Shown here: positions 1 through 64,000 of the stretch, one piece after another
Position numbering within the stretch: position 1 is the first letter of the stretch
How the letters are laid out: the number at the start of each line of letters is the position of its first letter
Virus record (IMG/VR): IMGVR_UViG_3300047320_000210
Coordinates: 19,922-83,921 of that record
Length of the DNA: 64,000 nt
From: a virus
Reading direction: 5' to 3' (one strand)
Translations under genes and position numbers: made by a program
Notes under the pieces: generated by a model
The model's input: only the letters and a program-made list of their open reading frames with translations
Told to the model about the DNA's origin: nothing
Databases searched by the model: none

Positions 1-2
1 AC

Positions 3-281
3 CCGATCAACCTGCGCCCGGATCTGGAACTCGAAGCGTTCAAGACCATGCAGCAGGCCCGCACCCTCGAATTGCTTTCCGAAGGGTTCCTCACCGACGA
101 CGAAGCCGCTTGGGATCTGGGCACCGGCCCCCGTGCGCCGGCCGCCCCGCCGCTGTCCGGCACCGGCTTTCGCCGGGGCAGCAAGGGCATCGACGCCACC
201 AACGCCAGTCCGAATGCCGATCCGCAGGGCCGCGCCCTGCAATCCAACGAACCGAAAAAAGCCGGGGGAGCCAGCCAATGA
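3..281 (+). CDS. Portal protein, C-terminal end (partial)
   Basis: An open frame enters from the left edge and stops at 279-281. It encodes about 92 residues ending in a hydrophilic tail rich in Ala, Pro, Gly and Asn. Nothing in this short piece is diagnostic by itself. The portal call rests on position: it sits directly before a head maturation protease with a 4-base ATGA overlap, the standard portal-protease-capsid order of tailed phages. The segment with Leu-rich helix followed by 'LSEGFLTDDEAAWDLGTG' resembles the end of lambda-gpB-type portals. The body of the gene and the terminase lie outside the window. Confidence 0.65.
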   Translation, partial: PINLRPDLELEAFKTMQQARTLELLSEGFLTDDEAAWDLGTGPRAPAAPPLSGTGFRRGSKGIDATNASPNADPQGRALQSNEPKKAGGASQ

Positions 282-1774
282 GCAAGCCGCGCCAGCGCAG
301 CCAAATGCCTCGTGGCCAGATCCTGCAGCTTGGGGATTTCTGGTACGGCGACGACCAAAGCATGCTCAGCGCCCGTCAGGCGCTGGTGCAGCTGGCCGCC
401 ATCGATCCAAAGCTTTACGTCGGGGACGACAGCGAAGAACCGGAAGACTTCCCCGATTACGCGTACATGCTGACCCGCCACTCGGATGTGGCCGTGCTCT
501 CGCTCAGCGGGAGCATGGTTAGCAAGGAAACCTTCTGGAATCGCTACGTCGGCCTGGTCTCGTATCAGGAAGCGCGTAACGCCGCGATTGTCGCCGCCGA
601 GGCCGGGTGCCGCGGGCTGTTGCTCGACATCGACACCAATGGCGGCAGCGCCGAAGGCATCGGCGAATTGAGCGACTTCCTGTCCGAGTTCGACCGCACC
701 GTCATGCCGGTCTTCACCTACACCGGCACCAAGATGCTCTCGGCCGGCTACTGGGTCGGCTGCGTCGGCCGCAGGGTTTTCAGTTCGTCGATGGCCAACA
801 GCGGCTCGATCGGCGTGGTGAGCGCACACATCAGTTACGCCCGGATGCTCAAGGAACAGGGCATCGACGTGACCATGTTCCGCCAAGGCGAATTCAAGGC
901 ACTTGGTTCGCCCTATGAAACGTTGGATGACAAAGCAAAGGCTGACATCGAAGCGCGGATGAAGAATTTCTACGAACCATTCCTCAGTCACGTTTCCGCC
1001 AACCGGGGCATCGCCATTCCAGCGCTGATCGAAACCGCAGCGGAAGGCAGGGTCTTCATGGGCTCTGACGCCGTGAAAGCGGGGCTAGTAGATGAGATCA
1101 CCACATTCGACAAGGCGGTTTCCGCCGTGATCAGCCTGGTGGGCGCTCGACAGCCAACGGTCTCTGTACCCCTCCCATCGACCTCCAACGTAGGTATGGA
1201 TTCTATGAAACGGCATCTGAACGACGCAGGCCTTGCGGCCGTGCAGTCGGGGCTGGCTGAAAAAACCGCCCTGGCTGACCCGAAGCTTTCCGAAGAAGTG
1301 AAGGACAAAACCCCTGAAGAACTGGCGACCGAAGAAGCGGCAGCCGCCGCCGCTTTGGCCGAGAAAGATCCGAAGGTCGAGCCCGAAGCCACTCCGGCAC
1401 CGGCGGCAAAAGCTGAGCAGCTGACGGACCAAACCTTGGACAAGATCATCGCCCTGTCGGGCGAATTGGCCGAGACCAAGTCCGAGCTGAAGCGCCTGCA
1501 AGCCAGTGAGCACGAACGTGCGGCCAGCATGGGCACCCTTATGAAAATTTGCGGTGACGCCATCAACAAAATGGAACTGCCACTGAGCCGCAGCCCGACC
1601 AGCACTGCGGGCATGTCCGCCGAGACCCTGATCTCCACCTACCACCGAACCCTCTCCGACTTTAACGGGCGGATGAAGATCGGCGCGCAGGCGGAAGTGC
1701 CGGGTGACAGCGACCTCGGGGGTGCACCCAAGGCGACAGCCTACGTGCCCGGCGCGGACTGCGTGAAGCTTTAA
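278..1774 (+). CDS. S49-family prohead protease fused to scaffold region
   Basis: This 498-residue protein carries a SppA/S49 serine protease core (about residues 70-300) and a charged, Ala/Glu-rich C-terminal part predicted to be scaffold. The probable Ser-Lys dyad is Ser155 in MLSAGYW and Lys207 in GEFKALGSP; the 52-residue spacing equals that of Bacillus SppA. It would cleave head proteins during prohead maturation. The start is ATG at 278, with GGGGGAG seven bases upstream and ATGA overlap with the portal stop; the longer open frame from 110 is not used. Residues about 425-470 look like a coiled coil, as in lambda gpC/Nu3. The decoration and capsid genes follow. Confidence 0.88.
   Translation: MSKPRQRSQMPRGQILQLGDFWYGDDQSMLSARQALVQLAAIDPKLYVGDDSEEPEDFPDYAYMLTRHSDVAVLSLSGSMVSKETFWNRYVGLVSYQEARNAAIVAAEAGCRGLLLDIDTNGGSAEGIGELSDFLSEFDRTVMPVFTYTGTKMLSAGYWVGCVGRRVFSSSMANSGSIGVVSAHISYARMLKEQGIDVTMFRQGEFKALGSPYETLDDKAKADIEARMKNFYEPFLSHVSANRGIAIPALIETAAEGRVFMGSDAVKAGLVDEITTFDKAVSAVISLVGARQPTVSVPLPSTSNVGMDSMKRHLNDAGLAAVQSGLAEKTALADPKLSEEVKDKTPEELATEEAAAAAALAEKDPKVEPEATPAPAAKAEQLTDQTLDKIIALSGELAETKSELKRLQASEHERAASMGTLMKICGDAINKMELPLSRSPTSTAGMSAETLISTYHRTLSDFNGRMKIGAQAEVPGDSDLGGAPKATAYVPGADCVKL
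1196..1774 (+). CDS. Possible nested scaffold protein (internal start in protease gene)
   Basis: An in-frame ATG at 1196 (codon 307 of the protease) lies just where the S49 domain ends. A second ATG follows at 1205. Translation from here would give a 192-residue scaffold with the acidic, Ala-rich and coiled-coil region, the arrangement of lambda Nu3 inside gene C. Upstream sequence TAGGT is only a weak ribosome-binding site, so this is inference from domain layout, not from a strong signal. Confidence 0.4.
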   Translation: MDSMKRHLNDAGLAAVQSGLAEKTALADPKLSEEVKDKTPEELATEEAAAAAALAEKDPKVEPEATPAPAAKAEQLTDQTLDKIIALSGELAETKSELKRLQASEHERAASMGTLMKICGDAINKMELPLSRSPTSTAGMSAETLISTYHRTLSDFNGRMKIGAQAEVPGDSDLGGAPKATAYVPGADCVKL

Positions 1775-1800
1775 ACCATCTTTCTTTGGGGGATTGATCC

Positions 1801-2298
1801 ATGACCACTTTTGCCTACAACGAGAGCGTTACCGACGCCATCAAGGACACGATTTCGGTAGCCCTCGGCGCCAGTTCGTCCGCGACCTTCGGTAACAACG
1901 ACCTCGGCAAAGCCGTGAAACGCGGCACCGCACAGAACTATGTGCTGTGCGCCGACAACGACCCGATCGAGGGCTTCGTCACCGCGATCGAGCCGTGGAC
2001 GGTGAACGCCGGCTTCAGCTTCGGTTCGGTGCAGCGCCGTGGCCGCATGACGGTGCAAGTCGGGACCGGCGAGACCGTGACCTTGAACGGTTACGTCGTT
2101 GCCTACACCCAGACCGCGTTGGGCACCGCCGGCTACGCACAGGTCGCTCCGCGCCCTGTCGTGGTGGTTCAGGTTGATGCGACCCCTGCACCGGACGAGG
2201 CGACCATTCCGATGGCCAGCCCCTACGTCTGGCAGGTGATCCGCATCGTTTCGGGTACTGGAGTAGCGGGCGACCTCGTCCTGGTTGAGCGCGTTTAA
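1801..2298 (+). CDS. Head decoration-like protein
   Basis: This is a 165-residue protein between protease and major capsid protein, the place where lambda gpD-type decoration proteins sit. It is rich in Val, Thr and Gly with alternating beta-type patterns, and its N-terminus contains a short helix. GGGGG at 1790-1794 serves as ribosome-binding site before ATG 1801. I do not recognise a specific family signature; the role is inferred from size and position. It would bind the expanded capsid surface and stabilise it. Confidence 0.6.
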   Translation: MTTFAYNESVTDAIKDTISVALGASSSATFGNNDLGKAVKRGTAQNYVLCADNDPIEGFVTAIEPWTVNAGFSFGSVQRRGRMTVQVGTGETVTLNGYVVAYTQTALGTAGYAQVAPRPVVVVQVDATPAPDEATIPMASPYVWQVIRIVSGTGVAGDLVLVERV

Positions 2299-2334
2299 GC
2301 GCAGCTCAGCACACACATTTTGGGGGAATAAGAA

Positions 2335-3540
2335 ATGAGCGATCTCCAGACCACGCTGAAGCTGCGCAACGCGCAAGGTGACCTCCACGAGGTGCCCTTC
2401 CACGTTCAGATGTACGCCGAAGCCGCATTGAAGGGCCTGTCCCTGTCGCAGCACCTGAACCAGTTGTACGGCGAAGGTACCGACCTGGTGAAGTACGGCG
2501 ACGTGCTGCAGCAGGCCATGCTGCACTCCGGCATGCTCACCAGTACCGACCACCGCATGGGCATGCGTCCGCCGACCATGAAGGAGATGCTGGAAACTGG
2601 CATCAACATGGGCTCGATCACCCGCGGCGACGGTTCCGACCGCCACACCGTGGCCGGGCGGATGCTCTATCCAGAGATCCTGATGCGGGCCATCGAGTCG
2701 AAACTGCGTGATGACTACGGTGACCTGTTGGGCACCTGGTCGAGCTTCATCGCGCAGACCCAGACCGTGACGGGGCCGAAGTTCGATCAGCCCATCATCA
2801 ACATCACCCGCCCGGAATCGGCGACCTCGAATCCGATCGCTCAGCTCGCTGAGCCGGATGTGATGCTGTCGATCACCACCAGTGATCGCTCGAACGCCAT
2901 TCCAACCAAGTCCATCGGCTTGATCATTTCGGACCAGGCGGCGCAAGCGTCGACGCTGGACCTGGTGAACCTCGCGATGACTGCACAAGCCCGTCAAGAG
3001 CGTGTGCGCATGGTGGAAGGTGACATCGCGGCCATCGTGGCTGGTGACGTCGACCGTGGCGAGACCGCCAAGGCCAGCTTCACTGCGGACTCCCTCGACC
3101 CTGTCGGGATCACTGCCGCAGGGCAGATGACCCACAAGGCGTGGGTCAAGTACATGCACAAATACCGTCGCCGCATGATGACCATCGGCGGGATTTGTGA
3201 CCTGGACACCGCCATGGCCATCGAGGCGCGCACCGGCAAGCCGACCCGCGACACCGTGTTCATCAAGGAAGCCGAAGCCTTTAACCAGGGCATCACCGTC
3301 GACAACCTGACCGGCCCGGACCCTCGCATCCTGATCGTCGATGACGGCGTGATCGCGACCAACACGTTTGTTGGTATCGACACCCGCTTCGCCCTGCGCC
3401 GGGTGATCAACATTTCCGCACAGTATTCCGCGATCGAGCAGTTCGTCCTGCGCCGTGCGACCGCGTTCCGTGTGGACTATGGCGAAATCACCCACACGCT
3501 CTACACCGATGCTTTCAAGGTGATGACCCTCACCCTGTAA
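2335..3540 (+). CDS. Major capsid protein
   Basis: A 401-residue protein with the size and position of an HK97-fold major capsid protein, following protease and decoration genes and preceding the connector genes. The N-terminal 100 residues form a delta-like region; the rest alternates helices and strands, with 'AALRRVINISAQ'-like strand near the C-terminus. GGGGGAATAAGAA precedes ATG 2335. A GC-rich hairpin follows the stop, fitting a highly expressed, stabilised message. Family assignment is by context because no motif is diagnostic by eye. Confidence 0.85.
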   Translation: MSDLQTTLKLRNAQGDLHEVPFHVQMYAEAALKGLSLSQHLNQLYGEGTDLVKYGDVLQQAMLHSGMLTSTDHRMGMRPPTMKEMLETGINMGSITRGDGSDRHTVAGRMLYPEILMRAIESKLRDDYGDLLGTWSSFIAQTQTVTGPKFDQPIINITRPESATSNPIAQLAEPDVMLSITTSDRSNAIPTKSIGLIISDQAAQASTLDLVNLAMTAQARQERVRMVEGDIAAIVAGDVDRGETAKASFTADSLDPVGITAAGQMTHKAWVKYMHKYRRRMMTIGGICDLDTAMAIEARTGKPTRDTVFIKEAEAFNQGITVDNLTGPDPRILIVDDGVIATNTFVGIDTRFALRRVINISAQYSAIEQFVLRRATAFRVDYGEITHTLYTDAFKVMTLTL

Positions 3541-3548
3541 TCGGAATC

Positions 3549-3570
3549 GAGGGGGCCGCAAGGTCCCCTC
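3549..3570 (+). terminator. Intercistronic hairpin after the capsid gene
   Basis: GAGGGGGCC and GGTCCCCTC form a 9-bp stem (one G-T pair) around a GCAA tetraloop directly behind the capsid stop. No U-tract follows, so it is more likely an mRNA-stabilising or partial-termination hairpin than a full terminator. Confidence 0.5.
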
Positions 3571-3590
3571 AACCACTTCGGAGCAGAGAC

Positions 3591-3860
3591 ATGACACGCC
3601 CAAAAGACAAGACCCCAGAGTTGATTCCAGAAGCCGGCGCTACAGAAGTGGCCGCCGACCCTGCGCCTGAAGTCGCACCGGCCCCTGCGGCCAAGAGTGA
3701 CTGGCCCAAATTCCTCAAGTCGATGACGCCGTTCGGGTACACCGACCCGGAAAGCAACATCCACTACGGCCCGGTCGTGTTTGTACGGATCGAGGCAGCA
3801 CCAAAAGACGGCAGCTGGCTGCACAGCCAGATGAAAGCCCAGTTGATCGGCGAAGCGTAA
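3591..3860 (+). CDS. Small head-region protein, unknown
   Basis: An 89-residue protein with a Pro/Ala/Glu-rich disordered N-terminal half and a compact C-terminal half (about residues 37-89) with aromatic residues around 'FGYTDPESNIHYG'. GGAGCAG precedes ATG 3591. It lies between the capsid and connector genes, so a structural or head-completion role is likely. I do not recognise the family. Confidence 0.7.
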   Translation: MTRPKDKTPELIPEAGATEVAADPAPEVAPAPAAKSDWPKFLKSMTPFGYTDPESNIHYGPVVFVRIEAAPKDGSWLHSQMKAQLIGEA

Positions 3861-3873
3861 GGAGAACGATGCC

Positions 3874-4353
3874 ATGACTGCCCTCGGCAATTACACCACC
3901 ACCCAAGCGGTGCGCGGCTGCCTGGGCATCGACGTGAACGATTGCCCGGACACGTACATGGTGGATTCGCAGGTCGCCCTGGAACTGAAACTCGACCTCG
4001 ACGGCTGGCTGCCGACGCACGCCGCGCTGTACACCGCCGGCACCACCGGCTCGCCGACGGCGCCACAGACCGCGATCTCTGACCGGATCAAGCTGTATGC
4101 ACAGTGGTTCGTCGCGCTGGAATTCGCCAACCGGCCGTTGACCGTGCCGCAGATCAACACCGACGGCAAGGCGCAGATCGACCGATTCAAAGTCGACTTG
4201 GCCAAGGTGGCGGAACTGGCGGCGGCCAAGGTGGCCAAGTACAAGGCCGAACTCGTCAGCGTGATCGGTGGCGGCGCCGTCACGGCGCCGTATGCCAACT
4301 ACGTCAGCGTGGCCACCCCGGGTTCCGATCCGGTGACCGAGGTGATCCAGTAA
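3874..4353 (+). CDS. Putative head-tail connector protein
   Basis: A 159-residue, largely helical protein (Ala/Lys helix about residues 100-135) in the slot that HK97 gp6-type adaptors occupy. AAGGAG precedes the start. Its stop TAA shares a base with the next ATG (TAATG), implying translational coupling. Function is inferred from size and order only. Confidence 0.6.
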   Translation: MTALGNYTTTQAVRGCLGIDVNDCPDTYMVDSQVALELKLDLDGWLPTHAALYTAGTTGSPTAPQTAISDRIKLYAQWFVALEFANRPLTVPQINTDGKAQIDRFKVDLAKVAELAAAKVAKYKAELVSVIGGGAVTAPYANYVSVATPGSDPVTEVIQ

Positions 4354-4958
4354 TGGCCGACCTCGCCCGCGCCTTCGGCCGTCACGCCCAAACCCCAATT
4401 TTCGGGTGGAACGCCACGACCAGCGTTTGGGTGGACACCGGCCTGCGTGGTCGGCTGCAGGCCTACGACCGGTTTATCACCGAGCGCGACTTCGGGCAGC
4501 GCAAACGCATCCTGACCTTGGCCGGCGACCAGACGCTGCCAGCGCCTTATGCGGTGGTCCGTCTGGGCAACAGCACCACCGTCTACCTGCTGGAAAGCCT
4601 GAACAAGGACATCGAAGGTGACACGGTGTACGGCACCACCTTCGCCCTGCACCAGGCGCCGTTCCGTGTGCAGATTTGCAAGGAAGTCACCACCGTCCTG
4701 CAGTCCGGGGTCAAGCACAAGACCGGCGCGGAAACGGTGCTGTTTGACACCTGGGTCAACATGTCCCGCTACTCGGCCGTTGACTCGCGGGAGTTCCCGC
4801 TCAGCGATTACACGATCTACACCGTGTACTTCCCGAGCAACGTGGTGCCCACCACCGACATGTACGTGCGCCGATTGGACAACGGCGATCTGCTGGACAT
4901 CACCGAGGTGTTTCAGTCCCTGGAGATTCCTGCAGGGAGGTGCCAACGCCGTGGCTGA
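4353..4958 (+). CDS. Putative head closure or connector protein
   Basis: A 201-residue beta-rich protein. It starts at ATG 4353, overlapping the previous stop; the longer open frame from 4104 is antisense-like filler and not used. It ends 8 bases inside the next gene. Position after the gp6-like adaptor suggests a head-closure protein joining head to tail. No family motif was recognised. Confidence 0.6.
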   Translation: MADLARAFGRHAQTPIFGWNATTSVWVDTGLRGRLQAYDRFITERDFGQRKRILTLAGDQTLPAPYAVVRLGNSTTVYLLESLNKDIEGDTVYGTTFALHQAPFRVQICKEVTTVLQSGVKHKTGAETVLFDTWVNMSRYSAVDSREFPLSDYTIYTVYFPSNVVPTTDMYVRRLDNGDLLDITEVFQSLEIPAGRCQRRG

Positions 4959-5424
4959 TGACTTCCCGCTGATTATCAAAGGCACCATCGACCGACTTGT
5001 CAGCGACAAGTGTACCGCCCTGCAAGGCCAGTTTCCCGGCCTGCGCTGGGCCGAAGTCGACGACATGCTGCAGACCGACGAGGTGTTCAAGGGTGAGGCC
5101 CCGGCCCTGCTCTGGCAGTTCGGCGCGTACTCCCCGGACCCCCGGGCGCCGCTGTACGAGATCGAGTTCTCGGTGGGCGCGCGCACGGTGGCCGACCCGG
5201 GCAACTACTCCTTGATCGACCTGGTGTCGCAGCTCCGCGACGTGTTCAAGGCGGACCAGGAATTCCAGCTGTTCAACTACATCCTGGCCACCACCGCCCC
5301 CGTCGACACCGTGAGCAAGGGCTTTGTGCGGGTGGTTTCCAACGAAATCTCGCCACAGATGTTTGATCGCATGTCAGGCATTCGCTACGCGGTGATCCGT
5401 GGCAAGGCGGTGAAATATGGCTAA
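4951..5424 (+). CDS. Putative tail terminator or neck protein
   Basis: A 157-residue protein from a GTG start at 4951, preceded by GGGAGG nine bases upstream. It overlaps the previous gene by 8 bases and the next by 8, as is typical of connector cassettes. The size and order fit a tail terminator (gpU-like), which caps the tail tube and meets the neck. This is inference from context. Confidence 0.55.
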   Translation: MADDFPLIIKGTIDRLVSDKCTALQGQFPGLRWAEVDDMLQTDEVFKGEAPALLWQFGAYSPDPRAPLYEIEFSVGARTVADPGNYSLIDLVSQLRDVFKADQEFQLFNYILATTAPVDTVSKGFVRVVSNEISPQMFDRMSGIRYAVIRGKAVKYG

Positions 5425-6145
5425 GGCCAACGTCATCCGCCTGCAGATTGACAAGGAAAAGTTGCTGGGCGTCGTGCTGCGCGACAAGGGCATGTTGGCC
5501 GCCGTGACCGCGCGGGCCGTGGCGCGCCAGAAGGAACTGGAAGCCATCGGCGCCTCCTTTTATTCGGCCACCTTGAAGGCCACCGGCGGGTTGCTTGAGA
5601 GCGGGGTGCAAGGGGCTGACAAACCCCGCCAACAGATCCGCGTGCCCCTGCCCAACGGCGCGAGCGCCCAAGTCAACGTGGCGTGGAACCCGCTGACCGC
5701 CCGCTGGCTGAAGGACAAGGCGCGCCGCGGGCGCAAGAAATACGCCGGGCCGCACAAGAGCTACGGCCCCGGCATGTTCTGGCTGGACACCGGCCAGTTG
5801 CGCACCGCGTTCGCGGGTTGGTTGCCCGGCAAAGGCAAGGTGACCCCCTCGAAACCGCGCATTCGATTAGCAAGTGGTCGGGATGGCTTCCTGGTCAGCC
5901 ACCCGATTGCGTTCAAAAAACTTTCGCCAGGCTTCCTCGACCAAGCGCTTCGTAGGGCGCTGATCGCGGGGGCTGTTGCGGGAAGGCGCGGCGCCGCGCT
6001 GGAAGCTCTACGCCGGTCGAGCAAGCGGGGTGGTTTGTACCGCGCGATCGTGCCCGAGGGTTACCGACCGACGATGCGACCACTGGCCATGCGGCTGGGC
6101 AGAGCAATGCAAGAACAAATTCTTAAAACCCTTCGCAGGAGATAA
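5417..6145 (+). CDS. Putative tail completion protein
   Basis: A basic 242-residue protein, with Arg/Lys-rich stretches around residues 95-115 and again at the C-terminus. It begins at ATG 5417, overlapping the preceding stop. HK97 gp10-type tail completion proteins occupy this slot and are similarly basic, but here the protein is longer than usual. I see no diagnostic motif. Confidence 0.5.
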   Translation: MAKANVIRLQIDKEKLLGVVLRDKGMLAAVTARAVARQKELEAIGASFYSATLKATGGLLESGVQGADKPRQQIRVPLPNGASAQVNVAWNPLTARWLKDKARRGRKKYAGPHKSYGPGMFWLDTGQLRTAFAGWLPGKGKVTPSKPRIRLASGRDGFLVSHPIAFKKLSPGFLDQALRRALIAGAVAGRRGAALEALRRSSKRGGLYRAIVPEGYRPTMRPLAMRLGRAMQEQILKTLRRR

Positions 6146-6149
6146 CGCC

Positions 6150-6953
6150 ATGTCCCTCGGCGCACCCGTCACAAACAAGTTCCAGATCGGCACTGCCGAA
6201 CTGCGCGTCGGGCCGATGACCTCGGCCATGAAACTGCTGCAAGCCAACTCCGTGGGGCTGGTCGACAGCTGCTCGGTGACCATCGGCCAAGAGTCGGTCG
6301 ATTTGGAAGGCGGCTTCCCGAAACAACTGATGGACTCTGCGGTGGTGCGTCAAACCGCCGAGGTGTCGACGGTGCTGCGTGAGTACAGCCGTCGCAACCT
6401 GAAGATGGCCATCGGCGACGGCGTGACCACGGCGGTTGCCGACGTGGCCACCACTGTCGGTACTGCGGCCTCGGCGGCAGCCACCTCGCTGATCGTTGCC
6501 AGCGGCACCGGCATTTCGGCCAGTGACCTGGTGGTGGCCTACCCGGTCAACACCCCGGAAACCGTGCAGATCGTGCGCGTGGCCTCGATCGCTACCAACA
6601 CCCTGACCCTGGACACCGCCACCCCGCTGTTGTTCGACCTAGCGGTGGGTGCGGTGGTGTTCGTGGCCAAGCAGGTAGCCATCGGTGCGGTGTCGCAGAC
6701 CAACTACATGTCGGCCTCGATTGTCCAGAAAGAGAACTCCAGCGGCCGTCCTCTGGTGTGGAACTTCTGGAAGGCGTCGATCTCCGGCAACTTGGAATAC
6801 GCCACCAACGCCAGCGATTTCGCCAGCACCACCATGACCCTCAAGTGCCTGCAGCCTGCAGCCTCTGAGTACGGCGTGGGCGCCAACTTGGCGCACCTGT
6901 CGAACATCATCCCCACACACCCCACTGGCTTCCTCGCCATCGGCGGCAGCTAA
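6150..6953 (+). CDS. Major tail tube protein
   Basis: A 267-residue protein made mostly of beta strand, rich in Thr, Ala, Val and Gly, immediately followed by a strong terminator, the chaperone and the tape measure. That order identifies the major tail subunit, which polymerises into the tail tube. AGGAGATAACGCC precedes ATG 6150; the upstream extension of the frame to 5976 lies inside the previous gene and is not used. Residues about 95-175 (Ala/Thr/Val-rich) could be an inserted Ig-like or repeat-type domain. Confidence 0.8.
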   Translation: MSLGAPVTNKFQIGTAELRVGPMTSAMKLLQANSVGLVDSCSVTIGQESVDLEGGFPKQLMDSAVVRQTAEVSTVLREYSRRNLKMAIGDGVTTAVADVATTVGTAASAAATSLIVASGTGISASDLVVAYPVNTPETVQIVRVASIATNTLTLDTATPLLFDLAVGAVVFVAKQVAIGAVSQTNYMSASIVQKENSSGRPLVWNFWKASISGNLEYATNASDFASTTMTLKCLQPAASEYGVGANLAHLSNIIPTHPTGFLAIGGS

Positions 6954-6970
6954 TCCCGGGTGCGCAACAG

Positions 6971-6995
6971 AGGCCGGGCGCTGCCCGGCCTTTTT
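6971..6995 (+). terminator. Rho-independent terminator after tail tube gene
   Basis: AGGCCGGGC and GCCCGGCCT form a perfect 9-bp stem with a GCT loop, followed by TTTTT. It follows the tail tube stop and probably lets capsid and tube transcripts accumulate above tape-measure transcripts. Confidence 0.9.
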
Positions 6996-7015
6996 CCAAG
7001 TGACGGAGGTGCGCG

Positions 7016-7552
7016 ATGTCGTTGTTCCGCCAAAGCAAGCCGAAGGTCACGCTGCTGTTCAAGGAAGTCCTTGGCGAAATCATCGAAACCCAGCCCGACC
7101 TGCCCCTTGGGGTGGCCATCGAACTGGCGGCCGAACAAGCCAAGCTCCCCTGCCCCGATTTGGAGGCGATGGCCCGGCGCCTGATGGAAGACGCCGCACC
7201 GCCGCCCGAGGAAAAGCCGTCCCAGCCCGGCCCGAAAGGCAATGGCTACGGCGCGAACTGGAGCACCTGGTTAAACGGCCTGAAGACCGACCAGCTGTGC
7301 TTGTGGCTGTCCGACTACGACGCGCAACGGGCGCAGCACTTGTACTGCGAGGTCGAGATGGACCTCGTCAAGGCAATGATCGAACTGAAGACCGCCCACA
7401 TCTGGCAAGACCTGCGCACCCGCTTTGAAGCCTGTCTGCTCGGCTTCGGCGGCAAGTTGGGCAGTCAGGACACCACCGTCCATGACATCGACATGACCGA
7501 CAAGCAGTCGGTGGACTCGATGATCGACATCATGAAAAAACTGGGGTTCTAA
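7016..7552 (+). CDS. Tail assembly chaperone
   Basis: A 178-residue protein between tail tube and tape measure, the invariable position of gpG/GT-type chaperones that coat the tape measure before tube assembly. The N-terminal 60 residues are compact, residues 60-80 are a Pro-rich linker, and the C-terminal half is helical and acidic. ACGGAGG precedes ATG 7016. A run AAAAAA close to the stop could slip, but no second frame continues past it, so I see no convincing programmed frameshift. Confidence 0.7.
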   Translation: MSLFRQSKPKVTLLFKEVLGEIIETQPDLPLGVAIELAAEQAKLPCPDLEAMARRLMEDAAPPPEEKPSQPGPKGNGYGANWSTWLNGLKTDQLCLWLSDYDAQRAQHLYCEVEMDLVKAMIELKTAHIWQDLRTRFEACLLGFGGKLGSQDTTVHDIDMTDKQSVDSMIDIMKKLGF

Positions 7553-7555
7553 GCC

Positions 7556-10500
7556 ATGGCCGCCGAGTTCATCATTGAGACGCTGTTGCAGGTGGGCCTC
7601 GACCTCAAGGGCGATGACCTAGCCGCCCTGAAGAAAAAGCTGTCCGCTATAGAAGTCACCGTCGACGTCGACATGAAAAAGGTCAAGGCGCAGACCGACG
7701 AGCTGACGAAGACGTTCAAGAAGCTGCAGGGTGACCGCAGCCTGCTCGAACGCGCGGCGACCAAAGGCCCTCTGACCAAGGCGGATAAGGAGAACCTGCC
7801 GGCGGCGTTCAACAACCTGAAGGCGTTTCAGGGCCAGTTGAACAAGGTGGTGAACACCCTCAAAAACCTCGGGGACAGTGAAGGCAAGCCGGTGTCCACG
7901 GACTTGGCCTCGCTGCACCGGGTGATCACCGAGCTGGGCGCGACGTCCCGCAACATCGCCCCGCTGATCGACAACGTCAGCCAGGCGTTCAAGGAAAACT
8001 CGAAAGCCATCAGCAAGGCGCAGGCCGATACCGCCAAGTATCAGCGCACCGTGCTGTCCCAGCAGCGCACCGCCGAGATCCTTGAACGTGCCCGCCGCAC
8101 GCGGGCCACGCAAACCCCGGAAGGCCGCAAGGTGTTTCTCAGCGCCGCCCGGGGCAATGCCGAAGCGATCAGCACGGCGGACAAGGCCAAGCAGGGGCGC
8201 AGCTTCGCCGCCTCGGCGGTGACCGCCAGTGAACGTGCCCTGCAGCTGGAACGTGACCGCCCGGTACCCAACCCGCTGGCCATCCAGCGCGCCGAACGCA
8301 AGCTGAATCTGGCGGCGCGGACCTTCAACGACCTCAACGTGCGCGCCAATGATCTGGCAGCGAGTGAGGCGGAAACCAAGCGCATCGACCGCGAGCAGAA
8401 ACAGGCGGCGGACAAAGCGGCGCGCCGGGCGCAGACCCGCGAGGCCAAGCAGCAGACCCTCGAACGCAACGTGCGCGCCGAGGTGGCGAAAAGCCCCGAA
8501 GGGCAGAAAGCCTATTTCGCGGCCGAGCGTGGCAAAACCTCGTCGGTCCTCACCGCCAAGGACGCCAGCGCGGGGGTCGCGTTTGCCAACAAGGAGCTGG
8601 TAGCGCGCAAGGAAGTCCACCGCCTGACCCAGGAAATCTTCGACAAGGACTCGGAGGAAGTCCGCCGCGCGCTGCGCGACGTGGAAGCCGCCGGCACGGC
8701 CTACCACCGCCTGACCCAGCGGGTCCAGGAACTGGCGGAAGTCGAGAACCTGCGCAAAACCAACAAACGCAAGGCCGACAAACTGGAGCGTGACGAAGCC
8801 TCGATCGCCCTTGACCGGACCAACCGGGGCCGCCAGCAGCGGGTCGGGCGCAGCGCGCTGGAACGCGCCGGCGGGGTCGATGCCGACGCCTCGGCCTTCG
8901 GCGACGTCGAGGCGGCGAAGAAAGCCCAGACCTTCGTCAAAGGTGAACTGGGCGACCTGGTCAAGCTGCAGAAGGCCTACGGCAATACCTTCGGCTTTAC
9001 CAGCGATCAGGCCAAACGCGCAACCGTCGAGGTCGAGCGCTACCAGGAGTTCCTGCGCAAGCTGGAAGGTCGTATCCAGTCGCTGGGCGCGACCGCGCAG
9101 ACCCAAGAGCAGATCAACAAGCACGCCGAAGCGGTGCGCACCTCGGAAGAACGCCGCCGCAACAACGCCCTGAAGCTGGCCAACGGCAAACAGTTGCTGG
9201 AGGAAGCCAACGGGGATTTCAGCGGCCACACCGACCGCCGCGCCCTGCAGCGCGCCAGAACCTTTGCCAACGCCGAGCTGAACCAGCTGCGCGCGCAACA
9301 AGAGTCGGCGGCGCGCACCGTAGGGGTTAGCACTGGCGAGTTCGACACGGCGCGCAAGGCAGGTGACGAGTACGCCAAGACCATCGCCCTGATCGACCAG
9401 CGCCTCGACCACCTGGCGACCACCGTGCGCGGCATGCCGAGGCTGAACACCTTCGGCAGCTCGCAGGCGCATGCCGAAGGCAAGCGGATTTATGAAACCG
9501 CCTCGCTGAGCGGCGGCGGGGTGGCGAGCCTTGAAGGGTCTGAAGCGAAAAAGGCGCTGGGGTACTTGCGAGCCCGGCAGGCCGAGCAGGTCACGTATGG
9601 CAAGCAGCTGGAAAAACTGGGCGGTAACAACAAGGAAGCGTTGAACGCGGCCGGTGACGCCTCGCGCAAGTTCGCCGCTGATCTGGACATCCTGACCGCC
9701 GCAGCCAAACCCGCCGGTGCCGGCCTCAACCTGCTGCAACAAACCCTGCGCTCGTTCCTCAAGTACGCCATTGGCTACGGCTCGCTGTACGGGCTGGTCG
9801 CCGTCTTCACCGCGCTGGGGAAATCGCTGATCGACCTGCAAACCGAGCTGCTGGATATTCAGGCGGTCACGGGGTCGACCGATGCGCAGATGGGCAAGCT
9901 GACCAGTACCATTTCGGACGTGGCCCGCACCAGTAAGTTCTCCTTGCTGGACCTGACCAAGGCGACCAAGGTCCTCGCGCAGGCCGGTATCTCGGTCGAG
10001 GAACTGAACACCTCGCTGCAGGCCACCGCCAACTTTGCGGCGGCCACTGGGGCCAACCTTGAGGTGGCGGCGGATCTGCTGTCGACCACGCGCTCGGTGT
10101 TCAAGGATCTGTCGGACGACACGATCAGCAACCAGCTGGCCAAAGCGATCAACATTTCCAAGCTGACCGCCGAGGATCTGAAGACCATCCTGTCCTTGGG
10201 CGCGCAGACCGCCAAGAGCTTTAACCTGACCTCAGAGCAGTTCCTGGCCGCCGTGGCCACGCTGAGAAATGCCGGCTTGAAACAAAGCACGGCGGCGACG
10301 GGACTTCGGCAAGGCATGCTGGAAATCTTCAGCCCTGACGCCAAGCTGATCAAGGCGCTGCAAGCGCGCTACCGCGACCTCGGTGAGAACATGGGCGCCG
10401 AAGCGGTGCGCGCCCGCTTCTTCGCGTTCAGCCGTGGCCGGTCGCCGCTGATTGCCGCCCTGACCGAACTGAAACGCCTGGGCTTCAACGATGAGGGGGC

Positions 10501-13500
10501 GATGGACCTCTCGCGCGCCTTCGACATCCGTTCGACGAACGCCATCAAGGCGATGATTTCGAACCTGGAGGAACTGGCCGCCAACGAAGGCAAGATCACC
10601 TTCGGCCGCGCTGCGGCAGAAGGCGCCGCCACCACCATCGAAGGGTTGAACGCCAGTTTTACCCGCCTGATCTCGACCATTACCAGCTTCACCTACAACC
10701 GCAGTGAAGGCCTGCTGGGCTACTTCGCCGATGTGTTCCAGGGCCTCGACAACGCCATCCAGAAGCTGGATGAGTGGGACCTCAAGCGCCGCTCGATGGG
10801 CGAGGTGTCGCTGTCGGGACCCAACAGCCTTTTCGGTTCGATTGACTCGGCGGTTAACCCGTTCGCCGCGCCGCGCAACTACTTCAAAAACAAGATCGGG
10901 GAAATGTTCTCCAGCGGGCCAACCCCCGAAGAAGCGGTGGATCAGGCCAACTCCGGCGCCCAAGGCTTGTCGCGGAAACGGTTGGAATTCCAACAATTCG
11001 AAGACTCGGCGCGCAACACGGACATCCGCCTGGCCAAACTCGGCGAGACCGTAGGCAGCGCAGGCGACGGGCTGGTCAAGATCGAGAAGGTGTCCGACGA
11101 CCTGAACCTGACCATTGCCCGGGTGTTCGGCCCGGGGCTGGAGGACCAGCGCCAGCAGCTGGTGAAGCTGGCGCAGAGCTACAGCAACCTGACCATCAGC
11201 GAACGTGAAGTTCGCATCGACGAGCTGATTAAGAAGTACCCGAAACTAAAAGAGATCGACCCTGTCCAGCTGGACCGCAGCTTGGCCTCCATCGCCGGCA
11301 TGGGCACGGCGGTGGACGGCTACCTCAAAGGGCAGGCCGACAGCCTGTCGAACGAACTGGCGAAAGCCCACGAAACGCTGGAAAAGCTGGCACTAAAGGA
11401 CAAGAAACCCACATCCCCGAAAGAGATCGAGGCGGTGGTCACTGAAGAAGTGGCCCTTCGATTCCCTGAACTGATGGACATCATGCGCGGCGACAGCAAG
11501 CTCGTGGCTGGCCAGCAGATCACCATCATGCAAATGGCCTCGCAGGCGTTCTCCGACCTGATGCGGTCCAAGGGTGGCGGCGGGTTCCTAGAGAATGAGG
11601 CCAAGCTACAGGCCGAAGCCCTGCTGCAGAAAATCAAGGCGATCTCGCTGACCCGCCCCCCGGCCACTGCCGGGGTGGACATCCGGCAGGCGGTGCAGTC
11701 GCTGGAAAAGGAAAACGAAAAGCTCGGCAAAAACGCCGTCAGCCGCATGCAGCAGATCAAGGAATTCCTGATCCAGGCGGCGGACAAGCTGGACCCGGGG
11801 GCCAACAAGACCCTCGTGGGAGCTGGGGTCCAGGAGATCACCAAAGGGCAGGAAATCACCGGCGCCAAGTCGGTGGCCGAGATTGACGCACGGGTCGCGG
11901 TCAACAACGAACTGTTTGAGAAGGTTCGCACCAACCCGGATTTCCGCACCAACCTGTTGCAGATGCCGGACACCACGGTGGGCCGGGAGAAGGCGCTGTC
12001 CTACACGGCGCCGGGTAGCCAAGGCATCCCGATGGAGGATGTGCTGAATGGCACGGATGCCTACAAGGATTTCTTGGCGCTGGCCAAGACGTTTAACGAC
12101 ACCTACCTGAAACAGGCCGAAGTCCGCAAGGCCTATAAAAAGGAGCTGGATCAAGGCCGGGCGCTGGGCGATGCGGTGGAAAAAGCCACCACCCAGTACA
12201 ACGACGACCGCACCAACAAGCAGTTCCCCGCCGCCCGCGACTCGCTGAACGCCAAGATCAACGCGCAGATCGCGGTGGAGAATGAAAACCTCGCCGAGGC
12301 GGAACGCCAGCGCGTGGCCAACTTGTCGAACACCGACATCGACAAAGACAAGACCATTCTCAAGAACGAGCTGGACGCCAAAGCACGGGTTGCCAAGCTG
12401 GAGATCGAGCGCGCCAAAGAACTGGAGCAGATCAACCGCGAAGAGAAGAAGGTCAACCTCAAACGCACCGAGGGTGAACTGCAGGGCCGCGAGAAACGCC
12501 TGCTGGGCGTGCTGGACAACGCCACCAACGCGACCCCACAGGGGGTCATCGACGACACCATTGCCGAGCTGAATGATGTCCGCGAACAGTTGAAGGTGGC
12601 GTTCCGTGAGCGCATCAAGCTGCAAGGGACGGAGAACGACCTCTCGGAAGCCGAGATCGCCGAGCGGGAGAAGGCGCTCGACCAGTACCAGAAACAGGTC
12701 GGCTTCCTCGAACTGAATTACCGTCGCGAGAAAGGTGCACGCGAAGACCTCGCCTCCCTGCTCGACATCACCATGACCACCGGCAATCCGGTGCGGGACG
12801 CCGAACTGGAAGACCGTGGGCTGATCCCCGGGAATCGCGGCCGGCGCACCGAGTTCCTGCAGGGACGCATGGGCATCCTGCAGGAACTCGTCAAATCCAG
12901 CAGCAGCGACCTGGGCAAGGCGTCCGCCGACGTAACCCGGCTGCAGGCCGCCTCGGATGCCGACACCGGCAATGCCGAACTGAGCAAGTCGTTGCGCTTG
13001 GCGAAGGAGTACGAGCGCGACCTGGTGCACGAGACCGCCAACTGGAACCGCGAGCTGGGGCAAACCGGGCTCGCGCTGGAACGCGTCAGCGGCACCTGGA
13101 AAAGCGGGTTCACCAAAGCCTTCGACCCGAACGTCATTTCCCGCGCACTGGAGCAGTCGGAATCCTCCCTGGAGCATTTCGGCGAGGTCATCAACAGCGA
13201 GGTGGTGACCGCGCTGGAAAGTGTCGGGGATGCGTTCGCCGATGCCGCGCTGGAAGGCGAGAGCCTGTCCGGCTCCATCGAGAAGGTGTTCTCCCAGCTG
13301 AAGAAGGAGACTCTGCGCACCCTGATCAAAACCCTGAGCAACGAGACGATCAGCACCCTGACCGGCACGTTGTTTGGTGCTCAGAACGGCAAAGGCCAGG
13401 GGTTCTTCCCGGCGCTGCTGCAGAAATTCGGCCTTGGCGGGGCAGGCACGCCTGCGTCCAAAGCACCGGCCAGTGGCACCACCGCGACCGAGGCGCCCGT

Positions 13501-14269
13501 CCAGGCCGGCGGCTTCATGGACAGCGTCGTCAGCACGCTGTTTGGCAGCGGCCCCAAGGAAAGCGACACCAAAGACGGCAGCTGCCTGCCGAAAGAAACC
13601 GCCGAGGCGCTGAAGAAAGTCGCCGAAAGCCCGGGCCTCGCCGACACGGCGGCCATCGAAGGCAAGGTGTTTTTCACCTCGCTCGGCAGCGGGTTCGCCA
13701 ACCTGCTCGACAACGTCACCAACGGCTTCGGCAAAGTCTTCGGCAACATCGGCGGGCTGTTGGGGCTGGGCAGTTCCAAGGGCGACGATCAGGCGATTGG
13801 CCTGTTCAGTCTGGCCACCAACCTGATGGGTGCGTTCGCCGGGGGTGGCGGCGGGTCGGCCACCTACAAGGGCGCCTATGGCTTCGCCGGCGGCGGGATC
13901 ATCCACGGCCCCGGCTCGGGCACCTCCGACTCGATTCCCACCTATGTCACCGGCGCCGGCGGTCAGGTGTCCGGGCTGCGGGTTTCCAACGGCGAAGGGA
14001 TTCTCAACGCCAAGGCCACCGCCGCGCTGGGGCCGGACTTCATCCACGCGGTCAACAGCGGGCGGATGCTCAACGCGCGTTCCGGGGCCATCGTCACCGA
14101 CCAGGCCAACCTGTCGCGGTCGACCCCTGCGGCGCCTGCGGCCAGCCAGTCCGGCAACGTGGCCGGCGGTACCAGCGTGTACCAGGTGCGGGTCGAACCG
14201 GCGCAAATGCGCATGCGCATGGGTGATTGGCTGGATCAACAGATCCTCAACGAGAGGGCACGCCGATGA
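7556..14269 (+). CDS. Tape measure protein
   Basis: At 2237 residues this is the longest gene, as expected for a protein that sets tail length. The first 740 residues are almost entirely charged coiled coil rich in Ala, Lys, Glu and Arg. Residues about 735-1050 hold the conserved tape-measure core with a hydrophobic segment and 'TKATKVLAQAGISVEELN'. More coiled coil follows, then a Gly-rich hydrophobic region (about residues 2070-2170). It starts 3 bases after the chaperone stop and its TGA overlaps the next ATG. Using roughly 1.5 angstrom per residue, a long flexible tail of about 0.3 micrometre is implied. Confidence 0.95.
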   Translation: MAAEFIIETLLQVGLDLKGDDLAALKKKLSAIEVTVDVDMKKVKAQTDELTKTFKKLQGDRSLLERAATKGPLTKADKENLPAAFNNLKAFQGQLNKVVNTLKNLGDSEGKPVSTDLASLHRVITELGATSRNIAPLIDNVSQAFKENSKAISKAQADTAKYQRTVLSQQRTAEILERARRTRATQTPEGRKVFLSAARGNAEAISTADKAKQGRSFAASAVTASERALQLERDRPVPNPLAIQRAERKLNLAARTFNDLNVRANDLAASEAETKRIDREQKQAADKAARRAQTREAKQQTLERNVRAEVAKSPEGQKAYFAAERGKTSSVLTAKDASAGVAFANKELVARKEVHRLTQEIFDKDSEEVRRALRDVEAAGTAYHRLTQRVQELAEVENLRKTNKRKADKLERDEASIALDRTNRGRQQRVGRSALERAGGVDADASAFGDVEAAKKAQTFVKGELGDLVKLQKAYGNTFGFTSDQAKRATVEVERYQEFLRKLEGRIQSLGATAQTQEQINKHAEAVRTSEERRRNNALKLANGKQLLEEANGDFSGHTDRRALQRARTFANAELNQLRAQQESAARTVGVSTGEFDTARKAGDEYAKTIALIDQRLDHLATTVRGMPRLNTFGSSQAHAEGKRIYETASLSGGGVASLEGSEAKKALGYLRARQAEQVTYGKQLEKLGGNNKEALNAAGDASRKFAADLDILTAAAKPAGAGLNLLQQTLRSFLKYAIGYGSLYGLVAVFTALGKSLIDLQTELLDIQAVTGSTDAQMGKLTSTISDVARTSKFSLLDLTKATKVLAQAGISVEELNTSLQATANFAAATGANLEVAADLLSTTRSVFKDLSDDTISNQLAKAINISKLTAEDLKTILSLGAQTAKSFNLTSEQFLAAVATLRNAGLKQSTAATGLRQGMLEIFSPDAKLIKALQARYRDLGENMGAEAVRARFFAFSRGRSPLIAALTELKRLGFNDEGAMDLSRAFDIRSTNAIKAMISNLEELAANEGKITFGRAAAEGAATTIEGLNASFTRLISTITSFTYNRSEGLLGYFADVFQGLDNAIQKLDEWDLKRRSMGEVSLSGPNSLFGSIDSAVNPFAAPRNYFKNKIGEMFSSGPTPEEAVDQANSGAQGLSRKRLEFQQFEDSARNTDIRLAKLGETVGSAGDGLVKIEKVSDDLNLTIARVFGPGLEDQRQQLVKLAQSYSNLTISEREVRIDELIKKYPKLKEIDPVQLDRSLASIAGMGTAVDGYLKGQADSLSNELAKAHETLEKLALKDKKPTSPKEIEAVVTEEVALRFPELMDIMRGDSKLVAGQQITIMQMASQAFSDLMRSKGGGGFLENEAKLQAEALLQKIKAISLTRPPATAGVDIRQAVQSLEKENEKLGKNAVSRMQQIKEFLIQAADKLDPGANKTLVGAGVQEITKGQEITGAKSVAEIDARVAVNNELFEKVRTNPDFRTNLLQMPDTTVGREKALSYTAPGSQGIPMEDVLNGTDAYKDFLALAKTFNDTYLKQAEVRKAYKKELDQGRALGDAVEKATTQYNDDRTNKQFPAARDSLNAKINAQIAVENENLAEAERQRVANLSNTDIDKDKTILKNELDAKARVAKLEIERAKELEQINREEKKVNLKRTEGELQGREKRLLGVLDNATNATPQGVIDDTIAELNDVREQLKVAFRERIKLQGTENDLSEAEIAEREKALDQYQKQVGFLELNYRREKGAREDLASLLDITMTTGNPVRDAELEDRGLIPGNRGRRTEFLQGRMGILQELVKSSSSDLGKASADVTRLQAASDADTGNAELSKSLRLAKEYERDLVHETANWNRELGQTGLALERVSGTWKSGFTKAFDPNVISRALEQSESSLEHFGEVINSEVVTALESVGDAFADAALEGESLSGSIEKVFSQLKKETLRTLIKTLSNETISTLTGTLFGAQNGKGQGFFPALLQKFGLGGAGTPASKAPASGTTATEAPVQAGGFMDSVVSTLFGSGPKESDTKDGSCLPKETAEALKKVAESPGLADTAAIEGKVFFTSLGSGFANLLDNVTNGFGKVFGNIGGLLGLGSSKGDDQAIGLFSLATNLMGAFAGGGGGSATYKGAYGFAGGGIIHGPGSGTSDSIPTYVTGAGGQVSGLRVSNGEGILNAKATAALGPDFIHAVNSGRMLNARSGAIVTDQANLSRSTPAAPAASQSGNVAGGTSVYQVRVEPAQMRMRMGDWLDQQILNERARR

Positions 14270-14487
14270 CCCTTCGCGCCTTGACCGGCACTCAGGTGCC
14301 CGTGGACGGCCACTGCTTGCTGGTGTTCACCGGCCCGGCCTACCGCGCGGTGCAGTGGACCCTGAGCGGCCCCGGCACCCTGACCCTGATCAGCGAGGTC
14401 ACCGACGCCCAAGGCGTGGCGCTGGCCCGCTACAACCCTGGCAGCGCCGGCGACACGCCGACCGTCAGCGTTCACTACGTCCCGTGA
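14266..14487 (+). CDS. Small tail-tip protein, unknown
   Basis: A 73-residue beta-rich protein starting in the ATGA overlap with the tape measure stop. The ending 'ARYNPGSAGDTPTVSVHYVP' resembles the last strands of an immunoglobulin-like fold. It is probably a minor virion protein of the tail tip. The function is unknown. Confidence 0.65.
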   Translation: MTLRALTGTQVPVDGHCLLVFTGPAYRAVQWTLSGPGTLTLISEVTDAQGVALARYNPGSAGDTPTVSVHYVP

Positions 14488-14494
14488 GGTGGTT

Positions 14495-15037
14495 ATGGCC
14501 CTACTGACTGCAACGACCAACTTCACCATCCTCGACGCCAGCCCGGTGATCGAGAGCATCGCCTTATCGGTGGTCGCGGCGGCGGCGCCCGGCACCGGCA
14601 GGGGCCGGATGATCCACCCGACGCTGGGCTCGTTGGAGTACACGCTGGCCCCTCACGAGTGGACCAACATGGCCGAGGACGCGGTGATCGCGCCGATCTG
14701 GACCTCGCAGATGACCTTGGCGTCGACGGCCAACACCCTGTGGCCCGGGGTCTTGCGCGACGTGGCCCCCGAGGAACGCTGGCTGCCCAGCGCTGGCCTG
14801 TCGATGCCCTTGGACATGCTCAAGGCCTTGGCCGCGTTCTGGATGAACCCGCCGGACCCGGCGGTGGGCTACATCGAGTGGCACCCATCTTACGTCACCA
14901 GCCTGAAGTTCCAGGTGATCATCACCGCGATCGAGGTCGGCGGTGCGCCCATGACCATGTCACCGCAGACGGTCGGCACCGACCTGGTGGAGTACCCGGT
15001 GACGGTCAAGCTGCGCATTGTCGGCAGGGTGGCCTGA
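14495..15037 (+). CDS. Distal tail protein candidate
   Basis: A 180-residue protein with N-terminal 'ATTNFTILDASPVIESIALSV'-type strands and several Trp residues. I place the start at ATG 14495, with GTGAGGTGG just upstream, in preference to an in-frame GTG at 14489. First sizeable gene after the tape measure, hence a distal-tail or tip role by position. No family recognised. Confidence 0.6.
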   Translation: MALLTATTNFTILDASPVIESIALSVVAAAAPGTGRGRMIHPTLGSLEYTLAPHEWTNMAEDAVIAPIWTSQMTLASTANTLWPGVLRDVAPEERWLPSAGLSMPLDMLKALAAFWMNPPDPAVGYIEWHPSYVTSLKFQVIITAIEVGGAPMTMSPQTVGTDLVEYPVTVKLRIVGRVA

Positions 15038-15038
15038 T

Positions 15039-16001
15039 ATGGCCCTGCGTCTGCTGGCTGGGCCGTTCCCGATGAAGGACATCGACGGCAACTATGCGCG
15101 GATCACCAGTAAGCCAATGTGGTTCGATTCGCTGATGGCCTTGGTCTGCGGGACTAATGTTCACAAGTCTACGGGCGACGTGTATAGCTCCGGCACGCTG
15201 GTGCAGATTGACGGCTTCACGGGGGTGCGCAACCCCTCGCTGTCGGCCTATGACATCTTTGTCCACGACACGCAGTACACCGGTATCGCCCGAGTTTCCA
15301 ACGGGGGTTTCGTGGTTTCCGCCAATCGCTCGGTCCACCCGGTGACCCTATACCCCGAAGGGGCTGATGTTCCGGACTCCATCTGGCTGAGCAGCGGCGC
15401 CTATTTTCTGGCGGATCGGGTGCTGTTCGGGGCGCTGCGCAGTCGCCTGCACAGCGAGACCGGCTCCGGCACCATCGAGGCCACGCTGCCGGTCATGGAC
15501 TACGGCGGCATCGGGGTCAGCTTCAGCCCCGGCCCTGCCGCCGGGACCGTGTTCATCGCGGCGAGGGACGGCGCCGTACTGTACGACCACGTCAATCGGG
15601 AGGTCGTCGGCTGGCACCGCAAGCTCGGTTTTAGTGCCCAACTTCCGCCGGTCTACTCACCCGCCCTTGGGGTGTGGCTTGTGGTGCGCACGGAGTACAG
15701 CCCCGAGGCCCACGACACCATCAGCGTTTATGCCGATGAGCCCGTGCCCACTTCCCTCTCCGCGCCCGTGGCGCTCGGCACCGTGGGCCAAGGCGGTTCG
15801 GTCGAGTACCGCGCCCGCCTGCTCGGCGCCAATGGCGAGCCCTGTGCCGGCGTGCTGGTGGATTGGTCCTGCACCACGCCGGCCGTGGTGCAGATCGCGC
15901 AGTCGACCACCGACGCGGACGGCTATGCACGCACCCGGGTGTCCTTGCCGATCGGCAGCACTGGGGCCAACTTCAACCTCACCGCAGGGGTGCTGCTCTA
16001 A
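15039..16001 (+). CDS. Tail-tip protein with C-terminal Big_1-like domain
   Basis: A 320-residue protein. Residues about 1-235 are unrecognised beta-rich sequence. The last 85 residues have the pattern of a bacterial Ig-like domain 1 (invasin type), including 'GANGEPCAGVLVDWSC' and 'TDADGYARTRV'. Ig-like domains are common on phage tail surfaces and bind cell-surface sugars weakly. The start at ATG 15039 follows the preceding stop by one base. The TAA shares its A with the next ATG. Confidence 0.65.
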   Translation: MALRLLAGPFPMKDIDGNYARITSKPMWFDSLMALVCGTNVHKSTGDVYSSGTLVQIDGFTGVRNPSLSAYDIFVHDTQYTGIARVSNGGFVVSANRSVHPVTLYPEGADVPDSIWLSSGAYFLADRVLFGALRSRLHSETGSGTIEATLPVMDYGGIGVSFSPGPAAGTVFIAARDGAVLYDHVNREVVGWHRKLGFSAQLPPVYSPALGVWLVVRTEYSPEAHDTISVYADEPVPTSLSAPVALGTVGQGGSVEYRARLLGANGEPCAGVLVDWSCTTPAVVQIAQSTTDADGYARTRVSLPIGSTGANFNLTAGVLL

Positions 16002-17146
16002 TGCCGATCAAACAGGTTTTCGAGTCTGCGAAGGCAACCTACCCGCTGACCACTCGCGACGTACCCCGCACGAGTTTGTTTCCGCCCGGCGGGGGCATCA
16101 GCTACTTCTACGGGCTGAGTCCTACGGTCGACGCCTACCGGATCTACACCATGTACATGGGCTTTTTCCGCGGGCTGTTCACGATCAAGGACCCCACCTA
16201 TCCCGGGGAATTCGAAATCCACCTGGTAATGGTGGTGAACCAAGACGAGTGGCCAAGCTGGAGCGTGCAAACCTTCGTGTGGAATGGTCGCACGGGGGCA
16301 TTTAAGGGCATGCGTCAGACCGTCACCAGCTTCTTGATCGGCTTCATGTTTTCCGCCCCGGACGGCAGCATTTGGGCCACCAGCCTCTACACCGCTGCGC
16401 TGATGAAGTTCAACCCGGTGACCTGGTTGAGCACGGATCACCCGGTGCTGCTGACCGACATGGGGGCCAACATCGGCAGCGGTGGCGCGTTTCCCGGGAC
16501 CAGTACCTTTGCTGTTGACCCGACCCGAGACGTGGTGATCACCCGTCTGCACAACAATACGTCTTCGCAACTGTCGGTCTGCCAACTGTCCACCGGCGAC
16601 TGGCTGCGCACGATCAACGTGGCCGGCAACATCGAGTTCATTTTCATCGCGGAACCGCCAATGGCTTACGCCGTGGAAACCACCGGCAACCTGACCGCCT
16701 TCAACTACGAAACCGGTGAAGTGACAGGCGTGCTGCACACCGGGTTGGTCAGCGGCGGCTTCAGTTGGGGCGATACCGCGTTCACTTGGGACCCGTTCAT
16801 GCGCCGGGTGCTGTTCTGCCACAGAGCCCCCGACACCTTGCCCGATGGCGACTGCAACACGGTGATCAAGGGTTTCTACCCGGTGGCGTTGCCGGTTGGT
16901 ATGACCCCGCCGATCCCCCTGCGCTACCCGCAGAAGGACAAAGTCGTGCCGGTGTTCAACCGGGTGTACGGCGGTGCGGCGGAAGGGATCGTAGGTCAGG
17001 AGCTGACCTACACTCTAGGAGATGAAGCAGCGGCAACCGTGAGCCCGTCCAGGAAGTCGACGGAAAACAACGGAACCGTGCAAGTCCAACTGGCTGGCGT
17101 ACTTGCCGGCGCAAATTCCATCACTAGTGAAGTGACGGTACCCTAA
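16001..17146 (+). CDS. Tail-tip protein, partner of the preceding gene
   Basis: A 381-residue, aromatic-rich protein beginning at ATG 16001 in a TAATG junction. The first 300 residues have regularly spaced Gly/Trp/Tyr strands that suggest a propeller-like or beta-sandwich body. The last 60 residues again look like an Ig-like strand region ('GGAAEGIVGQELTYTLGDEA'). It ends in another TAATG junction. The preceding and following genes are tail-tip genes, so a structural role is likely. Confidence 0.6.
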   Translation: MPIKQVFESAKATYPLTTRDVPRTSLFPPGGGISYFYGLSPTVDAYRIYTMYMGFFRGLFTIKDPTYPGEFEIHLVMVVNQDEWPSWSVQTFVWNGRTGAFKGMRQTVTSFLIGFMFSAPDGSIWATSLYTAALMKFNPVTWLSTDHPVLLTDMGANIGSGGAFPGTSTFAVDPTRDVVITRLHNNTSSQLSVCQLSTGDWLRTINVAGNIEFIFIAEPPMAYAVETTGNLTAFNYETGEVTGVLHTGLVSGGFSWGDTAFTWDPFMRRVLFCHRAPDTLPDGDCNTVIKGFYPVALPVGMTPPIPLRYPQKDKVVPVFNRVYGGAAEGIVGQELTYTLGDEAAATVSPSRKSTENNGTVQVQLAGVLAGANSITSEVTVP

Positions 17147-18621
17147 TGGTCACGGATTACCCTTACGCGCGCTACCCCAGTGAGGACGTACTGCGGAACG
17201 TCCAATTGCTGCATTTCCAGGCAGCGACCACCTCATGGGCACAGCTGATCGCCGGCACCGCAACGGCGTATCAGGACCTGAGCCCCTACGCCGACAACGT
17301 CAGCCACAACGAAACCGGCCTCACCGTGGGCCTAGTGTTCCATACGGAACTCTACGGCGTGGCGCAGCCGAAGATCGGCGACCTGATTCAGGTCAAGCTG
17401 GACGGCTACCCGCTGGTCAACGGGCAGATCGAGGACCTGTCGAACTACACCGAGGCGCGCGGCGAGCGGGCGATGGGCCTGACCGTGCGCAGTCGCGACA
17501 GCAACCCGTTGTGGCGCAACACCAACTGGGTCGGCAACATCTACCCGGCCGGCAGTGAGCTGGGCATTATTGCCCGCGACGTGCTCTTGGCCGTCGGCCT
17601 GACCACCTCGGAAATTCGGGGCTCCCTGACCCTTGGCGTCAGCACCGTGCACGGCGACACCCAGCTGGCCGACCTGCCGGCGTGGGACATGCTGACGCAG
17701 ATCCTGCAGGTCGCCGGACAGGAACCCCGGGTCGATGCCCTCGGCAAATTCAAGCCGATCTCGCGCGACATCGTGCGCGCCCCTGACCTGATCCTGACCT
17801 CTGAACGGCTGCTGAAAATCAGCGGCTCGCGCAACAAGTTGCCGGTGACCAGCGTCGTCCTCAAGTGGCTCGACCCCAACCTGAGCAAGAGCTTGCAGCA
17901 GTCGCAAGTGCTGGCCCGCGAGAGCATCACCGCCGGGTTCTTCAAGCTGAAGCAGGAACGCGAGCTGTACTGGTCCGAGGACCGCCGACAGCGCGCCGAA
18001 AACACCTGGATGAAAGTGGTCGCCTCCGTCAACGACAGCCTGCTGCCGGTGGGGGACGAGGACTACGAACAGAGAAGCGAATTCAGCGGGAAGATCACCG
18101 TCACCACCGATGCCTGGGTGCCAACCTTGGCCACCGCCGCGATGGCGGCGATGTTGTACGCGGCGACCGAACCGGACGGTGTGGCCGCCCTCGGCGGCGG
18201 CGTGACCATCCCGATTGGCCGGATCTACGAAGCCATCGGGCAGGTGGCGTTCTTTCTGATCATCATGTCGCTGGGTACCGGCGTGTATGAAATCTGGGGC
18301 GAGCCGTTCGACTACGTCCACGAATCCAACACCACTGAGGCCTACAACGACAGCACCCCGGAGTGGCTGCGCCTCGAAGAAACGATGGACAGCGACTTCG
18401 TGATGAACGAAGGCCACGCCCAGCAGATCACCGTGCGTGAACTGCTGTACCGCTCCCTCGCGGCGATCAGCTGGAACGTCGAGATCATCGACCACCCGGC
18501 CATCGAACCCGGCGACATCCTGCAGCTGCCGGACAATTCGCGCCTGTACGTCACCGGCTTCAACCGTGACCTGAGCCGCGGCGCGCCGGCCTCCCTCGCC
18601 GTGAACGGGTTCCGCGTCTGA
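17146..18621 (+). CDS. Putative tail hub (baseplate hub-like) protein
   Basis: A 491-residue protein whose length and beta-rich N-terminal half ('GLTVGLVFHTELYG', 'GDLIQVKLDGYPLVNGQI') fit siphophage tail hub proteins of the gp27/gpD type. The C-terminal 'NVEIIDHPAIEPGDILQLPDN' is the kind of strand seen at the end of hub domains. A hydrophobic segment near residues 365-377 is unusual for a tail protein. It overlaps both neighbours by single-base stop/start junctions. The role is inferred. Confidence 0.55.
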   Translation: MVTDYPYARYPSEDVLRNVQLLHFQAATTSWAQLIAGTATAYQDLSPYADNVSHNETGLTVGLVFHTELYGVAQPKIGDLIQVKLDGYPLVNGQIEDLSNYTEARGERAMGLTVRSRDSNPLWRNTNWVGNIYPAGSELGIIARDVLLAVGLTTSEIRGSLTLGVSTVHGDTQLADLPAWDMLTQILQVAGQEPRVDALGKFKPISRDIVRAPDLILTSERLLKISGSRNKLPVTSVVLKWLDPNLSKSLQQSQVLARESITAGFFKLKQERELYWSEDRRQRAENTWMKVVASVNDSLLPVGDEDYEQRSEFSGKITVTTDAWVPTLATAAMAAMLYAATEPDGVAALGGGVTIPIGRIYEAIGQVAFFLIIMSLGTGVYEIWGEPFDYVHESNTTEAYNDSTPEWLRLEETMDSDFVMNEGHAQQITVRELLYRSLAAISWNVEIIDHPAIEPGDILQLPDNSRLYVTGFNRDLSRGAPASLAVNGFRV

Positions 18622-19133
18622 TGGCCGGGTTACTGACGTACCTCATCCGGGGCGAGATCGACCAGTCGATCCGCGAGATCGACGGCACCATCCTGACGCG
18701 CCCGACCCTGCTGGTGACCGATGGCCTGGCCCTGACCTACGGCTGCGACGTTGACGTGGGCATCAAGACCCTCGACAGCAACACCGGCGACGAGGTGGTG
18801 ACGCCGCTGCGCAACGTGCCGATCGCCGCCAACAGCCGCAACTTGATCTATTCCGATGCCGGCACCGCCGTGCGCCTGCGCCGTTCCGAGACCGGGCGCT
18901 GGGAAGTCATCGGCCTGTCGAAGCGCCGCCCGGGCACCTACACCCGCGTGCCGGTGCACATCCCCGACCCGAGCTTCGGCCCGATCCCCTACGACCTTGG
19001 CCCGACGGCCGAGATCGGCCTGGTGGCGCGTGCCCTGACCTATGACGAACTGGCCACCTTCGGTGGTTATGGCGTGGTGCCGTATGGCGCCACCGGGATT
19101 TTCCGCGACGGCGTTCTGATCGAGTTGAGGTAA
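18621..19133 (+). CDS. Tail-tip protein, unknown
   Basis: A 170-residue protein starting in the TGATGG overlap with the hub candidate. It consists of short strands with 'VPVHIPDPSFGPIPYDLGP' in the C-terminal half. Its position between hub and fibre suggests a hub-associated or fibre-attachment component. I do not recognise the family. Confidence 0.6.
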   Translation: MAGLLTYLIRGEIDQSIREIDGTILTRPTLLVTDGLALTYGCDVDVGIKTLDSNTGDEVVTPLRNVPIAANSRNLIYSDAGTAVRLRRSETGRWEVIGLSKRRPGTYTRVPVHIPDPSFGPIPYDLGPTAEIGLVARALTYDELATFGGYGVVPYGATGIFRDGVLIELR

Positions 19134-19137
19134 AGGA

Positions 19138-21567
19138 ATGACAATCACACTGCAGCGCCTAGCGACGACCGGTGAAACGGCCTACATCGCCAAGCACAAC
19201 GCGAACTACGACACCCTCGAATCCTCGGTCAACACCCTGCAGGGCACGGTCTACACCTTGCAGCAAGCGTCGGCCAGTCCGGGGAACCTGTTCAACATCG
19301 GCAAGGCGATGTTCGGCCCGACCGCCGTGGCGGTGATCGGCGAGACCTCGTTCGCCAGCAGCACCTCGGGCACCAACCTGACGCTGCAGCCCGGCTTCTA
19401 TTGGAACGCCAGCAGCGCGCTGATGGCGTACAAGGCCACCACCACGGTGATTCCGTTCAGTGGCGCCACCGCCGGCACCTACTACGTGCGCATGGGGATT
19501 GACGGCATCCCCTACCGGGACACCAGCAGCGCGGCGGCGCTGTACTCGGTGGTCTGGACCGGCTCGGCGTTCGGCACGGTGGCCAAGCTGGCCAGCTACG
19601 CTCCGGGCTACCAGGACCTGCTCGATCTGCTCAGCAGCAGCTACTCCGGCCTGAGTTACGCCAGCCCGGACAAGCGCATCGAAGCCACGGAAAAGGCCTT
19701 CAGCGCTTTGCTCAGCAAGGCGATCACCACCGCCGACGTCACCCTGACCGCCACCGAAGCCCTGGAACAGGGGGTGATCCGCCTGACCGGGACCCCAACA
19801 GCGGCGCGCAACCTGATCGTGCCGGCCAAGGCCAAGGTCTACTTCATCGACAACGACACCGCCGGCGCCTTCGCCGTGACTGTGAAGACCGCCAGCGGCA
19901 CCGGCGTGGCACTGGCCAGCGGCACCAACGGCGCGTTGTTCTGCGACGGTACCAACGTGGTGTCGATTGCGACCGCCGCCGGCAGCGGCGGCGCCTCGGT
20001 GTTCACCGACTTGACCGACGTGCCGGCGAGCTATGCCGGGCAGGCGAACAAAGTAGTCAAGGTCAAGGCCGACGAGAGCGGGCTGGAGTATTCCAGCGCC
20101 GCCGCTCCCACTGTGTTTACCGGCCTCACCGACGCCCCAGCGAGCTACACCGGGCAGGCGGGCAAGGTGCCGATCGTCAACGTCGGCGAAACCGCACTGG
20201 TGTTTGGCGACCCGGTGTCCACCTATCTGGCCCTGACCGACACCCCGGCGAGTTACGCCGGTCAGGCCTACCGCGTTGTGTCGGTCAAGGGGGACGAGAG
20301 CGGGCTGGAGTTTACGGCGGCAGCGGCCCCATCGACCCTACTCGCCTTGACCGACACGCCTGACAGCTACGCCGCCAGCGCCCTGATGGTGCTGCGGGTC
20401 AATGCCGCCGGCACCGCCGTCGAGTTCGCCGCCGGCACCGGCCCGCAGAATTTTCTGGAGTTGCCGGACACCCCGGCCAACTACACCTCCAGCGCCTTGA
20501 AATTCGTCCGGGTCAACGCGGCGATGACGGCGCTGGAGTTCGCCCCGCTGACCATGACAACCCTGCTCGGTCTGACCGACACGCCGGACTCCTATGCGGG
20601 TTCCGCGTTCAAGGTGGTCACCGTCAAGGGCGATGAGAGTGGTATCGAGTTTTCGGCCGGCGCCACCCCCACCAGTTTCATCGGGCTCACGGATGCGCCC
20701 ACCAGTTACACCGGGCAAGGCAGCAAGACGGTCAAAGTCAAGTCCGACGCCTCGGGGTTGGAGTTTGTCACGGTGCCGGCGGGCATCACCGCCTTCACCG
20801 GCCTGAGTGACGCACCGGCCAACTACACTGGCGCGGCGAACATGAAGGTCAAGGTCAACTCTGCGGGTACAGGGCTGGAGTTTGTCACCGACACTGCCGG
20901 GGTCACTGCTTTCACAGGCCTCAGTGATGCCCCAGCCAACTACACCGGCGCGGCCACCTACAAAGTGCGCGTCAACTCGGCCGGCACGGCATTGGAGTTT
21001 GTGGCAGACACACGCGCCTTTACCAGCCTCACAGACGTGCCGGCGAACTACACCGGCGCCGCCAACAAAAAGGTTCGGGTCAACTCGGCAGGGACTGGCT
21101 TGGAGTTCGTTACCGACACCACTGGGGCCACGGCGTTTACCGGCCTGTCCGATGTGCCGGCCAACTACACCGGCGCGGCACTCAAGAAAGTACGGGTCAA
21201 CAGCGGCGCCACGGCGCTGGAGTTTGTCGACGAACCCTTTGCTGCCAACTGCACCTGGAACGGCGTAACCACCGCGAGCCTGGTGCTGATCCACCTGCCC
21301 ATGCCGGTCGCCGTGACCTTCGCCGCCGCATTCGCCGGGTCGTATGGGGTTGCCACTACGGCCGCCACCGCGCAGACCGACTTCGACATCAAGAAAAATG
21401 GCACCTCGGTGGGCACCCTGCGCTTCGCTGCGGCAGCCACCACCGCCACTTTTATCGCCGCTTCGCCCGTGAGTTTCGCTGCGGGCGACGTGTTGAAACT
21501 GGTCGGACCGGCCACGCCGGATGCCACCTTGGCCACGCTTGGCCTCACCCTCAAAGGAGTACGCTGA
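19138..21567 (+). CDS. Repeat-containing tail fibre protein
   Basis: An 809-residue fibre. Residues 1-285 form the attachment region, with a short coiled coil near residues 20-45. Residues about 288-700 contain eleven tandem copies of a 36-39-residue unit with consensus D-x-P-A-x-Y-x-G followed by V-x-V-N and G-L-E-F. The C-terminal 110 residues form a separate compact domain. Such repeats build long trimeric shafts and vary in number by recombination. AAAGGAATG provides the start, and the next gene begins two bases after the stop. Confidence 0.85.
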   Translation: MTITLQRLATTGETAYIAKHNANYDTLESSVNTLQGTVYTLQQASASPGNLFNIGKAMFGPTAVAVIGETSFASSTSGTNLTLQPGFYWNASSALMAYKATTTVIPFSGATAGTYYVRMGIDGIPYRDTSSAAALYSVVWTGSAFGTVAKLASYAPGYQDLLDLLSSSYSGLSYASPDKRIEATEKAFSALLSKAITTADVTLTATEALEQGVIRLTGTPTAARNLIVPAKAKVYFIDNDTAGAFAVTVKTASGTGVALASGTNGALFCDGTNVVSIATAAGSGGASVFTDLTDVPASYAGQANKVVKVKADESGLEYSSAAAPTVFTGLTDAPASYTGQAGKVPIVNVGETALVFGDPVSTYLALTDTPASYAGQAYRVVSVKGDESGLEFTAAAAPSTLLALTDTPDSYAASALMVLRVNAAGTAVEFAAGTGPQNFLELPDTPANYTSSALKFVRVNAAMTALEFAPLTMTTLLGLTDTPDSYAGSAFKVVTVKGDESGIEFSAGATPTSFIGLTDAPTSYTGQGSKTVKVKSDASGLEFVTVPAGITAFTGLSDAPANYTGAANMKVKVNSAGTGLEFVTDTAGVTAFTGLSDAPANYTGAATYKVRVNSAGTALEFVADTRAFTSLTDVPANYTGAANKKVRVNSAGTGLEFVTDTTGATAFTGLSDVPANYTGAALKKVRVNSGATALEFVDEPFAANCTWNGVTTASLVLIHLPMPVAVTFAAAFAGSYGVATTAATAQTDFDIKKNGTSVGTLRFAAAATTATFIAASPVSFAAGDVLKLVGPATPDATLATLGLTLKGVR
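20001..21236 (+). repeat. Eleven tandem ~110-bp repeats in the fibre gene
   Basis: Each unit encodes a version of 'F-x-G-L-x-D-x-P-A-x-Y-x-G' then 'V-K-V-N-x-x-G-T-G-L-E-F'. The last four or five copies are the most alike at DNA level, which points to recent duplication at the 3' side of the array. Confidence 0.9.
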
Positions 21568-21568
21568 T

Positions 21569-22636
21569 ATGGCCTGGGACTACACCTTTCTCGATGGGTT
21601 TGACCACTACGCCTCTGCGGACATTGACAAAAAGTGGGACTACTCCCCCGACGGCGCCTCCATCCAGAGCACCACTGCGCGCAATGGGGGGAAAGCAAAC
21701 AATATCGGTACAAGCACCAGATTGACCAAGATCACCCCCACGAGTCGAAACTTCTGCATGGGGTTGGCGTTTCATATGTACGGTGTTCCTGGCGCTACGG
21801 TGGGCTCAAACGGCACCGTAGTTTGGTCCGTGGGCAACGACCTAGCCGGCAACACCGGGACTACGCAGATTTCTCTCAACTTGCTGAGCGACGGCAAGTT
21901 CAGGATTGTGCGATCTACTAGCGCCGGGATCACCGGGGCAAGTGGTTCGGCGGCTACCCTCGCCACGGGCAGCTTTACCATGCCTATGAGCACCTTCGTC
22001 TACATCGAGTTCAAGGTCTTCCTGGATGACACAGTGGGCACCGCCGAACTCAAGATCAATGGCGTGGTCGATGCCACCTTCACGGGCGATACCGTGTCAC
22101 AGAGCTACAACACGGCGAACCGGGTGATTCTGATTTCCCCTGCATCCGGGTACTGGGATGATGTGTACATCCGCAGCAGCACCAGCAGCAGCGCGGAGTC
22201 CGGGGGCTACTTGGGCGACGTGAGTGTCAAGGCGTACTACACGAACGCAGACGGCACTTACACCGGCATGACGTGCAGCACCGGCTCCACACACTACACC
22301 CTGGTCGACGAAACCACTCCGAACACCTCCGACTATGTGTCGTCGGCCGTTGCATTGACCAAGGATTCCTTCGGGTTCCAGGACGTGTCGGGGTCAGGGA
22401 CCATCCAGGCAGTGCAGCTCAACGCCTACACCAGCAAAAACGACTCGGGGTTCCGTGGGGCTGACCTGTTCTGCAAGTCCGGCGCGACGGAGAACTTCGC
22501 GGCGTCCGCGCCGCTGTCGACCACTTGGAAGTACCTGATGCAGGGGTGGCAAACGGACCCTAACACCGGGGCGGCCTGGACAATTGCGAACTTCAACGCG
22601 GCCGAGTTCGGCGTGCGCGTGTCCGCTGACCTGTAA
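21569..22636 (+). CDS. LamG-like tail adhesin / receptor-binding protein candidate
   Basis: A 355-residue protein that opens with 'MAWDYTFLDGFDHYAS', a signature start of phage LamG/concanavalin-like tail proteins. The first 200 residues fit a jelly-roll sandwich ('VYIEFKVFLDD' ... 'AELKINGVVDATF'). The C-terminal part ends with 'AAEFGVRVSADL'. Such proteins sit at the tip and probably bind host glycans. AAAGGAG precedes ATG 21569. It follows the fibre gene directly. Confidence 0.75.
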   Translation: MAWDYTFLDGFDHYASADIDKKWDYSPDGASIQSTTARNGGKANNIGTSTRLTKITPTSRNFCMGLAFHMYGVPGATVGSNGTVVWSVGNDLAGNTGTTQISLNLLSDGKFRIVRSTSAGITGASGSAATLATGSFTMPMSTFVYIEFKVFLDDTVGTAELKINGVVDATFTGDTVSQSYNTANRVILISPASGYWDDVYIRSSTSSSAESGGYLGDVSVKAYYTNADGTYTGMTCSTGSTHYTLVDETTPNTSDYVSSAVALTKDSFGFQDVSGSGTIQAVQLNAYTSKNDSGFRGADLFCKSGATENFAASAPLSTTWKYLMQGWQTDPNTGAAWTIANFNAAEFGVRVSADL

Positions 22637-22645
22637 GGGACTCCA

Positions 22646-23485
22646 ATGACCACCTACAGCACGAACTTCGGCAGCTACACTGCCGCCGCACAGCCATCGG
22701 ACTGGACGGCGCGCTGGGTCACCAGCAACGTCACTTGGTTGGCCACGACGCTGGCCAACACCGAAGGCGGGAAGGTACTGCGCAAGGCCTCCACGGCCGA
22801 TGCACGCCGGTTGCTGTCGTGGGACGCCGTATCAGCCCACGCGGACAGCGAGGGGCTGATTCGTTTCAAAGCCAGTGTGGTGGGATTTGGCGCGTTCCTC
22901 CAAACCTACCTCCATCTGCGCGGGTCTGGGGCTTCAGGCGCGGAAACTTCGTACTGGGTAACCTTCTCGACCACGAACCAGGGCACGCTGCAACTCGGCA
23001 AGTGGGTGGCGGGGACAGCTACCAACCTCGGCACGGCCTATGACAACGGCAGTTTCAAGTCGGCTACTTGGTATTACCTACGGTTCCGGGTTAACGGGAC
23101 CTCGCTACAGGCCCGCATATGGGAGGACGGCACGGTCGAGCCCAGTGCTTGGCAGGTCAGCGCCACCGACAGTGCTATCACTGCCGCAGGCTGGGCCGGG
23201 GTGGGCAACTTTGAGTCGACCGGCGACATCGACATCGACTTCGCAGCGTTTGGCACCGCAGGGGATACCGCGCCGCTAACCAGTGGCACAGGGACCGTGG
23301 CCCTCTCCCAAGCCGTGATGGAGGTGGCGAACTCGGGGACCCCGAGCACGACCGTTTCACAGCTGGCTATCGAGGTGGCGAACACCGGCACCCCGAGCAC
23401 AGTCGTTTCACAGTTGGTTATCGAAGTGGCGTATTCCAGTGTCGTGGCCACCGTGCAGCAGCCTATTGTCACCGTCGTTTGTTGA
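22646..23485 (+). CDS. Second LamG-like tail protein with short repeats
   Basis: A 279-residue protein with a concanavalin-like sandwich in residues about 1-210 ('WYYLRFRVNGTSLQARIWEDG', then 'DIDIDFAAFG'). The tail has three copies of a unit like 'TPSTTVSQLAIEVAN'. It is shorter than its upstream neighbour but of the same general class. AAGGGA lies upstream of ATG 22646. Probably another adhesin on the tail tip. Confidence 0.7.
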   Translation: MTTYSTNFGSYTAAAQPSDWTARWVTSNVTWLATTLANTEGGKVLRKASTADARRLLSWDAVSAHADSEGLIRFKASVVGFGAFLQTYLHLRGSGASGAETSYWVTFSTTNQGTLQLGKWVAGTATNLGTAYDNGSFKSATWYYLRFRVNGTSLQARIWEDGTVEPSAWQVSATDSAITAAGWAGVGNFESTGDIDIDFAAFGTAGDTAPLTSGTGTVALSQAVMEVANSGTPSTTVSQLAIEVANTGTPSTVVSQLVIEVAYSSVVATVQQPIVTVVC

Positions 23486-23507
23486 CCTAACCGAAGGAGA
23501 GCCAACA

Positions 23508-23894
23508 ATGCCTACGACCATCGAAGAACGCCGGGCCGGGTATTCGCGGCTTGCCCGCATTGTCACCGCCGTGAGTGCCACGCTGGCCACCGCGATCCTG
23601 TTTGGTTTCCTGTCCAGCGTGCAGGACCTGGTGAAACAAGGCCCCGTCCTGGCCGCCCACATGGCGGCCACCAACCAGAAACTCAGCGCGATTGAGAACG
23701 AACAGGCCTCGGCCAAGATGGCCATCGCCTCCCTGTTGAAGGACTACACCTCGCGCGAGCAACTGCAGGGTGAGTTGGAAAAGCTCAACGAGAAGATCCG
23801 CGCGCTGCAGGTGCAGCAGGCCGTGATCGAGATGATTTTGAAGTCGGGGAAGACCGGAACAATCCGGCAGGGGGGGAATTATGGGCAGTCCTGA
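23508..23894 (+). CDS. Membrane-anchored coiled-coil protein of the lysis cassette
   Basis: A 128-residue protein with one N-terminal membrane segment (about residues 16-38) followed by a coiled coil (about residues 55-115). Topology resembles an inner-membrane spanin or a lysis accessory protein. CGAAGGAGAG precedes ATG 23508. Its last 14 bases overlap the holin-like gene. No outer-membrane lipoprotein partner was found, so the spanin idea is only an option. Confidence 0.6.
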   Translation: MPTTIEERRAGYSRLARIVTAVSATLATAILFGFLSSVQDLVKQGPVLAAHMAATNQKLSAIENEQASAKMAIASLLKDYTSREQLQGELEKLNEKIRALQVQQAVIEMILKSGKTGTIRQGGNYGQS

Positions 23895-24165
23895 AAGTCG
23901 TAAGCGGTTGTTGGATCTCTTGCTGCGCTACCTGCAGCAGCCGTCAACGTGGCAGGGGCTGACCCTTGGGTTGGGGGCGGTTTCGGCCAAGTTCGGGGTG
24001 CCCATCGAGCAGGCGGCGGCCGGGGTCGCACTGGTGCTGTCGCTGATCCTGATCTTCCGTGACGAGCGCAAGCCGACCGAAGTGATCGAGGACGCGGTGG
24101 CCAAGGCGCTGGAAGACAACGTCGACCGGTTGGACAAGGTCATCGACAAGGTTGACCGGTTATGA
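23881..24165 (+). CDS. Holin-like membrane protein
   Basis: A 94-residue protein with 'QQPSTWQGLTLGLGAV', a hydrophobic segment about residues 45-60, the cytoplasmic cap 'FRDERKPT' and a charged C-terminal helix. The pattern 'PSTWQGL ... RDE' is typical of small annotated phage holins. It would permeabilise the inner membrane. It overlaps both neighbours and ends in an ATGA junction with the DUF1353 gene. Confidence 0.65.
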   Translation: MGSPESRKRLLDLLLRYLQQPSTWQGLTLGLGAVSAKFGVPIEQAAAGVALVLSLILIFRDERKPTEVIEDAVAKALEDNVDRLDKVIDKVDRL

Positions 24166-24608
24166 GCGCCTTCCAGTTCATCAGCACCCTAGACCTGCAG
24201 GAGTTCATGCTCAACGGCTTGTCCGTGCCGAATGAGTGGGTGGTGGATCAGCCGCTGATTGCCCTGCACAACGATGACAAACTGATCGTGCCCCGGGGCT
24301 ACATCACCGACCTGGCCTCGATCCCGCGCGTGTTCCGCAACGTGTTCAACGTCAACGGCCCGCTGCGGGCGCCGGCGGTGCTGCACGACTGGCTGTACAG
24401 TTCGCAGCGCTTCACCCGGGCGCAGTCCGATGCGATCTTTCTGGCGGCCATGGAAGCCCGGGGCATCGACAAAGCCGAGCGCTACGCCATCTACTCAGCG
24501 GTGCGCAGCTTCGGCTGGGCCTACTGGAACAAGCGCAAGGCGGGCCTGGGCCTGAACGCCCAGGACTTCGTGCCGCCCGGTTACTTCACCGGCGTCTCGA
24601 CGCGCTGA
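24162..24608 (+). CDS. DUF1353 family protein
   Basis: A 148-residue protein with the DUF1353 hallmarks: 'GYITDLASIPR', 'APAVLHDWLY' and the helical end 'YSAVRSFGWAYWNKR'. The family is common near phage lysis or tail genes; its biochemical role is not established. The conserved His, Asp and Tyr residues would suit a metal-dependent enzyme. It closes the plus-strand arm, and its last 23 bases overlap the end of a minus-strand gene. Confidence 0.85.
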   Translation: MSAFQFISTLDLQEFMLNGLSVPNEWVVDQPLIALHNDDKLIVPRGYITDLASIPRVFRNVFNVNGPLRAPAVLHDWLYSSQRFTRAQSDAIFLAAMEARGIDKAERYAIYSAVRSFGWAYWNKRKAGLGLNAQDFVPPGYFTGVSTR

Positions 24609-24804
24609 CCCGCTTTTCGTGGTCGACGCGGCAGTTCTCATCGCAATAGCGCCCCGTTTCTAGGGGCGCGTCACAGTTCAGGCATTCGCCGGTGAACGCA
24701 TTCAGCGCCTCTCGGTGTTTGGCCGCCGCCTCCTGATGCTGCCGCAGCAGCAAGGCCTCGACCAACTCCTGTTCGTCCCCCGCAGCATCGGCCGCATCGC
24801 TCAT
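24586..24804 (-). CDS. Small zinc-ribbon protein, last gene of the replication operon
   Basis: A 72-residue protein with an acidic helical N-terminus and a C-terminal four-cysteine cluster: CLNC, then CDENC. That spacing resembles small zinc-finger proteins of phages; the TraR/DksA family is a possible but unproven relative. ATG 24804 lies two bases after the SbcC-like stop, so it is translationally linked. Its 3' end overlaps the convergent DUF1353 gene by 23 bases. Confidence 0.6.
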   Translation of the reverse strand: MSDAADAAGDEQELVEALLLRQHQEAAAKHREALNAFTGECLNCDAPLETGRYCDENCRVDHEKRVSASRRR

Positions 24805-24806
24805 GA

Positions 24807-27020
24807 TCAAATCTCCAAGGTGTTATCAAAGACCGTGGCGTCCATTTCGCGGTGGGACACCATCACCACCTGCTTGCCGCTGCCGACCAGCAGGGTGCTG
24901 AAGGCCAGCGCCCGCTCCGGGTCCATGTCGGCGGTGGGTTCGTCCAGCAGCACCAGGTTCAGCGGCGACAGCGCGGCGGCGTCCAGTGCCAGTTGCACGG
25001 CAGTGCCGATGATCGCCAGCTGCGCGCCCGAGGCTTCGGCCTGCTCCATCTCGAACCCGTCCTCGACGAAGGTGAAGGCCCCGTCCTCGCCGCGACTGAT
25101 CGACTCGATCACGCCGCCGGTGGCGTTGTTGGCGAACATCGAGGCCGAGGCCATGAACACGTCCCACACCTGCTTGCTGTAGCGGTCGCGGTTGTTGCGG
25201 ATGTGTCCGAGCAGTTCGGTCAGCTGGATGACCTTGAGGGCCGCCTGCTCGTGCTGGCGGTTGCGCTCGGCGGCGGCCATCAGGCTGCGCTCTAGGGCGA
25301 TGCGCTGCTCATGCACCGCGTGTTGCTGGTTGCCCAGCCCGGTGACCTGCTCGTTCAGGCGGCGGATCTGGATGTCGAGGCGGTCGGCTTCCAGCCGGTG
25401 GTGTTGCAGCGCGACCGGCAGGTCCACCCCCACCACCATGTGCTCGACCTGGATCTGCTGCAGCGCGGAGCGCGCCGCTTCTAGGGCCATGTTGCGGCGC
25501 AACAGGTCGCTCTGCCCCGTGGTCAGGTTCTGCTGCAGCGTTGCCTGACGCAGGGCGTCCTGCCGCCCGGTGGTGATTTGCCCCTGCAGCTGCTCGATCT
25601 GCGGGCTGATCGATTCCATCGGGGGCAGGCCCAGCACCGCGACGGTGGCCGCCTGCAGCTGGGTGGTGAGGCGGCTGCCGGCCTGCTGCAGGGCGTGCAC
25701 CTGGTTGCCGGCCTGGCTCAACCGGCTTTCGGCCAGCGCCAGATCCGTGCGGTAGGAGATCCCGCCGTCGAGCGCGGCCTTGGCGGCGTCGGCCTCCCGC
25801 ATCTTCAGGTGCAGTTCTTCCTGCAGGCGCTCGACGTGCTCGGCATGCGCCTGCGGGTCGAAGGCCTCGAACGGACGCTGACAGCCTTCGCAGACCCCGT
25901 CCTTGCCGGCCTCGATCAGCCCCTGCAACTTGACGCTGCAGGTCTGGACTGCGGCCTTGGTGTCCGCCGCCGCCTCGTGCAGGGTGTCCAGATCGACCCC
26001 GGTGCCGGCGTTGCGCAGGCGTTCGGCCGCCTCGCGCAGCGGCGTGGTCTTGTCCGTGGCGCGCTGCAGGTCGGCCTGCACGTCCTGCAGGTCGGCTTCG
26101 ATCTGCTTGGCTTGGGCGCGCACCTGCTTGTCGGCCTGCAGCTGCTCGCGCAGCGCGGTCAGACGCTGTTCCAGTTCGGCCAGCGTCTGCTCGTCCAGGG
26201 GCGCCCCCCGGAACTCGTCGACCTTGCGCTCGGCCTCGTCCAGGTGGGCGCGGGCGCTGGTGACTTCGTGTTCCGCCTGGCGCACGGTGGTGGTGGCGCT
26301 GTACACCGCCGTTTGTGCAGTGGCCAGCCGCCGTTCATGGTCACCGGCTTTGGTGCGGTTGACCTTCAGCGTGGTCAGCTCCTTGTGCAGTTCAGCCAGC
26401 TCGGTGTCGCACCCGGTTTCCTCGGTCAGCCAGCGCAACACCTGCCCCTGTTGCTCGCTGATGTCGGTCAGCGGGGTTTCGTCCTGCACCAGACGCCAGG
26501 CCTTGAGCTGGCCGCTGACCCGGTCCATCACCAGGCTGACGCGCTCCAGCCCGGTCAGCTCGGTGATGATCTTGAACAACTCGGTGCTGCCGGCCTCCAG
26601 CAGGGCGGCGGCCTTGCGCTGCTTGGCGTACTTGATCTGCGCGAAGCGCTTGAGCGGCATGCCCAGCAGCCGCGAGATCGCCTGATTGACCGGGTTGGTG
26701 CCGGTGGCCACCGGTTGCTCGGTGTTGTCGGGGCACAGCTCGGTCAGGCTGGCGCCGTTCTTCGTGCGCTCGATGCGGTAGCGCCCCTTGCCGCTGAAGG
26801 ACAGCGTCAGCACTTGCCGGAAGCCGCTGTTGGTGCCCCGGGTGTGCAGGCGCGTGCCCGGCACCAGCCGCGCACCGCCGAGGCAATAGAGGATGCCGTA
26901 GAGCACCGTGGTCTTGCCGCAGTAGTTCGGCGCCATCAGTCCGTTGAGCCCGGCGGTGAAGTTCAGCACCAGGTGTTCGTGTTTCTTGAAGAAGTTGAGT
27001 TCCAGGCGCTCCAGCATCAC
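24807..27020 (-). CDS. SbcC/Rad50-like ATPase
   Basis: A 737-residue SMC-type protein. The Walker A is APNYCGKTT (residues about 30-38), coiled coils flank a zinc hook CEGC near residue 378, and the C-terminus has LLDEPTADMDPE (Walker B) and a switch His in VSHRE. With the SbcD homologue two genes upstream it would form a DNA-end-processing complex like T4 gp46/gp47, used for recombination and degradation. The Walker A lacks the usual first Gly. GTG 27020 or ATG 27017 could be the start, the latter in a TGATG overlap with the P-loop gene. Confidence 0.9.
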   Translation of the reverse strand: MMLERLELNFFKKHEHLVLNFTAGLNGLMAPNYCGKTTVLYGILYCLGGARLVPGTRLHTRGTNSGFRQVLTLSFSGKGRYRIERTKNGASLTELCPDNTEQPVATGTNPVNQAISRLLGMPLKRFAQIKYAKQRKAAALLEAGSTELFKIITELTGLERVSLVMDRVSGQLKAWRLVQDETPLTDISEQQGQVLRWLTEETGCDTELAELHKELTTLKVNRTKAGDHERRLATAQTAVYSATTTVRQAEHEVTSARAHLDEAERKVDEFRGAPLDEQTLAELEQRLTALREQLQADKQVRAQAKQIEADLQDVQADLQRATDKTTPLREAAERLRNAGTGVDLDTLHEAAADTKAAVQTCSVKLQGLIEAGKDGVCEGCQRPFEAFDPQAHAEHVERLQEELHLKMREADAAKAALDGGISYRTDLALAESRLSQAGNQVHALQQAGSRLTTQLQAATVAVLGLPPMESISPQIEQLQGQITTGRQDALRQATLQQNLTTGQSDLLRRNMALEAARSALQQIQVEHMVVGVDLPVALQHHRLEADRLDIQIRRLNEQVTGLGNQQHAVHEQRIALERSLMAAAERNRQHEQAALKVIQLTELLGHIRNNRDRYSKQVWDVFMASASMFANNATGGVIESISRGEDGAFTFVEDGFEMEQAEASGAQLAIIGTAVQLALDAAALSPLNLVLLDEPTADMDPERALAFSTLLVGSGKQVVMVSHREMDATVFDNTLEI

Positions 27021-27304
27021 GCAGCCTCCACGATGTAGAGTTTCAGGTCGCAGTCCATGCGTTCCTCGATCTCTTTCTGTGCCCGCAACAGCTTCTTCAG
27101 TTTGTCTTTCGAGCAGTCGTCGAGCATCACCGCCGCGTAGCCCTGCAAGCCAGCGAGGATCAGGCGCCGGCGGATGCCAGCGAGGGTGAACTCCGAGTGG
27201 ATGTGCAGCACCGCCTTGCCGGCGTTCTGGTACTCCTGTTCGTACTGACGCAGCTTGGTGGTTTTGCCGCTGGCTGGTGGACCGCTGATGATTTCGATTT
27301 CCAT
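27017..27304 (-). CDS. Tiny P-loop NTPase-like protein between SbcC and SbcD
   Basis: A 95-residue protein with a Walker A, GPPASGKTT (residues about 8-16), and a Walker B-like VMLDD (about 59-63), ending in a charged helix and a beta strand. It is too short for a classical kinase or AAA module and holds only the minimal P-loop core. It overlaps the SbcC gene and starts just 1 base after the SbcD stop, so it probably works with that complex, or as an end-recognition or assembly ATPase. I do not recognise a family. Confidence 0.75.
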   Translation of the reverse strand: MEIEIISGPPASGKTTKLRQYEQEYQNAGKAVLHIHSEFTLAGIRRRLILAGLQGYAAVMLDDCSKDKLKKLLRAQKEIEERMDCDLKLYIVEAA

Positions 27305-27305
27305 G

Positions 27306-28400
27306 TCACGCTTCCTCTTCTTGCATAGCGGGCGCGGTGTCGGCCCAAAAGGCGTCGAACAGTTCGACCAGATCGGCGCGCTTGATCAGCTCGGCGCGGA
27401 TCACCATGTCCAACTGGTGAAAGTCGTGGTCGGCCAGCGTCTCGCAGGTGCCGGCCTTGGTCACCTCGACACGGTTGCGCACGGCATACGGCTGGCAGAC
27501 CTGCCAGAGCTTGCGCACCGCCCGGGCCAGATCCATCACCTGGCTGGCCGCCAGTTCACCGATGATTTCCACGAACTGGGCAAACCCCAGTACGTCAAAG
27601 TCAAAGTCCGGGGCGAGCAGGTCGTTGACATCGAGCAGCCGGAAGCCGGCCGCCTGCAGCCACACGGGGTGGAATTCGTGGCGGCCATCCGGGCGGATCA
27701 GCAACACGCGCTTGTCGGTGATGTCGCCGAAGCCGGTGGGGTGCGTGTTGCCGAGGATGATCACCCGCCCTTCCCAGTCTTCCCGGGGGTGGTGGTCGTG
27801 GCCGATCAGCAGGTAGTCGAAGCCGTCATCGAGCAGGTCCTTGGCCTGCTTGCGCGTCAACGACAGCGCGGTGTCGTCGGTGGCAAAGCCGGAGTCGTAG
27901 TTGCAGTGCAGGCACAAGTAGGCCTTGGTCAGCGACGGTTTGCTGCCGCGCACCCAGTCGCTGGCGGCCTTCAGCGATTCATGGAAAAGCTCATCGGTGC
28001 TGTGGTGCGGCACGAACAGGAACGCCACCCCCGGCAGCACGTAATGCACGAACCCCTGCGCCTCGCCGAACGGCGTCAGCTGAATCGGCCCGGCCTCCCC
28101 CTTGTGCAACAGTTGCAGGGTGCCGATACGGTCGCGGTCGTTGAGCAGGTCGTGGTTGCCCGCCATCAGGTAGTCCAGCCGCTTGGTGATTTTCATCCCC
28201 TGCCAGATCACGTCCTCCTGGTTCTGGTAGCGGTCGAACAGGTCGCCGAGGCAGACCTTCTTGGCCCGCGGGAAGCGATCGAGGACGCCGAACACCTGTT
28301 CATACAGGCTGTCACGCAGGCGCCGGCGGCTGTCCGGGGTGGTGTGCGACACGAGGTTCTTGCCCAGGTGCGGGTCCGTGAACACGAGAATGTCCGTCAT
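27306..28400 (-). CDS. SbcD/Mre11-like nuclease
   Basis: A 364-residue calcineurin-fold phosphoesterase with all metal-binding motifs: TDPHLG (Asp9, His11), GDLFDR (about 52-57), GNHD (81-84), LHCNYD and IGHDHHP. This is the exo/endonuclease partner of the SbcC-like ATPase, equivalent to T4 gp47. It starts at ATG 28400 in an ATGA overlap with the nuclease gene upstream. Its product probably resects DNA ends during phage recombination. Confidence 0.92.
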   Translation of the reverse strand: MTDILVFTDPHLGKNLVSHTTPDSRRRLRDSLYEQVFGVLDRFPRAKKVCLGDLFDRYQNQEDVIWQGMKITKRLDYLMAGNHDLLNDRDRIGTLQLLHKGEAGPIQLTPFGEAQGFVHYVLPGVAFLFVPHHSTDELFHESLKAASDWVRGSKPSLTKAYLCLHCNYDSGFATDDTALSLTRKQAKDLLDDGFDYLLIGHDHHPREDWEGRVIILGNTHPTGFGDITDKRVLLIRPDGRHEFHPVWLQAAGFRLLDVNDLLAPDFDFDVLGFAQFVEIIGELAASQVMDLARAVRKLWQVCQPYAVRNRVEVTKAGTCETLADHDFHQLDMVIRAELIKRADLVELFDAFWADTAPAMQEEEA

Positions 28401-28894
28401 CTGTATACCTTCTTCGCGGTGTACCGCGGGTTGTTCAATAGGGCTGCGGTGAAGCCGGTCTTGAAGGCTTCAAAGTCGGGGTAGATGTCGCAGACGCCGT
28501 CGGCCTTGAGGCGCATGTGCGGTTCGTTGCGGACGATGGCCACCGCCTCGCCGTCCCACAGTTCAACCGCCCCGGTGTGCTGCTGCCAGAACACGACGTG
28601 GGTGCTGGCCCCGGCGCGTGCCCAAATCTTCAGGTGCGAGGCCTGGTGATGGGCCAGCAGCTTGGACAGGCCGGCGGTCAGGCTGCTGTGCACCTCGCTG
28701 GACTTGAGTTCGAACAGGTGGCAGATCCCGCGCACGCAGGCGATGGTGTCGCCGGGTTGGTCCGGCAGGTAGGTGCCGGCCGAGTGGGTGTCGTAGAAGC
28801 GTGCGCTGGCCACCGGGTGCTTGTGCATCAAGTCCTTGAGGAACAAGCGGAATTGTTCCTCGAACTCCTTGCCCTTCTCTTGAGGTGTCTTCAT
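28397..28894 (-). CDS. PD-(D/E)XK nuclease, possible Holliday-junction resolvase
   Basis: A 165-residue protein with a complete PD-(D/E)XK pattern: GKEFE (8-12), Asp49 in PGDTIA, and Glu62-x-Lys64 in FELKSS. Size, an early helix with a conserved Glu, and a place between helicase and SbcD fit a phage Holliday-junction resolvase or recombination endonuclease. ATG 28894 overlaps the helicase stop (ATGA); the upstream extension of the frame is not used. Substrate specificity is inference. Confidence 0.75.
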   Translation of the reverse strand: MKTPQEKGKEFEEQFRLFLKDLMHKHPVASARFYDTHSAGTYLPDQPGDTIACVRGICHLFELKSSEVHSSLTAGLSKLLAHHQASHLKIWARAGASTHVVFWQQHTGAVELWDGEAVAIVRNEPHMRLKADGVCDIYPDFEAFKTGFTAALLNNPRYTAKKVYR

Positions 28895-30171
28895 TTGCTG
28901 ATCGCCAGGATGCGTCGCGGCCGGGTGCAGGCCACGTTCAGGCATTGCAGGGATTCCAGGTAGTTTTTGTTCAGCAGGATGTCAGCGGAGTCGACGAACA
29001 CGGACTCGTAGGTCGAGCCCTGCGCGCGGTGGGCGGTGATCGCGTGGCTGGGGCGCACGTCGTGGATGGCTTCCTTGGCCTTCCAGAACGCCGGCCAGCC
29101 GCCGCCCGCCTTGGCGTTGTTGGACAGGTCGATGAGCAGGCGCTTGTGGGCGCGTTCCGAGCTTTCATGGATGACCCAGCAGGTCACCAGCATGTGGGCT
29201 TCCAGTTCCGGCTGGACCTCGACGCGGTAGCAGGTCAGTTCGGAGAACACCGGGTGCTGCTGGACATCGATCGAGAACACCGTGCCCTCTTCGTCCGTGG
29301 TCATGAGTGTCTCTTTGCCGTCCGGGGACATGATCGGCTGGCAGACCACCACCCGCTCGCCCGGCTGGAACGGGGCCTCGGCGGCGAGCTTGGCGCCATA
29401 CATGGCCTCGCGGATCATGCCGTTGTACATGGCCACGGTGTCGTTGCGCCAGGCGATCACCTTGATCGAGCCGGGGTCCTTCGCGTAGCTGTCGCTGGTG
29501 AAGGCGTCGACCGCCTTGGCCCGCAGCTTCTTGTAGTTGAGCAGGTAGACCCCACCCTTCTCGTCGTTTGCGCTGAACAGGTTCAAGGACACCCCGTGCA
29601 GGATGCACTCACGCATGTGCGTGGCCATGGCCAGAATCTGGTTGTCGTGGCGCTCGACCTTGGTCAGCTCACGGCGGTAGCCGATGTCGAACACCGGCGA
29701 CTGTTCCTCCCCCACCGGTGGCAACTGGGTGCGGTCGGCCATGAACAGGAACTTCACCCCTTCGGTGCGGGCGGTGCGCTCGATGTGGTACATCAGCCCG
29801 TTGTTGGCCATCGAGCCTTCGTCGACGATCACCACGTTGTAGGCGCTGGCCTGGTTGAAACCCTCGGCTGCGCGCACCTGCTTGACCTCGCCGCTGTTGT
29901 CCATGCGCAACCCGAGCAGGGAGTAGATCGTGCGGGTCGGCACCATCCCCTGCAGCTCGGTCTCGCACATCTGCTTGAGGACCTTGGTCGCCTTGTTGGT
30001 CGGCGCGGTCATCACTACGCTCTGGCGCGTCTCGCGGCAGAAGGTCTGCGCGCTGGTACTTTTGCCCGTGCCGGCGCGGCCTTCAAGCATGAAATACGAC
30101 TCTTCGCTCTCGGCGAAGGTGAGCATTTCATCCACGGCATCGCGCTGCTGGTCGTTCAGTTGAATAGTCAT
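28891..30171 (-). CDS. Dda/RecD-like SF1 DNA helicase
   Basis: A 426-residue SF1B helicase: Walker A GRAGTGKS (31-38), motif Ia 'TAPTNKA', motif II VDEGS, motif III 'DRTQLPPVG', motif V 'TAHRAQGST' and motif VI 'VACTRPRR'. It resembles T4 Dda, a 5'-3' helicase that works at forks and clears bound proteins. I start it at ATG 30171, which overlaps the polymerase stop (ATGA), in preference to 30195. The neighbours are DNA polymerase and a recombination nuclease. Confidence 0.9.
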   Translation of the reverse strand: MTIQLNDQQRDAVDEMLTFAESEESYFMLEGRAGTGKSTSAQTFCRETRQSVVMTAPTNKATKVLKQMCETELQGMVPTRTIYSLLGLRMDNSGEVKQVRAAEGFNQASAYNVVIVDEGSMANNGLMYHIERTARTEGVKFLFMADRTQLPPVGEEQSPVFDIGYRRELTKVERHDNQILAMATHMRECILHGVSLNLFSANDEKGGVYLLNYKKLRAKAVDAFTSDSYAKDPGSIKVIAWRNDTVAMYNGMIREAMYGAKLAAEAPFQPGERVVVCQPIMSPDGKETLMTTDEEGTVFSIDVQQHPVFSELTCYRVEVQPELEAHMLVTCWVIHESSERAHKRLLIDLSNNAKAGGGWPAFWKAKEAIHDVRPSHAITAHRAQGSTYESVFVDSADILLNKNYLESLQCLNVACTRPRRILAISK

Positions 30172-33100
30172 GCGACCCACCCCTCTTTGGCCCACTGGTC
30201 GAACAGCGCTTCAACCTTGCGCTGCGACGGTCGATCCCCCAGTTCGTTCTGGCTGGCGTCGTACCAGTTGCGCCCCACCGACACCTCGGCCAGCATCGGG
30301 ATGACGTGGCCCGGCGGGGTGAGGTTCATCAGGTCCTGAGCGCGGGATGCGAACTCGAACACGTTGTCGATCGGCACCGAGTTGACCAGTTCGTCGTACA
30401 CCGGCGCGATCAGGTGCGAGCGGGTCTCTTCGTAGAGCTGGGTGTGGTGGGCCTTGGTCAGCACCACCTTGAGGATGTCGGCGGCGCAGCCCTGGATCTG
30501 GTGGTTGTTGGTCTGGCGTTCTGCGCGGGCGCGCAGCGAACCGTCGCGGCTGAGAATGTTCGGGTCGCAATGTTTGCGGGTGCCGAAGGCGGTGGTGATG
30601 TACCCCTGCCGCTTGGCCACGGCGATGTTTTCCTGCTGCCACGGCGCGAGGCGCGGGTAGCCGGCGAACACGCCGTCGATGATCTGCTGGGCGAACACCT
30701 GCGGGACGCCCAGTTTCATGCCCATGCTGAAGGCCTGACCGCCGTAGATGATCAGGAAGTTGACGGTCTTGGCCATCTTGCGGATCTTGACGATGACCTT
30801 GCCCAGCGGCAGCGCGAGGTCGCCGACCATTTCATAGACGTGGTCGCCGCCGTGCAGCAGGCTGACGAACTGCTCGTAGTCCATGCTGCCGGTTTCATCG
30901 AACGCCAGGCGCTTCAGGATCTCGCTACCCAGCGCCTTCTCCAGCACCTTGCCGGCAAACGTACAGCCGGTGACGGAGTGGATGTCCTTGAAGATCGCCC
31001 GGGTCATGCCGTCGTCGTCGACGTAGGTGCCGCCGCCGGTGTAGGCCTCGATCAGCACCGGGTCGCGCGACTCGCTGCCGGTAATGCGCAGTTCCTGCCC
31101 GCTGAAGTCGAGGGCGACGATGACGTGCCCCTTGAACCGCGGCAGGAAGATCGAGCGCAACGGCCCCTTGCTCACCGCGAGGATGTTCAGGCTGCTGCCG
31201 GCCGGGCGCCGCGTCTTGGTCCCGCAGTTGCGCGTGCCGGGGTGCCACACGCCGGTGGCTGGGTGCCGCCAGTGCGGGTACTTGGCGTAATACAGCGACT
31301 GCCGGGTCATGCACTCCTTGGTTTCCAGCAGCAGCTGGAGCACTTCGCGGCGCCAGTCGCCCTCGGGGCAGTCCTCGGCGATGGCCGCCTGCATGGCGTC
31401 CTTGTCCGTTCCGGGGTTGCCTTCCAGGCCGAGTTCGTCGCGCCGGCTGCCCTTCTGCGGCAGGGTGCGCAGGCGCACCGGCAGCTGCAGTTTGCAATAC
31501 AGCAGTTCCTGCATCTGCTTGGGCGAGTTCAGATTGAGTTCGTCGCCGGAGATTTCGCGCACACCGTCCTGGTGAATCACCTCGCTCTCGATGAACGCCT
31601 TCAGCGCAAGGAACGCCTCGCCTTTGCGGGTGCGGATCTCGCCGGCGGCGGCCTGCACCAGCTCGACCAGCCGCGCCGCGCGGGGGTCGGTGCTGCCGCG
31701 TTGCTTGAGGTAGTTCTGGCTGGCCACCAGCCACGCGGTGATGCCCTTGGCACTGACGCCGGCCATGGCCACCGGCAGCCCGACCAGATCCGCCACGCGG
31801 GTGAAGCCCTTGTCGGTGGCGGTGAACTCGGCCGGGCAGAAGGTTTCGCAATACGGCCGGTACACCGAGCCCTGCCGCCAGCGCTCATAGGTCTCGGCGA
31901 CCTTGGCCTGGGCCTGCGCCCGGTTCAGTTTGTCGTGCAGGTGCAGCTGCAGCAGGTTGTTGCCCTCGGCCAGCCGCAGGCCCTCGGCCCCGGTCTCGTC
32001 GATGTCCTTGCAGTGCTCGGCCAGCAGGCTGTGCATGCGTTCGTTGTTGTTCTTCACCACCTTCGCATCGGCGTCGGCCAGCTCGGTCATGCCCGGGCTG
32101 TCGAGCTGGACCCCGGTCTCAAAGCTGCGGTTGAACGGGTGGACGGTGAACCGGTCTTCTTCGTAGGCGAACTTCCATTGCTGTTCGAGTTTGAGGATGA
32201 AGAAGAACAGCACCGCCAGCCGCGCGGCGACAAAGGCGTCATCGCAGGCGTAGTGCAGCACCTGGGCGCCGGTCAGGTCGCGCATGTCGCGCGCGCCGAA
32301 CTGGGCCATCAGGCTCGCGTACTCGACCTGGTCGTACTTCAGCCACTGGCGCGCGTGCGCCTTCAGGCCCTGCTCCATGTTCTCGTCGACGTAGGTGCCG
32401 AGCATCTGCGTGCACACCGGGCCGTCGAGCTGGAAATCGAGGTCCTGTTTGGTCAGCTGCTCTTCGAAGCGGGTGTTGTGCGCGACGAAGTCGAGGCCTG
32501 CGTCTTCGATGTCGAGCAGCAGGTCGACCAGCCGCACCTTGTCCAGGTTGGCCGTGTCGCGGTGCTGCACCGGCAGGTAAAAGGTGTGCTGCAGGTTCGA
32601 CCCGTAGGTGAACGAGCCGCCGGTGAGGCGGGCCGACAGCACGTCGACGTAGCTCTTGACCGTGTCGGGCAAGGCCGGGCGCCAGTCATGGCCGAGCGAG
32701 TCATAGGTCTCGTAGTCAAAGCTGGCCAGCGGCGTGTCGCGCAGGCCCTCGGCATACGCGGCGTGCACTTCTTCCCAGTTGTCCGGGGTGACCAGGGTCA
32801 TGGTCGGCATGTGCGGCGCGAAGTGCTCGAACAGGTCCGCATCGCCGGCGATCTTCAGCAGGTCCTGCACTTTGGTCGCGTCCGGTAAGCGCACGTACCA
32901 TTCCGGGCGGATGATCTTGCGGCCCAGCGTGCCGTACAACAGTTCCGGGTGCAGCCCGGCCAGCGTGTACATCAGGCGCCAGGTGGTGCGGTGCTCGTAG
33001 ATTTTGCGCAGCACCTTGCAGCCGGTGGCCTCGACCGCTTCCAGCAGAAAGGTGTAGTCGTTGCTGGCCACGCAGGCTTCCAGCTGCTCGATGCCGTCCC

Positions 33101-33734
33101 AGCCATAGGTGTCGACGAGGAACTTAAAGGCCGCCACCCCGACCTGCGGCACGCCGCCGTATTCGTCGGTCTTGTCCCCCACCAGCGACTTGTAGATGCG
33201 CACGTAGCGGACGGGGTAGCCTTCGAAGTCGTCGGCGGGCAGGGCCTTGACCAGCACCAGGGTGTTGTCGTCGGCCAGCTGCAGCAGGTCGCGGTCGACC
33301 GTGTGCACCAGCTTCTGGAGTTCGGGGAAGTAGCGGCAGAAGGCACCGATCACGTCGTCCGCCTCGACCCCTTCCACGCGCACGTTGAACGCGCCGCAGT
33401 AGGCGAGCAAGGCCTTGGCCATGTCGAGCATCTTGGTGAGCTGCGCCTCAACGGCGGGGTCTTTCTCTTCGGCGTGGCGCTTGGCTTTGTAGCCGGCGAA
33501 CAGGCCTTCGCGGTAGTTGTTGCCGCCATCCCACACCGCGACGATGTTGAGCGGGGAGAAATCGTGAAGCAGGGGAATGAGATATGTGTCGAGGAAGCCG
33601 CGCAGACCATAGCCGGCCGAGTTCACCGGCTTGTCAGTCAACGGGCTCAATTTGGCGTCGGGGTCGATGCCCCGGTGGTAGGCGTGCATGAGCAAACCAC
33701 GCACGTCGAGCAATGCAAGTCCTTGAATTTTCAC
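30168..33734 (-). CDS. DNA polymerase I with 5' nuclease, 3'-5' exonuclease and polymerase domains
   Basis: A 1188-residue, three-domain family A polymerase. The 5' nuclease (about 1-260) keeps Asp10, GYKAKR, EADD (124-127) and DRDLLQL. The proofreading domain (about 335-530) has FDYET, HNTRFE and YACDD. The polymerase has motif A DFSGQELRI (near 875), motif B K-x-x-x-NFLIIYGG (near 993) and motif C VYDEL (near 1113), where most relatives have VHDEL. It starts at GTG 33734 after AAGGAAAGG. It is the replicative polymerase of this phage by context. Confidence 0.95.
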   Translation of the reverse strand: MKIQGLALLDVRGLLMHAYHRGIDPDAKLSPLTDKPVNSAGYGLRGFLDTYLIPLLHDFSPLNIVAVWDGGNNYREGLFAGYKAKRHAEEKDPAVEAQLTKMLDMAKALLAYCGAFNVRVEGVEADDVIGAFCRYFPELQKLVHTVDRDLLQLADDNTLVLVKALPADDFEGYPVRYVRIYKSLVGDKTDEYGGVPQVGVAAFKFLVDTYGWDGIEQLEACVASNDYTFLLEAVEATGCKVLRKIYEHRTTWRLMYTLAGLHPELLYGTLGRKIIRPEWYVRLPDATKVQDLLKIAGDADLFEHFAPHMPTMTLVTPDNWEEVHAAYAEGLRDTPLASFDYETYDSLGHDWRPALPDTVKSYVDVLSARLTGGSFTYGSNLQHTFYLPVQHRDTANLDKVRLVDLLLDIEDAGLDFVAHNTRFEEQLTKQDLDFQLDGPVCTQMLGTYVDENMEQGLKAHARQWLKYDQVEYASLMAQFGARDMRDLTGAQVLHYACDDAFVAARLAVLFFFILKLEQQWKFAYEEDRFTVHPFNRSFETGVQLDSPGMTELADADAKVVKNNNERMHSLLAEHCKDIDETGAEGLRLAEGNNLLQLHLHDKLNRAQAQAKVAETYERWRQGSVYRPYCETFCPAEFTATDKGFTRVADLVGLPVAMAGVSAKGITAWLVASQNYLKQRGSTDPRAARLVELVQAAAGEIRTRKGEAFLALKAFIESEVIHQDGVREISGDELNLNSPKQMQELLYCKLQLPVRLRTLPQKGSRRDELGLEGNPGTDKDAMQAAIAEDCPEGDWRREVLQLLLETKECMTRQSLYYAKYPHWRHPATGVWHPGTRNCGTKTRRPAGSSLNILAVSKGPLRSIFLPRFKGHVIVALDFSGQELRITGSESRDPVLIEAYTGGGTYVDDDGMTRAIFKDIHSVTGCTFAGKVLEKALGSEILKRLAFDETGSMDYEQFVSLLHGGDHVYEMVGDLALPLGKVIVKIRKMAKTVNFLIIYGGQAFSMGMKLGVPQVFAQQIIDGVFAGYPRLAPWQQENIAVAKRQGYITTAFGTRKHCDPNILSRDGSLRARAERQTNNHQIQGCAADILKVVLTKAHHTQLYEETRSHLIAPVYDELVNSVPIDNVFEFASRAQDLMNLTPPGHVIPMLAEVSVGRNWYDASQNELGDRPSQRKVEALFDQWAKEGWVA

Positions 33735-33767
33735 GGTCCACCCCTTTCCTTAGACGACAAGAGAGCA

Positions 33768-33794
33768 TGCCGGCGGGCGTCGTGCCCGCCGGCA
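33768..33794 (-). terminator. Strong hairpin upstream of the polymerase gene
   Basis: TGCCGGCGGGC and GCCCGCCGGCA pair perfectly over 11 bp with a 5-base loop. On the minus strand it is followed by TGCTCTCTTGTCG, not a clean U-tract. It lies between the unknown 261-residue gene and the polymerase start, so partial termination or mRNA processing is likely. Confidence 0.6.
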
Positions 33795-33815
33795 AACCAC
33801 AGCTAGCCGTGAGGC

Positions 33816-34601
33816 TTAGGGGATCAGCGCGACAAATTTAAAGTCCCATGGGTAGAAGGGGAATTTCGCGGCGGTGACTTTCTCGCCACGGAAGAAGTGC
33901 GTCAGGTAGCCGTTAGGGTTGCGGCCGGTGCGGCTGCGCAGCTTGAACTTATAGCCAGCCCATCGGCCAATCGACATCGGCGACACCTGGACCACCACCG
34001 CATCGCCTTCCAGCTCCTTGCAATCGGCGGATTTCACGGTCTCGACCATCACGAACAGCTCGGCGTATTCCTTCAGCTCAGGCTTCAAGCCTTCGGCGCG
34101 CCACTCCGCGACGTGGGCACCGGCCTCGGTTTCCACGTTGTTGAAGTCTGCCTTGTCGTAGGCGAACACCACGTCGGCCTCGTCGTCGTTGCCGCAGCGC
34201 ATGGCAAATTTCGCCTTCGACTGCAGGACGGTGCCGATGAAACCTTCCGTGGCCGAGAACGACTTGGTGGTCCCTACCAGCTGGAACTCCCCGTCTTTCA
34301 GGACGATGTTGGTGAAACTGGTGAAGTCGATGTGTCCCCCACCGAACCCCGCGTCTTCCATTTCCTGCATGGTTGCGGACTGTCCGCCGACGCGCGCCAC
34401 TTGACCTTCAGCGCGCGGGGCGACGTCGGTGCGGGTGGATTGCGGTGGCGGTTCGGCTGAGAGTTCAGTTTCCAGGACCGCCGGTCCCTCCAACACGGAG
34501 GCCTCGTCCTGCAAGGTGGTGTCGTTGTCCTGCGCCGCGTTGGCCTCGGCGGTCTGGACAGCTTCCTTGCTTACAGCATTACCATCTTTGATGAGTGGCA
34601 T
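33816..34601 (-). CDS. Unknown protein of the replication operon (single-strand binding candidate)
   Basis: A 261-residue protein. Residues 1-85 are low-complexity and acidic; residues about 86-261 form a compact beta-rich domain ending in 'FPFYPWDFKFVALIP'. It sits between the SNF2-like helicase and the polymerase, where many phages place a single-stranded DNA-binding protein, but no OB-fold motif is obvious and the acidic tail is at the wrong end. I therefore leave the function open. TAGGAGT precedes ATG 34601. Confidence 0.65.
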   Translation of the reverse strand: MPLIKDGNAVSKEAVQTAEANAAQDNDTTLQDEASVLEGPAVLETELSAEPPPQSTRTDVAPRAEGQVARVGGQSATMQEMEDAGFGGGHIDFTSFTNIVLKDGEFQLVGTTKSFSATEGFIGTVLQSKAKFAMRCGNDDEADVVFAYDKADFNNVETEAGAHVAEWRAEGLKPELKEYAELFVMVETVKSADCKELEGDAVVVQVSPMSIGRWAGYKFKLRSRTGRNPNGYLTHFFRGEKVTAAKFPFYPWDFKFVALIP

Positions 34602-34674
34602 TTTTGATACTCCTAGGTCTTCAGCTTCAACTTCAGCTTGTCGTTCTCAGTGCGGCTGTTCTCGCCGCTTGTTG

Positions 34675-34690
34675 TTCCGGCATGCCGGAA
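34675..34690. repeat. Perfect 16-bp palindrome
   Basis: TTCCGGCATGCCGGAA is a perfect palindrome in the 101-base gap between the SNF2-like gene and the next gene. It may be a protein-binding site or a hairpin that separates expression of the two genes. Confidence 0.6.
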
Positions 34691-34702
34691 TCCTGCACGG
34701 GC

Positions 34703-36235
34703 TTACGCCACGTTATAAAAGTGCCGCAGGGTGCGAGGATCGAGCGTGACCTGCCCGATGTCCTGATCCCTTCTGAGCATGTTCTTGATCGCATTCGGCG
34801 CGAGGGTTTCCAGCGCCTTGAGCACGTAGATGTTGCACTGCCAGAGCTGGCCCGGCCGGACGACCCGGTCCATCGCCTGTTTGAATTCGCCCGGCGAGCC
34901 GGTCGGTTCGGCGAAAATTACCGTGTGGCTGACCGACTGGAAGTTGAAGCCGGCGCCGGCGGATCGCGGGTTGGCCACCAGCAGGCGGCAGGTCGGGTCG
35001 TTGAGGAACTTGTCGGTGTTGGCCTGACGCTGGGTCGGCGACAGGTCGCCGTTCATGGTCGCCGGGTTCAGGTCGGCGAAGAAGGTGGCGTAGCGCGCCA
35101 CGGTCTCGCGGAAGTTGACGAACAGGATCACCTTCGATTCCGCGCCCACGCCCTCGACCAGCTCGCGGCAGGTGGCCAACACCTGGTTGTCGATTTTCTG
35201 CCCGTCCTGCAGGAACAGTTCGGGGCAGGTCACGACCTGCAGGGACTTCTGTCGCAGGTCCTGTTCCTGCAACGCGGTGAGGATGGTGCCGTCACCCATG
35301 TCGAGGAAACGTTCCACGGTCAACTTGCGGTACAGCTCGCGGTGCGCCGGGCTCAACTTGATCGGCACTTCGGTGATGATCGGTTCCTTCAGGTCACGCA
35401 GCTCGGGGATCGCGCTTTTCAGCACACGGCGGGCCTTGGCGTACAGGTTGGCCGACAGTTCGGCGTGGCGCTGGTAGCCGGCCAGCGTGCGTACCTTGCT
35501 GATGCGCTTGCCCCCCTTGGTGATCTTCGGCACCTTCAGGCGGATCAGGCGGAAGCGGCAGTGCCGGCGCAGGAACTGGTCGTAGGAGTCATACGCCCCG
35601 GGACTGAGGAAGGTCATCAGGGTGTAGCAATCGGTCAGGTAGGTGTGCATGGGCGTCCCCGTCATCGGGAAAAACGCCGTGTCCGGGGCCAGCGGGTCGC
35701 CGACGTACTCGCCGATGCGCTTGGCCAGCGTGCACTCCGGGGCCTTCCACTTCTGGCTCTCGTCGGTGATCAGCACGTCGTAGCCCTGCGCCTTTAGGGT
35801 CTGGAACAGTTTCTGGTGGGCGAACAGCTCATAGCTGAGCACCATCATTTCAGGCCAGCCGTCGACGTCCCACTGGGCGAACAGCTTGGCGCGCTTGGCC
35901 GGGGCTTCGTCCAGCACATGCACCTTCACGTACTTGTCGATGCCGTGGAACTCTTCGACCACGGACTCGGCGAACTGGTAGATCAGGGTGGCCAGCGTCA
36001 GCACCACGACCTTGTTGCCCATGCCGATGTAGTGCAGCGCGGCACCGACCACCGGAATGGTCTTGCCGGCGCCGGTCTCATCGAGCAGGCCGTACCACTG
36101 GTGGTGCACGCACAGGCTCAGGCCGTCGACCTGGGTCTGGAACGGCGGGTGCTTCAGTTGCACGAACGGCGCGAACGCGGGATAGCGGTCGATGCCGGCG
36201 CGCTGGAAGTATTCAGCTAAAGTGGGACCCTGCAT
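34703..36235 (-). CDS. SNF2-type SF2 helicase/translocase
   Basis: A 510-residue SF2 protein: motif I DETGAGKT (52-59), motif Ia 'VLTLATLIYQF', motif II TDESQ (near 155), motif III 'MTGTPMHT', and C-terminal 'FAEPTGSPGEFKQAMDRVVRPGQ' region carrying motifs V-VI. 'DESQ' replaces the more usual DEAH. The layout is that of phage SNF2-like helicases next to primase genes. It likely remodels or unwinds DNA at the fork. Its start overlaps the primase gene end by 23 bases. Confidence 0.88.
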   Translation of the reverse strand: MQGPTLAEYFQRAGIDRYPAFAPFVQLKHPPFQTQVDGLSLCVHHQWYGLLDETGAGKTIPVVGAALHYIGMGNKVVVLTLATLIYQFAESVVEEFHGIDKYVKVHVLDEAPAKRAKLFAQWDVDGWPEMMVLSYELFAHQKLFQTLKAQGYDVLITDESQKWKAPECTLAKRIGEYVGDPLAPDTAFFPMTGTPMHTYLTDCYTLMTFLSPGAYDSYDQFLRRHCRFRLIRLKVPKITKGGKRISKVRTLAGYQRHAELSANLYAKARRVLKSAIPELRDLKEPIITEVPIKLSPAHRELYRKLTVERFLDMGDGTILTALQEQDLRQKSLQVVTCPELFLQDGQKIDNQVLATCRELVEGVGAESKVILFVNFRETVARYATFFADLNPATMNGDLSPTQRQANTDKFLNDPTCRLLVANPRSAGAGFNFQSVSHTVIFAEPTGSPGEFKQAMDRVVRPGQLWQCNIYVLKALETLAPNAIKNMLRRDQDIGQVTLDPRTLRHFYNVA

Positions 36236-39038
36236 GGTTACCTCCCATGCCCAGCAAACTGGTGTCGATGTCCTTCGCCTGCAATTCCTGCAGCGATAGG
36301 AACAGCATAGGTCGACCGCCGCCCATCCCGGCGAACGGGGCGTATTTGACGAAGTACGGTTCTTCGTTGATCAGCTTGACGAACTGCGCGCCGCTGTTGA
36401 TCACCGGCGTGCTGCGTTCGTCGACGTTGCAATAGCGGGTGTAACTGGCGTGGGCCAGCACCGGGTCGAGCACCAGATACTCGGGCGTGACCGCGTAGTG
36501 CAGACCATCGGTGAGGTACACGTTGCCCTTGGTGGCTTCCTCGGCGCTGCGCGAAATGGCCACGATGACCGCGATCTTCTGCATCACCAGGTCGATCTCG
36601 CTCTGCACGTAGCCGTCGCCGTTGCTGGTGAAGCGGGTGACCACCATCTTGATGATCGGTTCGAGGGTCTTCAGCGCGTTGAACAGGTGCAGTTCCTCGC
36701 AGACCTGCTGCAGTTTCCACAGGCCGACGAGGATCACCTGCAAGGAGTAGCGCGGGCGGTCGTCCATTTGCTCGGGCAGCAGCAGGTCGGCCTTGTCCAT
36801 CAGCGCCTCGATCTCTTCGGGCGGGGTGGTCAGGGCCACGGCCATGATCGCCTTGCCCAGCTTGCGCAGTTCCTCGCGGTTCTTGTTGGCATGGTAGAAG
36901 TGCTCGCGGCAGTGGGCGCGCTTGAGTTTGGTCAGGTGGATCTGCACGCTGCGTTCCTGAATCGCCGGCACCTCGATTTCCTGTTCGGAAATCACAATCA
37001 GCGGTGAGGACAGCGGGATGGCAATCGCTTCGGCGCTGGAGCGGCCCATGTGGCCACGGCCGATGCGGCCCTTGAGGGTCGACTCGCCGTTCCACGCCTG
37101 CTTGATCCGTTCGCCGACGTCCTTGTAGGCCATGGTGGTCATCTTCGACTTGTTGAATTCCTCGATCACCCGGGGGATGGTCGTGGTGCTCGACAGGTAT
37201 TCGAGCATCCCGTAGTGCGAGGTCGACGGGGCGCTGACCCCGCTGTCCTTGAGCATGTAGTCGGTGCCGTTGAGCCAAGTGATCAGCCCGGCGGTCTTGG
37301 ACTTGCCGGAGCCGGCGCTACCCCACAGGCAGAGGACCGGGAACTGGCTGTACAGGTGCATGAAGTGGGTCTTGAAGTGCGCCGCGATGGTCCAGCCGAC
37401 CATCAGCCCGATCTCGTGCTTCTGGTTGATCTTCAGCAACCGGTGCAGGGCCTGGTCCACCGCCTCGTCAGCGCGTTCCGCCATGGCGGTGTGCGCGAAG
37501 TACGGCCGGGCCAGCAGGTTGCCAAGGAACTGGTGGGTGCCGCGCACCTTGACCGAGTTGACGCTCATGTCCGGTTCCACGTAAGTGAACACCGGGCTGT
37601 TGTCGACGAAATCCAGGTGGACCCCGGCGGTGTAGACCTGAAAAATCTCGCCCACGTCCTGGTCCTCCCGAAACACAGCAATCTTGATTTTCTGGATGTC
37701 GAGGTCCGTGCCCTGAAACGTCAGGTCGGTGATGCCTTCGAGTTCTCGCAGAAAGGCCGAGCGGCTAGAGAACGCCGGCTCTTTGAAAATGATCTTGCCC
37801 AGGTCCACGCCGTCCTTCATCACCGACATGCGGGTGCCGACCCGGCGCGGCCGGGTGCCGTCCTGCGGCACGTCGATGAACACGTCCACCGGCTGCAGGA
37901 TGAAGTTGCTGATGCGCCGCTTGCCGTCACCCTGACGGATGTAATAGCCGTCCGGTTCCGCCACCGCGCACAGGCCGGCGTCCGGGTTGCCGTCCTTGTT
38001 GGTACCGGTCTCGATCGCGCAGCCTTCACACGGGCGCTTGCTCAGCAGCGAGCGGATCGCGTTGCAGCCGAAGCTGAAGGTCGGGGTGTGTTCGACGTAG
38101 CGGATCTGCGCTTCGATGTGGTCGCGGCGCAACTTCGGCGTGTTGTACTTGCTCGACTTGGCGCTGCTGGCCAGCCGCGCGGCGAGGCTTTCGGCCACGC
38201 TCTGCGACACCCGGGCGCGCACGATGTAGGTGGCCAGCTGGGTCGCGGCCTGGTTGTAGGAGGCGTCCGCCTTCAGCGAGTCGTTGTCGCACAGCATCTG
38301 GATGCACGCCGGCACCGGTTCGCGGATGGCTTCCATGTCCGCCGACGAGGCGATGATCACCAGCTTCGGCTTGGCGTTGACGCGCTTCTTGGCCTCTTCA
38401 AACAGGGCCTTGAGTTCGTGTATCACCAGCCCCTGCGGGTCGTCGACTTCGACCACGCGCGGCGCCTGGACCAGTTCGCGGTAGCGGTCGACGGTCAGCT
38501 CGGCCAGTTCCTCGGCGGTCACCGGCACCCGGTACTTGCCGTCATGCCGCTGCAGGTTGACGATGCGGAAACTGTTGCCCCGGCCGCTGCTGTACACCGA
38601 GAAGTCGAGGCCGATGACGAACAGGTCGCGGGCCATTTCCTTGTAGATTTCCGGCAGCCGCAGGGTGAAGCGGCGCGCGGCGAACAGCGCTTCATTGACG
38701 AGGATGTGCAGGCCCTTGCTGCCCGACAGGTAGATTTCGATGCAGCCCTTCGGCACGCCCATGCGGGTCAGCTTGCCAAGCAGTTCCTGGCCGCTGCTGA
38801 TCGCCTGACCGAGGTCGTCCTTGCAGTCGATGTCAAAATACAACGGCCCGCGGTAGCCGATCTTGTCGCGGTTGCGCGGGATCTCGGGGTCAGTGCCGTC
38901 GCTGACCATCTGGTTCAAGGCAAGGATCGTCAGCTTTTTCGCGCCCTGCGCCTTGGCCAGTTCGACCGGGTCTTCTTCACCCTGACTGGAAAGCAGGAAC
39001 CAGGCGTCGTGCTCCGACCGCTGATAGTAGTGATACAT
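36213..39038 (-). CDS. AEP primase fused to D5/SF3-like helicase
   Basis: A 941-residue two-part replication protein. The N-terminal archaeo-eukaryotic primase domain has YFDID (67-71), SGSKGLHI with His111, and the RGNSFRI region. A Cys cluster follows ('CNAIRSLLSKRPCEGC' and a later Cys). The C-terminal ATPase has Walker A WGSAGSGKS near residue 575 and an EE-type Walker B in 'VIEEFNKS'. It should prime and unwind DNA at the fork, so no separate DnaB-type helicase is needed. It follows the HTH gene by eight bases. Confidence 0.9.
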   Translation of the reverse strand: MYHYYQRSEHDAWFLLSSQGEEDPVELAKAQGAKKLTILALNQMVSDGTDPEIPRNRDKIGYRGPLYFDIDCKDDLGQAISSGQELLGKLTRMGVPKGCIEIYLSGSKGLHILVNEALFAARRFTLRLPEIYKEMARDLFVIGLDFSVYSSGRGNSFRIVNLQRHDGKYRVPVTAEELAELTVDRYRELVQAPRVVEVDDPQGLVIHELKALFEEAKKRVNAKPKLVIIASSADMEAIREPVPACIQMLCDNDSLKADASYNQAATQLATYIVRARVSQSVAESLAARLASSAKSSKYNTPKLRRDHIEAQIRYVEHTPTFSFGCNAIRSLLSKRPCEGCAIETGTNKDGNPDAGLCAVAEPDGYYIRQGDGKRRISNFILQPVDVFIDVPQDGTRPRRVGTRMSVMKDGVDLGKIIFKEPAFSSRSAFLRELEGITDLTFQGTDLDIQKIKIAVFREDQDVGEIFQVYTAGVHLDFVDNSPVFTYVEPDMSVNSVKVRGTHQFLGNLLARPYFAHTAMAERADEAVDQALHRLLKINQKHEIGLMVGWTIAAHFKTHFMHLYSQFPVLCLWGSAGSGKSKTAGLITWLNGTDYMLKDSGVSAPSTSHYGMLEYLSSTTTIPRVIEEFNKSKMTTMAYKDVGERIKQAWNGESTLKGRIGRGHMGRSSAEAIAIPLSSPLIVISEQEIEVPAIQERSVQIHLTKLKRAHCREHFYHANKNREELRKLGKAIMAVALTTPPEEIEALMDKADLLLPEQMDDRPRYSLQVILVGLWKLQQVCEELHLFNALKTLEPIIKMVVTRFTSNGDGYVQSEIDLVMQKIAVIVAISRSAEEATKGNVYLTDGLHYAVTPEYLVLDPVLAHASYTRYCNVDERSTPVINSGAQFVKLINEEPYFVKYAPFAGMGGGRPMLFLSLQELQAKDIDTSLLGMGGNHAGSHFS

Positions 39039-39046
39039 GCCGACCC

Positions 39047-39298
39047 CTATTTGCTGCCTTTTACGAGACCTGAACGCAGTTCGTGCATCAGACGGTCGAC
39101 AGCGCGGGCGGGTACGATGCGGTGGCGCGGGGAGTCGGTGTCAGACAGCCAGCCGCCGACGCTGTCCTGGGAATACCCAGTGAAAAAGGCGAGGTCCTTG
39201 TGGGACAGGCTGTGCTTTTCAGCGGTGGTGCGGATGAACGCCAGGCGTTCAGATTCGGGCATGCGATCCCCGACAGTGGTCCGGTCGTTCTTGTCCAT
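39047..39298 (-). CDS. Small HTH transcriptional regulator heading the replication operon
   Basis: An 83-residue protein with a helix-turn-helix pattern: 'HKDLAFFTGYSQDSVGGWL'. The start is ATG 39298 (GGGGGC just upstream); the longer frame to 39442 runs through the terminator and is not used. It is the first gene of the operon that continues with primase, helicase and polymerase. A perfect inverted repeat 38-52 bases upstream is the likely operator. It probably represses its own operon. Confidence 0.7.
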   Translation of the reverse strand: MDKNDRTTVGDRMPESERLAFIRTTAEKHSLSHKDLAFFTGYSQDSVGGWLSDTDSPRHRIVPARAVDRLMHELRSGLVKGSK

Positions 39299-39335
39299 TT
39301 TGCCCCCGGGTGAATCCCCCCAAACCGGAGGGTGG

Positions 39336-39350
39336 CTGTACCTAGTACAG
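39336..39350. promoter_or_regulatory. Candidate operator of the replication operon
   Basis: CTGTAC-CTA-GTACAG is an inverted repeat of 6-bp arms around a 3-base centre, 38-52 bases before the HTH gene start and just after a terminator. A promoter must lie in this gap; -10-like TACTAG on the minus strand overlaps the repeat, though no good -35 box is seen. Confidence 0.5.
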
Positions 39351-39361
39351 AAGCTCTGAGG

Positions 39362-39385
39362 AAAAAAAGGCCCGGTTGCCCGGGC
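39362..39385 (-). terminator. Rho-independent terminator (minus strand)
   Basis: On the minus strand GCCCGG and CCGGGC pair around GCAA, followed by CTTTTTTTCC. It ends transcripts of the small-gene arm (last gene 39446-39973) before the replication operon promoter. Confidence 0.85.
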
Positions 39386-39445
39386 TCTAAACTTTGTGTG
39401 CCGTCCTTTCGCGCGGGAGCGGTCACACCAACTTACCCTCAAGAT

Positions 39446-39973
39446 TCAAGTATGAATCACGTTCTCGATTCCTGCCGAAATCTCCTCTGCAGGCCACGGG
39501 TTTACTGGAATTTCACTCGTCTGGAACTCCGGCGAAGTGCCGCGCTGCTCGGCCAGTTTTGCCAGCTTGGCGGCATGCGCCGGGAACGGTTGGATGGTGG
39601 TCATCAGCTTCTTCGTCAGCCGCTGCAACACCAGCGGGCGCTGGTTGATGTGGTAGGGCCGACCGCTTTCATCGTGGGACGGACGGAACAGGCGATAGTC
39701 GCCGTCGCCCATGCCGCGCGCCTTCAGATTCTTGCGCAGGTTGCTGATGCTGGGCTTGTTGGGCAGCGAGAGGATGAACAGATCCCCGGGCTCGCACTGG
39801 TTGTACCGCAGGGCGACCGAGTCATACAGCACGGTGGTCGGTTGGCCCGGGGTGCCCCGCCCCCGGAACTCCTGCGTCATCTGGTCGTAGCCGACCGCGC
39901 CCTGTTTGATCACCTTGAACGTTGCGTCTTCCGGTGACCACTTCGTTGGTTTCTTGACCTTGTCGTCGTTCAT
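39446..39973 (-). CDS. Unknown protein
   Basis: A 175-residue soluble protein, basic in the middle ('NLRKNLKARGMG', 'LTKKLMTT') and with an acidic end. It is the last gene before the terminator that precedes the replication operon. No motif or family recognised; the basic helical middle could contact nucleic acid. Confidence 0.7.
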   Translation of the reverse strand: MNDDKVKKPTKWSPEDATFKVIKQGAVGYDQMTQEFRGRGTPGQPTTVLYDSVALRYNQCEPGDLFILSLPNKPSISNLRKNLKARGMGDGDYRLFRPSHDESGRPYHINQRPLVLQRLTKKLMTTIQPFPAHAAKLAKLAEQRGTSPEFQTSEIPVNPWPAEEISAGIENVIHT

Positions 39974-40026
39974 GAACTACCCCCAGCTCTGGTTCGGATA
40001 GCGGTCGAATACCCGCCGCCTACCTG

Positions 40027-40464
40027 TCAGCTTAGACGGTAGAAATCCGACATCGGCAGGGTCATCAACGGTTTGAACGCGCCTTTGCTGCGCGGCAGCC
40101 GTGCCAGCGGCTGCGGTTCGAGGGTGGTGCGGACCATCTGAAATACCTGTGCGTTCCATGGGCCACCCGCCGGGCCGATGCGGTTGACCCTGACCTGCAG
40201 CAGCTCGCCATCGGCGAAGAACTGGAAGCGCGCCGCGCCGTCGACCATGCGCCCCTGCTGCACGGCCCACAGCACGATCGAGGTCGCGCAGGAACTGGCC
40301 AGCAGGCGCATGGCGTTCTCCGGCTGGACCTTGCGGGTCAGGCACATGTCGAATTTTCCGTAGTGCCTGAGCACCCGTTCCAGCGGGCCACACTCGACCG
40401 GGATCACGGCCGGGGGCATGCCGCGTTTGGCGCGGAAGTCCGCGAGACTGGCAATTTTGTTCAT
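40027..40464 (-). CDS. Unknown protein
   Basis: A 145-residue protein with an N-terminal basic helix ('LADFRAKRGMPP') and a beta-rich C-terminal half. The gene lies five bases after the previous stop and has GGAGTGACACC before ATG 40464. It is part of a tight cluster with the next three genes, so co-expression is likely. No family recognised. Confidence 0.7.
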   Translation of the reverse strand: MNKIASLADFRAKRGMPPAVIPVECGPLERVLRHYGKFDMCLTRKVQPENAMRLLASSCATSIVLWAVQQGRMVDGAARFQFFADGELLQVRVNRIGPAGGPWNAQVFQMVRTTLEPQPLARLPRSKGAFKPLMTLPMSDFYRLS

Positions 40465-40468
40465 GGTG

Positions 40469-41197
40469 TCACTCCTTCTCAGGTGGGTTCAGCAGACGCA
40501 AGATCCAGTGCTCCTTGAACAGCCGGTCGCTCGGGTCTTTGTCAGGGTCTACATCGATGTCGGGGCGCGCCGGCAGGAACTGGATGCGTTCCAGTGGCGC
40601 GGCCTTGGGGAATTCCAGTTTGAACACTGGGCGTGGCAGGCGCGTCAGCGGGCTGGGTTCCTGCAGGTAGGCGGCGAGCTGAAACTCGTCGCCGAGCAAG
40701 CGCTCGCCGAGGCCCAGGATTTCGTAGGACGGGTACTCGTTGGCGAGGAACACCAGCACCAGCCAGTCCTCGCCCGGCAGCACGAGGCCGAACAGGTCGG
40801 TGAGGATGGTCAGGGTGAATTCGGCTTCGTCCGGTTCCAGCACCACGCCCTCGGGCCAATCCCTGCGCAGGTCGGCCAGCGGGAACGTGACACGCGACCA
40901 GCTGCTGCGGGCCACGGCCTTGAGGGTGTAGGCCGCCCACAGGTCGCCGGCGAAACCAAGGGCCAGGGTCCATTGCCCTGGTGCCAGTTCCGACAGGCCG
41001 ACCGACTTCAACCGGCGGCGCGCTTCGGCGTGCAGGATGTAGGTCAGGAAGCCTTCACCGTCGCGGCCGGTGAGCAGTTCGATCCACTCGTCCGGCTCGG
41101 CGGCCTGCGGAAACAGATGGAACGCCCGGCACGGCGACTGCTCGTAGGTGAGCGCCGCGAGGCGGCGCTCTTGTTCGCGGATCTGTTCAGGTTTCAT
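40469..41197 (-). CDS. Unknown protein
   Basis: A 242-residue acidic protein with several Trp and Phe residues and a Pro-rich C-terminal third. Its ATG overlaps the stop of the preceding gene (ATGA). It has no membrane segment and no recognisable catalytic motif. The conserved neighbourhood of small, tightly packed genes is typical of phage early regions. Confidence 0.7.
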   Translation of the reverse strand: MKPEQIREQERRLAALTYEQSPCRAFHLFPQAAEPDEWIELLTGRDGEGFLTYILHAEARRRLKSVGLSELAPGQWTLALGFAGDLWAAYTLKAVARSSWSRVTFPLADLRRDWPEGVVLEPDEAEFTLTILTDLFGLVLPGEDWLVLVFLANEYPSYEILGLGERLLGDEFQLAAYLQEPSPLTRLPRPVFKLEFPKAAPLERIQFLPARPDIDVDPDKDPSDRLFKEHWILRLLNPPEKE

Positions 41198-41457
41198 AGG
41201 CTCTCCAGCAAAACGGGCGCTTCCAACAAGCGCCCGACGTTAAAACTGCGCAGCGCCTTCGCCTCCATGTCCCACACCAGCAGGTGATCGTCGGGCATGG
41301 GGCGACCGGGGCGTCCTCCCGGGGAGGACGGCGGTGGCGGTGGCATGTGAGTGGGGTGCAGCGTGGCCAGCATGGTGCGCTCGGTGTTGTCGGCTTTGAG
41401 GAACACGAGTCGAATGACGCCTTTTTCCAGCAGCGCTCTGAGGTCTTGGGTGTGCAT
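41194..41457 (-). CDS. Small unknown protein
   Basis: An 87-residue protein with a helical N-terminus, 'RTMLATLHPTHMPPPPPSS' proline run in the centre and a beta-type end. It overlaps the next gene at ATGA. The proline run looks like a flexible linker between two short domains ('IRLVFLKADNTERTMLATL' and 'LVWDMEAKALRSFNVGRLL'). Unknown function. Confidence 0.65.
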   Translation of the reverse strand: MHTQDLRALLEKGVIRLVFLKADNTERTMLATLHPTHMPPPPPSSPGGRPGRPMPDDHLLVWDMEAKALRSFNVGRLLEAPVLLESL

Positions 41458-41609
41458 CGCGGAGGTCTCGCCTACGTTCCGACTCGGGCGGTCGGATTCA
41501 TTTGAGCGTAGTCAGCGGTCAGCGATTTCGGATTCGATGCCACACTGTAGGTGGGGCTAGCGCCCTTCCCTCTTTTCAGCCGCCGCCCACTGCGGGCATG
41601 GAGAACGAC

Positions 41610-41834
41610 GTGAGCAACGCACCCACCCCAACCCCTGCCCAACCCCCTGCCCCAGTCAAGAAGACCAAGCCATGGCCGGAGGCGCACGCCACGAACGGTG
41701 CGTGGGAGGCCAACTCCAACACCGGGCGGGCGCACACCTGCATCCAGTTCCTGCAGGCCCACGGCTTCCTCACCGAGGGCCAGGCCGAAACGCTGCGCAC
41801 CCAGGTGGTGGAGCGCAGCGCCGACGCCGGCTAG
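41610..41834 (+). CDS. Counter-oriented small gene, Pro-rich plus helical domain
   Basis: A 74-residue protein on the opposite strand to all its neighbours. I prefer GTG 41610 with GGAG seven bases upstream over ATG 41598. The first 20 residues are Pro/Ala/Thr-rich, then Lys-rich, and residues about 28-74 look helical ('CIQFLQAHGFLTEGQ'). It lies back to back with the 41194-41457 gene, so a divergent promoter is expected in 41458-41609. Its last four bases overlap the convergent zinc-ribbon gene. Confidence 0.5.
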   Translation: MSNAPTPTPAQPPAPVKKTKPWPEAHATNGAWEANSNTGRAHTCIQFLQAHGFLTEGQAETLRTQVVERSADAG

Positions 41835-42070
41835 GGTTTGCCATCGCGCTGGGCGGTCCCGCCCAGCGCATACCACGTCATCAGGTTACCGCTGGCGTCC
41901 GTGGGCCACTCGGGGTGTTCCTCGTGGCCGCTGGGGGCCGTGAACTCCATGCAGTCTTCGTCCGGGCAGTGTTCGCCCGAGGGCGAGTGACAGTCGCGGG
42001 TCGGTTCCTGCCACGCGTTACCGCACGCCTCGCACAGGAACATCCGATAGCCCGGGGTCAGGCGTCTCAT
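41831..42070 (-). CDS. Zinc-ribbon protein
   Basis: A 79-residue protein with four Cys in two pairs, FLCEACGNAW and CPDEDC, plus acidic residues. The N-terminal frame beyond 42070 overlaps the next gene and is out of use. Small zinc ribbons of this type in phages often act as adaptors or regulators. Its end meets the counter-oriented gene. The exact role is unknown. Confidence 0.65.
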   Translation of the reverse strand: MRRLTPGYRMFLCEACGNAWQEPTRDCHSPSGEHCPDEDCMEFTAPSGHEEHPEWPTDASGNLMTWYALGGTAQRDGKP

Positions 42071-42083
42071 GACCCGCACTTCG

Positions 42084-42530
42084 TCAGGTAGCTGTCCGTT
42101 TCCATTTGCGTCGGGGCTCCTTGAAGATGGTGCTCGGGCACCAAAACGGCGCCCGCTTGGGTTTAGGGAAGCGCAGGTAACGATCATGCTCGCGCAGCGC
42201 GTCGTAGCGCTGCAGGCGGTCGGCATACGCCTGCACCGTTTCGACCACGTCCTTGTGCCCGGCTTCCGCTTCGGCCCAGGTGCAGTAGCGCACCATTTCT
42301 TCGTTGAGAAACCCGCCGCCGAAGACCATGGTTTCAAACAACACCGGCGGATGGTTGGGGCCGTACCAGTTGTGGTCCATGCTGAGAAAGACCGTACTGA
42401 TTTCCGCCCTGCCGACGAAGTCCTTGGCCACACGGCGGTCGGCCTTCTGATACCAGTTGGCCCACTCCATCAAGTCGAAGACCTGCACCGGCGTCTGCCC
42501 GTCGAGGATGTATTTATCTTCAACGCGCAT
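42084..42530 (-). CDS. Unknown protein
   Basis: A 148-residue protein that resembles a common hypothetical phage protein type: 'MEWANWYQKADRRVAKD' followed by 'STVFLSMDHNWYG', 'PPVLFETMVFGG' and 'MVRYCTWAEAEAGH'. The C-terminus is strongly basic. The first gene of this group after MvaT-like copy 1. Function unknown, though the family is widespread in phages. Confidence 0.75.
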   Translation of the reverse strand: MRVEDKYILDGQTPVQVFDLMEWANWYQKADRRVAKDFVGRAEISTVFLSMDHNWYGPNHPPVLFETMVFGGGFLNEEMVRYCTWAEAEAGHKDVVETVQAYADRLQRYDALREHDRYLRFPKPKRAPFWCPSTIFKEPRRKWKRTAT

Positions 42531-42534
42531 GGGG

Positions 42535-42909
42535 TTAGATCGGCTTCGCCCAAGTCAGGACGGTCTTCAAACCGAACTGCTCGATCCAGCCCTTGATGGT
42601 GAGGTGATCGCGGCGGCCGGAGTCAACCACGTCGCCGCTGTGCGGGTTGGTCCAGCGTTTCATCTTGCCCACATGCGCCTTGCCTTTAGGCGCGCTCGAC
42701 TTCTCGGCGGCCTTGATCGCCATCTGCTGCCCGTGCATGAAGGCGTACAGCTTGTCCTTGGACATCGAGTATTTAGACAGCAGGTCTTCCAGCTCGGCGT
42801 CGAATTCCAGTTCGCGTTTCAGCTCAGGATCATTCCTGAGTTCTTCGACGGCGGTAACTTGTTTGGCCAGCGCCAATTGCGCGGCTTTAAACTCGGCGAT
42901 CTTGAACAT
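42535..42909 (-). CDS. MvaT-family H-NS-like protein, copy 1
   Basis: A 124-residue protein aligned by eye with Pseudomonas MvaT/MvaU. It has an N-terminal coiled coil with 'DPELKRELEFDAELEDLLSKY' character, a basic linker, and the C-terminal domain beginning NPHSGDVV (88-95) and ending near 'LTIKGWIEQFG'. MvaT proteins coat A/T-rich DNA and silence foreign genes. The loop that in MvaT contains the Gly-Asn 'AT-pincer' is here SGRRDH. AAGGAAG precedes ATG. Together with copy 2 it points to a Pseudomonas host. Confidence 0.82.
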   Translation of the reverse strand: MFKIAEFKAAQLALAKQVTAVEELRNDPELKRELEFDAELEDLLSKYSMSKDKLYAFMHGQQMAIKAAEKSSAPKGKAHVGKMKRWTNPHSGDVVDSGRRDHLTIKGWIEQFGLKTVLTWAKPI

Positions 42910-42955
42910 CTGTACTTCCTTAGTGGGGTAATTTCAACGGTTCAGCAGGTGGAAC

Positions 42956-43336
42956 TTAGGCCTGTAGCCACGACTGCACGACGTCTTCGCCGTAGGTCTC
43001 GACCCACAGTTTGTAGGTGCCGTGGCTCAGGCGTTTGATCGTCAGCACGTCGCCGGTGTGGGGGTTGAGGAACGTCTTTGCGTCCTCGGGACCAGTCGCG
43101 CGAGTCGCCTTAGTCTTGCTGGCGACCGGCTTCTTGTAGAAGTCCGAGGTGATGTCCGCTTTCAAGAACAGCTGCAGCTTGACCTTGTTCATCGAGTGCT
43201 GCGCAAGGAAGTCGTCCAGGGCCACGTCGAAGGCTATCTCTTTCTGCAGTTGCGGGTCTTGCTTGAGGGCTTCGAGGTAGGTGTACTTCTGAGCAAGTTG
43301 CAGTTCGAGTTCGCGGTACTGTTCAATAGCTAACAT
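42956..43336 (-). CDS. MvaT-family H-NS-like protein, copy 2
   Basis: A 126-residue paralogue of the gene next to it. 'DPQLQKEIAFDVALDDFLAQH' character in the N-terminal coil and NPHTGDVLT (91-99) then 'VVQSWLQA' at the C-terminus match MvaT/MvaU. The AT-pincer loop is changed to 'KRLSHGT'. I start it at ATG 43336, seven bases after AAGGA, because the ATG at 43342 is too close to that site. Copies 1 and 2 are clearly diverged, so the duplication is old or they came from different sources. Confidence 0.8.
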   Translation of the reverse strand: MLAIEQYRELELQLAQKYTYLEALKQDPQLQKEIAFDVALDDFLAQHSMNKVKLQLFLKADITSDFYKKPVASKTKATRATGPEDAKTFLNPHTGDVLTIKRLSHGTYKLWVETYGEDVVQSWLQA

Positions 43337-43364
43337 AGGCATGTCCTTATTATTAAAAGAATAT

Positions 43365-43384
43365 GGGCAGCTAAGAAGCTGCCC
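43365..43384 (-). terminator. Hairpin between an unknown gene and MvaT-like copy 2
   Basis: GGGCAGC and GCTGCCC pair perfectly around a 6-base loop; on the minus strand ATATTCTTTTAATAA follows. It could be a weak terminator or attenuator in front of the MvaT-like pair. Confidence 0.55.
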
Positions 43385-43404
43385 GGCACGCAGACTACAC
43401 GAAG

Positions 43405-44019
43405 TTAAATCTCGCGAGCATATTCTTTGCGGGTGATGGCGATGGTTTCGATAACACGTAAGCCGTACTCGCGGGCCTTACGGCCTGCCGCTAGTTCGGC
43501 TTCTAAGGTATTGATACCGGGGTCACAGTGATAGAACGGAATTAGCGTGCCATCAGCACGCGCCACCTGTAGCACCACTTCGATCTGCCGCTTGATTAGC
43601 GTGGCGTGGTGTTTGGTTTTAGGGCGCGTGAAGGCCGCTTCGGCTGTTTCTAACGGCGGCTTGGCTTTAAGCGGGGTTTTCTTCTTAACGACAACGGGAG
43701 CAGGTTCAGCGGGGGTTGTATCTAAGCCCCAGTCGCGCCGCAGTTGCGCTGCGAGGTCGTCTAACTCGGCCCGCTGTTGGGCGGCGGCGGTTAGCGGGGA
43801 CGGGTCTGAACTGTTGAACGTTATCTGATCTAGGGTAGACGCTTGAAGCAAGGCCAGCTGGGCTTGTTGTTCAGCTAATTTGCGCTTGGCTTCTTTCTTC
43901 TTGGATACAAAGGGGCGGTGCTTGGGCTCGGGCTCTACGATGATTGACGCTAACACACTGCGTATGCCGGCCTCTGTGTTAGCCAGTCTGCTAAATCCTG
44001 ATGATGTATTCAAAGCCAT
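43405..44019 (-). CDS. Unknown Lys/Ala-rich protein
   Basis: A 204-residue protein, highly charged, with a long predicted helix (about residues 40-65) and a basic linker before the C-terminal domain of about 80 residues ('RADGTLIPFYHCDPGINTLEAELA'). Its base composition is more A/T-rich than the genes around it. It heads a unit with MvaT-like copies 1 and 2, separated by the hairpin at 43365. A regulatory or nucleic-acid-binding role is possible, not shown. Confidence 0.65.
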   Translation of the reverse strand: MALNTSSGFSRLANTEAGIRSVLASIIVEPEPKHRPFVSKKKEAKRKLAEQQAQLALLQASTLDQITFNSSDPSPLTAAAQQRAELDDLAAQLRRDWGLDTTPAEPAPVVVKKKTPLKAKPPLETAEAAFTRPKTKHHATLIKRQIEVVLQVARADGTLIPFYHCDPGINTLEAELAAGRKAREYGLRVIETIAITRKEYAREI

Positions 44020-44212
44020 TCGTCTAGTCCTTTTCTTCTTCGAGTGTTAGGGCGTCCTGCAGCGCATAAACTGCCAACATTCAAAAGCTTATACAAGCCC
44101 CCTTAGCATTTTGCCTGCATTATTTTAGGACCCCAAGGTTGCCCCTGTTCCCGGGCAACGTAGAGCGTAGCAGAGGCCAACAGGTGCGCTAAGTTTTGTC
44201 AACTGCGCCTTT
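44020..44212 (-). promoter_or_regulatory. A/T-rich leader region with probable promoter
   Basis: About 190 bases without a gene, more A/T-rich than the surroundings. It carries TTGACA and a TGTATAAG element on the minus strand, which are not at ideal spacing from each other. A promoter for the 43405 gene and the MvaT-like pair is likely here. Confidence 0.4.
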
Positions 44213-44230
44213 CTAACCTCCAAAACTTAG
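44189..44230. repeat. 10-bp inverted repeat, 22-base spacer
   Basis: CTAAGTTTTG (44189-44198) and CAAAACTTAG (44221-44230) are perfect inverted copies flanking the 3' end of the 44213-44485 gene. It could be an operator or the stem of a long terminator loop. Confidence 0.55.
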
Positions 44231-44485
44231 CTGATTACCGGACAGGTCCCAGACCTGCGCAGCCCACAGCAACACGTCTCGCAAGGGTAAGCCAGTCTGT
44301 TCGGCGAGGGGTCGGTAGTGGTCCAACATCTTCTGCGCACCCTGGTCGCGAAAGTGATATTCGAAGGCGTCGTTACGAAAGTACAGCACCGACGGCAGCA
44401 TAAAATCGACGTCCAGGTACTGCCCCTCGCCGCGCACTTTTCGACAGGTGGCAAGGATCTGCGTGGTCAGATTAGCGTCGTTCAT
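44213..44485 (-). CDS. Small unknown protein
   Basis: A 90-residue helical protein ('CRKVRGEGQYLDVDFMLPS', 'DVLLWAAQVWDLSG'). ATG 44485 overlaps the previous stop (ATGA). The longer frame to 44524 lies within the neighbour. No family recognised. Confidence 0.65.
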   Translation of the reverse strand: MNDANLTTQILATCRKVRGEGQYLDVDFMLPSVLYFRNDAFEYHFRDQGAQKMLDHYRPLAEQTGLPLRDVLLWAAQVWDLSGNQLSFGG

Positions 44486-45039
44486 GGTCGGCCCTCGCTC
44501 GCGGGAATCTCCCCGTAGCAGCATTCACAGCTCAGTGGCTGGGTGTAACGCAGTTCGGTGCCGACCACCCGCAGGGTGTACGACTCGGGGTGCCGCAGAC
44601 CGAAGATCAGGTCGCGCAGCTGTTCACGCACGCACTGGCGGCAGACCGCCGTGCCTTCGTCGGTGAAGAACACGTAGCGGTGGCCCTCGACGCTGTCTTC
44701 CATGAAGCGCAGCGTGGCGCGCAACTGGTGGCCGTCGACGATCTGGTAGAACAGCTCGCGGTAGCCGGTGCGCAGGCGCTTGCCGGTGAGCCGGTCGTAG
44801 AGGTCGCCGTGGACCTCTTCGAAGTAGCCCTGGCCGTGCCAGAAGCCCACCAGCCAGCCGAAGATCGCATCGGCGCGCTGCGGGGTGTTGCGGTAGATCG
44901 GCGCCTGTCCTGGTGCGCCGACCATCCACTGGCCGAGGTGCTGGCCGCCCATCACCGGCCGGGGTGAGAACGGCGCCGTCGCGGGGTCCGGCAAGGGGCT
45001 CAGGTCGAGACACGCATGTACACGCGACGGGTAGCCCAT
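44482..45039 (-). CDS. Unknown protein with C-terminal Cys cluster
   Basis: A 185-residue protein. The middle (about 55-125) is aromatic-rich ('GWLVGFWHGQGYFEEVHGD'), and Cys residues occur as CRQC near residue 136 and CECCYGE near the end, which could bind zinc. It overlaps the next gene at ATGA and follows the methyltransferase by about 12 bases. Unknown function. Confidence 0.7.
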   Translation of the reverse strand: MGYPSRVHACLDLSPLPDPATAPFSPRPVMGGQHLGQWMVGAPGQAPIYRNTPQRADAIFGWLVGFWHGQGYFEEVHGDLYDRLTGKRLRTGYRELFYQIVDGHQLRATLRFMEDSVEGHRYVFFTDEGTAVCRQCVREQLRDLIFGLRHPESYTLRVVGTELRYTQPLSCECCYGEIPASEGRP

Positions 45040-45051
45040 GTCCTTCTCCCT

Positions 45052-46068
45052 TTACTGGTCCATGAATACTTCTATGAAGGCTTGCGCGGCTTTCGCGTTG
45101 ACGGCATTGCCATAGGCGCGCAGGCGTCCCACTCGGGCGGGTATCCCATGAGCCAACGGGAATGTTCCGGCCTCAACTGGCCGCCACCTTCCATCTCGGC
45201 AGCCGAGCCAGTCAGCGTCTCGCCAGAAGCTGTTAACCGGGCCGGGGTGCACAGGTAGGCCTGCCGCGGCAGCTGGTCGTTGCGTTCCTTGCCGTCCCGC
45301 GTGGCGACCATGCCCGGGGTGTCCTTGTGGTCCCGGGTGGTCGGCGTGGTCCAGCCACATAGGTGATAGGCCACCACGTCCACCGTCTTGCGCGAGCTGT
45401 CGTTGTTCCCCGCCGCGTTGTTCCCGTTCTGTGCCGGGGTTCCCGCCATCGGGGTCGGCCAGCCCGCCAAGGTGACCGCTGCGGCCAAGTCCGGCCCGTG
45501 GTTGCGCATCGCTTCGCGCATCCCACCCTCGGTTGAGCGCACGCCCTTGTCCGCCAGACTGGCGGTTGGCGTAGGCCACCCAGTAAAGCCGGTCACGGAT
45601 GTGCGGCGCGCCGACCCCCGCAGACGGGAACGGGACGGCCCCGAAGGCGTAATCCAGGGCTTCCAGGTTAGCGTGTACAAGGTCGACCCAAGGGTCGACA
45701 GGCTTGCTTGCAACCTGCTCTCCAAAGATGACTGCAGGCTTTGACTGCTCGATGAGCCAGGCAAAACTTGGCCAGAGGTGTCTTGGGTCCTCAAACCCCG
45801 CTCCAGCGCCTGCCGCGGAGAAAGGCTGACACGGACAAGATCCAGACCATACAGCCCGGTCATCAGGCCATCCAGCGGCGCGGAGGGCATAAGACCAGCC
45901 CCCAAGGCCGGCGAAGAAATGGCACTGGGTGAACCCGAACAGGTCACGGGGCTCGACATCTTCGATACTCCTTTCGTCCACGACACCGGGGGCGATCAGG
46001 CCCGCCGTGATCAGGTTGCGCAGCCACTGCGCGGCGTAGGGATCGATCTCGTTGTAATACGCGGCCAT
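45052..46068 (-). CDS. DNA C5-cytosine methyltransferase
   Basis: A 338-residue C5 methyltransferase: motif I FAGLGGWS (52-59), motif IV PCQPFS (catalytic Cys80), motif VI EQV (117-119, instead of ENV), motif VIII RDRLYWV and motif X GNAVNAKAAQAF. It should methylate phage DNA and protect it from host restriction. The stretch between motifs VIII and X is Gly/Gln/Arg-rich and poorly structured, and overlaps a second long reading frame. It may be a solitary methylase; no restriction nuclease is nearby. Confidence 0.9.
   Translation of the reverse strand: MAAYYNEIDPYAAQWLRNLITAGLIAPGVVDERSIEDVEPRDLFGFTQCHFFAGLGGWSYALRAAGWPDDRAVWSGSCPCQPFSAAGAGAGFEDPRHLWPSFAWLIEQSKPAVIFGEQVASKPVDPWVDLVHANLEALDYAFGAVPFPSAGVGAPHIRDRLYWVAYANRQSGGQGRALNRGWDARSDAQPRAGLGRSGHLGGLADPDGGNPGTEREQRGGEQRQLAQDGGRGGLSPMWLDHADHPGPQGHPGHGRHAGRQGTQRPAAAAGLPVHPGPVNSFWRDADWLGCRDGRWRPVEAGTFPLAHGIPARVGRLRAYGNAVNAKAAQAFIEVFMDQ
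45072..45986 (-). CDS. Overlapping frame inside the methyltransferase gene
   Basis: A 304-codon open frame on the same strand, shifted relative to the methyltransferase. It carries repeated GWPTP-type motifs (three copies), 'SARRTSVTGFTGWPTP', 'PARLTASGE' and 'HSRWLMGYPPEWD'. From memory, this alternative-frame product is a recurrent annotated protein next to or within Dcm-like genes in Pseudomonas and Xanthomonas phages and prophages. Whether it is translated is unproven; an ATG at 45986 and an in-frame ATG at 45959 are possible starts. Real dual coding or a side effect of constraint on the other frame are both possible. Confidence 0.45.
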   Translation of the reverse strand: MSWTKGVSKMSSPVTCSGSPSAISSPALGAGLMPSAPLDGLMTGLYGLDLVRVSLSPRQALERGLRTQDTSGQVLPGSSSSQSLQSSLESRLQASLSTLGSTLYTLTWKPWITPSGPSRSRLRGSARRTSVTGFTGWPTPTASLADKGVRSTEGGMREAMRNHGPDLAAAVTLAGWPTPMAGTPAQNGNNAAGNNDSSRKTVDVVAYHLCGWTTPTTRDHKDTPGMVATRDGKERNDQLPRQAYLCTPARLTASGETLTGSAAEMEGGGQLRPEHSRWLMGYPPEWDACAPMAMPSTRKPRKPS

Positions 46069-46071
46069 GCC

Positions 46072-46290
46072 CTACCCCCAGCGCTGCAGCTGAACGTCGA
46101 TGATTTCGTTCTGCGGGTAGTGCTGGGCCAGCCAGAGAAAGGCATCGCCATAGTCCGGGGCTACCACGGGCACCTGCCAGCGTCGACCGTCCGGCGTTTC
46201 CAGGGTGGCCAAAAAGTAGCTGTCACGCAGCGCGAACGCCCGTGTCCACCAGTCTTGCAGCCGCACTTTCGCCTGCAGAATCCAGAACAT
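46072..46290 (-). CDS. Small unknown protein
   Basis: A 72-residue protein with 'FWILQAKVRLQDWWTRAF' at the N-terminus and a beta-type centre ('RWQVPVVAPDYGDAF'). It precedes the methyltransferase by three bases, so it is co-translated. It is not a transmembrane segment because charged residues interrupt it. Unknown function. Confidence 0.65.
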   Translation of the reverse strand: MFWILQAKVRLQDWWTRAFALRDSYFLATLETPDGRRWQVPVVAPDYGDAFLWLAQHYPQNEIIDVQLQRWG

Positions 46291-46299
46291 ACCCAGCCC

Positions 46300-46824
46300 T
46301 CAAGCGCGGTTGAGAATGTCGTTGATCCGGTCGACCAGCACAGAGGTGGAGACCTTGCGCGTGCCCTTGACCAGCCGACTCTGCAGCAGGTTGCACAGCT
46401 GGCGCAGCAGCGGCTCGGCCTGGGCGAAAGTGCGTTCCAGACGGCGGGTCATGGAGGTTTCGGGGAACTGCCAGCCCTCGAACGGCTGGCCGCTGATCAG
46501 GCGCACGGTGGGGGCCAAGGGTGGCCAGACCGCTTCGGGCACCTGACTCTCGGGGTTGAATTTTTTCGGGGTGTAGGCCTCGATCACGTTGCGCGACAGC
46601 ATCGAGCAGTCGACGTCACGGCCGCCGCCTTCGAAGCCGGGCAGCGCGACGATGCTGTACGTGGTGTCACGGTGCTTGGCTTGCACCGCCACCGCCAGAA
46701 TCTCGGTGCCGCAGGGCAAGGTGTGCCGAAGGGTGCGCAACGTCAGCGGGATGGCCTGCTGCGCACGCGGGGCGGGTGGGTTGGCGGGGGGGAGATCCAT
46801 GCAAACCAGTTGTTCCATTAACAT
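46300..46824 (-). CDS. Unknown protein
   Basis: A 174-residue protein with Pro-rich N-terminal 20 residues, a beta core around residues 40-110 and a long C-terminal helix ('RRLERTFAQAEPLLRQLC'). AGGAG lies seven bases before ATG 46824. It starts a short run with the 72-residue gene and the methyltransferase. No family recognised. Confidence 0.65.
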   Translation of the reverse strand: MLMEQLVCMDLPPANPPAPRAQQAIPLTLRTLRHTLPCGTEILAVAVQAKHRDTTYSIVALPGFEGGGRDVDCSMLSRNVIEAYTPKKFNPESQVPEAVWPPLAPTVRLISGQPFEGWQFPETSMTRRLERTFAQAEPLLRQLCNLLQSRLVKGTRKVSTSVLVDRINDILNRA

Positions 46825-46866
46825 GTTCAGGCTCCTGGCAGATCATTCTGCCGTTTAGTTATTTCC

Positions 46867-47118
46867 CTAGTGCAGCCGGTAAATCGTCACGCTGTCTGCC
46901 AAGCCGTCAGCCCCCCACAGGGAGACCGGGCACAGCTGAACCTTCAGGTCAAACAACCCGAAAAGGATTCGTGGATCGAGGGGTGGTGCTCCATTCTGCA
47001 AGCGGTAGCCGCTCAGGGCGGCCAGTACGGCGTCGTGGTCGACGCACTGAATCACGGTCTCGGTAAAGGCCACGCTCCCTGTGTCGATCTCCCAGCGCTT
47101 CTTACTGACTACGTGCAC
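46867..47118 (-). CDS. Small unknown protein
   Basis: An 83-residue protein from a GTG start at 47118 with GGGAG six bases upstream. It has beta-alpha-beta character and no motif. The 157-base gap upstream contains repeats and a hairpin, so it may have its own promoter. Confidence 0.6.
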   Translation of the reverse strand: MHVVSKKRWEIDTGSVAFTETVIQCVDHDAVLAALSGYRLQNGAPPLDPRILFGLFDLKVQLCPVSLWGADGLADSVTIYRLH

Positions 47119-47194
47119 GGCGATCTCCCAACCAACCCGCCCCAGTCATTTAACGATAGTCGGGGTTCCCAAACCCGATGTCATATTGCCCAAA

Positions 47195-47246
47195 CTAGCA
47201 ACGGCGAATTGCTAGTTCGTAATTGCTTGTTAGTAATTAACAGTTA
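47195..47246. repeat. A/T-rich heptamer repeat tract with inverted repeat
   Basis: CTAGCAA-cggcgaa-TTGCTAG is a perfect inverted repeat (47195-47215) that runs into several copies of GAATTGC/TAATTGC-like heptamers. The same kind of tract recurs at about 55513, 58905 and 59192, always at gene junctions. Confidence 0.7.
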
Positions 47247-47249
47247 GCG

Positions 47250-47269
47250 AAGGCCCTGGACCGGGCCTT
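47250..47269 (-). terminator. Hairpin after a small gene
   Basis: AAGGCCC and GGGCCTT pair perfectly around a 6-base loop, shortly after the stop of the 47276-47503 gene. No U-tract follows, so termination is only probable. Confidence 0.5.
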
Positions 47270-47275
47270 GCGGGG

Positions 47276-47503
47276 CTACTTGGCAATCCACTCGGCGTAA
47301 CCAACCAGTTCCATTTCTTCCCAGTTGGCGCGGTAGTAGGCCAGTCCGCCGGGCTCCCCTTCCCCGATGCTCGTGATGTAGCCCTTGCAGCCCCAGGTTC
47401 TGGACTCGGTCACTACCATGAAGCAGGCGGCGAAACTTTTGTTGCCGACGGTTTCCGGGTTCAGCTGCACGACGGTGCCGCTTCGCAGTTCTTGCGCTTT
47501 CAT
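47276..47503 (-). CDS. Small unknown protein
   Basis: A 75-residue protein with 'LRSGTVVQLNPETVGNKSFAACFMVVTE' character and a later 'GCKGYITSIGEGE'. The pattern suits a small beta barrel, as in small phage proteins of unknown role. It starts at ATG 47503 after AGGAAAG. Confidence 0.65.
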   Translation of the reverse strand: MKAQELRSGTVVQLNPETVGNKSFAACFMVVTESRTWGCKGYITSIGEGEPGGLAYYRANWEEMELVGYAEWIAK

Positions 47504-47517
47504 AAGGTCTCACTTTC

Positions 47518-47751
47518 CTAGGGGTTGTTCTCTTCCTGCACCACCACCAGGGCATCGAGCAGCATGTCGGCGACCCGCAACGGGTACTTGGCGGTGATGA
47601 AGCGGCGCACGCCGTGTCGGTCGGCCTGCGGGATCTTCTTCAGGATGCTTTTGGCGGTGGCGCGCACCGCCGCGTCGGTGCCGTGGATGCGCGCGGCGAG
47701 GGTGATCATCAGCACGATGTCGAGTGCGTCGTATTGACGCTTAGCGGGCAT
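47518..47751 (-). CDS. Small helical unknown protein
   Basis: A 77-residue all-alpha protein with alternating basic helices ('AVRATAKSILKKIPQAD'). ATG 47751 overlaps the stop of the preceding gene. Its basic surface would allow DNA or protein binding, but no motif is recognised. Confidence 0.65.
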   Translation of the reverse strand: MPAKRQYDALDIVLMITLAARIHGTDAAVRATAKSILKKIPQADRHGVRRFITAKYPLRVADMLLDALVVVQEENNP

Positions 47752-47969
47752 CAGCTCAACCCCACGGTCTGCATGGACTTGCTGCGCACGCGCACGGTTT
47801 CAACCCGGTAGGTCACCAACGGGGCTTTACCCCGCAGCTGCCGCAGGCGGGCGTCCGCTTCGTCACGGTCGAAGGTGGTGTGTAGGGTCACCCAACCGTG
47901 GCCGACGTAGAGGCCCTGCACATGGAGAAGGTCGTAGGTGATGCGGCGTGAGGGGCGCGGGGCACGCAT
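47751..47969 (-). CDS. Small basic unknown protein
   Basis: A 72-residue protein starting at ATG 47969 (AGGAAGCCTCCC upstream); an extra 11 codons upstream lack support. It is basic at the N-terminus ('RAPRPSRRITYDLLHVQG') with a beta-hairpin-like body. Overlaps the next gene at ATGA. Unknown function. Confidence 0.6.
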   Translation of the reverse strand: MRAPRPSRRITYDLLHVQGLYVGHGWVTLHTTFDRDEADARLRQLRGKAPLVTYRVETVRVRSKSMQTVGLS

Positions 47970-48043
47970 GGGAGGCTTCCTTGTTCTTGGAATTCTCCCC
48001 ACACATTGCCTTGGTTGCAGCTGGCCAGCAACCGCAGGTCGGG

Positions 48044-48280
48044 CTACAGGGAACCGTAGCCGTCTTTTTCAAGCGAGGCCTTGATCAGCCCGCTCAGGGT
48101 TTTCGGACCTTCATCGTCTTCTTTGTTCTGCAGCCGACGTTCCTCCAGTCGACGCACCAGCGACTTCGGTAGGCTGATCGACAGCGACACCGGCACGTCC
48201 TTGACCCCGTCGTAGGGGATGTCGGACAGCTTTTTCTGCAGCCGCGCGGCGACGTCGGTCGCGGTTTCGGACTTAGACAT
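48044..48280 (-). CDS. Ribbon-helix-helix partner of ParA
   Basis: A 78-residue protein. Residues about 29-75 fit a ribbon-helix-helix fold: strand 'VPVSLSISLPKSLVRRLEE' and two helices. Type Ib partition systems pair a short ParA with exactly such a protein (ParG size 76), which binds the centromere and represses the operon. It overlaps the parA end by 8 bases. The N-terminal 28 residues would be the flexible tail that stimulates ParA. Confidence 0.7.
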   Translation of the reverse strand: MSKSETATDVAARLQKKLSDIPYDGVKDVPVSLSISLPKSLVRRLEERRLQNKEDDEGPKTLSGLIKASLEKDGYGSL

Positions 48281-48914
48281 GGAACACCTCGGTCATCAGT
48301 TCATTGATCTCTTGGATCGCGTCTTTGTTGCGTAGCTCCAGCACCGACAGCCCGAGGTCGGTGCTGTCCTTGTAGACCTTGCGCGAGCGGCCGATGCTGT
48401 TGAGCACTTCGAATTCAGGGAAGGCCGCCAGCCTCTTGAGGAATTTCGCCCGTTCGCTGACCCTGCCAGCGCTGTGCGTGCTGGCGATGGCCTGATAGAC
48501 CAACACCCGCAGCTTGGGGTTTTCCGGCTTGATTTCGGCGTACTGTTTGCGCAGCTGGCGCAGCGTGTCGAGGTCGAAGTCGCTGCACTGGTGCGGCGCG
48601 ATCACCACGTCCGCCACCACCATGGAGGTGATCAGCTCGGCGCTGTTGCGCCCGGCGACGTCGACCAGCACATGGTCGTACTGGGCGGCGAGACGGGTGA
48701 CGGCGTCCACCAGATTGCCGTACTTCTGCGTGAGGGGCACCTTCGGCAGGTGGTTGCCCGCTTCCCGGTGGCCATACCACAGGTGACCGCTGGCCTGGCC
48801 GTCGGCGTCGAGCACGCAGACGTTCTTGCCCTTGCGCATCAGCCCCACCGCGAGGTTCACGCAGGTGGTGGACTTGCCGGCGCCGCCCTTGTTGCACCCG
48901 CACACGACGATCAC
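48273..48914 (-). CDS. parA: ParA-type partition ATPase
   Basis: A 213-residue type Ib ParA with deviant Walker A KGGAGKST (9-16), 'VLDADGQAS' (A'-motif) and 'VLVDVAG' (Walker B). The start is probably GTG 48914, overlapping the TGA of an 8-codon leader; the longer upstream frame is non-homologous. It lacks the N-terminal HTH of type Ia ParA. With the RHH partner it would segregate a plasmid-like prophage. Candidate centromere/operator palindromes lie directly upstream at 48967 and 49010. Confidence 0.85.
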   Translation of the reverse strand: MIVVCGCNKGGAGKSTTCVNLAVGLMRKGKNVCVLDADGQASGHLWYGHREAGNHLPKVPLTQKYGNLVDAVTRLAAQYDHVLVDVAGRNSAELITSMVVADVVIAPHQCSDFDLDTLRQLRKQYAEIKPENPKLRVLVYQAIASTHSAGRVSERAKFLKRLAAFPEFEVLNSIGRSRKVYKDSTDLGLSVLELRNKDAIQEINELMTEVFHV

Positions 48915-48937
48915 GGGGTCATACCTGCAAAGTTCAT
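48911..48937 (-). CDS. Eight-codon leader peptide coupled to parA
   Basis: ATG 48937 follows GGGAGAAGAAAC and encodes MNFAGMTP, then TGA. The TGA overlaps the parA GTG (GTGA). The strong Shine-Dalgarno belongs to this tiny frame rather than to parA itself, suggesting that parA is translated by re-initiation. This would limit ParA amounts. Confidence 0.55.
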   Translation of the reverse strand: MNFAGMTP

Positions 48938-48966
48938 GTTTCTTCTCCCGGGGCGTGAAAAACCAG

Positions 48967-48983
48967 TGGGTACTGTGTACCCA
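48967..48983. promoter_or_regulatory. Inverted repeat upstream of parA
   Basis: TGGGTAC-TGT-GTACCCA, arms of 7 bp, lies 30-46 bases before the leader ATG. Position suits an operator or part of a centromere bound by the RHH protein. A related sequence recurs at 63945-63959. Confidence 0.55.
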
Positions 48984-49009
48984 TCGCGGGAGCGTAGCCA
49001 GAGCGCTGC

Positions 49010-49029
49010 GAATAAGCAATTGCTTATTC
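49010..49029. repeat. Perfect 20-bp A/T-rich palindrome before parA
   Basis: GAATAAGCAATTGCTTATTC is perfectly symmetrical. It overlaps the stop codon of the upstream small gene and shares the ATTGC core with the dispersed heptamer tracts. It could be a centromere, operator or transcription stop. Confidence 0.65.
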
Positions 49030-49284
49030 CTGATTCGTAGCCCGGCGCGCCTCGGCCCAGCGGCGGTTCTGCGCGTCGGTCATCAGCCAGAACATGCGCT
49101 GGCTGGCTTCCCAGTCGATCACGCCGGCGATCTGCAGGCCGATCAGCACGCCCTGGACGAGGGCGAAACTGGTGTGCGGGTCGGCGGTTTCCGGCCAGCG
49201 CACCTTGAGCAGCTGCTGGCGCAGGAATTCCCACTGCAGCGGGTGCACGGTGGGACGGGTCGGGGTTTGTTCGAGACAACTCAT
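49024..49284 (-). CDS. Small unknown protein
   Basis: An 86-residue protein with two helices and several Trp ('LQWEFLRQQLLKVRWPE', 'WEASQRMFWLMTDAQNRRW'). AAAGGGAG precedes ATG 49284. Its TAA lies inside the palindrome at 49010-49029. Upstream of parA and probably in the same transcript. Unknown function. Confidence 0.65.
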   Translation of the reverse strand: MSCLEQTPTRPTVHPLQWEFLRQQLLKVRWPETADPHTSFALVQGVLIGLQIAGVIDWEASQRMFWLMTDAQNRRWAEARRATNQE

Positions 49285-49342
49285 GACGTTCTCCCTTTCT
49301 CGGTAAGCATAGGGCAGGCGCCGAAACACCCGCCCAAGGTGC

Positions 49343-49741
49343 TCAGGCTGACGCCTTCACGGCGACCTGGCTGGTGTCCTTGAACGGCTTCTCCCAAGTG
49401 CCGAAGGTCAGGTCGATGTAATGCCCGACGTCGAAGTAGTCGGTCATGATGTCGCTGTTGTTGTAGTTGTCGTGGTTCATCGCGTCGACGATCTTCCCGA
49501 CCTGCTCGCGCAGTGCCTCGTCCTTGATGTGCTCCTTGTACCAATAGACGTTGACGTTGTAGTAGGTCTCGTTGCGCAGGTTGACGGGGGTCTTGCCCAG
49601 CACGTCCACCGGCGCCGAATACACGGTGCAGATCAGCGTGCTGTGGTGGTGCACCTTGAGGCTGTACTTCCAGTCTTTGGGCACCACGTCCTTCAGCAAC
49701 TTGGCGATTTCGGCTTTGTGTTCCTGGCTCATGTAGGCCAT
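49343..49741 (-). CDS. Unknown protein
   Basis: A 132-residue protein starting at ATG 49741 after AAAGGAG. It is polar, with 'KYSLKVHHHSTLICTVYSAP' and 'YYNVNVYWYKEHI' strands and 'HDNYNNSDIMTDYFDVG' helix. Likely a soluble alpha/beta protein. No family assigned. Confidence 0.65.
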   Translation of the reverse strand: MAYMSQEHKAEIAKLLKDVVPKDWKYSLKVHHHSTLICTVYSAPVDVLGKTPVNLRNETYYNVNVYWYKEHIKDEALREQVGKIVDAMNHDNYNNSDIMTDYFDVGHYIDLTFGTWEKPFKDTSQVAVKASA

Positions 49742-49766
49742 GTCGTTCTCCTTTCTACGGGCGTGA

Positions 49767-49800
49767 GTGGGCCTGCCGGGGTGGTTGGCTGGCCCATGGG
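49767..49800. repeat. Intergenic hairpin repeat, copy 1
   Basis: A 34-base element of which copy 2 (50238-50271) differs at two positions. GGGCC-T-GCC and GGC-T-GGCCC can pair around about eight bases. Both copies sit between two minus-strand genes at the same relative place. Confidence 0.7.
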
Positions 49801-49826
49801 GTTCGGGGGTTGGGGTGTGGCGGGGG

Positions 49827-50213
49827 TCAGACTTTCTTGAAGAAGCGTTCCACGTCAGCAATTCTGAGCTTGTAGCGCTTGCCCTCGGTGTTCTCGACCA
49901 CCCACGGGAATTCCGCACTGCGGCTGCTGTGTTTGACCAACCGGCTGACGCCGATGCGCGGGATGTCCGGCCGCAGGCTCGGGTCATAGCCGAACATCGT
50001 GGCGTACTGGATCGCCATGGATTCTTCGCTGCTCATCTTGCCCTTCACCTTGAACTCCACCTTGAGGGTGCAGGAACCTTCGCCAAAGGTGATGTTGCCC
50101 GGCTTGGCCTCGATCAGCGGGTCAAGGTCTTTGAGCGCCTTGTCCACCAGGGCGCGCAGCAGTTTCAGGTTGACCTTGTTGAAACCATCTTTGAACACGG
50201 AGTTGTCTGACAT
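49827..50213 (-). CDS. Unknown protein
   Basis: A 128-residue protein, possibly with a nucleic-acid-binding shape: strands 'GSCTLKVEFKVKG' and basic C-terminal helix 'YKLRIADVERFFKKV'. It lies between two copies of the 34-base repeat. No known family. Confidence 0.65.
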   Translation of the reverse strand: MSDNSVFKDGFNKVNLKLLRALVDKALKDLDPLIEAKPGNITFGEGSCTLKVEFKVKGKMSSEESMAIQYATMFGYDPSLRPDIPRIGVSRLVKHSSRSAEFPWVVENTEGKRYKLRIADVERFFKKV

Positions 50214-50237
50214 GGTGGTGCTCCTTTTCAGGCACGG

Positions 50238-50271
50238 GTGGGCCTGCCGGGGTGACTGGCTGGCCCATGGG
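50238..50271. repeat. Intergenic hairpin repeat, copy 2
   Basis: Near-identical partner of the element at 49767-49800; the two mismatches fall in the loop region. Duplication of a whole leader block is the simplest explanation. Confidence 0.7.
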
Positions 50272-50281
50272 TTCTAGGGGT

Positions 50282-50470
50282 TTACTCGGGTTTTTCGTAC
50301 TTCTTCAGCACCTGGGCCGCCTGGCCGCAGGGGTGGCTGGGCGGTTCATCCCAGCCGCCGACGTAGCCCATCAGCTCGCGCAAGGCGGCGAGCAGTTCGT
50401 CGCGTTCACGCTTGAGATCGGTCACCTGCTGGCCGATCTCTAGGTGGCTGTGCACGTTCTTCCTTTTCAT
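50282..50470 (-). CDS. Small helical unknown protein
   Basis: A 62-residue protein with a coiled-coil-like helix ('QQVTDLKRERDELLAALREL') and a short C-terminal tail. Its first 65 bases overlap the neighbour in another frame. The end contains 'PPSHPCGQAAQVLKKYE'. Small helical proteins of this type are often dimeric. Unknown function. Confidence 0.55.
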   Translation of the reverse strand: MKRKNVHSHLEIGQQVTDLKRERDELLAALRELMGYVGGWDEPPSHPCGQAAQVLKKYEKPE

Positions 50471-50759
50471 GGTCGGGTTCCTCGGGCAGTTTGATCAGCA
50501 GGGTGACGCCGTGCCGGCTGCCGCCGAGGCCGGAGCGGCACAGCTCGCATTCCTGCCAGCTGAACTCGTCCTCGCCGTAGCCTTCCGGGTCGTCCTCGGT
50601 CGGGCTGATCCCGCAGACGAAGTGGGCGTCCTTGCCGTCCGCTTCGCGGGCTATCGCCTCGTCGAACTCGCTGGCCTCGCGGTCCTCGGGGACGTCGCCG
50701 TTGGCGATGTACAGCAGGCAGTCTTGGCAGACGCTGTATTCAAGGGTGTCGAAGTTCAT
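50406..50759 (-). CDS. Cys-rich protein (possible zinc ribbon)
   Basis: A 117-residue protein with CQDC near residue 12, a Cys near 49 and CELC near 72, followed by 'RSGLGGSRHGVTLL'. This pattern resembles a common phage family with four Cys and a Gly-x-Arg-His motif. The overlap of 65 bases with the next gene is larger than elsewhere in the cluster. ATG 50759 overlaps the previous stop (ATGA). Confidence 0.65.
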   Translation of the reverse strand: MNFDTLEYSVCQDCLLYIANGDVPEDREASEFDEAIAREADGKDAHFVCGISPTEDDPEGYGEDEFSWQECELCRSGLGGSRHGVTLLIKLPEEPDHEKEERAQPPRDRPAGDRSQA

Positions 50760-51037
50760 GGCTGACCCCTCCAGGCGAGGTACTTGGTTTTCTGTTCCTC
50801 GCTGAGCCAGTGGCCACGGTCCAGCAGGTCGACCCACACATCACCGTCAGCGTCCACGCTGGCGGTGATGCAGTTGAGCCATTCGCAAATGCCGTCCTCG
50901 TCGTCGGGGGTGATGGCCACCTCGACCAGCGCAGCAAATTGCGCCTGCTGGTCGCCTTCCCAAGTGGGCATTTCAGAGCGCCAGTTGTCCTCGGTGTCGA
51001 CCGAGCCCGTGGCGGGGTTCATCAGGTAGCGGAACAT
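50756..51037 (-). CDS. Small acidic unknown protein
   Basis: A 93-residue acidic protein ('TPDDEDGICEWLNCITASVD'), with Trp residues and a helical C-terminus. Overlaps the next gene at ATGA and starts one base after the stop of the gene before it. Acidic small proteins in phage early regions can mimic DNA, but no evidence supports that here. Confidence 0.65.
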   Translation of the reverse strand: MFRYLMNPATGSVDTEDNWRSEMPTWEGDQQAQFAALVEVAITPDDEDGICEWLNCITASVDADGDVWVDLLDRGHWLSEEQKTKYLAWRGQP

Positions 51038-51038
51038 G

Positions 51039-51596
51039 TCACACCTCGCTCAGCGGGCCGATCCAGTAGCCCTTGACGGTGACGCTGCCCTTCTCGTCCA
51101 GCTCCTTCGCCGCCGCTTCGGCCTTGGCGACGTGTGCCGGGGTCCCGCCGCCGCCGATCTGCAGCAGCGTCGTGCGGAGCGCGTCCTGCTTGACGCAGCC
51201 GATCTTGCCGTTGGGGCGGCGCATCCCGTAATACACGGCGGCGGGGTGGTCCTTGGGGACCTCGAACGCGTCGACGCAGATCGACGTCGACGTGACCTTG
51301 ATCCCGATGCACAGCAGGTTGGGGATTTCCAAGTAGCGCTGCAGGTCGGCGAGCGGCATGTGCTCGCCAAAGTCGTCGCCGCCGAACTGGGCGTGGGCGG
51401 TGTCATACCAGTCTTCATCCTTGCTCGGGTCGCAGCCCGGGAAGTAGAAAATGATCTTCGGCAGCGGGTCCATGCCGAGGGACATTCCGAGGTAGGCGCC
51501 CTGATCCTTGGCGATGAACCACTGGTCTTGCTTGTGCTCAATGCCGAAATCAACCAGCTCTTTAACCTGGCGGCGGGACAGTTCAATGGTAGGCAT
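51039..51596 (-). CDS. DUF3085-like protein
   Basis: A 185-residue protein. 'WFIAKDQGAYLGMSLGMDP' and 'HAQFGGDDFGEHMPL' resemble the DUF3085 pattern found on plasmids and phages. It begins at ATG 51596 after AAGAAGGAAAC. The function of the family is unknown. The C-terminal 50 residues are Lys/Glu-rich helix. Confidence 0.6.
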   Translation of the reverse strand: MPTIELSRRQVKELVDFGIEHKQDQWFIAKDQGAYLGMSLGMDPLPKIIFYFPGCDPSKDEDWYDTAHAQFGGDDFGEHMPLADLQRYLEIPNLLCIGIKVTSTSICVDAFEVPKDHPAAVYYGMRRPNGKIGCVKQDALRTTLLQIGGGGTPAHVAKAEAAAKELDEKGSVTVKGYWIGPLSEV

Positions 51597-51627
51597 GATG
51601 GTTTCCTTCTTAGGGAGGGGGTGGGTG

Positions 51628-52161
51628 TTACAGGTGGGCTTCGTTGCAGATCCGGGCCATGCGCACGTTCACTTCGCGGATGATCCGGCAATACATTTCC
51701 AGGCGATCCCCGGCGTCGAAGGCCTTATCGACCCCGTTCAACACGTCGTTGAGCGCGTCCATGATCTCGTCCGTGAGGCTGACGTCGCTTTCGAAAGGGA
51801 TGTCGCGCAGGTCGAGCCACGCCACGGTCTGCCCTTCGATCTGCAGGCCCAGCAGGCCGGTGACCGGCGTCTGGTCGGTGTCAGGGGTGGAGCAGCCCGA
51901 GGTGTCGGTGAGCATCAGCTCGCGGCCGTCAGCGGTCTTTTTCACCAGCGCCGTGCAGCCGCCGCCGGTCTGGACTTCTTCGAAGCCGTAGTCGGCCACC
52001 GGATCGGCGTCGAAGCGCCCGCATTCGGACATGTAGGGGTGGCGAATCTCCATGCCGTTTTCGCTGAAGGCCAGCAGGTACGCGCTGTACGGCACGTCTT
52101 CACGCTGATCGAGCAGGTGCATGCGGCCGTGGGTGGGGCGGGGGGTGTATGTGTCGTTCAT
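51628..52161 (-). CDS. Unknown acidic protein
   Basis: A 177-residue acidic protein with ATG 52161 chosen because GGAATGACACC precedes it; the frame upstream to 52197 overlaps the neighbour. The C-terminal half is a long acidic helix ('SLTDEIMDALNDVLNGVDKA'). No recognised domain. Confidence 0.65.
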   Translation of the reverse strand: MNDTYTPRPTHGRMHLLDQREDVPYSAYLLAFSENGMEIRHPYMSECGRFDADPVADYGFEEVQTGGGCTALVKKTADGRELMLTDTSGCSTPDTDQTPVTGLLGLQIEGQTVAWLDLRDIPFESDVSLTDEIMDALNDVLNGVDKAFDAGDRLEMYCRIIREVNVRMARICNEAHL

Positions 52162-52165
52162 GGTG

Positions 52166-52696
52166 TCATTCCTGTTCGGCGATGCGTTTGAGGTCATCCA
52201 GGGTCACTTGCTCCAGCCACTCCGGGCCGAAATGGTTGCGCAGGTATTGCAGGTGGCCGCCGTCCGCGCCGTCCTTGGGGTAACTGGCCTTGTACCAGCA
52301 GCGGTGCAGCTCGGCCTTCCATTTGCCGCCCTCGCGGGTGGCGAAGACCAGCAGTGCGGCGGCTTGCTCTTTGGTGGGTCGGCGCACGACGGCGGCGGCG
52401 GTTGCCTTCGGCGCGTAGTCAGGGAACGACTGGCGGGCGAACTTCTGCACGTCCGGCGGCAGGTCGGCCCACTTCACCCGTTTGCCCAGGTGCGGGCCGG
52501 GTTGGGCCGAGCAGTGCTGGCCGAAGCCTTGCGGGTGGGACGGGTTGGCGCTGGCGCCGATGGCGTTGAACAGGCCGGGCGCGTTCTCGCGTTCTTCCTT
52601 GGCCCAGCGCGGGGGTACCACGGTGTAGCGGTCGCAGGTCTTGCCGCCGTTGTCGTAGCAGCGCAGGACGGTGCCGTAGCGTTCTATGATGGTCAT
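52166..52696 (-). CDS. Unknown protein
   Basis: A 176-residue protein: N-terminal 'MTIIERYGTVLRCYDNGGK' strand region, a basic Pro-rich linker and a C-terminal helical part with 'HLQYLRNHFGPEWLEQV'. Several Cys and His are spread out. It follows the previous gene by three bases. Unknown. Confidence 0.65.
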   Translation of the reverse strand: MTIIERYGTVLRCYDNGGKTCDRYTVVPPRWAKEERENAPGLFNAIGASANPSHPQGFGQHCSAQPGPHLGKRVKWADLPPDVQKFARQSFPDYAPKATAAAVVRRPTKEQAAALLVFATREGGKWKAELHRCWYKASYPKDGADGGHLQYLRNHFGPEWLEQVTLDDLKRIAEQE

Positions 52697-52699
52697 GGT

Positions 52700-53074
52700 T
52701 CAGCCCTCCAGCTTGGCCAGTTCTCGGGTGAATTTGTACTCGGCCTTCGGGTCGAGGTTGCGCACCCGCTCCCGCAGGTAGAAGAACAGCTGCGAGCAGT
52801 GTTCGTCTTCCGAGTCGACGTTCTCCATGAACCACCACAGGGCGGACACCAGCGGGCGACCGTCGAGGTAGTTGGTGATCTGTTCGTAGGTCATGGGCGC
52901 CGGCGGCAGCCCTTTCTCGGCTTCCTGGGCCAAGGCGCGCAGGACCGCGACCGGTTCGATGTAGGCCGAGGTCGGGGACGCGCTGGCGATCAGGTCGGCC
53001 TTGCTGCGGGCACCGGCGGCGATGTCGCGCAGGCGCTTGGCCAGTTGGTCAACGGTGGGTAGGGTGTCGTTCAT
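52700..53074 (-). CDS. Unknown helical protein
   Basis: A 124-residue mostly alpha-helical protein ('TVDQLAKRLRDIAAGARSKA' and 'CSQLFFYLRERVRNLDPK'). ATG 53074 overlaps the GNAT-like gene stop. No known family. Confidence 0.65.
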   Translation of the reverse strand: MNDTLPTVDQLAKRLRDIAAGARSKADLIASASPTSAYIEPVAVLRALAQEAEKGLPPAPMTYEQITNYLDGRPLVSALWWFMENVDSEDEHCSQLFFYLRERVRNLDPKAEYKFTRELAKLEG

Positions 53075-53445
53075 AGCGGTATCTCTCTGTACAGGGTGTC
53101 ATTGGTTTGGTGAACCGGGCGGTAGCCCCGGCGCAGCAGGAACGGCAGCAGGTGCGGGTTGATCACGTTCTCGGCCACCACCGCCTGCAGACCGAGCGCA
53201 TCGGCGCGGCCCTCCAGCTGGCTCAGCAAGGCGCTGAACAGCCCTTGGTGCTGCGCCGACTCGGCGATCTGGCAATCCACCAACACTAGGGCGACCAGCA
53301 CCTGGCCTTGGCAAATGCGCGGGTTGATCCGCACGTAGAGGTCTATGGTTTCGCTGCGCAGCCGGGCGCGCACGATGTCGCGGGGATCATCGCGTTCTTC
53401 GGCGAGGATGGTCAGTTGGTCGAGGATGGAGGTGATCGCGGTCAT
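53071..53445 (-). CDS. GNAT-like N-acyltransferase
   Basis: A 124-residue protein resembling a shortened GNAT fold. It has a core strand 'QVLVALVLVDCQIA', the acyl-CoA loop region 'QHQGLFSALLSQLE', then 'VVAENVINPHLLPFLLRRGY', which matches GNAT motif B with its terminal Gly-Tyr. The N-terminal strand/helix pair is minimal. Such proteins in phages may acetylate host proteins or small molecules. ATGA overlap with the upstream gene. Confidence 0.6.
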   Translation of the reverse strand: MTAITSILDQLTILAEERDDPRDIVRARLRSETIDLYVRINPRICQGQVLVALVLVDCQIAESAQHQGLFSALLSQLEGRADALGLQAVVAENVINPHLLPFLLRRGYRPVHQTNDTLYREIPL

Positions 53446-53894
53446 TTGATCACTCGGACGTTCTTCACATGCTCGGCGAGCAGCGCCTCGCCGCCATCGC
53501 TGCGGGCGCTTGCGATCCGCAGGTGGGCCGGCATCCAGCCCATCGACTTGCCCACGTAGAACCTAATGCGCTCGTCGAAATAGTCGGCTTCGACGCGCTT
53601 CCCTTCCAGACCGATCAGCGCGGGTACCAGCTCAATCGGGCAGCGGATGCCGGTCAGGTGGTTGAACTCCCCGCCTCGATCAAACATCTCGTCGCAGGCG
53701 GCAAAGTGTTCCTCGGTGCCCGGCTCTTGCGTGATCTCGGGCACCGGGCGCCCGGTGTAGCGCGGCTGTTCGCGCAGCCAAGCGGCAATGCCCTTGGCCT
53801 TGCGGTCGAGCACGTCGAAGCCGTAGCAGGTGTAGCCGTCGCCGGCTTCCATGACATACAGGCGCTGTTCGTGGTTGATGGAGTGGAGTTTCAT
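53442..53894 (-). CDS. Unknown protein
   Basis: A 150-residue protein from ATG 53894 (GGAATAACGCC upstream), with 'MKLHSINHEQRLYVMEAGDG' N-terminal strands and a central 'HLTGIRCPIELVPALIGLEG'. The same general type of small phage protein with an N-terminal 'YVMEAGDGYTCYGFDV' occurs in many phages. Function not known. Confidence 0.7.
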   Translation of the reverse strand: MKLHSINHEQRLYVMEAGDGYTCYGFDVLDRKAKGIAAWLREQPRYTGRPVPEITQEPGTEEHFAACDEMFDRGGEFNHLTGIRCPIELVPALIGLEGKRVEADYFDERIRFYVGKSMGWMPAHLRIASARSDGGEALLAEHVKNVRVIK

Positions 53895-53898
53895 GGCG

Positions 53899-54339
53899 TT
53901 ATTCCTCTTCGTCGTCTTCGTTGTCGTCACGGTTGTCATCGATAAACAGGCCGCCCTCCACCCTCATGGCATGTTCCATTTCAGCCCGGTCCACTCCCTC
54001 AATTTCGTCGGGGCCGATCACCACGACGACGTAGCCTTGATCGCGGGCGGCCTGCGCCAGCGCCTCCAGCCGGTCCTCGAACGCCTGGGTGTCCGCGTCC
54101 AGTTCATAGCTGAACTTCGACGAGCCGTAGCGCCTAACCGCCGCCAACACCAGATTCGGGTGCTGGCACTGGTCGAGGGCGAAGCGCAGCGCCTTGATCT
54201 GCTTCTCGTCGATGCCGGAACACAGGCGGTTCCAGCCGAAGGTGCAGTGCCAGCCGTGCAGGTAGTGCAGGTATTGCACGTCGCCGTGGGGGTCGGTGAT
54301 CTTCACCACGGCGGCGCGGGCGGGGTTGGCGGGGGTCAT
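53899..54339 (-). CDS. Unknown protein
   Basis: A 146-residue protein ending in an acidic tail ('DDNRDDNEDDEEE'). ATG 54339 follows GAGGACG; the upstream extension to 54366 overlaps the neighbour. Contains Cys and Trp residues around 'LHGWHCTFGWNRLCSG'. No family recognised. Confidence 0.65.
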   Translation of the reverse strand: MTPANPARAAVVKITDPHGDVQYLHYLHGWHCTFGWNRLCSGIDEKQIKALRFALDQCQHPNLVLAAVRRYGSSKFSYELDADTQAFEDRLEALAQAARDQGYVVVVIGPDEIEGVDRAEMEHAMRVEGGLFIDDNRDDNEDDEEE

Positions 54340-54340
54340 G

Positions 54341-54724
54341 TCAAAACGTCCTCGACTGGGCTTCAAGGCGCAGGCCGCGCTCGTTCTCCACCAGCCAGCG
54401 TTGCAGCACAGTAACCACTGCGTCCTCCAGCCCCCACGCGGTTTTGGTGTCGTCGCCGGCGAGCAGGGTCAGCCAGTAGGCCAGCGAGTCCGGTTCGCTG
54501 GCCTCCAGAATCTCGATCCAGACGCAGCCGTCCCAGCGGTCGCCTTCATAGCAGTAGCCGGGCAGCAGGCGGGTCGCCAGTTCGGCGACGGTTTCGATCC
54601 GCCCGTAGTCGCCGGGCAAGAGCAGGCTGTCGCCTTCGGCGTCTTCGCTGCCCGCGCACTTGAGCATGCTGGCGGACAGCAGGACCTTGACGCAGGGGTC
54701 GTAGTGCCATGGGTTGGTAATCAT
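54341..54724 (-). CDS. Unknown protein
   Basis: A 127-residue protein with Trp- and Cys-containing strands ('YEGDRWDGCVWIEILEAS') and a C-terminal helix ('GLEDAVVTVLQRWLVENER'). Preceded by one of the two identical 24-base leader elements. Unknown function. Confidence 0.65.
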   Translation of the reverse strand: MITNPWHYDPCVKVLLSASMLKCAGSEDAEGDSLLLPGDYGRIETVAELATRLLPGYCYEGDRWDGCVWIEILEASEPDSLAYWLTLLAGDDTKTAWGLEDAVVTVLQRWLVENERGLRLEAQSRTF

Positions 54725-54731
54725 GTTCGGG

Positions 54732-54755
54732 TTCCTTCTTAGGGAGGGGGTGGGT
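54732..54755 (-). repeat. Leader element shared with 51603-51626
   Basis: A 24-base stretch including the Shine-Dalgarno AAGAAGGAA is identical in front of the genes starting at 51596 and 54724. Such identity between unrelated genes suggests copied translation signals. Confidence 0.75.
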
Positions 54756-55297
54756 TAGTTGCCGGCTTTGTCGTCCCGTTCCAGATTGGAGTCGAGGTCG
54801 TTGTAGAAAGCGGCGCAGGTGGCGACTGAGTTGGCCGAATCGCTGTCCCACACGTCGACGACAAAGCCTTCGTCGTCGGCCTTGACGTTGATCGCGCCGG
54901 GCCGGTCGTCCCGGTGGATGTAGAGGTAATCACCCTCGGCGGACACGACGATGTACCAACTGCCGAGTCGGGCGTCGTCATCGCGACCCAAGCCGGGGAC
55001 GATCAGCGTGGCCCGGCGCAGCAGCTCGTCGTGGTCGGCCTTGTACACCGACACGTTGTTCCAGCCCGCCCTGTCGGCGTACATCGCCACCGGGGTCTTC
55101 ATTTCGCCGTAGTGCACGCTGGCCACGGGGCGCCACTGCGTGCCCTGCTCGTCCCACATTTCCGCGTGGGCGTAGCTCTGGAAGTCGCAGTTGTCGGAAC
55201 GGATGCGCAGGCGCAGGCGCCGCTCGCCGAAGCCGTAGGCCCACTCGGCGAGGGTGTGTTGACTGCCTTTGGCGATGCTGTGGTAGAGCAGGTTCAT
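54755..55297 (-). CDS. Unknown protein
   Basis: A 180-residue protein that begins at ATG 55297, after the CACCCGAGAAGGGAG leader. Beta-rich and acidic, with 'RLRLRIRSDNCDFQSYAHAE' and 'GSWYIVVSAEGDYLYIHRDD'. No membrane part. The larger frame to 55465 is out of register with the leader and not used. Confidence 0.7.
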   Translation of the reverse strand: MNLLYHSIAKGSQHTLAEWAYGFGERRLRLRIRSDNCDFQSYAHAEMWDEQGTQWRPVASVHYGEMKTPVAMYADRAGWNNVSVYKADHDELLRRATLIVPGLGRDDDARLGSWYIVVSAEGDYLYIHRDDRPGAINVKADDEGFVVDVWDSDSANSVATCAAFYNDLDSNLERDDKAGN

Positions 55298-55305
55298 GGC
55301 GGTTA

Positions 55306-55322
55306 CTCCCTTCTCGGGTGGG
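55306..55322 (-). promoter_or_regulatory. Repeated Shine-Dalgarno leader module
   Basis: On the minus strand CCCACCCGAGAAGGGAG stands shortly before the ATG. Same or nearly the same element occurs at 56377-56393 and 58364-58380, and with one extra base at 57883-57899. All precede unrelated genes at 9-11 bases, so this is a reused translation signal. Confidence 0.8.
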
Positions 55323-55323
55323 G

Positions 55324-55497
55324 TTAGGACTGGCGTTCGCCGTCGACGATGTACCAGCCGCGCTCGGCGGCCGCGACCACGGCGGCGCCGTAGTCGCGGT
55401 GGTCGTGGGCGTCCCATTCCTTGCGCAGGACCTCCACCAGCTGGGCGTCGGTGAGGGTGCGGCAATACTGCACAAAGTCTTCGTCAATCGGGTTCAT
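55324..55497 (-). CDS. Small unknown protein
   Basis: A 57-residue protein starting at ATG 55497 (AAGGACCCCGCC upstream) and stopping at TAA 55326-55324, inside the leader of the next gene. It reads MNPIDEDFVQYCRTLTDAQL at the start and ends with 'GWYIVDGERQS'. Helical first half, beta second half. Its good start signals and tight spacing support a real gene although it is short. Confidence 0.6.
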   Translation of the reverse strand: MNPIDEDFVQYCRTLTDAQLVEVLRKEWDAHDHRDYGAAVVAAAERGWYIVDGERQS

Positions 55498-55512
55498 GGC
55501 GGGGTCCTTGGT

Positions 55513-55542
55513 TATTAACTGTGAATTGCTAATTGCGAATTA
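55513..55542. repeat. Heptamer repeat tract 2
   Basis: TATTAACTGTGAATTGCTAATTG-like sequence with three overlapping copies of GAATTGC/TAATTGC. It covers the stop of the 55540-55950 gene. Confidence 0.65.
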
Positions 55543-55950
55543 CTGGTCGTCTTCGACTAGGTGCACGATCACCCAAATCTCCAGGTCGCGCGGGATGGCG
55601 GTGTCGACGTTGTACACGGCGTCTTCATCACCGCCGCGGCGGTCGCGCAGGTCCTGGTCATACGGCAGCACCATGCTGATCCGCACCGGGCTGGCCTCAC
55701 CCAGCTGCAGGCGGTGCCGGCCTTCCTGCAGAAACTTGCGCAGCTGATCCTTGAATGGGCCATAGGGGCTGTCGCCGGTGTCGACGGCGTCGAGGCAGAC
55801 GTCCAGATCCATCAGGTCGTCGTCCATGTCGATGGCTTCGTCGAAGGCGTCGGGGGCGACTTCGTAGACGCCCCAGTTGGCGTAGGGGCTGCCGTCGTGC
55901 GGGCCGACTTCGATCACGCCGGTCACGCGCGGGGGGTGTTTGAGGGGCAT
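55540..55950 (-). CDS. Unknown acidic protein
   Basis: A 136-residue strongly acidic protein ('DAIDMDDDLMDLD'-type centre). ATG 55950 is chosen; 6 more codons upstream are possible. It stands next to ardB. Strong negative charge could mimic DNA, an idea for its role that is not supported by any motif. Confidence 0.65.
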   Translation of the reverse strand: MPLKHPPRVTGVIEVGPHDGSPYANWGVYEVAPDAFDEAIDMDDDLMDLDVCLDAVDTGDSPYGPFKDQLRKFLQEGRHRLQLGEASPVRISMVLPYDQDLRDRRGGDEDAVYNVDTAIPRDLEIWVIVHLVEDDQ

Positions 55951-55960
55951 GGCGGTTCTC

Positions 55961-56368
55961 CTAGTCAATGGCTTGGCCGATCTGTTCCCACTCGGCGTGC
56001 TGCACCGCGTACTCGCGCAGCCAGTGGTAGGCCTCGATCAGCCGGTCTTCTTCGCTGGTGTTGGCCAGCTCGCACAGGGCGTACAGGCTGGCGGTGATGC
56101 CGGCGGCGTCGGCGGACATCTCGCCTTCGTAGTAGTTGCCGTCCCAGCGCATCTGGTAGCGCTGCTCGCCGCGCGGCGCCATGTACCAGCCGCCGTTGCT
56201 CAGCTCGTAGAACTCCCAGTAGCCGCCGTGGTAGTCGACGCTGAGTTTGTCGAGGTAGGCCGGGAACAGGTTCTGCCCGACAAACAGGTGCTGGGTGCCG
56301 AGGCGTTTGGGCAGGAAGCCCAGGCGTTCGTCGCCGGGCACCAGGGCGCGGGTGATTTCTTCTTTCAT
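55961..56368 (-). CDS. ardB: KlcA/ArdB-family antirestriction protein
   Basis: A 135-residue protein with the KlcA/ArdB signatures: YWEFYELSNGGWYMAP, 'GNYYEGEMSADAAGI' and the C-terminal helix around 'LIEAYHWLREYA'. This family lets incoming plasmids and phages escape type I restriction. The longer frame to 56479 is a shadow. The start at ATG 56368 follows the CACCCGAGAAGGGAG leader. It fits with the methyltransferase as a second antirestriction layer. Confidence 0.88.
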   Translation of the reverse strand: MKEEITRALVPGDERLGFLPKRLGTQHLFVGQNLFPAYLDKLSVDYHGGYWEFYELSNGGWYMAPRGEQRYQMRWDGNYYEGEMSADAAGITASLYALCELANTSEEDRLIEAYHWLREYAVQHAEWEQIGQAID

Positions 56369-56393
56369 GGGGGTTGCTCCCTTCTCGGGTGGG

Positions 56394-56840
56394 TTAGTCG
56401 GCCGCCAACAGCGCTTCGATGCGCTGGCGCACGGCGGCCGGGTTGGTGTGCTCGGTGGTGGGGTACTTGTCCCCGTCAAACAGGTGGAACGTCTGCCACT
56501 GGGTCAGGCCGAAGAACGTCATCACCGCGCCCCACGTCAGCAGTTGCTGGCCGTCGTGCTGGTAGGACGGCGGCATGGAGTGCAGCTCGCTGGCGCCAAA
56601 CTGCATGAACAGGCCTTCGGCGTTGAAGCGCCGATCAAGGCAGGCATGCCCGATCGCGCAGGCACTGAAGCCGCAGTCGGGGCGCACCAGGATCAGCCAT
56701 TCATTCAGGTCAAACAGGTGCTCGGGGCGCCAGCGATGGGGCAGCGGGGTGCCATCGGGGCGGGTGCCGGTCGGTTCCCAAGTGCCGGCCTCGACCTCGG
56801 CCAGCAGGGTGCACATCAATTGCAGGCGTTGGCGGTGCAT
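56394..56840 (-). CDS. Unknown protein
   Basis: A 148-residue protein from ATG 56840. Contains 'CGFSACAIGHACLDRRFNAEGL', a pattern seen in several hypothetical phage and actinobacterial proteins of this length with a Cys-x-x-Gly-His. Function is not known. It is followed by the ardB leader, and its stop lies in that leader. Confidence 0.65.
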   Translation of the reverse strand: MHRQRLQLMCTLLAEVEAGTWEPTGTRPDGTPLPHRWRPEHLFDLNEWLILVRPDCGFSACAIGHACLDRRFNAEGLFMQFGASELHSMPPSYQHDGQQLLTWGAVMTFFGLTQWQTFHLFDGDKYPTTEHTNPAAVRQRIEALLAAD

Positions 56841-56844
56841 GGTC

Positions 56845-57570
56845 TTAGCCCTCGTCGTCTTCGTCTTCGTCTTCATCCTCGGGTTCGAAGTAGTCCTGTT
56901 CGAGGCTGTGGCTGCCGAACTCGGTGTACGGCACCTTCACCTGGTCGTCGCTGATGCCGTAGTCGCGCAGGCTGACCCCGTGCCCCATGGCCTGCATCGC
57001 CGCGTAATGGCCCCACTCGCGGGGGTCGTCGGTGGTGCCGGGGAAGCGGGTGTACAGGGTTTCGATGTCGTCGCCGTTGACCCGTTCCATGTCCATTTTC
57101 AGGGTGCTGGCGGCGTGCAGCGCCGCCGGGTCGAGGGCGTCCGGCAACTGGCTGATGATTTCGCCGGACATCGGCTGGCCGCACTCGTCGGCCTGATCGG
57201 CGTAGGCACAGGCAAAGAACGCCAAGGCCATGCCCTTGAGGATGTGCCCGGCGATGGCGACGAAGCCCGGCGGGCCGAAGGCGGCCAGCGGGTATTCCTG
57301 CAAGGCCATCGCTTCGGCCGCTTCACGGCTGGGGGCGCGCAGGAAGAAGTCGATGACCTCGTCTTCCAGTTCGCCGTAGACGCGCCAGAGGTTGGCCGGC
57401 AGGCCCCAGTAGGCGCCGCCTTCGTCGTAGGCGCCGTCTTCAAAGCGCAGGCGCAGTAATGACAGCACCGGGCGCAGTTCGCTGCGGTCGCCGCTGGCGT
57501 GCTGGTTGGGGCGGCCCATCGGCGCGCCGCGAGCGCTGCCGACGTGGGTCAGGGGTGGGATGGTGGGCAT
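56845..57570 (-). CDS. Unknown protein with acidic tail
   Basis: A 241-residue protein. The body has a helical region with 'SREAAEAMALQEYPLAAFG' and a hydrophobic helix 'FVAIAGHILKGMALAFFACA' that may be buried or a membrane segment; the C-terminus is an Asp/Glu run. ATG 57570 follows AAGGAAACGCC. The N-terminal 22 bases overlap the gene before. Unknown function. Confidence 0.65.
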   Translation of the reverse strand: MPTIPPLTHVGSARGAPMGRPNQHASGDRSELRPVLSLLRLRFEDGAYDEGGAYWGLPANLWRVYGELEDEVIDFFLRAPSREAAEAMALQEYPLAAFGPPGFVAIAGHILKGMALAFFACAYADQADECGQPMSGEIISQLPDALDPAALHAASTLKMDMERVNGDDIETLYTRFPGTTDDPREWGHYAAMQAMGHGVSLRDYGISDDQVKVPYTEFGSHSLEQDYFEPEDEDEDEDDEG

Positions 57571-57875
57571 GCTGGCGTTTCCTTCTCGGGGGTGGGTGGG
57601 TCGGCGTTGAAGTAGATCGGCTGGTGCGTGCTGAAGCCCGGCGGCGCGCGGTCGCCTGGGCTGGCCATGCCGAGGGAGGCGCAGTGGCTGCGCGCTTCCT
57701 GCAGGCTGTAGGCGATCAGTTTTTCCTGGGCGGCCTTGAACGTCAGCCATTCGGTGACGTGCAGGTAGCGGCTGTCCCTCGCGCAGCCGAGGGCCACGGT
57801 GCGGTAGCCGTGTTCGAAGGTGCACGGGTAGAGGCTGAAGCGGAAATGGTAGAGCTTGGCAGTTTTGACAGCCAT
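57549..57875 (-). CDS. Unknown protein
   Basis: A 108-residue protein with a beta N-terminal half ('KLYHFRFSLYPCTFEHGYRT') and a Pro-rich, poorly structured C-terminal third overlapping the next gene by 22 bases. Start ATG 57875 after GGGGAG. No family recognised. Confidence 0.6.
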   Translation of the reverse strand: MAVKTAKLYHFRFSLYPCTFEHGYRTVALGCARDSRYLHVTEWLTFKAAQEKLIAYSLQEARSHCASLGMASPGDRAPPGFSTHQPIYFNADPPTPEKETPACPPSHP

Positions 57876-57923
57876 GGCGGTTCTCCCCTTCTCGGGTGGT
57901 GGTGCGGGTCAGTGGCCCGGGGG

Positions 57924-58355
57924 TCAACCGAGCAGGCTGCGGGCCTTGGCCAGCCGGTCGAGGTGCGGCAGGTTGGCGACGTCGTGGAAGGTGCAGTAAC
58001 GCGTCCCGAGGCGCACGTAGATGCTGGTGATGCGGCCGCTGTAATACTCCATCATGACGAACGATTCGCCGCCGCCGCTGTGCTGCCAGCTCTCCGGCGG
58101 CAGCACTTCCAGCGCCTCCCACCACGCTTCCTTGGTGATTTCCTGCGGGGCGCTGATCAGGCTGCGTTCGTCCTGTTCCTGCCACGCGTCGAACTCGCCG
58201 AGGACGATCTGCGGGCGTTCGTCGCGCAGTTGCATGAGGTTCTGGCCACTGTGCAGGCTGACGTACTCGCCGGCGGCGGTCTGCACCGCCAGGTCAATGA
58301 TGTGGTGCTGCCCGGGCACGTAGAAACAGTGGGTCAGGTCGCTGAGTTTGATCAT
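57924..58355 (-). CDS. Unknown protein
   Basis: A 143-residue protein preceded by the CACCCGAGAAGGGAG leader. It starts MIKLSDLTHCFYVPGQHHII and looks alpha/beta, with Trp- and Cys-containing strands and a C-terminal helix. Unknown function. Confidence 0.7.
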   Translation of the reverse strand: MIKLSDLTHCFYVPGQHHIIDLAVQTAAGEYVSLHSGQNLMQLRDERPQIVLGEFDAWQEQDERSLISAPQEITKEAWWEALEVLPPESWQHSGGGESFVMMEYYSGRITSIYVRLGTRYCTFHDVANLPHLDRLAKARSLLG

Positions 58356-58412
58356 GGTGAATGCTCCCTTCTCGGGTGGGTGGGTTAGGGGTTGCCGGGG
58401 CCAGCGGCGAGT

Positions 58413-58886
58413 TTAGTCAATCCGGCCGCTCATGGCATGCACGTTGCGCCCGTCGGCGGTCGGCGCGGGGCTGCCCTTGCAGAAGTTGCGGTGCAGCACC
58501 CAGCCCTCCGGCAGCCCGGCGTGCAGGTAGGCCGCGCCGTACTTGTCGCCTTCATTGAAGCCGGTGAAGCCGGACGGGGTGTCCATCACGTAGGCGTACT
58601 GACCGACGTGCAGCAGGGCGAAGACCATCAGGTCGGGGATGATCGCGCGCGGCAGCAGCACGCTGGCCACCGCCGGCAACTCGCCGACCATGCTGTTCCA
58701 GTTGCGCGGGAAGCAGTGCCGGGCCTCGATCGTGTGGCTCAGGCCGAAGTAGGCGGTGAGCAGGATGACGCCCTGTTCGTTGAGGTCGCAGAGCAGCCGG
58801 CGGCCGTAGGCGTCGGCCTCGCCGGTCAGCGGTTTGACCCCGTAGGCGGCGAGGTCGGCGAAGTCGTGCAGGTGGTGGCGGGACAT
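58413..58886 (-). CDS. Unknown protein
   Basis: A 157-residue protein, 'HHLHDFADLAAYGVKPLTGE' at the N-terminus and a hydrophobic centre ('PRAIIPDLMVFALLHVGQYA'). AAGGAGTCACGACC precedes ATG 58886. It may be a soluble enzyme-like protein, but no motif is clear. Confidence 0.65.
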   Translation of the reverse strand: MSRHHLHDFADLAAYGVKPLTGEADAYGRRLLCDLNEQGVILLTAYFGLSHTIEARHCFPRNWNSMVGELPAVASVLLPRAIIPDLMVFALLHVGQYAYVMDTPSGFTGFNEGDKYGAAYLHAGLPEGWVLHRNFCKGSPAPTADGRNVHAMSGRID

Positions 58887-58904
58887 GGTCGTGACTCCTT
58901 CGTT

Positions 58905-58942
58905 GTGAATTGCGAATTGTGAATTGCTTATTGCTTATTGCT
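58905..58942. repeat. Heptamer repeat tract 3
   Basis: Five overlapping copies of GTGAATTGC/CGAATTG/CTTATTG, seven bases apart, spanning the stop codon of the small membrane protein gene (58935-58937). Confidence 0.75.
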
Positions 58943-59171
58943 GGTGGCGGTCGCGGTCGAGCGCGTCGAGGCGCGCGTTGACCAGACGGTTGAGGGCGCG
59001 GCGGTCCTGCCAGGTGAGCCAGAACGACAGGCCGAGCAGCAGGCACAGGCACACCAGCATCGGCCACAGCGCCGCGACGATGTACGCCAGTTCCATCGGC
59101 AGCCACGGGCTGAGCAGGGCGTACAGGGCCATGGCCACGGCGCCGTAGGTGTTCCAGATCGAGGTCCACAT
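58935..59171 (-). CDS. Small two-segment membrane protein
   Basis: A 78-residue protein with two hydrophobic segments (about residues 9-23 and 27-52, the second rich in Leu, Cys and Trp) and a basic C-terminal tail 'RRALNRLVNARLDALDRDR'. It may sit in the inner membrane with its tail in the cytoplasm. Location in an early cluster suggests superinfection exclusion or host takeover. This is inference. Confidence 0.65.
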   Translation of the reverse strand: MWTSIWNTYGAVAMALYALLSPWLPMELAYIVAALWPMLVCLCLLLGLSFWLTWQDRRALNRLVNARLDALDRDRHQQ

Positions 59172-59191
59172 GAGGGGCTTCCTTCCTGTTT

Positions 59192-59226
59192 GGTGAATGG
59201 TGAATTGCTGATTGCTGATTGTTAAT
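59192..59226. repeat. Heptamer repeat tract 4
   Basis: GGTGAATGGTGAATTGCTGATTGCTGATTG: four seven-base steps of the same kind as the other tracts, placed immediately after the stop of the 59229-59480 gene. Confidence 0.7.
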
Positions 59227-59228
59227 GG

Positions 59229-59480
59229 CTACTCGGGCATGCCGACGGCGCGGCAGGCGGCGAGGTATTCGGCGCTGGGGATGTCGGGGCACAGCGCGTA
59301 CAGGTGCGCCAGCTGGTGGACGATCAGGCGCAGGGCGGGGTCGGTGAGGATCGTTGGGGTGTCCCAGCTGGGCTGTTCCTGCTTGAGTTCGTCGAGCCCT
59401 TCATTGAGGGCGCGGATCAGCGCAATGGGGTTGCAGGCGCCGAGCTGGGCGCCGATGGCGTGCTTGCTGCGTTGGCTCAT
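59229..59480 (-). CDS. Small unknown protein
   Basis: An 83-residue helical protein ('IRALNEGLDELKQEQPSW', 'LRLIVHQLAHLYALCPDI'). ATG 59480 overlaps the previous stop (ATGA), with AAGGAGTCACGACC upstream. Unknown function. Confidence 0.65.
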   Translation of the reverse strand: MSQRSKHAIGAQLGACNPIALIRALNEGLDELKQEQPSWDTPTILTDPALRLIVHQLAHLYALCPDIPSAEYLAACRAVGMPE

Positions 59481-59656
59481 GGTCGTGACTCCTTCTTCAG
59501 GGCGGACAGGCAGCGCAGATAGCTGCCGAGGAAACAGTAGGGGCGGCGTTCGATGTCGGCCTCGAACAGGGCGGACTCCATCGGGGTCAGGGTGTGGAAC
59601 GGCGGGTTGACCGGGCCGCCGAAGGGCGACGGCGGCGCGCGGGGGTGACGGGACAT
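59477..59656 (-). CDS. Small unknown protein
   Basis: A 59-residue protein starting MSRHPRAPPSPFGGP and ending with basic 'CLSALKKESRP'. It overlaps the next gene at ATGA and uses AAGAAGGAAACGACC as leader. Pro-rich N-terminus and short helix. Good coupling makes it likely real despite its size. Confidence 0.6.
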   Translation of the reverse strand: MSRHPRAPPSPFGGPVNPPFHTLTPMESALFEADIERRPYCFLGSYLRCLSALKKESRP

Positions 59657-59669
59657 GGTCGTTTCCTTC

Positions 59670-59891
59670 TTAGGCGGACAGGTGATAACGGCGGCGCGCG
59701 GCGTGCGCGCCGAGCACTTCGTAGTGGAACGGCCAGCTGGGCTTGTGCTTGGCGTTGAGGCGCGCGGTGCGCTCGACCAGGGCCTGACGGGTGCGCGCTT
59801 CGGCATAGATGCGCGCGGTGGGTTTGTCGTGTTCATCGTCGGGGGCCTCATCGGGCACTTCGACGACGTAAAACAGGCTGGCGGCGGACAT
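59670..59891 (-). CDS. Small unknown protein, first gene of the early cluster
   Basis: A 73-residue basic protein ('ARTRQALVERTARLNAKHKP') with an N-terminal 'ASLFYVVEVPDEAPDDEHD'. AAGAAGGAGG precedes ATG 59891. It is the first gene after the gene-free region, so the main leftward promoter must lie upstream of it. Confidence 0.65.
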   Translation of the reverse strand: MSAASLFYVVEVPDEAPDDEHDKPTARIYAEARTRQALVERTARLNAKHKPSWPFHYEVLGAHAARRRYHLSA

Positions 59892-60207
59892 GGCGGGGCC
59901 TCCTTCTTCATAGGTGACCGATGGCGGGGTGGGTGGGTTGCTCAGGATTCTGAGCAGTACAAGTGTTCACTGAAAAAGCGAGGAAGCTACTGACGGTTTT
60001 GCGTGGCTACCCCTTTGTGCGTGGATTTATTTTTGGTAGGGGTGGGTAGGCTATTGCTATCCGTGGATTGTTGTGGGTGATTACCCTGCTACCTTGCTCG
60101 CTTCGTAGCCTGTGACCGATTGGGTTTTTTGGTAAAATTCGTAAGTGGTTGATATGTAAGGGGAAAGGTCGTTTTGGAGGCCGATGCTTCGAGAAAATTT
60201 GGCTCAC

Positions 60208-60253
60208 AAACTAGTGATCTAGTCAAGCTAAATAACTAGATCACTAGTTTTTT
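60208..60253. terminator. Perfect 16-bp stem-loop with U-tract
   Basis: AAACTAGTGATCTAGT (60208-60223) and its reverse complement (60235-60250) surround an 11-base loop; TTTTTT follows on the plus strand and AAA precedes. It looks like a bidirectional terminator, but the A/T-rich palindrome with internal CTAG and GATC could also be an attachment or origin site. Confidence 0.7.
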
Positions 60254-60366
60254 GTCTAATTCCGACCCACTTTTGGACTTGAAAATTGACTGTTTTTTGA
60301 AGTCAGTAGCCTTTCTCTCTCTTTTATATAAATAGTTATTAATAATTATTTACAAAGAGAAGAGAG

Positions 60367-60396
60367 AAGGCCCCGACCACCTCCTGCGGGGCCTTT
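60367..60396 (-). terminator. Terminator after the first recombinase gene
   Basis: AAGGCCCC and GGGGCCTT form an 8-bp stem with a 13-base loop; on the minus strand TCTCTCTTC follows. It lies 28 bases beyond the stop of the recombinase gene. Confidence 0.65.
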
Positions 60397-60423
60397 CGTG
60401 CCCTTCCTAGGCCTGTCGCCTTC

Positions 60424-61029
60424 CTAGCCAGCGGCCTGCGCTGACTTCACCGCCTGGACGGTGGACTTCGCGCAGTCACAAACCGTGGCGATCTTCCTGA
60501 TCGACACGCCCTCGGCCAGCAACAACTTGATTCGTTCGTGCAAGGCGGCATCGGGCACCCGGCCCTTGTACTTGCCGTCGGCCTTGGCCTTGTCGATGCC
60601 GGCCTGTGCCTTGCGCAACCGTTCTTCATGCTGGCGCGAGCTGACTGCGCCGAGGATGTCGAGCAGCAGCTCGTTCATCAGGTTCGGTTCGTGACTCTTG
60701 GCGTCCGTCGCCGCCCAGGAACCGGGCACGTCCAGGGCGATCACGCGCAAGCGTTTCTCGCGGATGATCCGGCGCAGCTCCTGCCACTCTGGCGCCTTCA
60801 ACCGGCCCAGTCGTTTCACGCGATCACACAGCAGCATGTCGTAGGGCTTCGCCTCGGTCAGCATGCGCAGCAGTTCGGGGCGCTTGAAGGTCTGGCCGGC
60901 GTCGTCTTCGACGTAAGTGGCGACCAGATCGAGGTCGTGCTCTTCAACGAACGCCGTCAACGTCGGAATGATTCGTTCGTAGCCCAGCGCCGCGACGTAG
61001 GCGCGCACGGAATAGTTAGGGGTCGGCAT
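60424..61029 (-). CDS. Serine recombinase-like protein lacking the catalytic serine
   Basis: A 201-residue resolvase/invertase-type protein: 'ATYVEDDAG', 'KRPELLRML', 'DRVKRLGRL', a long helix and a C-terminal HTH ('GVSIRKIATVCDCAKSTV'). The usual start R-A-Y-x-R-A-Ser is here RAYVAAL (9-15), so Leu15 (codon CTG) stands where the catalytic Ser should be and the nearby Arg is Ala. It can probably bind DNA but not cut it. It ends in a good terminator. A regulator or a decaying copy are both possible. Confidence 0.75.
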   Translation of the reverse strand: MPTPNYSVRAYVAALGYERIIPTLTAFVEEHDLDLVATYVEDDAGQTFKRPELLRMLTEAKPYDMLLCDRVKRLGRLKAPEWQELRRIIREKRLRVIALDVPGSWAATDAKSHEPNLMNELLLDILGAVSSRQHEERLRKAQAGIDKAKADGKYKGRVPDAALHERIKLLLAEGVSIRKIATVCDCAKSTVQAVKSAQAAG

Positions 61030-61096
61030 GAATGCCTCCTTCAAGTGGGGGATTGATCCGTTCCAGGTTGCTGCAGGTAAATGACGCCTTCGTAGC

Positions 61097-61663
61097 TCAG
61101 GCGGTTTCGTCCTGCGTGGCTGGCAGGTGACGGTAGAGCGTGGCCAGCGAGACGCCAAGGTTTTTTGCCACGTCAGGCATGGGTTCGCCCGAGGCCAAGA
61201 GTTTGCGCGCGCTGTTGATTTTGCTCGCGGTCATCTTGCGGGGCCTACCGCCAAAGCGACCGAGCGCGTTGGCGGCATCGAGCCCGGCGCGCGTTCTCTC
61301 CAGAATCAATTCCCGCTCCATTTGAGCGAAGGCTGCGACGATGTGAAAAAACAGCCGGCCCATGGCCGACGACGTGTCGAGCTGTTCGGTCAGGCTTTTG
61401 AATTTGATCCCGGCCTTGTCGAACTGCTCCATCAGCAAAATCAGTTGCTTGAGACTGCGCCCGAGGCGATCGAGCTTCCACACGACCAGCGTGTCACCTG
61501 GGCGCAGCCTGGCTAACAGGTCATCGAGCACGGGGCGCTCCTTGACGCTGCTCTCTTTTTCGAGAAAAACCTGATCGACGTCGGGCTCTTTGGCGAACGC
61601 CTGCGTTTGCAGCGCCAAATTTTGCTTCTCCTTGTCGGAGATCCTGCCGTAGCAGAATTTCAT
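61097..61663 (-). CDS. Serine resolvase/invertase
   Basis: A 188-residue small serine recombinase with intact catalytic motifs: YGRIS with Ser9, 'RPGDTLVVWKLDRLGRS', 'SLTEQLDTSSAMGRLFFHIVAAFAQMERE' character, and the C-terminal HTH 'EPMPDVAKNLGVSLATLYRHL'. It may resolve multimers or invert DNA. I place the start at ATG 61663 (TAGGAGG upstream). Its leader region (61664-61869) contains repeated TTGAGA motifs likely to be operator or recombination sites. No inverted segment was seen in the window. Confidence 0.9.
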   Translation of the reverse strand: MKFCYGRISDKEKQNLALQTQAFAKEPDVDQVFLEKESSVKERPVLDDLLARLRPGDTLVVWKLDRLGRSLKQLILLMEQFDKAGIKFKSLTEQLDTSSAMGRLFFHIVAAFAQMERELILERTRAGLDAANALGRFGGRPRKMTASKINSARKLLASGEPMPDVAKNLGVSLATLYRHLPATQDETA

Positions 61664-61692
61664 AGCTGTACCTCCTAGGAGAGTGGTGGGGA

Positions 61693-61856
61693 TTCTCAAA
61701 ACTCAAGGCAAACGGAAATTTTCTCACAACTCGCGTTTGGGGGGTGGTTTCGAGAAAAGGTTTTGAGAGAGGTATTTGAGAACGGGAAACGCCCGGTTTT
61801 TGGGCCGGGCGATTTCCGTCTCAAACTTTCGCAAATGCGACCGTTATTGAGAACGG
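61693..61856. repeat. Cluster of TTGAGA/TCTCAA motifs
   Basis: TTCTCAAA at 61693, TTTTGAGAG at 61761, TTTGAGAAC at 61775, GTCTCAAAC at 61819 and TTATTGAGAACGG at 61844, in both orientations. These lie in the 205-base leader of the resolvase gene and could bind the resolvase, its inactive relative or a repressor. Confidence 0.65.
61790..61811 (-). terminator. Terminator between the 112-residue gene and the resolvase
   Basis: CGCCCGG and CCGGGCG pair around an 8-base loop; TTTCCCGTT follows on the minus strand. It ends the transcript from the right end. Confidence 0.65.
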
Positions 61857-61869
61857 CCAAACGCGGGGT

Positions 61870-62208
61870 TTAGCGCTTTTTGTCGCGCCGGTGGGATTTA
61901 CTCATGGCCTTGGCCAACTCCCGGCCAAACGTGCCACGTTGCGCTTTTTTCTCCGCGCGCTGTTTCGCCTGGAGCAGCCCAGGCGCGCGCGGCTGTGTCG
62001 CGTTTTCCTCCAGCGCGTGAATCAGTTGCGCTTGCCGAAGTTGGTACAGCACGCGCGGGATCAAATCGGCCCGGTCGCGCTCGCGATCTGCGAGATCGGC
62101 AGAAAACAGGCTCGCGGGGGACCGGTCGCCGAAGTCGTCGCCCCACATGGATTCCGTCGTGTGATGTCGTCGCCAGTCACTGGCGCCTGTCGAATCGTCG
62201 AAGGCCAT
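61870..62208 (-). CDS. Unknown basic protein
   Basis: A 112-residue protein. I choose ATG 62208, seven bases after AGGAGG. The first half is acidic with 'DDFGDRSPASLFSADLADRE'; the second half is helical and ends in 'AMSKSHRRDKKR', a basic tail. Palindrome copy A lies 14-33 bases upstream of the start, in operator position. No family recognised. Confidence 0.65.
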   Translation of the reverse strand: MAFDDSTGASDWRRHHTTESMWGDDFGDRSPASLFSADLADRERDRADLIPRVLYQLRQAQLIHALEENATQPRAPGLLQAKQRAEKKAQRGTFGRELAKAMSKSHRRDKKR

Positions 62209-62221
62209 GGTCATTCCTCCT

Positions 62222-62241
62222 ACGCGCCACATGTGGCGCGT
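62222..62241. repeat. Palindrome copy A
   Basis: ACGCGCCACATGTGGCGCGT, perfect over 20 bp, in the gap between a terminator and the 112-residue gene. Core GCGCCACATGTGGCGC. Confidence 0.85.
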
Positions 62242-62276
62242 CACATGCGCCGGAAAAATCAGGCGCGCACACGAAA

Positions 62277-62297
62277 GCCCCCCGACTAGCGGGGGGC
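62277..62297 (-). terminator. Terminator after the 395-residue gene
   Basis: GCCCCCC and GGGGGGC pair around a 7-base loop with CTTT on the minus strand behind it and GTTTT on the plus strand. It lies 19 bases beyond the stop of the 395-residue gene and separates it from the following gene. Confidence 0.75.
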
Positions 62298-62315
62298 GTT
62301 TTCACGTCTGGCGGT

Positions 62316-63503
62316 TTAGCTGTTTTGCGCGTCCAGCTTTGCCGCTGCGCGCGCTGCATCGTCCGTCGCTTTCGCCTTAATCGCGTTGGCGATGGCCATG
62401 GCGCCCAAACTGGCGTTTTGCGCCTCACGCGCCAACTTGTCACGCTGCAATTGTTCACTGCAAACAAAGTGCAGCATGGCGGACCATGCTGCGCCATCCA
62501 GCGCCATCAGCCCAGCATGCGCGCCATCGGCAGACTTGCCGAAGGCGCCGACGACAGCCTTTGTCGCTTTTTCGGCAGTGGTCGCGCCCCCGTCAAGGTC
62601 GCACTCTGAATAGTCGCCGGTCTGCAAATTGACCTTAACGCCATACTTTTTAAGCTGGCGCTCTATCCGAGTGACAATCACGTTTCGCGCCCCCTTGCAC
62701 GCTGCGCTGCGCTGCTTAGCTGGCGCATCGTCGGGCATGCTCTCAAGGGCTTTTTCTTGCGCTGCTTTTATGGCGATGTTGGCGAGCCCCACATATTCGA
62801 CCAACAACGGCGCAGAGTCGGCGCACAGCGGGAAGTCTGGCGCTGTCGGCTCGCCATCCTTGCCGAATTCGCACAGCTCAAGGTCCAGCAGCACAGCGAC
62901 CGGCAGAAACATTTTGTCGCCCAGCGTTTGCGCCCACTTAACCGCATCTTTTTTGTGGGCGGACGCGCCACATGTGGCGCCATGGCTGCGCGCACTTTTG
63001 AGCAACTTGGCAAAGGCGACATCAGCGGCGCCCCGTTTTTCTGCTTGCTCAATACCGTAGTCCGACAGCTCAGCAGCAAGCTTGCTGGCGGCAAGTGCTG
63101 ACAGGTCTGGAATATCCAGCTCAGCAGTGGACTTGTATGCACGGCCGACAGCAGCGGCCTTTGCTTTGTCGATGGTCACTTTGCTGACGGGCGACAGCTT
63201 GCCAGCAACATCGACAGGCGCCACATGTGGCGCCGACAGCGTGCCGATGGTCGCGCCCAGCGTAGGCAATACATCAGGTACGTCTGCCAGCTCAGCAAAC
63301 AACGCTGCACAGCCTTGCTCGCCCAGCTTGCCCAGCAAGTCAGCAAGGGGGCGAGCCTCAAGCGAGCACAGCAAGGCGCCACATGTGGCGCCGTGAAGGT
63401 CTGACAGCATGGCGCTTGCCGCTGCGCCATCGGCACAAGCGACCAACAACACGGACAGGTCTGACAGGCTAGGCCTATCAGACATAAGGGCTTGACTGTT
63501 CAT
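62316..63503 (-). CDS. Unknown Ala-rich 395-residue protein containing three palindrome copies
   Basis: A 395-residue protein, Ala-rich, with two Cys-containing segments HGATCGA that are encoded by the palindrome itself. It has helical patches ('IERQLKKYGVKVNLQTG', 'KAKATDDAARAAAKLDAQ') and no recognised motif. GGGAG lies about nine bases before ATG 63503, which overlaps the stop of a small membrane gene. The DNA carries three of the four palindromes, in two different codon registers. A role in binding or copying those sites is speculation. Confidence 0.7.
   Translation of the reverse strand: MNSQALMSDRPSLSDLSVLLVACADGAAASAMLSDLHGATCGALLCSLEARPLADLLGKLGEQGCAALFAELADVPDVLPTLGATIGTLSAPHVAPVDVAGKLSPVSKVTIDKAKAAAVGRAYKSTAELDIPDLSALAASKLAAELSDYGIEQAEKRGAADVAFAKLLKSARSHGATCGASAHKKDAVKWAQTLGDKMFLPVAVLLDLELCEFGKDGEPTAPDFPLCADSAPLLVEYVGLANIAIKAAQEKALESMPDDAPAKQRSAACKGARNVIVTRIERQLKKYGVKVNLQTGDYSECDLDGGATTAEKATKAVVGAFGKSADGAHAGLMALDGAAWSAMLHFVCSEQLQRDKLAREAQNASLGAMAIANAIKAKATDDAARAAAKLDAQNS
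62965..62980. repeat. Palindrome copy B
   Basis: GCGCCACATGTGGCGC, 16 bp, inside the 395-residue gene, reading as Gly-Ala-Thr-Cys-Gly-Ala on the minus strand. Confidence 0.85.
63217..63234. repeat. Palindrome copy C
   Basis: GGCGCCACATGTGGCGCC, 18 bp. Here the codons read Ala-Pro-His-Val-Ala-Pro, a different register from copies B and D. Confidence 0.85.
63375..63392. repeat. Palindrome copy D
   Basis: GGCGCCACATGTGGCGCC, 18 bp, near the start of the 395-residue gene, with codons as in copy B. Confidence 0.85.
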
Positions 63504-63628
63504 CTAGTAGCACTCCCGTTAACGGACAGCGCCAGCTTGCCAATGACACTGCTAGTAACGCCACCTACAGCGCCCCCTAGGGCAACGGCAAGGGCAAGGG
63601 CGATAAGCACAGCGGCAACGGCTCTCAT
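63500..63628 (-). CDS. Small hydrophobic peptide (one membrane segment)
   Basis: A 42-residue peptide too short for most gene callers. It begins MRAVAAVLIALALAV and stays hydrophobic and Gly-rich to residue 30, then ends in a polar tail. AAGGAGAG precedes ATG 63628 and its TGA overlaps the next ATG, so translation is coupled. It could be a small membrane peptide, an export signal-like product or a toxin-like peptide; no antidote was found. Confidence 0.6.
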   Translation of the reverse strand: MRAVAAVLIALALAVALGGAVGGVTSSVIGKLALSVNGSATR

Positions 63629-63642
63629 GATGGCGACTCTCC

Positions 63643-63726
63643 TTAATGCTGGCAGTGGCGTTGGGCCATGGCATCAGCGAACACGCATACAACTAAGAGC
63701 AAGCCTAGTCCACCCCATACCGGCAC
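63643..63726 (-). CDS. Possible 27-residue membrane peptide
   Basis: From GTG 63726 a hydrophobic peptide starting MPVWGGLGLLLVVCVFADAM can be read; its TAA overlaps the Shine-Dalgarno of the next gene. No convincing ribosome-binding site is seen, so it may not be translated. Confidence 0.3.
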   Translation of the reverse strand: MPVWGGLGLLLVVCVFADAMAQRHCQH

Positions 63727-63944
63727 ACAAGCATTTTTTAAAAGAGACGCCACCCCCTGACGCCTGGGCAACACCTGGACGGCAGACGCCTGGGCGCAGC
63801 CTGGCTAAAGCATGATAAGCACAGCAACAAACGTGCCAGCATGCAACAAACAAGCCACCCACCCCACACTTTTTTCCGACCGACGGACTTGACACACCTC
63901 CCTACAGACCCCCTCGCCACCCAAAACCCCCTCAAAATCCCAGC

Positions 63945-63959
63945 TGTACCCAGTACCCA
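63945..63959. promoter_or_regulatory. Sequence related to the parA upstream repeat
   Basis: TGTACCCAGTACCCA; its reverse complement TGGGTACTGGGTACA matches TGGGTACTGTGTACCCA at 48967 in 12 of the first 14 positions or so. It may bind the same protein. Confidence 0.45.
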
Positions 63960-63977
63960 CGGAAAATACCGTGCCAA

Positions 63978-63994
63978 TTAACGCGCCACGTTAA
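63978..63994. promoter_or_regulatory. Inverted repeat at the right edge
   Basis: TTAACG-CGCCA-CGTTAA, 6-bp arms around 5 bases, in a 60-base gene-free stretch at the window edge. Operator-like. Confidence 0.4.
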
Positions 63995-64000
63995 AACAAT

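Follow-up and report, generated by a model that had tools for sequence, protein, structure and literature searches.

Does a reading frame of 304 codons, nested inside the gene of a phage DNA methyltransferase, encode a protein of its own, and if so, what would that protein do? The gene lies on the minus strand of the window, the 64,000-nucleotide stretch of DNA that we analyzed, itself taken from the 83.9-kb record of a tailed phage. Tape measure, head maturation protease, DNA polymerase, helicase, primase and SbcC-like genes are present in that record, and several large ORFs of the window have no PHROG family match. The C5-cytosine methyltransferase frame, here called alpha, occupies 45052-46068 (338 aa; PF00145, E=1.4e-12; phrog_363, E=1.5e-87). 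The second frame, beta, is an ORF on the same strand in +1 phase with respect to alpha, at 45072-45986, with 304 aa when read from a GTG at 45986, and matches phrog_31772 (E=1.9e-38) and phrog_1008 (E=1.4e-34). The initial annotation of this DNA had noticed both frames and had listed GWPTP repeats, PARLTASGE and HSRWLMGYPPEWD in the second; the two frames are indeed there, as are all of these peptides, the repeats occurring as GWPTP or GWTTP.

Our answer, which we hold with a probability of about 0.85, is that the locus is a same-strand dual-coding gene, from which the two subunits of a single split C5-cytosine DNA methyltransferase of the M.EcoHK31I type are made. Alpha would be the large catalytic domain, with AdoMet binding, the Cys80 nucleophile and motifs VIII and X, and beta, beginning within alpha at its own ribosome-binding site, would contribute the small domain, made up of the target-recognition region and motif IX. 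One mRNA would give two subunits that assemble on DNA, and we infer a heterodimer whose subunits are both needed: alpha and beta would have to associate to recognize and methylate their target sequence, and the probable use would be anti-restriction, the phage DNA being protected from the restriction systems of the host. The middle of alpha would be a largely unselected linker that need only stay open.

Division of the methyltransferase motifs between the frames

The large domain of a monomeric C5 methyltransferase is built from motifs I-VIII and X, and its small, DNA-reading domain from the variable region and motif IX (see also PMC3404938); the division between alpha and beta follows the same boundary. 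As a member of PF00145, alpha has motifs I, IV, VI and VIII in one conserved large domain and motif X (GNA) at its C-terminus, and lacks motif IX. Motif I (FAGLGG, AdoMet binding, 45898-45915) is recognized in the sequence and in alignments A2, A5 and A7. Motif IV (PCQ, with the catalytic Cys80, 45826-45834) and motif VI (GEQV, whose E117 is the counterpart of the ENV glutamate, 45712-45723) are invariant in A5 and A7, motif VIII (GAPHIRDR, 45589-45612) is nearly invariant there and finds canonical methyltransferases by hhalign with E=2.7e-14, and motif X (YGNAV, 45100-45114) is invariant or nearly so. The AF2 model of alpha is confident over residues 1-80, most of 100-170 and a C-terminal helix (approximately 317-338), while residues 178-271 fall below a pLDDT of 50 and are predicted to be disordered. 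Foldseek with this model returned M.HhaI (E~1e-6), M.HaeIII and DNMT structures; as modeled, alpha is a C5 methyltransferase large domain with a disordered middle.

That middle (approximately residues 171-276, 45241-45558; pLDDT 25-46 over 171-270) looks like an unconstrained reading of the beta domain, its dN/dS being 1.26 in the frame of alpha versus 0.41 in that of beta, and, being without constraint, it probably does not serve as the recognition domain. Alpha had been described in the initial annotation as motif-poor where beta lies, which holds for this part but not for the C-terminus of alpha, conserved in both frames. A canonical motif IX was found in frame in 0 of 250 alpha proteins, and since motif IX lies in beta, alpha by itself falls short of a complete canonical C5 methyltransferase.

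In beta, the N-terminal part (45579-45959, dN/dS 0.41), with the conserved GSTLYKLTWK...SRSRLRASVRRTS, lies over alpha motifs I-VIII, and its first 130 residues or so resemble nothing of known function. The middle of beta (45246-45578), with GWPTP-type repeats and indels and with constraint in the beta frame only, is the proposed target-recognition region; relatives have zero to four W-x-T-P repeats (median 2). Motif IX, LRPEHSRWLMGYPPEW, is at 45129-45176, and the protein ends with LRPEHSRWLMGYPPEWD and a short tail. Searches with beta of Pfam, NCBIfam and the sequences of the PDB gave no match, the AF2 model of beta alone is of low confidence (pLDDT 59.6), and no significant fold match was found by Foldseek with this model.

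A DNA pattern for FVEWMMG[LF]P led to phage methyltransferases that have motifs I-VIII, ...LNPRFVEWMMGLPDGWVT... and ...LKMLGNGVVPQQA... in a single frame; canonical enzymes read LTPRECARLMGFPDTF at the place of motif IX. The profile-profile link from beta to an in-frame motif IX has two steps and passes through a second nested beta family: the family of the window's beta (A6) aligns with the second one (A9) with E=4e-26 over 211 columns, and the second one with the in-frame motif IX of the single-frame enzymes (A8) with E=5.6e-8 over some 20 residues. When aligned directly with canonical methyltransferases by hhalign, the window's beta family is matched exactly at motif IX, with a probability of 0.1 that is not significant. 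The order VIII-IX-X along the DNA is the same as in single-frame enzymes. Motifs VIII and IX are a median of 147 codons apart across frames, versus 161-171 residues in single-frame enzymes, and IX and X are 12 apart versus 20-21, motif X standing 12 codons past the GxP of beta motif IX in nearly all relatives. Judged by these comparisons, beta carries the motif IX that is missing from alpha, at the place where single-frame enzymes have it.

It is unlikely, in our view, that beta is a real protein acting outside the enzyme, such as a regulator, a DNA mimic or an anti-restriction protein that merely overlaps the gene. The unfamiliar N-terminus and the lack of a structure match would suit a protein of this kind, but not the presence in beta of a motif IX that is absent from alpha, with matching place and spacing, nor the fact that alpha and beta occurred together throughout the loci examined, nor an alpha whose unconstrained middle makes a poor candidate for a recognition domain. 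The initial annotation had proposed either a regulator or a target-recognition partner; we keep the partner, since the motif IX segment absent from alpha is found in beta, and drop the regulator.

The start of beta within alpha

The window reads GACGAAAGGAGTATCGAAGATG near the beginning of beta, with AAAGGAG (45968-45974) inside the first four codons of the alpha stretch D-E-R-S-I-E-D, 8 nt ahead of a beta-frame ATG at 45959. An ATG is found at the same site in 160 of the 193 deduplicated loci, and this inner ATG, giving a beta of 45072-45959, is most likely the start, rather than the also possible GTG at 45986. The Shine-Dalgarno core is present in 122 of the 193 loci versus 29.4 expected from the codon use of each gene, and the Arg codon at this site is AGG in 74/172 cases versus 54/1576 elsewhere. 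The ribosome-binding site of beta within alpha is under selection, and as it lies upstream of the coding part of beta, this signal is independent of the beta protein.

The two frames share one mRNA and their motif order is collinear, which would also be expected if programmed ribosomal frameshifting from alpha produced a fusion of motifs I-VIII with the C-terminal part of beta, and no separate subunit. We consider this very unlikely: a conserved ATG with a selected Shine-Dalgarno sequence stands ahead of beta, beta is constrained over motifs I-VIII, where it would be untranslated in a fusion made after motif VIII, and the fusion would lose motif X.

Retention of both frames and the selection on each

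Shuffling the synonymous codons of alpha, with its protein sequence and codon usage unchanged, gave a +1 run at least as long as beta in 1 of 2000 trials. Beta matched 213 phage records by tblastn, most of them below 60% identity, and in the first eight loci examined, from phages of Burkholderia, Salmonella, Pseudomonas, Xanthomonas, Rhodobacter, E. coli and cyanobacteria, alpha and beta are open and the third frame is full of stops. Beta served to fetch loci from contigs of viral and bacterial genomes, and alpha, in a second set, from viral contigs; some contigs are in both sets, and 193-194 loci were left after deduplication. Using HMMs of both proteins, we found alpha and beta on the same strand, in the +1 relation and overlapping by more than 500 nt in 250/250 related loci, all of them nearest relatives, to which the statement of frame retention refers. 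Eighty of these were picked by alpha alone, and beta is kept in all 80. The +2 frame averages 12.7 stops in the 250 loci, whereas in none of these is the +1 frame interrupted inside beta; second-frame stops in homologues, which the initial annotation had named as evidence against dual coding, were thus not found inside the beta reading frame of relatives. The stops of the +1 frame sit before the beta start or near the end of alpha, save in a few atypical loci (L169, L137 and L107). The open alpha frame of L169 extends far upstream of the gene, and L137 (3780-4289) and L107 (845-1483) have an HNH-type endonuclease ORF inserted in the C-terminal part, just past beta motif IX, with the alpha frame open through the insert.

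We had expected free-standing beta genes. Those that seemed to stand alone turned out, where we read them, to overlap an alpha whose PCQ the pattern had missed, or to be ends of single-frame enzymes. A search of 297 genomes with phrog_27243 gave two weak matches. Two loci, L065 (at 2674) and L159 (at 3494), have a single in-frame stop in the unconstrained middle of alpha and an intact beta, and are possibly decayed copies or errors. In Pseudomonas phage PACT201 (L284, 1800-3100) and in PMG1 (L003) the alpha frame is broken by small indels and the C-terminal part of beta is retained; the extreme N-terminus of alpha is out of frame in PMG1.

We compared rates along the gene in 89 independent sequence pairs from the 193 deduplicated loci, with kinship among the clades of the pairs lying outside the model. 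Differences at alpha codon positions 1/2/3 were 0.102/0.086/0.344 in the single-coded N-terminus, 0.117/0.074/0.212 where beta overlaps motifs I-VIII, 0.337/0.208/0.183 in the middle, 0.128/0.069/0.109 in the C-terminus and 0.126/0.115/0.281 in the last 22 codons. The 95% intervals of the ratio of position 3 to position 1 are 2.92-4.09 in the single-coded N-terminus versus 0.48-0.61 in the middle, without overlap, and the inversion is seen singly in 79/87 pairs; between the window and its nearest relative, the middle has 32/6/1 changes at the three positions. For dN/dS, we took the 50 pairs with more than 80% identity and classified every change by what it does in each of the two frames, using simple counting with a fixed transition weight. 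Besides the values given above for the middle, we obtained 0.41 for beta and 0.17 for alpha over motifs I-VIII, and 0.35 and 0.40, respectively, in the C-terminus. The regions that flank beta serve as an internal negative control: before its start, beta dN/dS is 1.34 (alpha 0.16), and in the last 22 codons, past its conserved end, 0.94 (alpha 0.23). Constraint switches frame along the gene, and both frames are under purifying selection. A constraint in the methyltransferase frame only, the other contrary outcome named at the outset, is not seen, the middle being constrained in the second frame only, and the proposal of real dual coding is borne out by frame conservation and by this rate profile.

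Long spurious ORFs are common in high-GC genes, and one antisense frame is also free of stops in 11 of the 250 loci, as could be expected if only alpha were a gene and the +1 frame had stayed open by chance, through GC-rich DNA and a conserved alpha. However, chance would not invert the codon-position rates in the middle, confine a beta dN/dS of approximately 0.4 to the interval between the beta start and its conserved end, or select a Shine-Dalgarno sequence outside the beta coding part, and relatives of ~54-58% GC still keep the +1 frame, which makes this explanation extremely improbable. The converse, that beta is the sole functional gene and alpha a decaying methyltransferase, as the broken alpha of a few relatives and the records that annotate beta only might suggest, has practically no chance of being right given an alpha dN/dS of 0.16-0.40 outside the middle and invariant catalytic motifs.

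Other nested genes, origin and comparison with known split enzymes

The same two-frame arrangement is present in hundreds of phages, for which annotation usually gives one protein, pipelines usually retaining one frame of such genes. Products similar to beta are annotated elsewhere, as the initial annotation had stated: they include K1ind1 ORF28, PMG1_00057, and proteins of PhiXhv-5 and Tunturi_1 (ORF50). K1ind1 ORF28, a 'Mte8-like protein' and beta homologue (phrog_1008, phrog_31772), is annotated as a CDS of its own that overlaps a C-specific methylase; the E. coli records, among those listed, are annotated only as DNA cytosine methyltransferase. In Tunturiibacter phage Tunturi_1 (L282, 1679-2650), beta is annotated as 'DNA methyltransferase' and the catalytic frame is left unannotated. 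In the literature searched, we found neither a function for Mte8-like proteins and other beta homologues nor a link to the overlap, these proteins being known from annotation alone, and no paper describing phage nesting of this kind. Few documented cases exist, among DNA phages, of a coding frame lying wholly within another on the same strand over ~300 codons and with each of the two under purifying selection.

Nesting occurs in at least two further classes of phage methyltransferases. A pattern drawn solely from the alpha frame of another class, VAHGxPxRVDR, retrieved 66 methyltransferase loci; this search pattern constrains part of the +1 codons but neither the upstream GGxLNPTWVE nor the ORF length. 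All 55 that were left after deduplication have a +1 ORF of at least 157 codons (median 246) bearing a W-x-MG-x-P motif IX, and a motif IX in frame was found in 0/55. The longest +1 run of canonical methyltransferases (n=17) has a median of 97 codons. The rate test in this class (24 pairs) points in the same direction, more weakly. Low-GC loci such as L376 have the same nesting, with a beta of 164 aa. A further class, at L563 (1476-2325) and probably L566, has a long +1 ORF with a differing motif IX-like segment, RWLSGSERLKMMGFASDW. In L546 (1446-2658), otherwise an ordinary methyltransferase, motif X is read in frame 0 but a canonical-looking motif IX, VRRLTPAECERLQGFPDGW, in +1, which may be a recent independent frame displacement or a sequencing error. 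We do not claim a strict rule by which every enzyme without an in-frame motif IX has a nested beta: among 80 loci chosen by canonical similarity, our regular expressions classified most, not all.

The idea that beta was born by overprinting, put forward in the initial annotation, fits its N-terminal ~130 residues, which look overprinted on the ancient alpha motifs I-VIII, but not its C-terminal half, whose match to the motif IX that other C5 methyltransferases carry in frame makes it look like a displaced ancestral domain and no new invention. Because the motif order is collinear, we infer an origin by frame displacement: the small-domain segment of a single-frame gene would have shifted to +1, with alpha then reading through the segment as a neutral linker and beta gaining an overprinted N-terminus and its own start. 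We would give even odds to the broader proposition that two-frame C5 methyltransferases are a major general phage architecture, in which the recognition domain and motif IX of an ancestral single-frame gene slipped to +1 by compensating frameshifts, leading to an obligate two-subunit enzyme, with the same DNA coding twice. If so, many 'complete' phage methyltransferases would be half-enzymes, with the specificity subunit absent from annotation. Split methyltransferases, of which these genes would offer natural examples, are wanted for targeted methylation, for which M.EcoHK31I has already been used (PMC3439449). If our reading of the locus as a split enzyme is true, attempts to clone these enzymes or to predict their specificity with alpha as the sole basis would fail, and phage methyltransferases in large numbers would be open to re-annotation and testing together.

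The small subunit of M.EcoHK31I is encoded within the gene of the large one in another frame, and has approximately 176 aa, unlike the beta of the window, of approximately 295 aa. The window's gene also differs in being a phage gene, and no restriction enzyme was recognized in the directly neighboring ORFs; the locus is in a tailed-phage genome, and the four neighboring ORFs have no Pfam family above the cut-off. As PMC3404938 describes M.EcoHK31I (YGGCCR), it is a C5 methyltransferase of two polypeptides, the larger with motifs I-VIII and X and the smaller with motif IX, and the proposed distribution of motifs in the window is like the one given there; according to the title of Lee et al. 1995, cited in the same paper, both polypeptides are needed in vitro. 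The target-recognition domain of M.EcoHK31I is placed in the larger subunit by the account in PMC3404938, itself a prediction, whereas in the window the segment between motifs VIII and X shows constraint in the small-subunit frame alone and the middle of alpha is predicted to be disordered. M.AquI (CYCGRG), another two-subunit C5 methyltransferase, has motif X together with IX in the small subunit and a split variable region, as described in PMC3404938. Like M.AquI, the window's gene has catalytic motifs I-VIII and motif IX on different polypeptides; unlike it, motif X stays in alpha. With the single-frame EWMMG class (loci L374-L450), whose motif IX matches the nested beta proteins, and with PF00145 enzymes such as M.HhaI and Dcm, the window's gene shares the order motif VIII, recognition region, motif IX, motif X and the large-domain fold, but in all of these a single frame and a single polypeptide hold every motif, and in the window they are divided between two.

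Follow-up and report, generated by a model that had tools for sequence, protein, structure and literature searches.

A lineage-private cluster of identical palindromes within and beside a phage gene as putative sites for a DNA-binding protein

The 16-bp palindrome GCGCCACATGTGGCGC occurs in four exact copies, here called A to D, within 1.17 kb of the window, by which we mean the whole 64,000-nucleotide stretch analysed, corresponding to positions 19,922 to 83,921 of the 83,921-bp IMG/VR virus record IMGVR_UViG_3300047320_000210 (Table 1). The cluster is real and, within the searches made, private to its lineage. The dyads are identical, appear in two codon registers, are tightly clustered, are retained as copies A to C in a second allele, and are absent from the rest of the record and from the two related records that extend to the locus. 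Together these properties lead us to favour, with slightly better than even confidence, the interpretation that the palindromes are putative duplex-DNA sites for a dimeric sequence-specific protein of a diverged early module of this phage.

Table 1 Palindrome copies, module features and candidate binding proteins (coordinates are window positions).
Feature	Coordinates	Strand	Description
Copy A	62222-62241 (core 62224-62239)		20-bp perfect dyad ACGCGCCACATGTGGCGCGT
Copy B	62965-62980		16-bp dyad in 395-codon gene, register 1, Gly-Ala-Thr-Cys-Gly-Ala
Copy C	63217-63234 (core 63218-63233)		18-bp dyad in 395-codon gene, register 0, Ala-Pro-His-Val-Ala-Pro
Copy D	63375-63392 (core 63376-63391)		18-bp dyad in 395-codon gene, register 1, Gly-Ala-Thr-Cys-Gly-Ala
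395-aa protein	62316-63503	-	alanine-rich, acidic, pI 5.5, no family match
Terminator-like stem	62277-62297	-	after 395-aa gene; similar stem there in G017 and G018
112-aa protein	61870-62208	-	basic, pI 10.0, helical by a low-confidence prediction
TCTCAA/TTGAGA res-like array	61693-61852		before 200-aa recombinase; unlike the palindrome
Serine recombinase, 200 aa	61097-61699	-	resolvase/invertase family; unmatched in six related records compared
Second serine recombinase, 244-aa ORF	60424-61158	-	38-40% identical to counterpart in G017 and G018
ParA-family partition ATPase	48273-49019	-	considered as partner, judged unlikely
RHH-like protein, 78 aa	48044-48280	-	directly downstream of parA; PF01402 E 0.048, below curated cut-off
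Nocardia loci (seven species)			L066, L069, L101, L123, L131, L136, L169

An earlier note on this DNA had reported four copies of the palindrome, and all four carry the exact core; for A, C and D it gave the start of the longer dyad that surrounds the core. When up to 3 mismatches are allowed, the window contains one extra site (43560), making 5 in total against a shuffle mean of 1.66, with 3-mismatch matches counted too. Among 60 simulated 64-kb sequences, no 16-mer was present in more than 2 copies. Across all 83,921 bp of the record, the central octamer CACATGTG is present seven times, always within the palindrome, and three of these occurrences belong to the second allele, found where the contig begins; outside the palindrome sites of the two alleles, the rest of the record is devoid of it. 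The search of the whole record that the note had called for reveals no scatter, and none of the further GCGCCACATGTGGCGC-type copies that are typical of a mobile palindromic repeat were found elsewhere in the record. At 10.5 bp per turn, copies B and C are separated by 24.1 turns and C and D by 15.0, both close to integers, but A and B by 70.6. A 6-bp direct repeat, seen by eye, flanks copy C only and is taken as chance.

Inside the 395-codon gene, copies B and D are read in register 1 and copy C in register 0, as the note had claimed. Given the encoded residues and the codon usage of the gene, exact cores would arise by synonymous codon choice with P = 1.3e-7 for the three copies in allele 1 and P = 6.1e-6 for the two copies in allele 2. 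Exact cores in two registers, at P ~1e-7, point to constraint at the level of the nucleic acid or to copying. This independence of register thus supports the proposal that selection acts on the DNA rather than on the protein, and copying fits it too. Four cores without any variation are unusual for operators, and invariant cores also fit recent copying.

The second allele comes from the ends of the contig: 2,438 bases at its start and 2,437 at its finish (record 1-2438 and window 61565-64000) align over their whole length with 89.7% identity. Because this alignment takes in both terminal bases of the contig, the overlap probably represents a circular phage of ~81.5 kb whose assembly from mixed strains retained two alleles; a true 2.4-kb duplication at the ends was rejected for the same reason. 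In allele 2, copies A, B and C are exact, but D is missing, with no difference in length. Copy A is identical there (record 659-678), copy B lies inside a 20-nt identical run with synonymous changes on either side, and copy C lies inside a 34-nt identical run. Between the alleles, the DNA of the 395-aa gene is 82.6% identical, falling to 44-54% in its 5' part (two windows around D). Since 20% of the 16-nt windows of this gene are identical between the alleles anyway, the retention of B and C (P ~0.04) would by itself be weak evidence of constraint.

The major capsid protein of the phage finds matches in 31 of 50,697 phage records, the best at 39.6% identity in Vibrio phage SHOU24 and with Pseudomonas phage PMBT3 also among them, and capsid-protein relatives in IMG/VR amount to 28 loci. 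The DNA polymerase, terminase, and helicase belong to known phage families. Two adjacent MvaT-like genes (window 42535-43342), one just above its family cut-off and one below, are matched in relatives G003, G004 and G018, and such genes in a phage may indicate a Pseudomonas-like host. A 207-aa protein (L005:6015-6638) resembles by eye the RepL-type plasmid replication initiators, with no family match; alongside ParA and the resolvases, such a protein would be consistent with life as a phage-plasmid.

Two related IMG/VR records, G017 (locus L055) and G018 (L057), contain the same locus, with a recombinase, a 107-aa protein that is 36-38% identical to the 112-aa protein, and a distant homologue of the 395-aa protein of 320 aa in G017 and 337 aa in G018; by eye, both also include a small putative membrane protein. 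The palindrome is absent from both records, where the best matches have 3 mismatches. G018 is complete, with 120-bp identical ends; when as many as 3 mismatches are tolerated, it yields one site only, which has all 3. With the limit set at 2 mismatches, only one of 16 other related records, whose capsid protein is 37% identical, gave a match, at one position, compared with 8 of the 16 for a reversed control pattern; several of these records are fragments, and G004, the largest close one, ends short of the locus. At the same threshold the palindrome is missing from records with 67-93% identical major capsid proteins, of which only two reach the locus. In front of the same gene, G017 and G018 instead have another inverted repeat, CGCGCCCAGGGCGCG, once per record and with no extra copies, which has the outer stem CGCGCC/GGCGCG in common with copy A around a different centre. 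That CGCGCCCAGGGCGCG corresponds to copy A is likely but not certain, with the alignment program pairing the relatives' repeat with neighbouring bases instead. Should the correspondence hold, a symmetric leader element would predate the lineage, and the ACATGT-centred form and the extra copies would be new here.

The module stands out from the rest of the record by its divergence. Among the 94 record ORFs matched in six related records, the best identity is at least 50% for 85, and only five ORFs are at 40% or below: the 395-aa ORF, the 112-aa ORF of either allele, the 244-aa recombinase, and an antisense ORF that is probably spurious. A further 12 of 106 ORFs are unmatched in these six records. 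We link the sites to the module because they occur only there, among the most diverged ORFs of the record. The note had named absence of the site from homologues with a conserved protein as evidence against a binding site. This is found in part, with G018 lacking the site, but the module proteins of the relatives are themselves only about 33-40% identical.

These comparisons bear on the strongest alternative, which we consider unlikely, that the palindrome was recently copied and has no regulatory role. Copy A would have spread into the adjacent gene through template switching or gene conversion and been tolerated there in an alanine-rich protein. In this the copies would resemble the small GC-rich palindromes of fungal mitochondrial DNA. 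Copying would explain why the copies are identical and limited to one lineage and ~1.2 kb, and the relatives' inverted repeat with the outer stem of A makes A possibly ancestral and B to D derived. Copies D, C and B also fall in segments that are gapped relative to the distant homologues, in an alignment of 27% identity and low reliability. However, D differs between the alleles at the same length, so no simple insertion is apparent, and a 16-bp insertion would shift the reading frame. Further, B has stayed exact though both of its flanking codons changed synonymously.

Copy A has a distinctive position. The Shine-Dalgarno sequence AGGAGG of the 112-aa gene (62216-62221, minus strand) is directly adjoined by the 20-bp dyad, placing the core 16-31 nt before the probable start codon, ATG (62208). 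The suggestion that A occupies an operator position is supported, and the position is equally that of a leader; a promoter scan found no sigma-70-like match beside it. The cumulative GC skew reaches its maximum at window position 61895 and its minimum at 23752, close to both switches in gene direction. The cluster lies within 1.5 kb of the maximum, near the divergent polarity switch where the leftward genes start. Divergent switches of this kind are a usual place of phage control regions, and the position of the cluster fits a control region and, equally, any early gene.

Copy A might alternatively act as RNA. In this model, which we regard as improbable, hairpins of the form GCGCCA-CAUG-UGGCGC would form in the module mRNA, with A controlling translation of the 112-aa protein and B to D binding the same RNA-binding protein or base-pairing with A via their CAUG loops, which are self-complementary. 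Copy A does fold as an 8-pair stem with a CAUG loop beside the Shine-Dalgarno sequence, the relatives' inverted repeat has the same outer stem with another centre and also precedes a Shine-Dalgarno sequence, and the 112-aa protein is basic. In contrast, the fold energies are unexceptional (z of -1.9, -1.2, -1.0 and -0.8), B has no hairpin in the minimum-energy fold, and the relatives' leaders give z of +1.0 and -0.1. An invariant and fully self-complementary centre is typical of a DNA dyad, and an RNA hairpin needs none.

Neither the 395-aa nor the 112-aa protein has a family match above cut-off, and their structure models are poor, with mean pLDDT of 40.9 and 68.1, respectively. The 395-aa protein is unmatched in plasmids and phages and, by single-sequence search, in viral contigs, and a profile search of viral contigs gave one distant relative among the matches listed. 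Its distant homologues were reached via the adjacent gene, for a 157-aa product, and via the 320-aa protein, which matches the 395-aa protein with a blastp value of 1e-9. The 112-aa protein has no match in viral contigs and matches 0 of 369 genomes of a Pseudomonas genome's class, and the 395-aa profile matches 0 of 18 Pseudomonas-genus genomes, both being sets that include no known-positive genome and so say little. When the module DNA was compared with plasmids, only the recombinase part appeared among the best matches.

The recombinases raise the possibility, in our view a very improbable one, that the palindromes are crossover or accessory sites for a serine recombinase that inverts or deletes DNA within the 395-aa gene. 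The 200-aa recombinase is found only in the palindrome-bearing record when this is compared with six related ones, and the 5' part of the 395-aa gene is highly variable between alleles around D. However, the DNA preceding this recombinase contains an array of a different motif, with 5 of the record's 30 TCTCAA/TTGAGA hexamers in 160 bp, and the palindrome is not there; the array is probably the recombinase's own binding region. Sites for serine recombinases are generally longer than 16-20 bp, which counts against the palindromes serving as such. Recombination of C with B or D would also change the reading frame, and after inversion between B and D the frame continuing out of the palindrome would end at a stop codon at 63101 (ORF 62757-63101).

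Least probable of all is a partition centromere for the phage ParA and RHH-like pair, which the presence of both proteins and the form of the sites, several 16-bp palindromes with some intragenic, as in Pseudomonas aeruginosa parS (PMC4368675), would suit, but the pair is conserved in complete G018 where the site is absent, the sites lie ~13-15 kb from parA, and the record has no ParB_N domain. Identity to the counterparts in G018 and G004 is 63% and 62% for ParA and 56% and 62% for the RHH-like protein, in which the strand presumed to contact DNA is also conserved (VPVSLSISLP compared with VPASITISLP). No repeat array surrounds parA. The note's proposal of ParA/RHH centromere sites is accordingly weakened by the conservation of the pair in G018, whose best site match has 3 mismatches, although the site may have diverged jointly with the RHH-like protein.

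Two other roles proposed in the note can be judged from the same comparisons. For operators of a lytic/lysogenic switch, the record encodes a Cro/C1-type HTH (HTH_3) protein (record 7039-7305) whose HTH stretch GTSKSYLWEIEHGQ is identical in four of six related records, these being the ones where the protein was found. This conservation in relatives without the site speaks against that protein as the partner, and a set of operators belonging to the module is still viable. Packaging or condensation sites have lost ground, with the copies confined to 1.2 kb and the palindrome missing from relatives with high capsid identity, a comparison in which only two relatives reach the locus. A binding protein would be expected to diverge along with its site. 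Because the conserved DNA-binding proteins examined occur in relatives that lack the site, the diverged proteins of the module are favoured as the binder. Apart from the HTH of the recombinases, the module proteins contain no recognised regulator domain. Assignment to a module protein is by exclusion and linkage, and another ORF of the record or a host protein could be the binder.

If the palindromes are binding sites, the likeliest binder would be the 112-aa protein, the 395-aa protein, or a recombinase acting as a regulator. The protein would bind A next to the 112-aa gene's start, and B to D, which lie upstream in the same gene run, would be auxiliary or nucleation sites. The outcome could be repression or road-blocking of the early module, as in autoregulation or immunity-like control, or marking of the region. 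Counted against binding sites are the absence of D from allele 2, the lack of a promoter-like match beside A and of any family match above cut-off for the 395-aa and 112-aa proteins, and the relatives' single, different inverted repeat before the same gene, which has no extra copies. A more specific version, which we put forward as a doubtful idea, is that the 395-aa gene carries an in-frame cluster of sites for its own product or that of its operon partner, a candidate new class of binding protein. The leader dyad A would then have multiplied into the coding sequence, with gene and array evolving as one unit and making up a small control or partition module peculiar to this phage lineage.

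Outside this phage, a search of 84,980 species genomes found the 16-mer in at least 118 stretches, with a single copy in each one listed. At 107 usable loci, as judged by crude ORF picking, the site is inside an ORF in 76 and outside in 31. Most of these occurrences look like chance, given the single copies and the 76 of 107 loci inside ORFs, and four cellular genomes that were checked whole have one copy each. In seven Nocardia species (Table 1), the 16-mer is equally placed upstream of a gene that by eye appears to encode an acyl-CoA-ligase-like protein. The flanking bases are as conserved as the palindrome, which is part of a conserved block and forms no island; in one species a second, 10-bp core, CCACATGTGG, lies 29 bp from the exact site. 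In two Rhizobium species (L095 and L147), the palindrome has a shared position outside ORFs, next to a gene resembling by eye that for glucose-6-phosphate dehydrogenase. Among the papers listed in a literature search for the core, none concerns such an element by title, and within the scope of the literature searches made the element is undescribed.

Among viral sequences, the 16-mer scan found 6 stretches with one copy each. A 14-mer scan found 42 stretches, of which 40 have one 12-mer core, L203 has two, and L204 has three. The two 14-mer copies in L203 sit inside a repeat protein and were set aside as coincidence. L204 is a phage contig of another kind, with three GCCACATGTGGC cores in 86 bp (L204:8452-8541) between two minus-strand ORFs; a mechanically called 172-aa ORF overlaps the cores, and two copies are in an apparent tandem duplication. 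The Nocardia and L204 cases show that the dyad can occupy operator-like places and make the operator reading plausible. The support from Nocardia is limited because it consists of one orthologous element, in a distant phylum, with flanks that are equally conserved.

If the dyads bind a protein of the module, they would offer a probe for two phage protein families without a known domain, and a regulatory set that arose inside a coding gene in one lineage whose relatives lack it. If there is no binding, they would be a clear-cut case of one short palindrome repeated identically in two codon registers with no evident binder.

Several known systems use dispersed dyads of comparable form. The parS sites of Pseudomonas aeruginosa are described as 16-bp palindromes bound by ParB, with four principal sites, two perfect and two with one mismatch, some of them intragenic (PMC4368675). 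Like these, the phage sites are 16-bp palindromes in several copies and partly intragenic, but the parS sequence, TGTTCCACGTGGAACA, differs. A search for ParB_N (PF02195) found no match in the phage record itself, with control matches in 11 of 14 genomes, and G018 has ParA without the site. The KorB operators of plasmid RK2 are several short palindromic sites for a ParB-family protein that act in repression at a distance and in partition (PMC11790492), 12 in number according to the title of a reference cited there. The phage cluster likewise comprises several short palindromes, in a record without a ParB_N protein. The stoperators of Cluster A mycobacteriophages are repeated sites for one phage protein, with a sequence that differs between related phages, and they are asymmetric, 13 bp long, and mostly in one orientation relative to transcription (PMC6550527); in contrast, the palindromes described here are symmetric and number four at one locus. 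The Nocardia element is the same 16-mer in an operator-like position but is one exact site at a cellular gene in a distant phylum. With no ParB_N protein, an RHH centromere test that fails in G018, and the asymmetry of stoperators, the cluster appears to belong to none of the systems tested, but it would work much as the dispersed sites of parS, KorB operators, and phage stoperators do.
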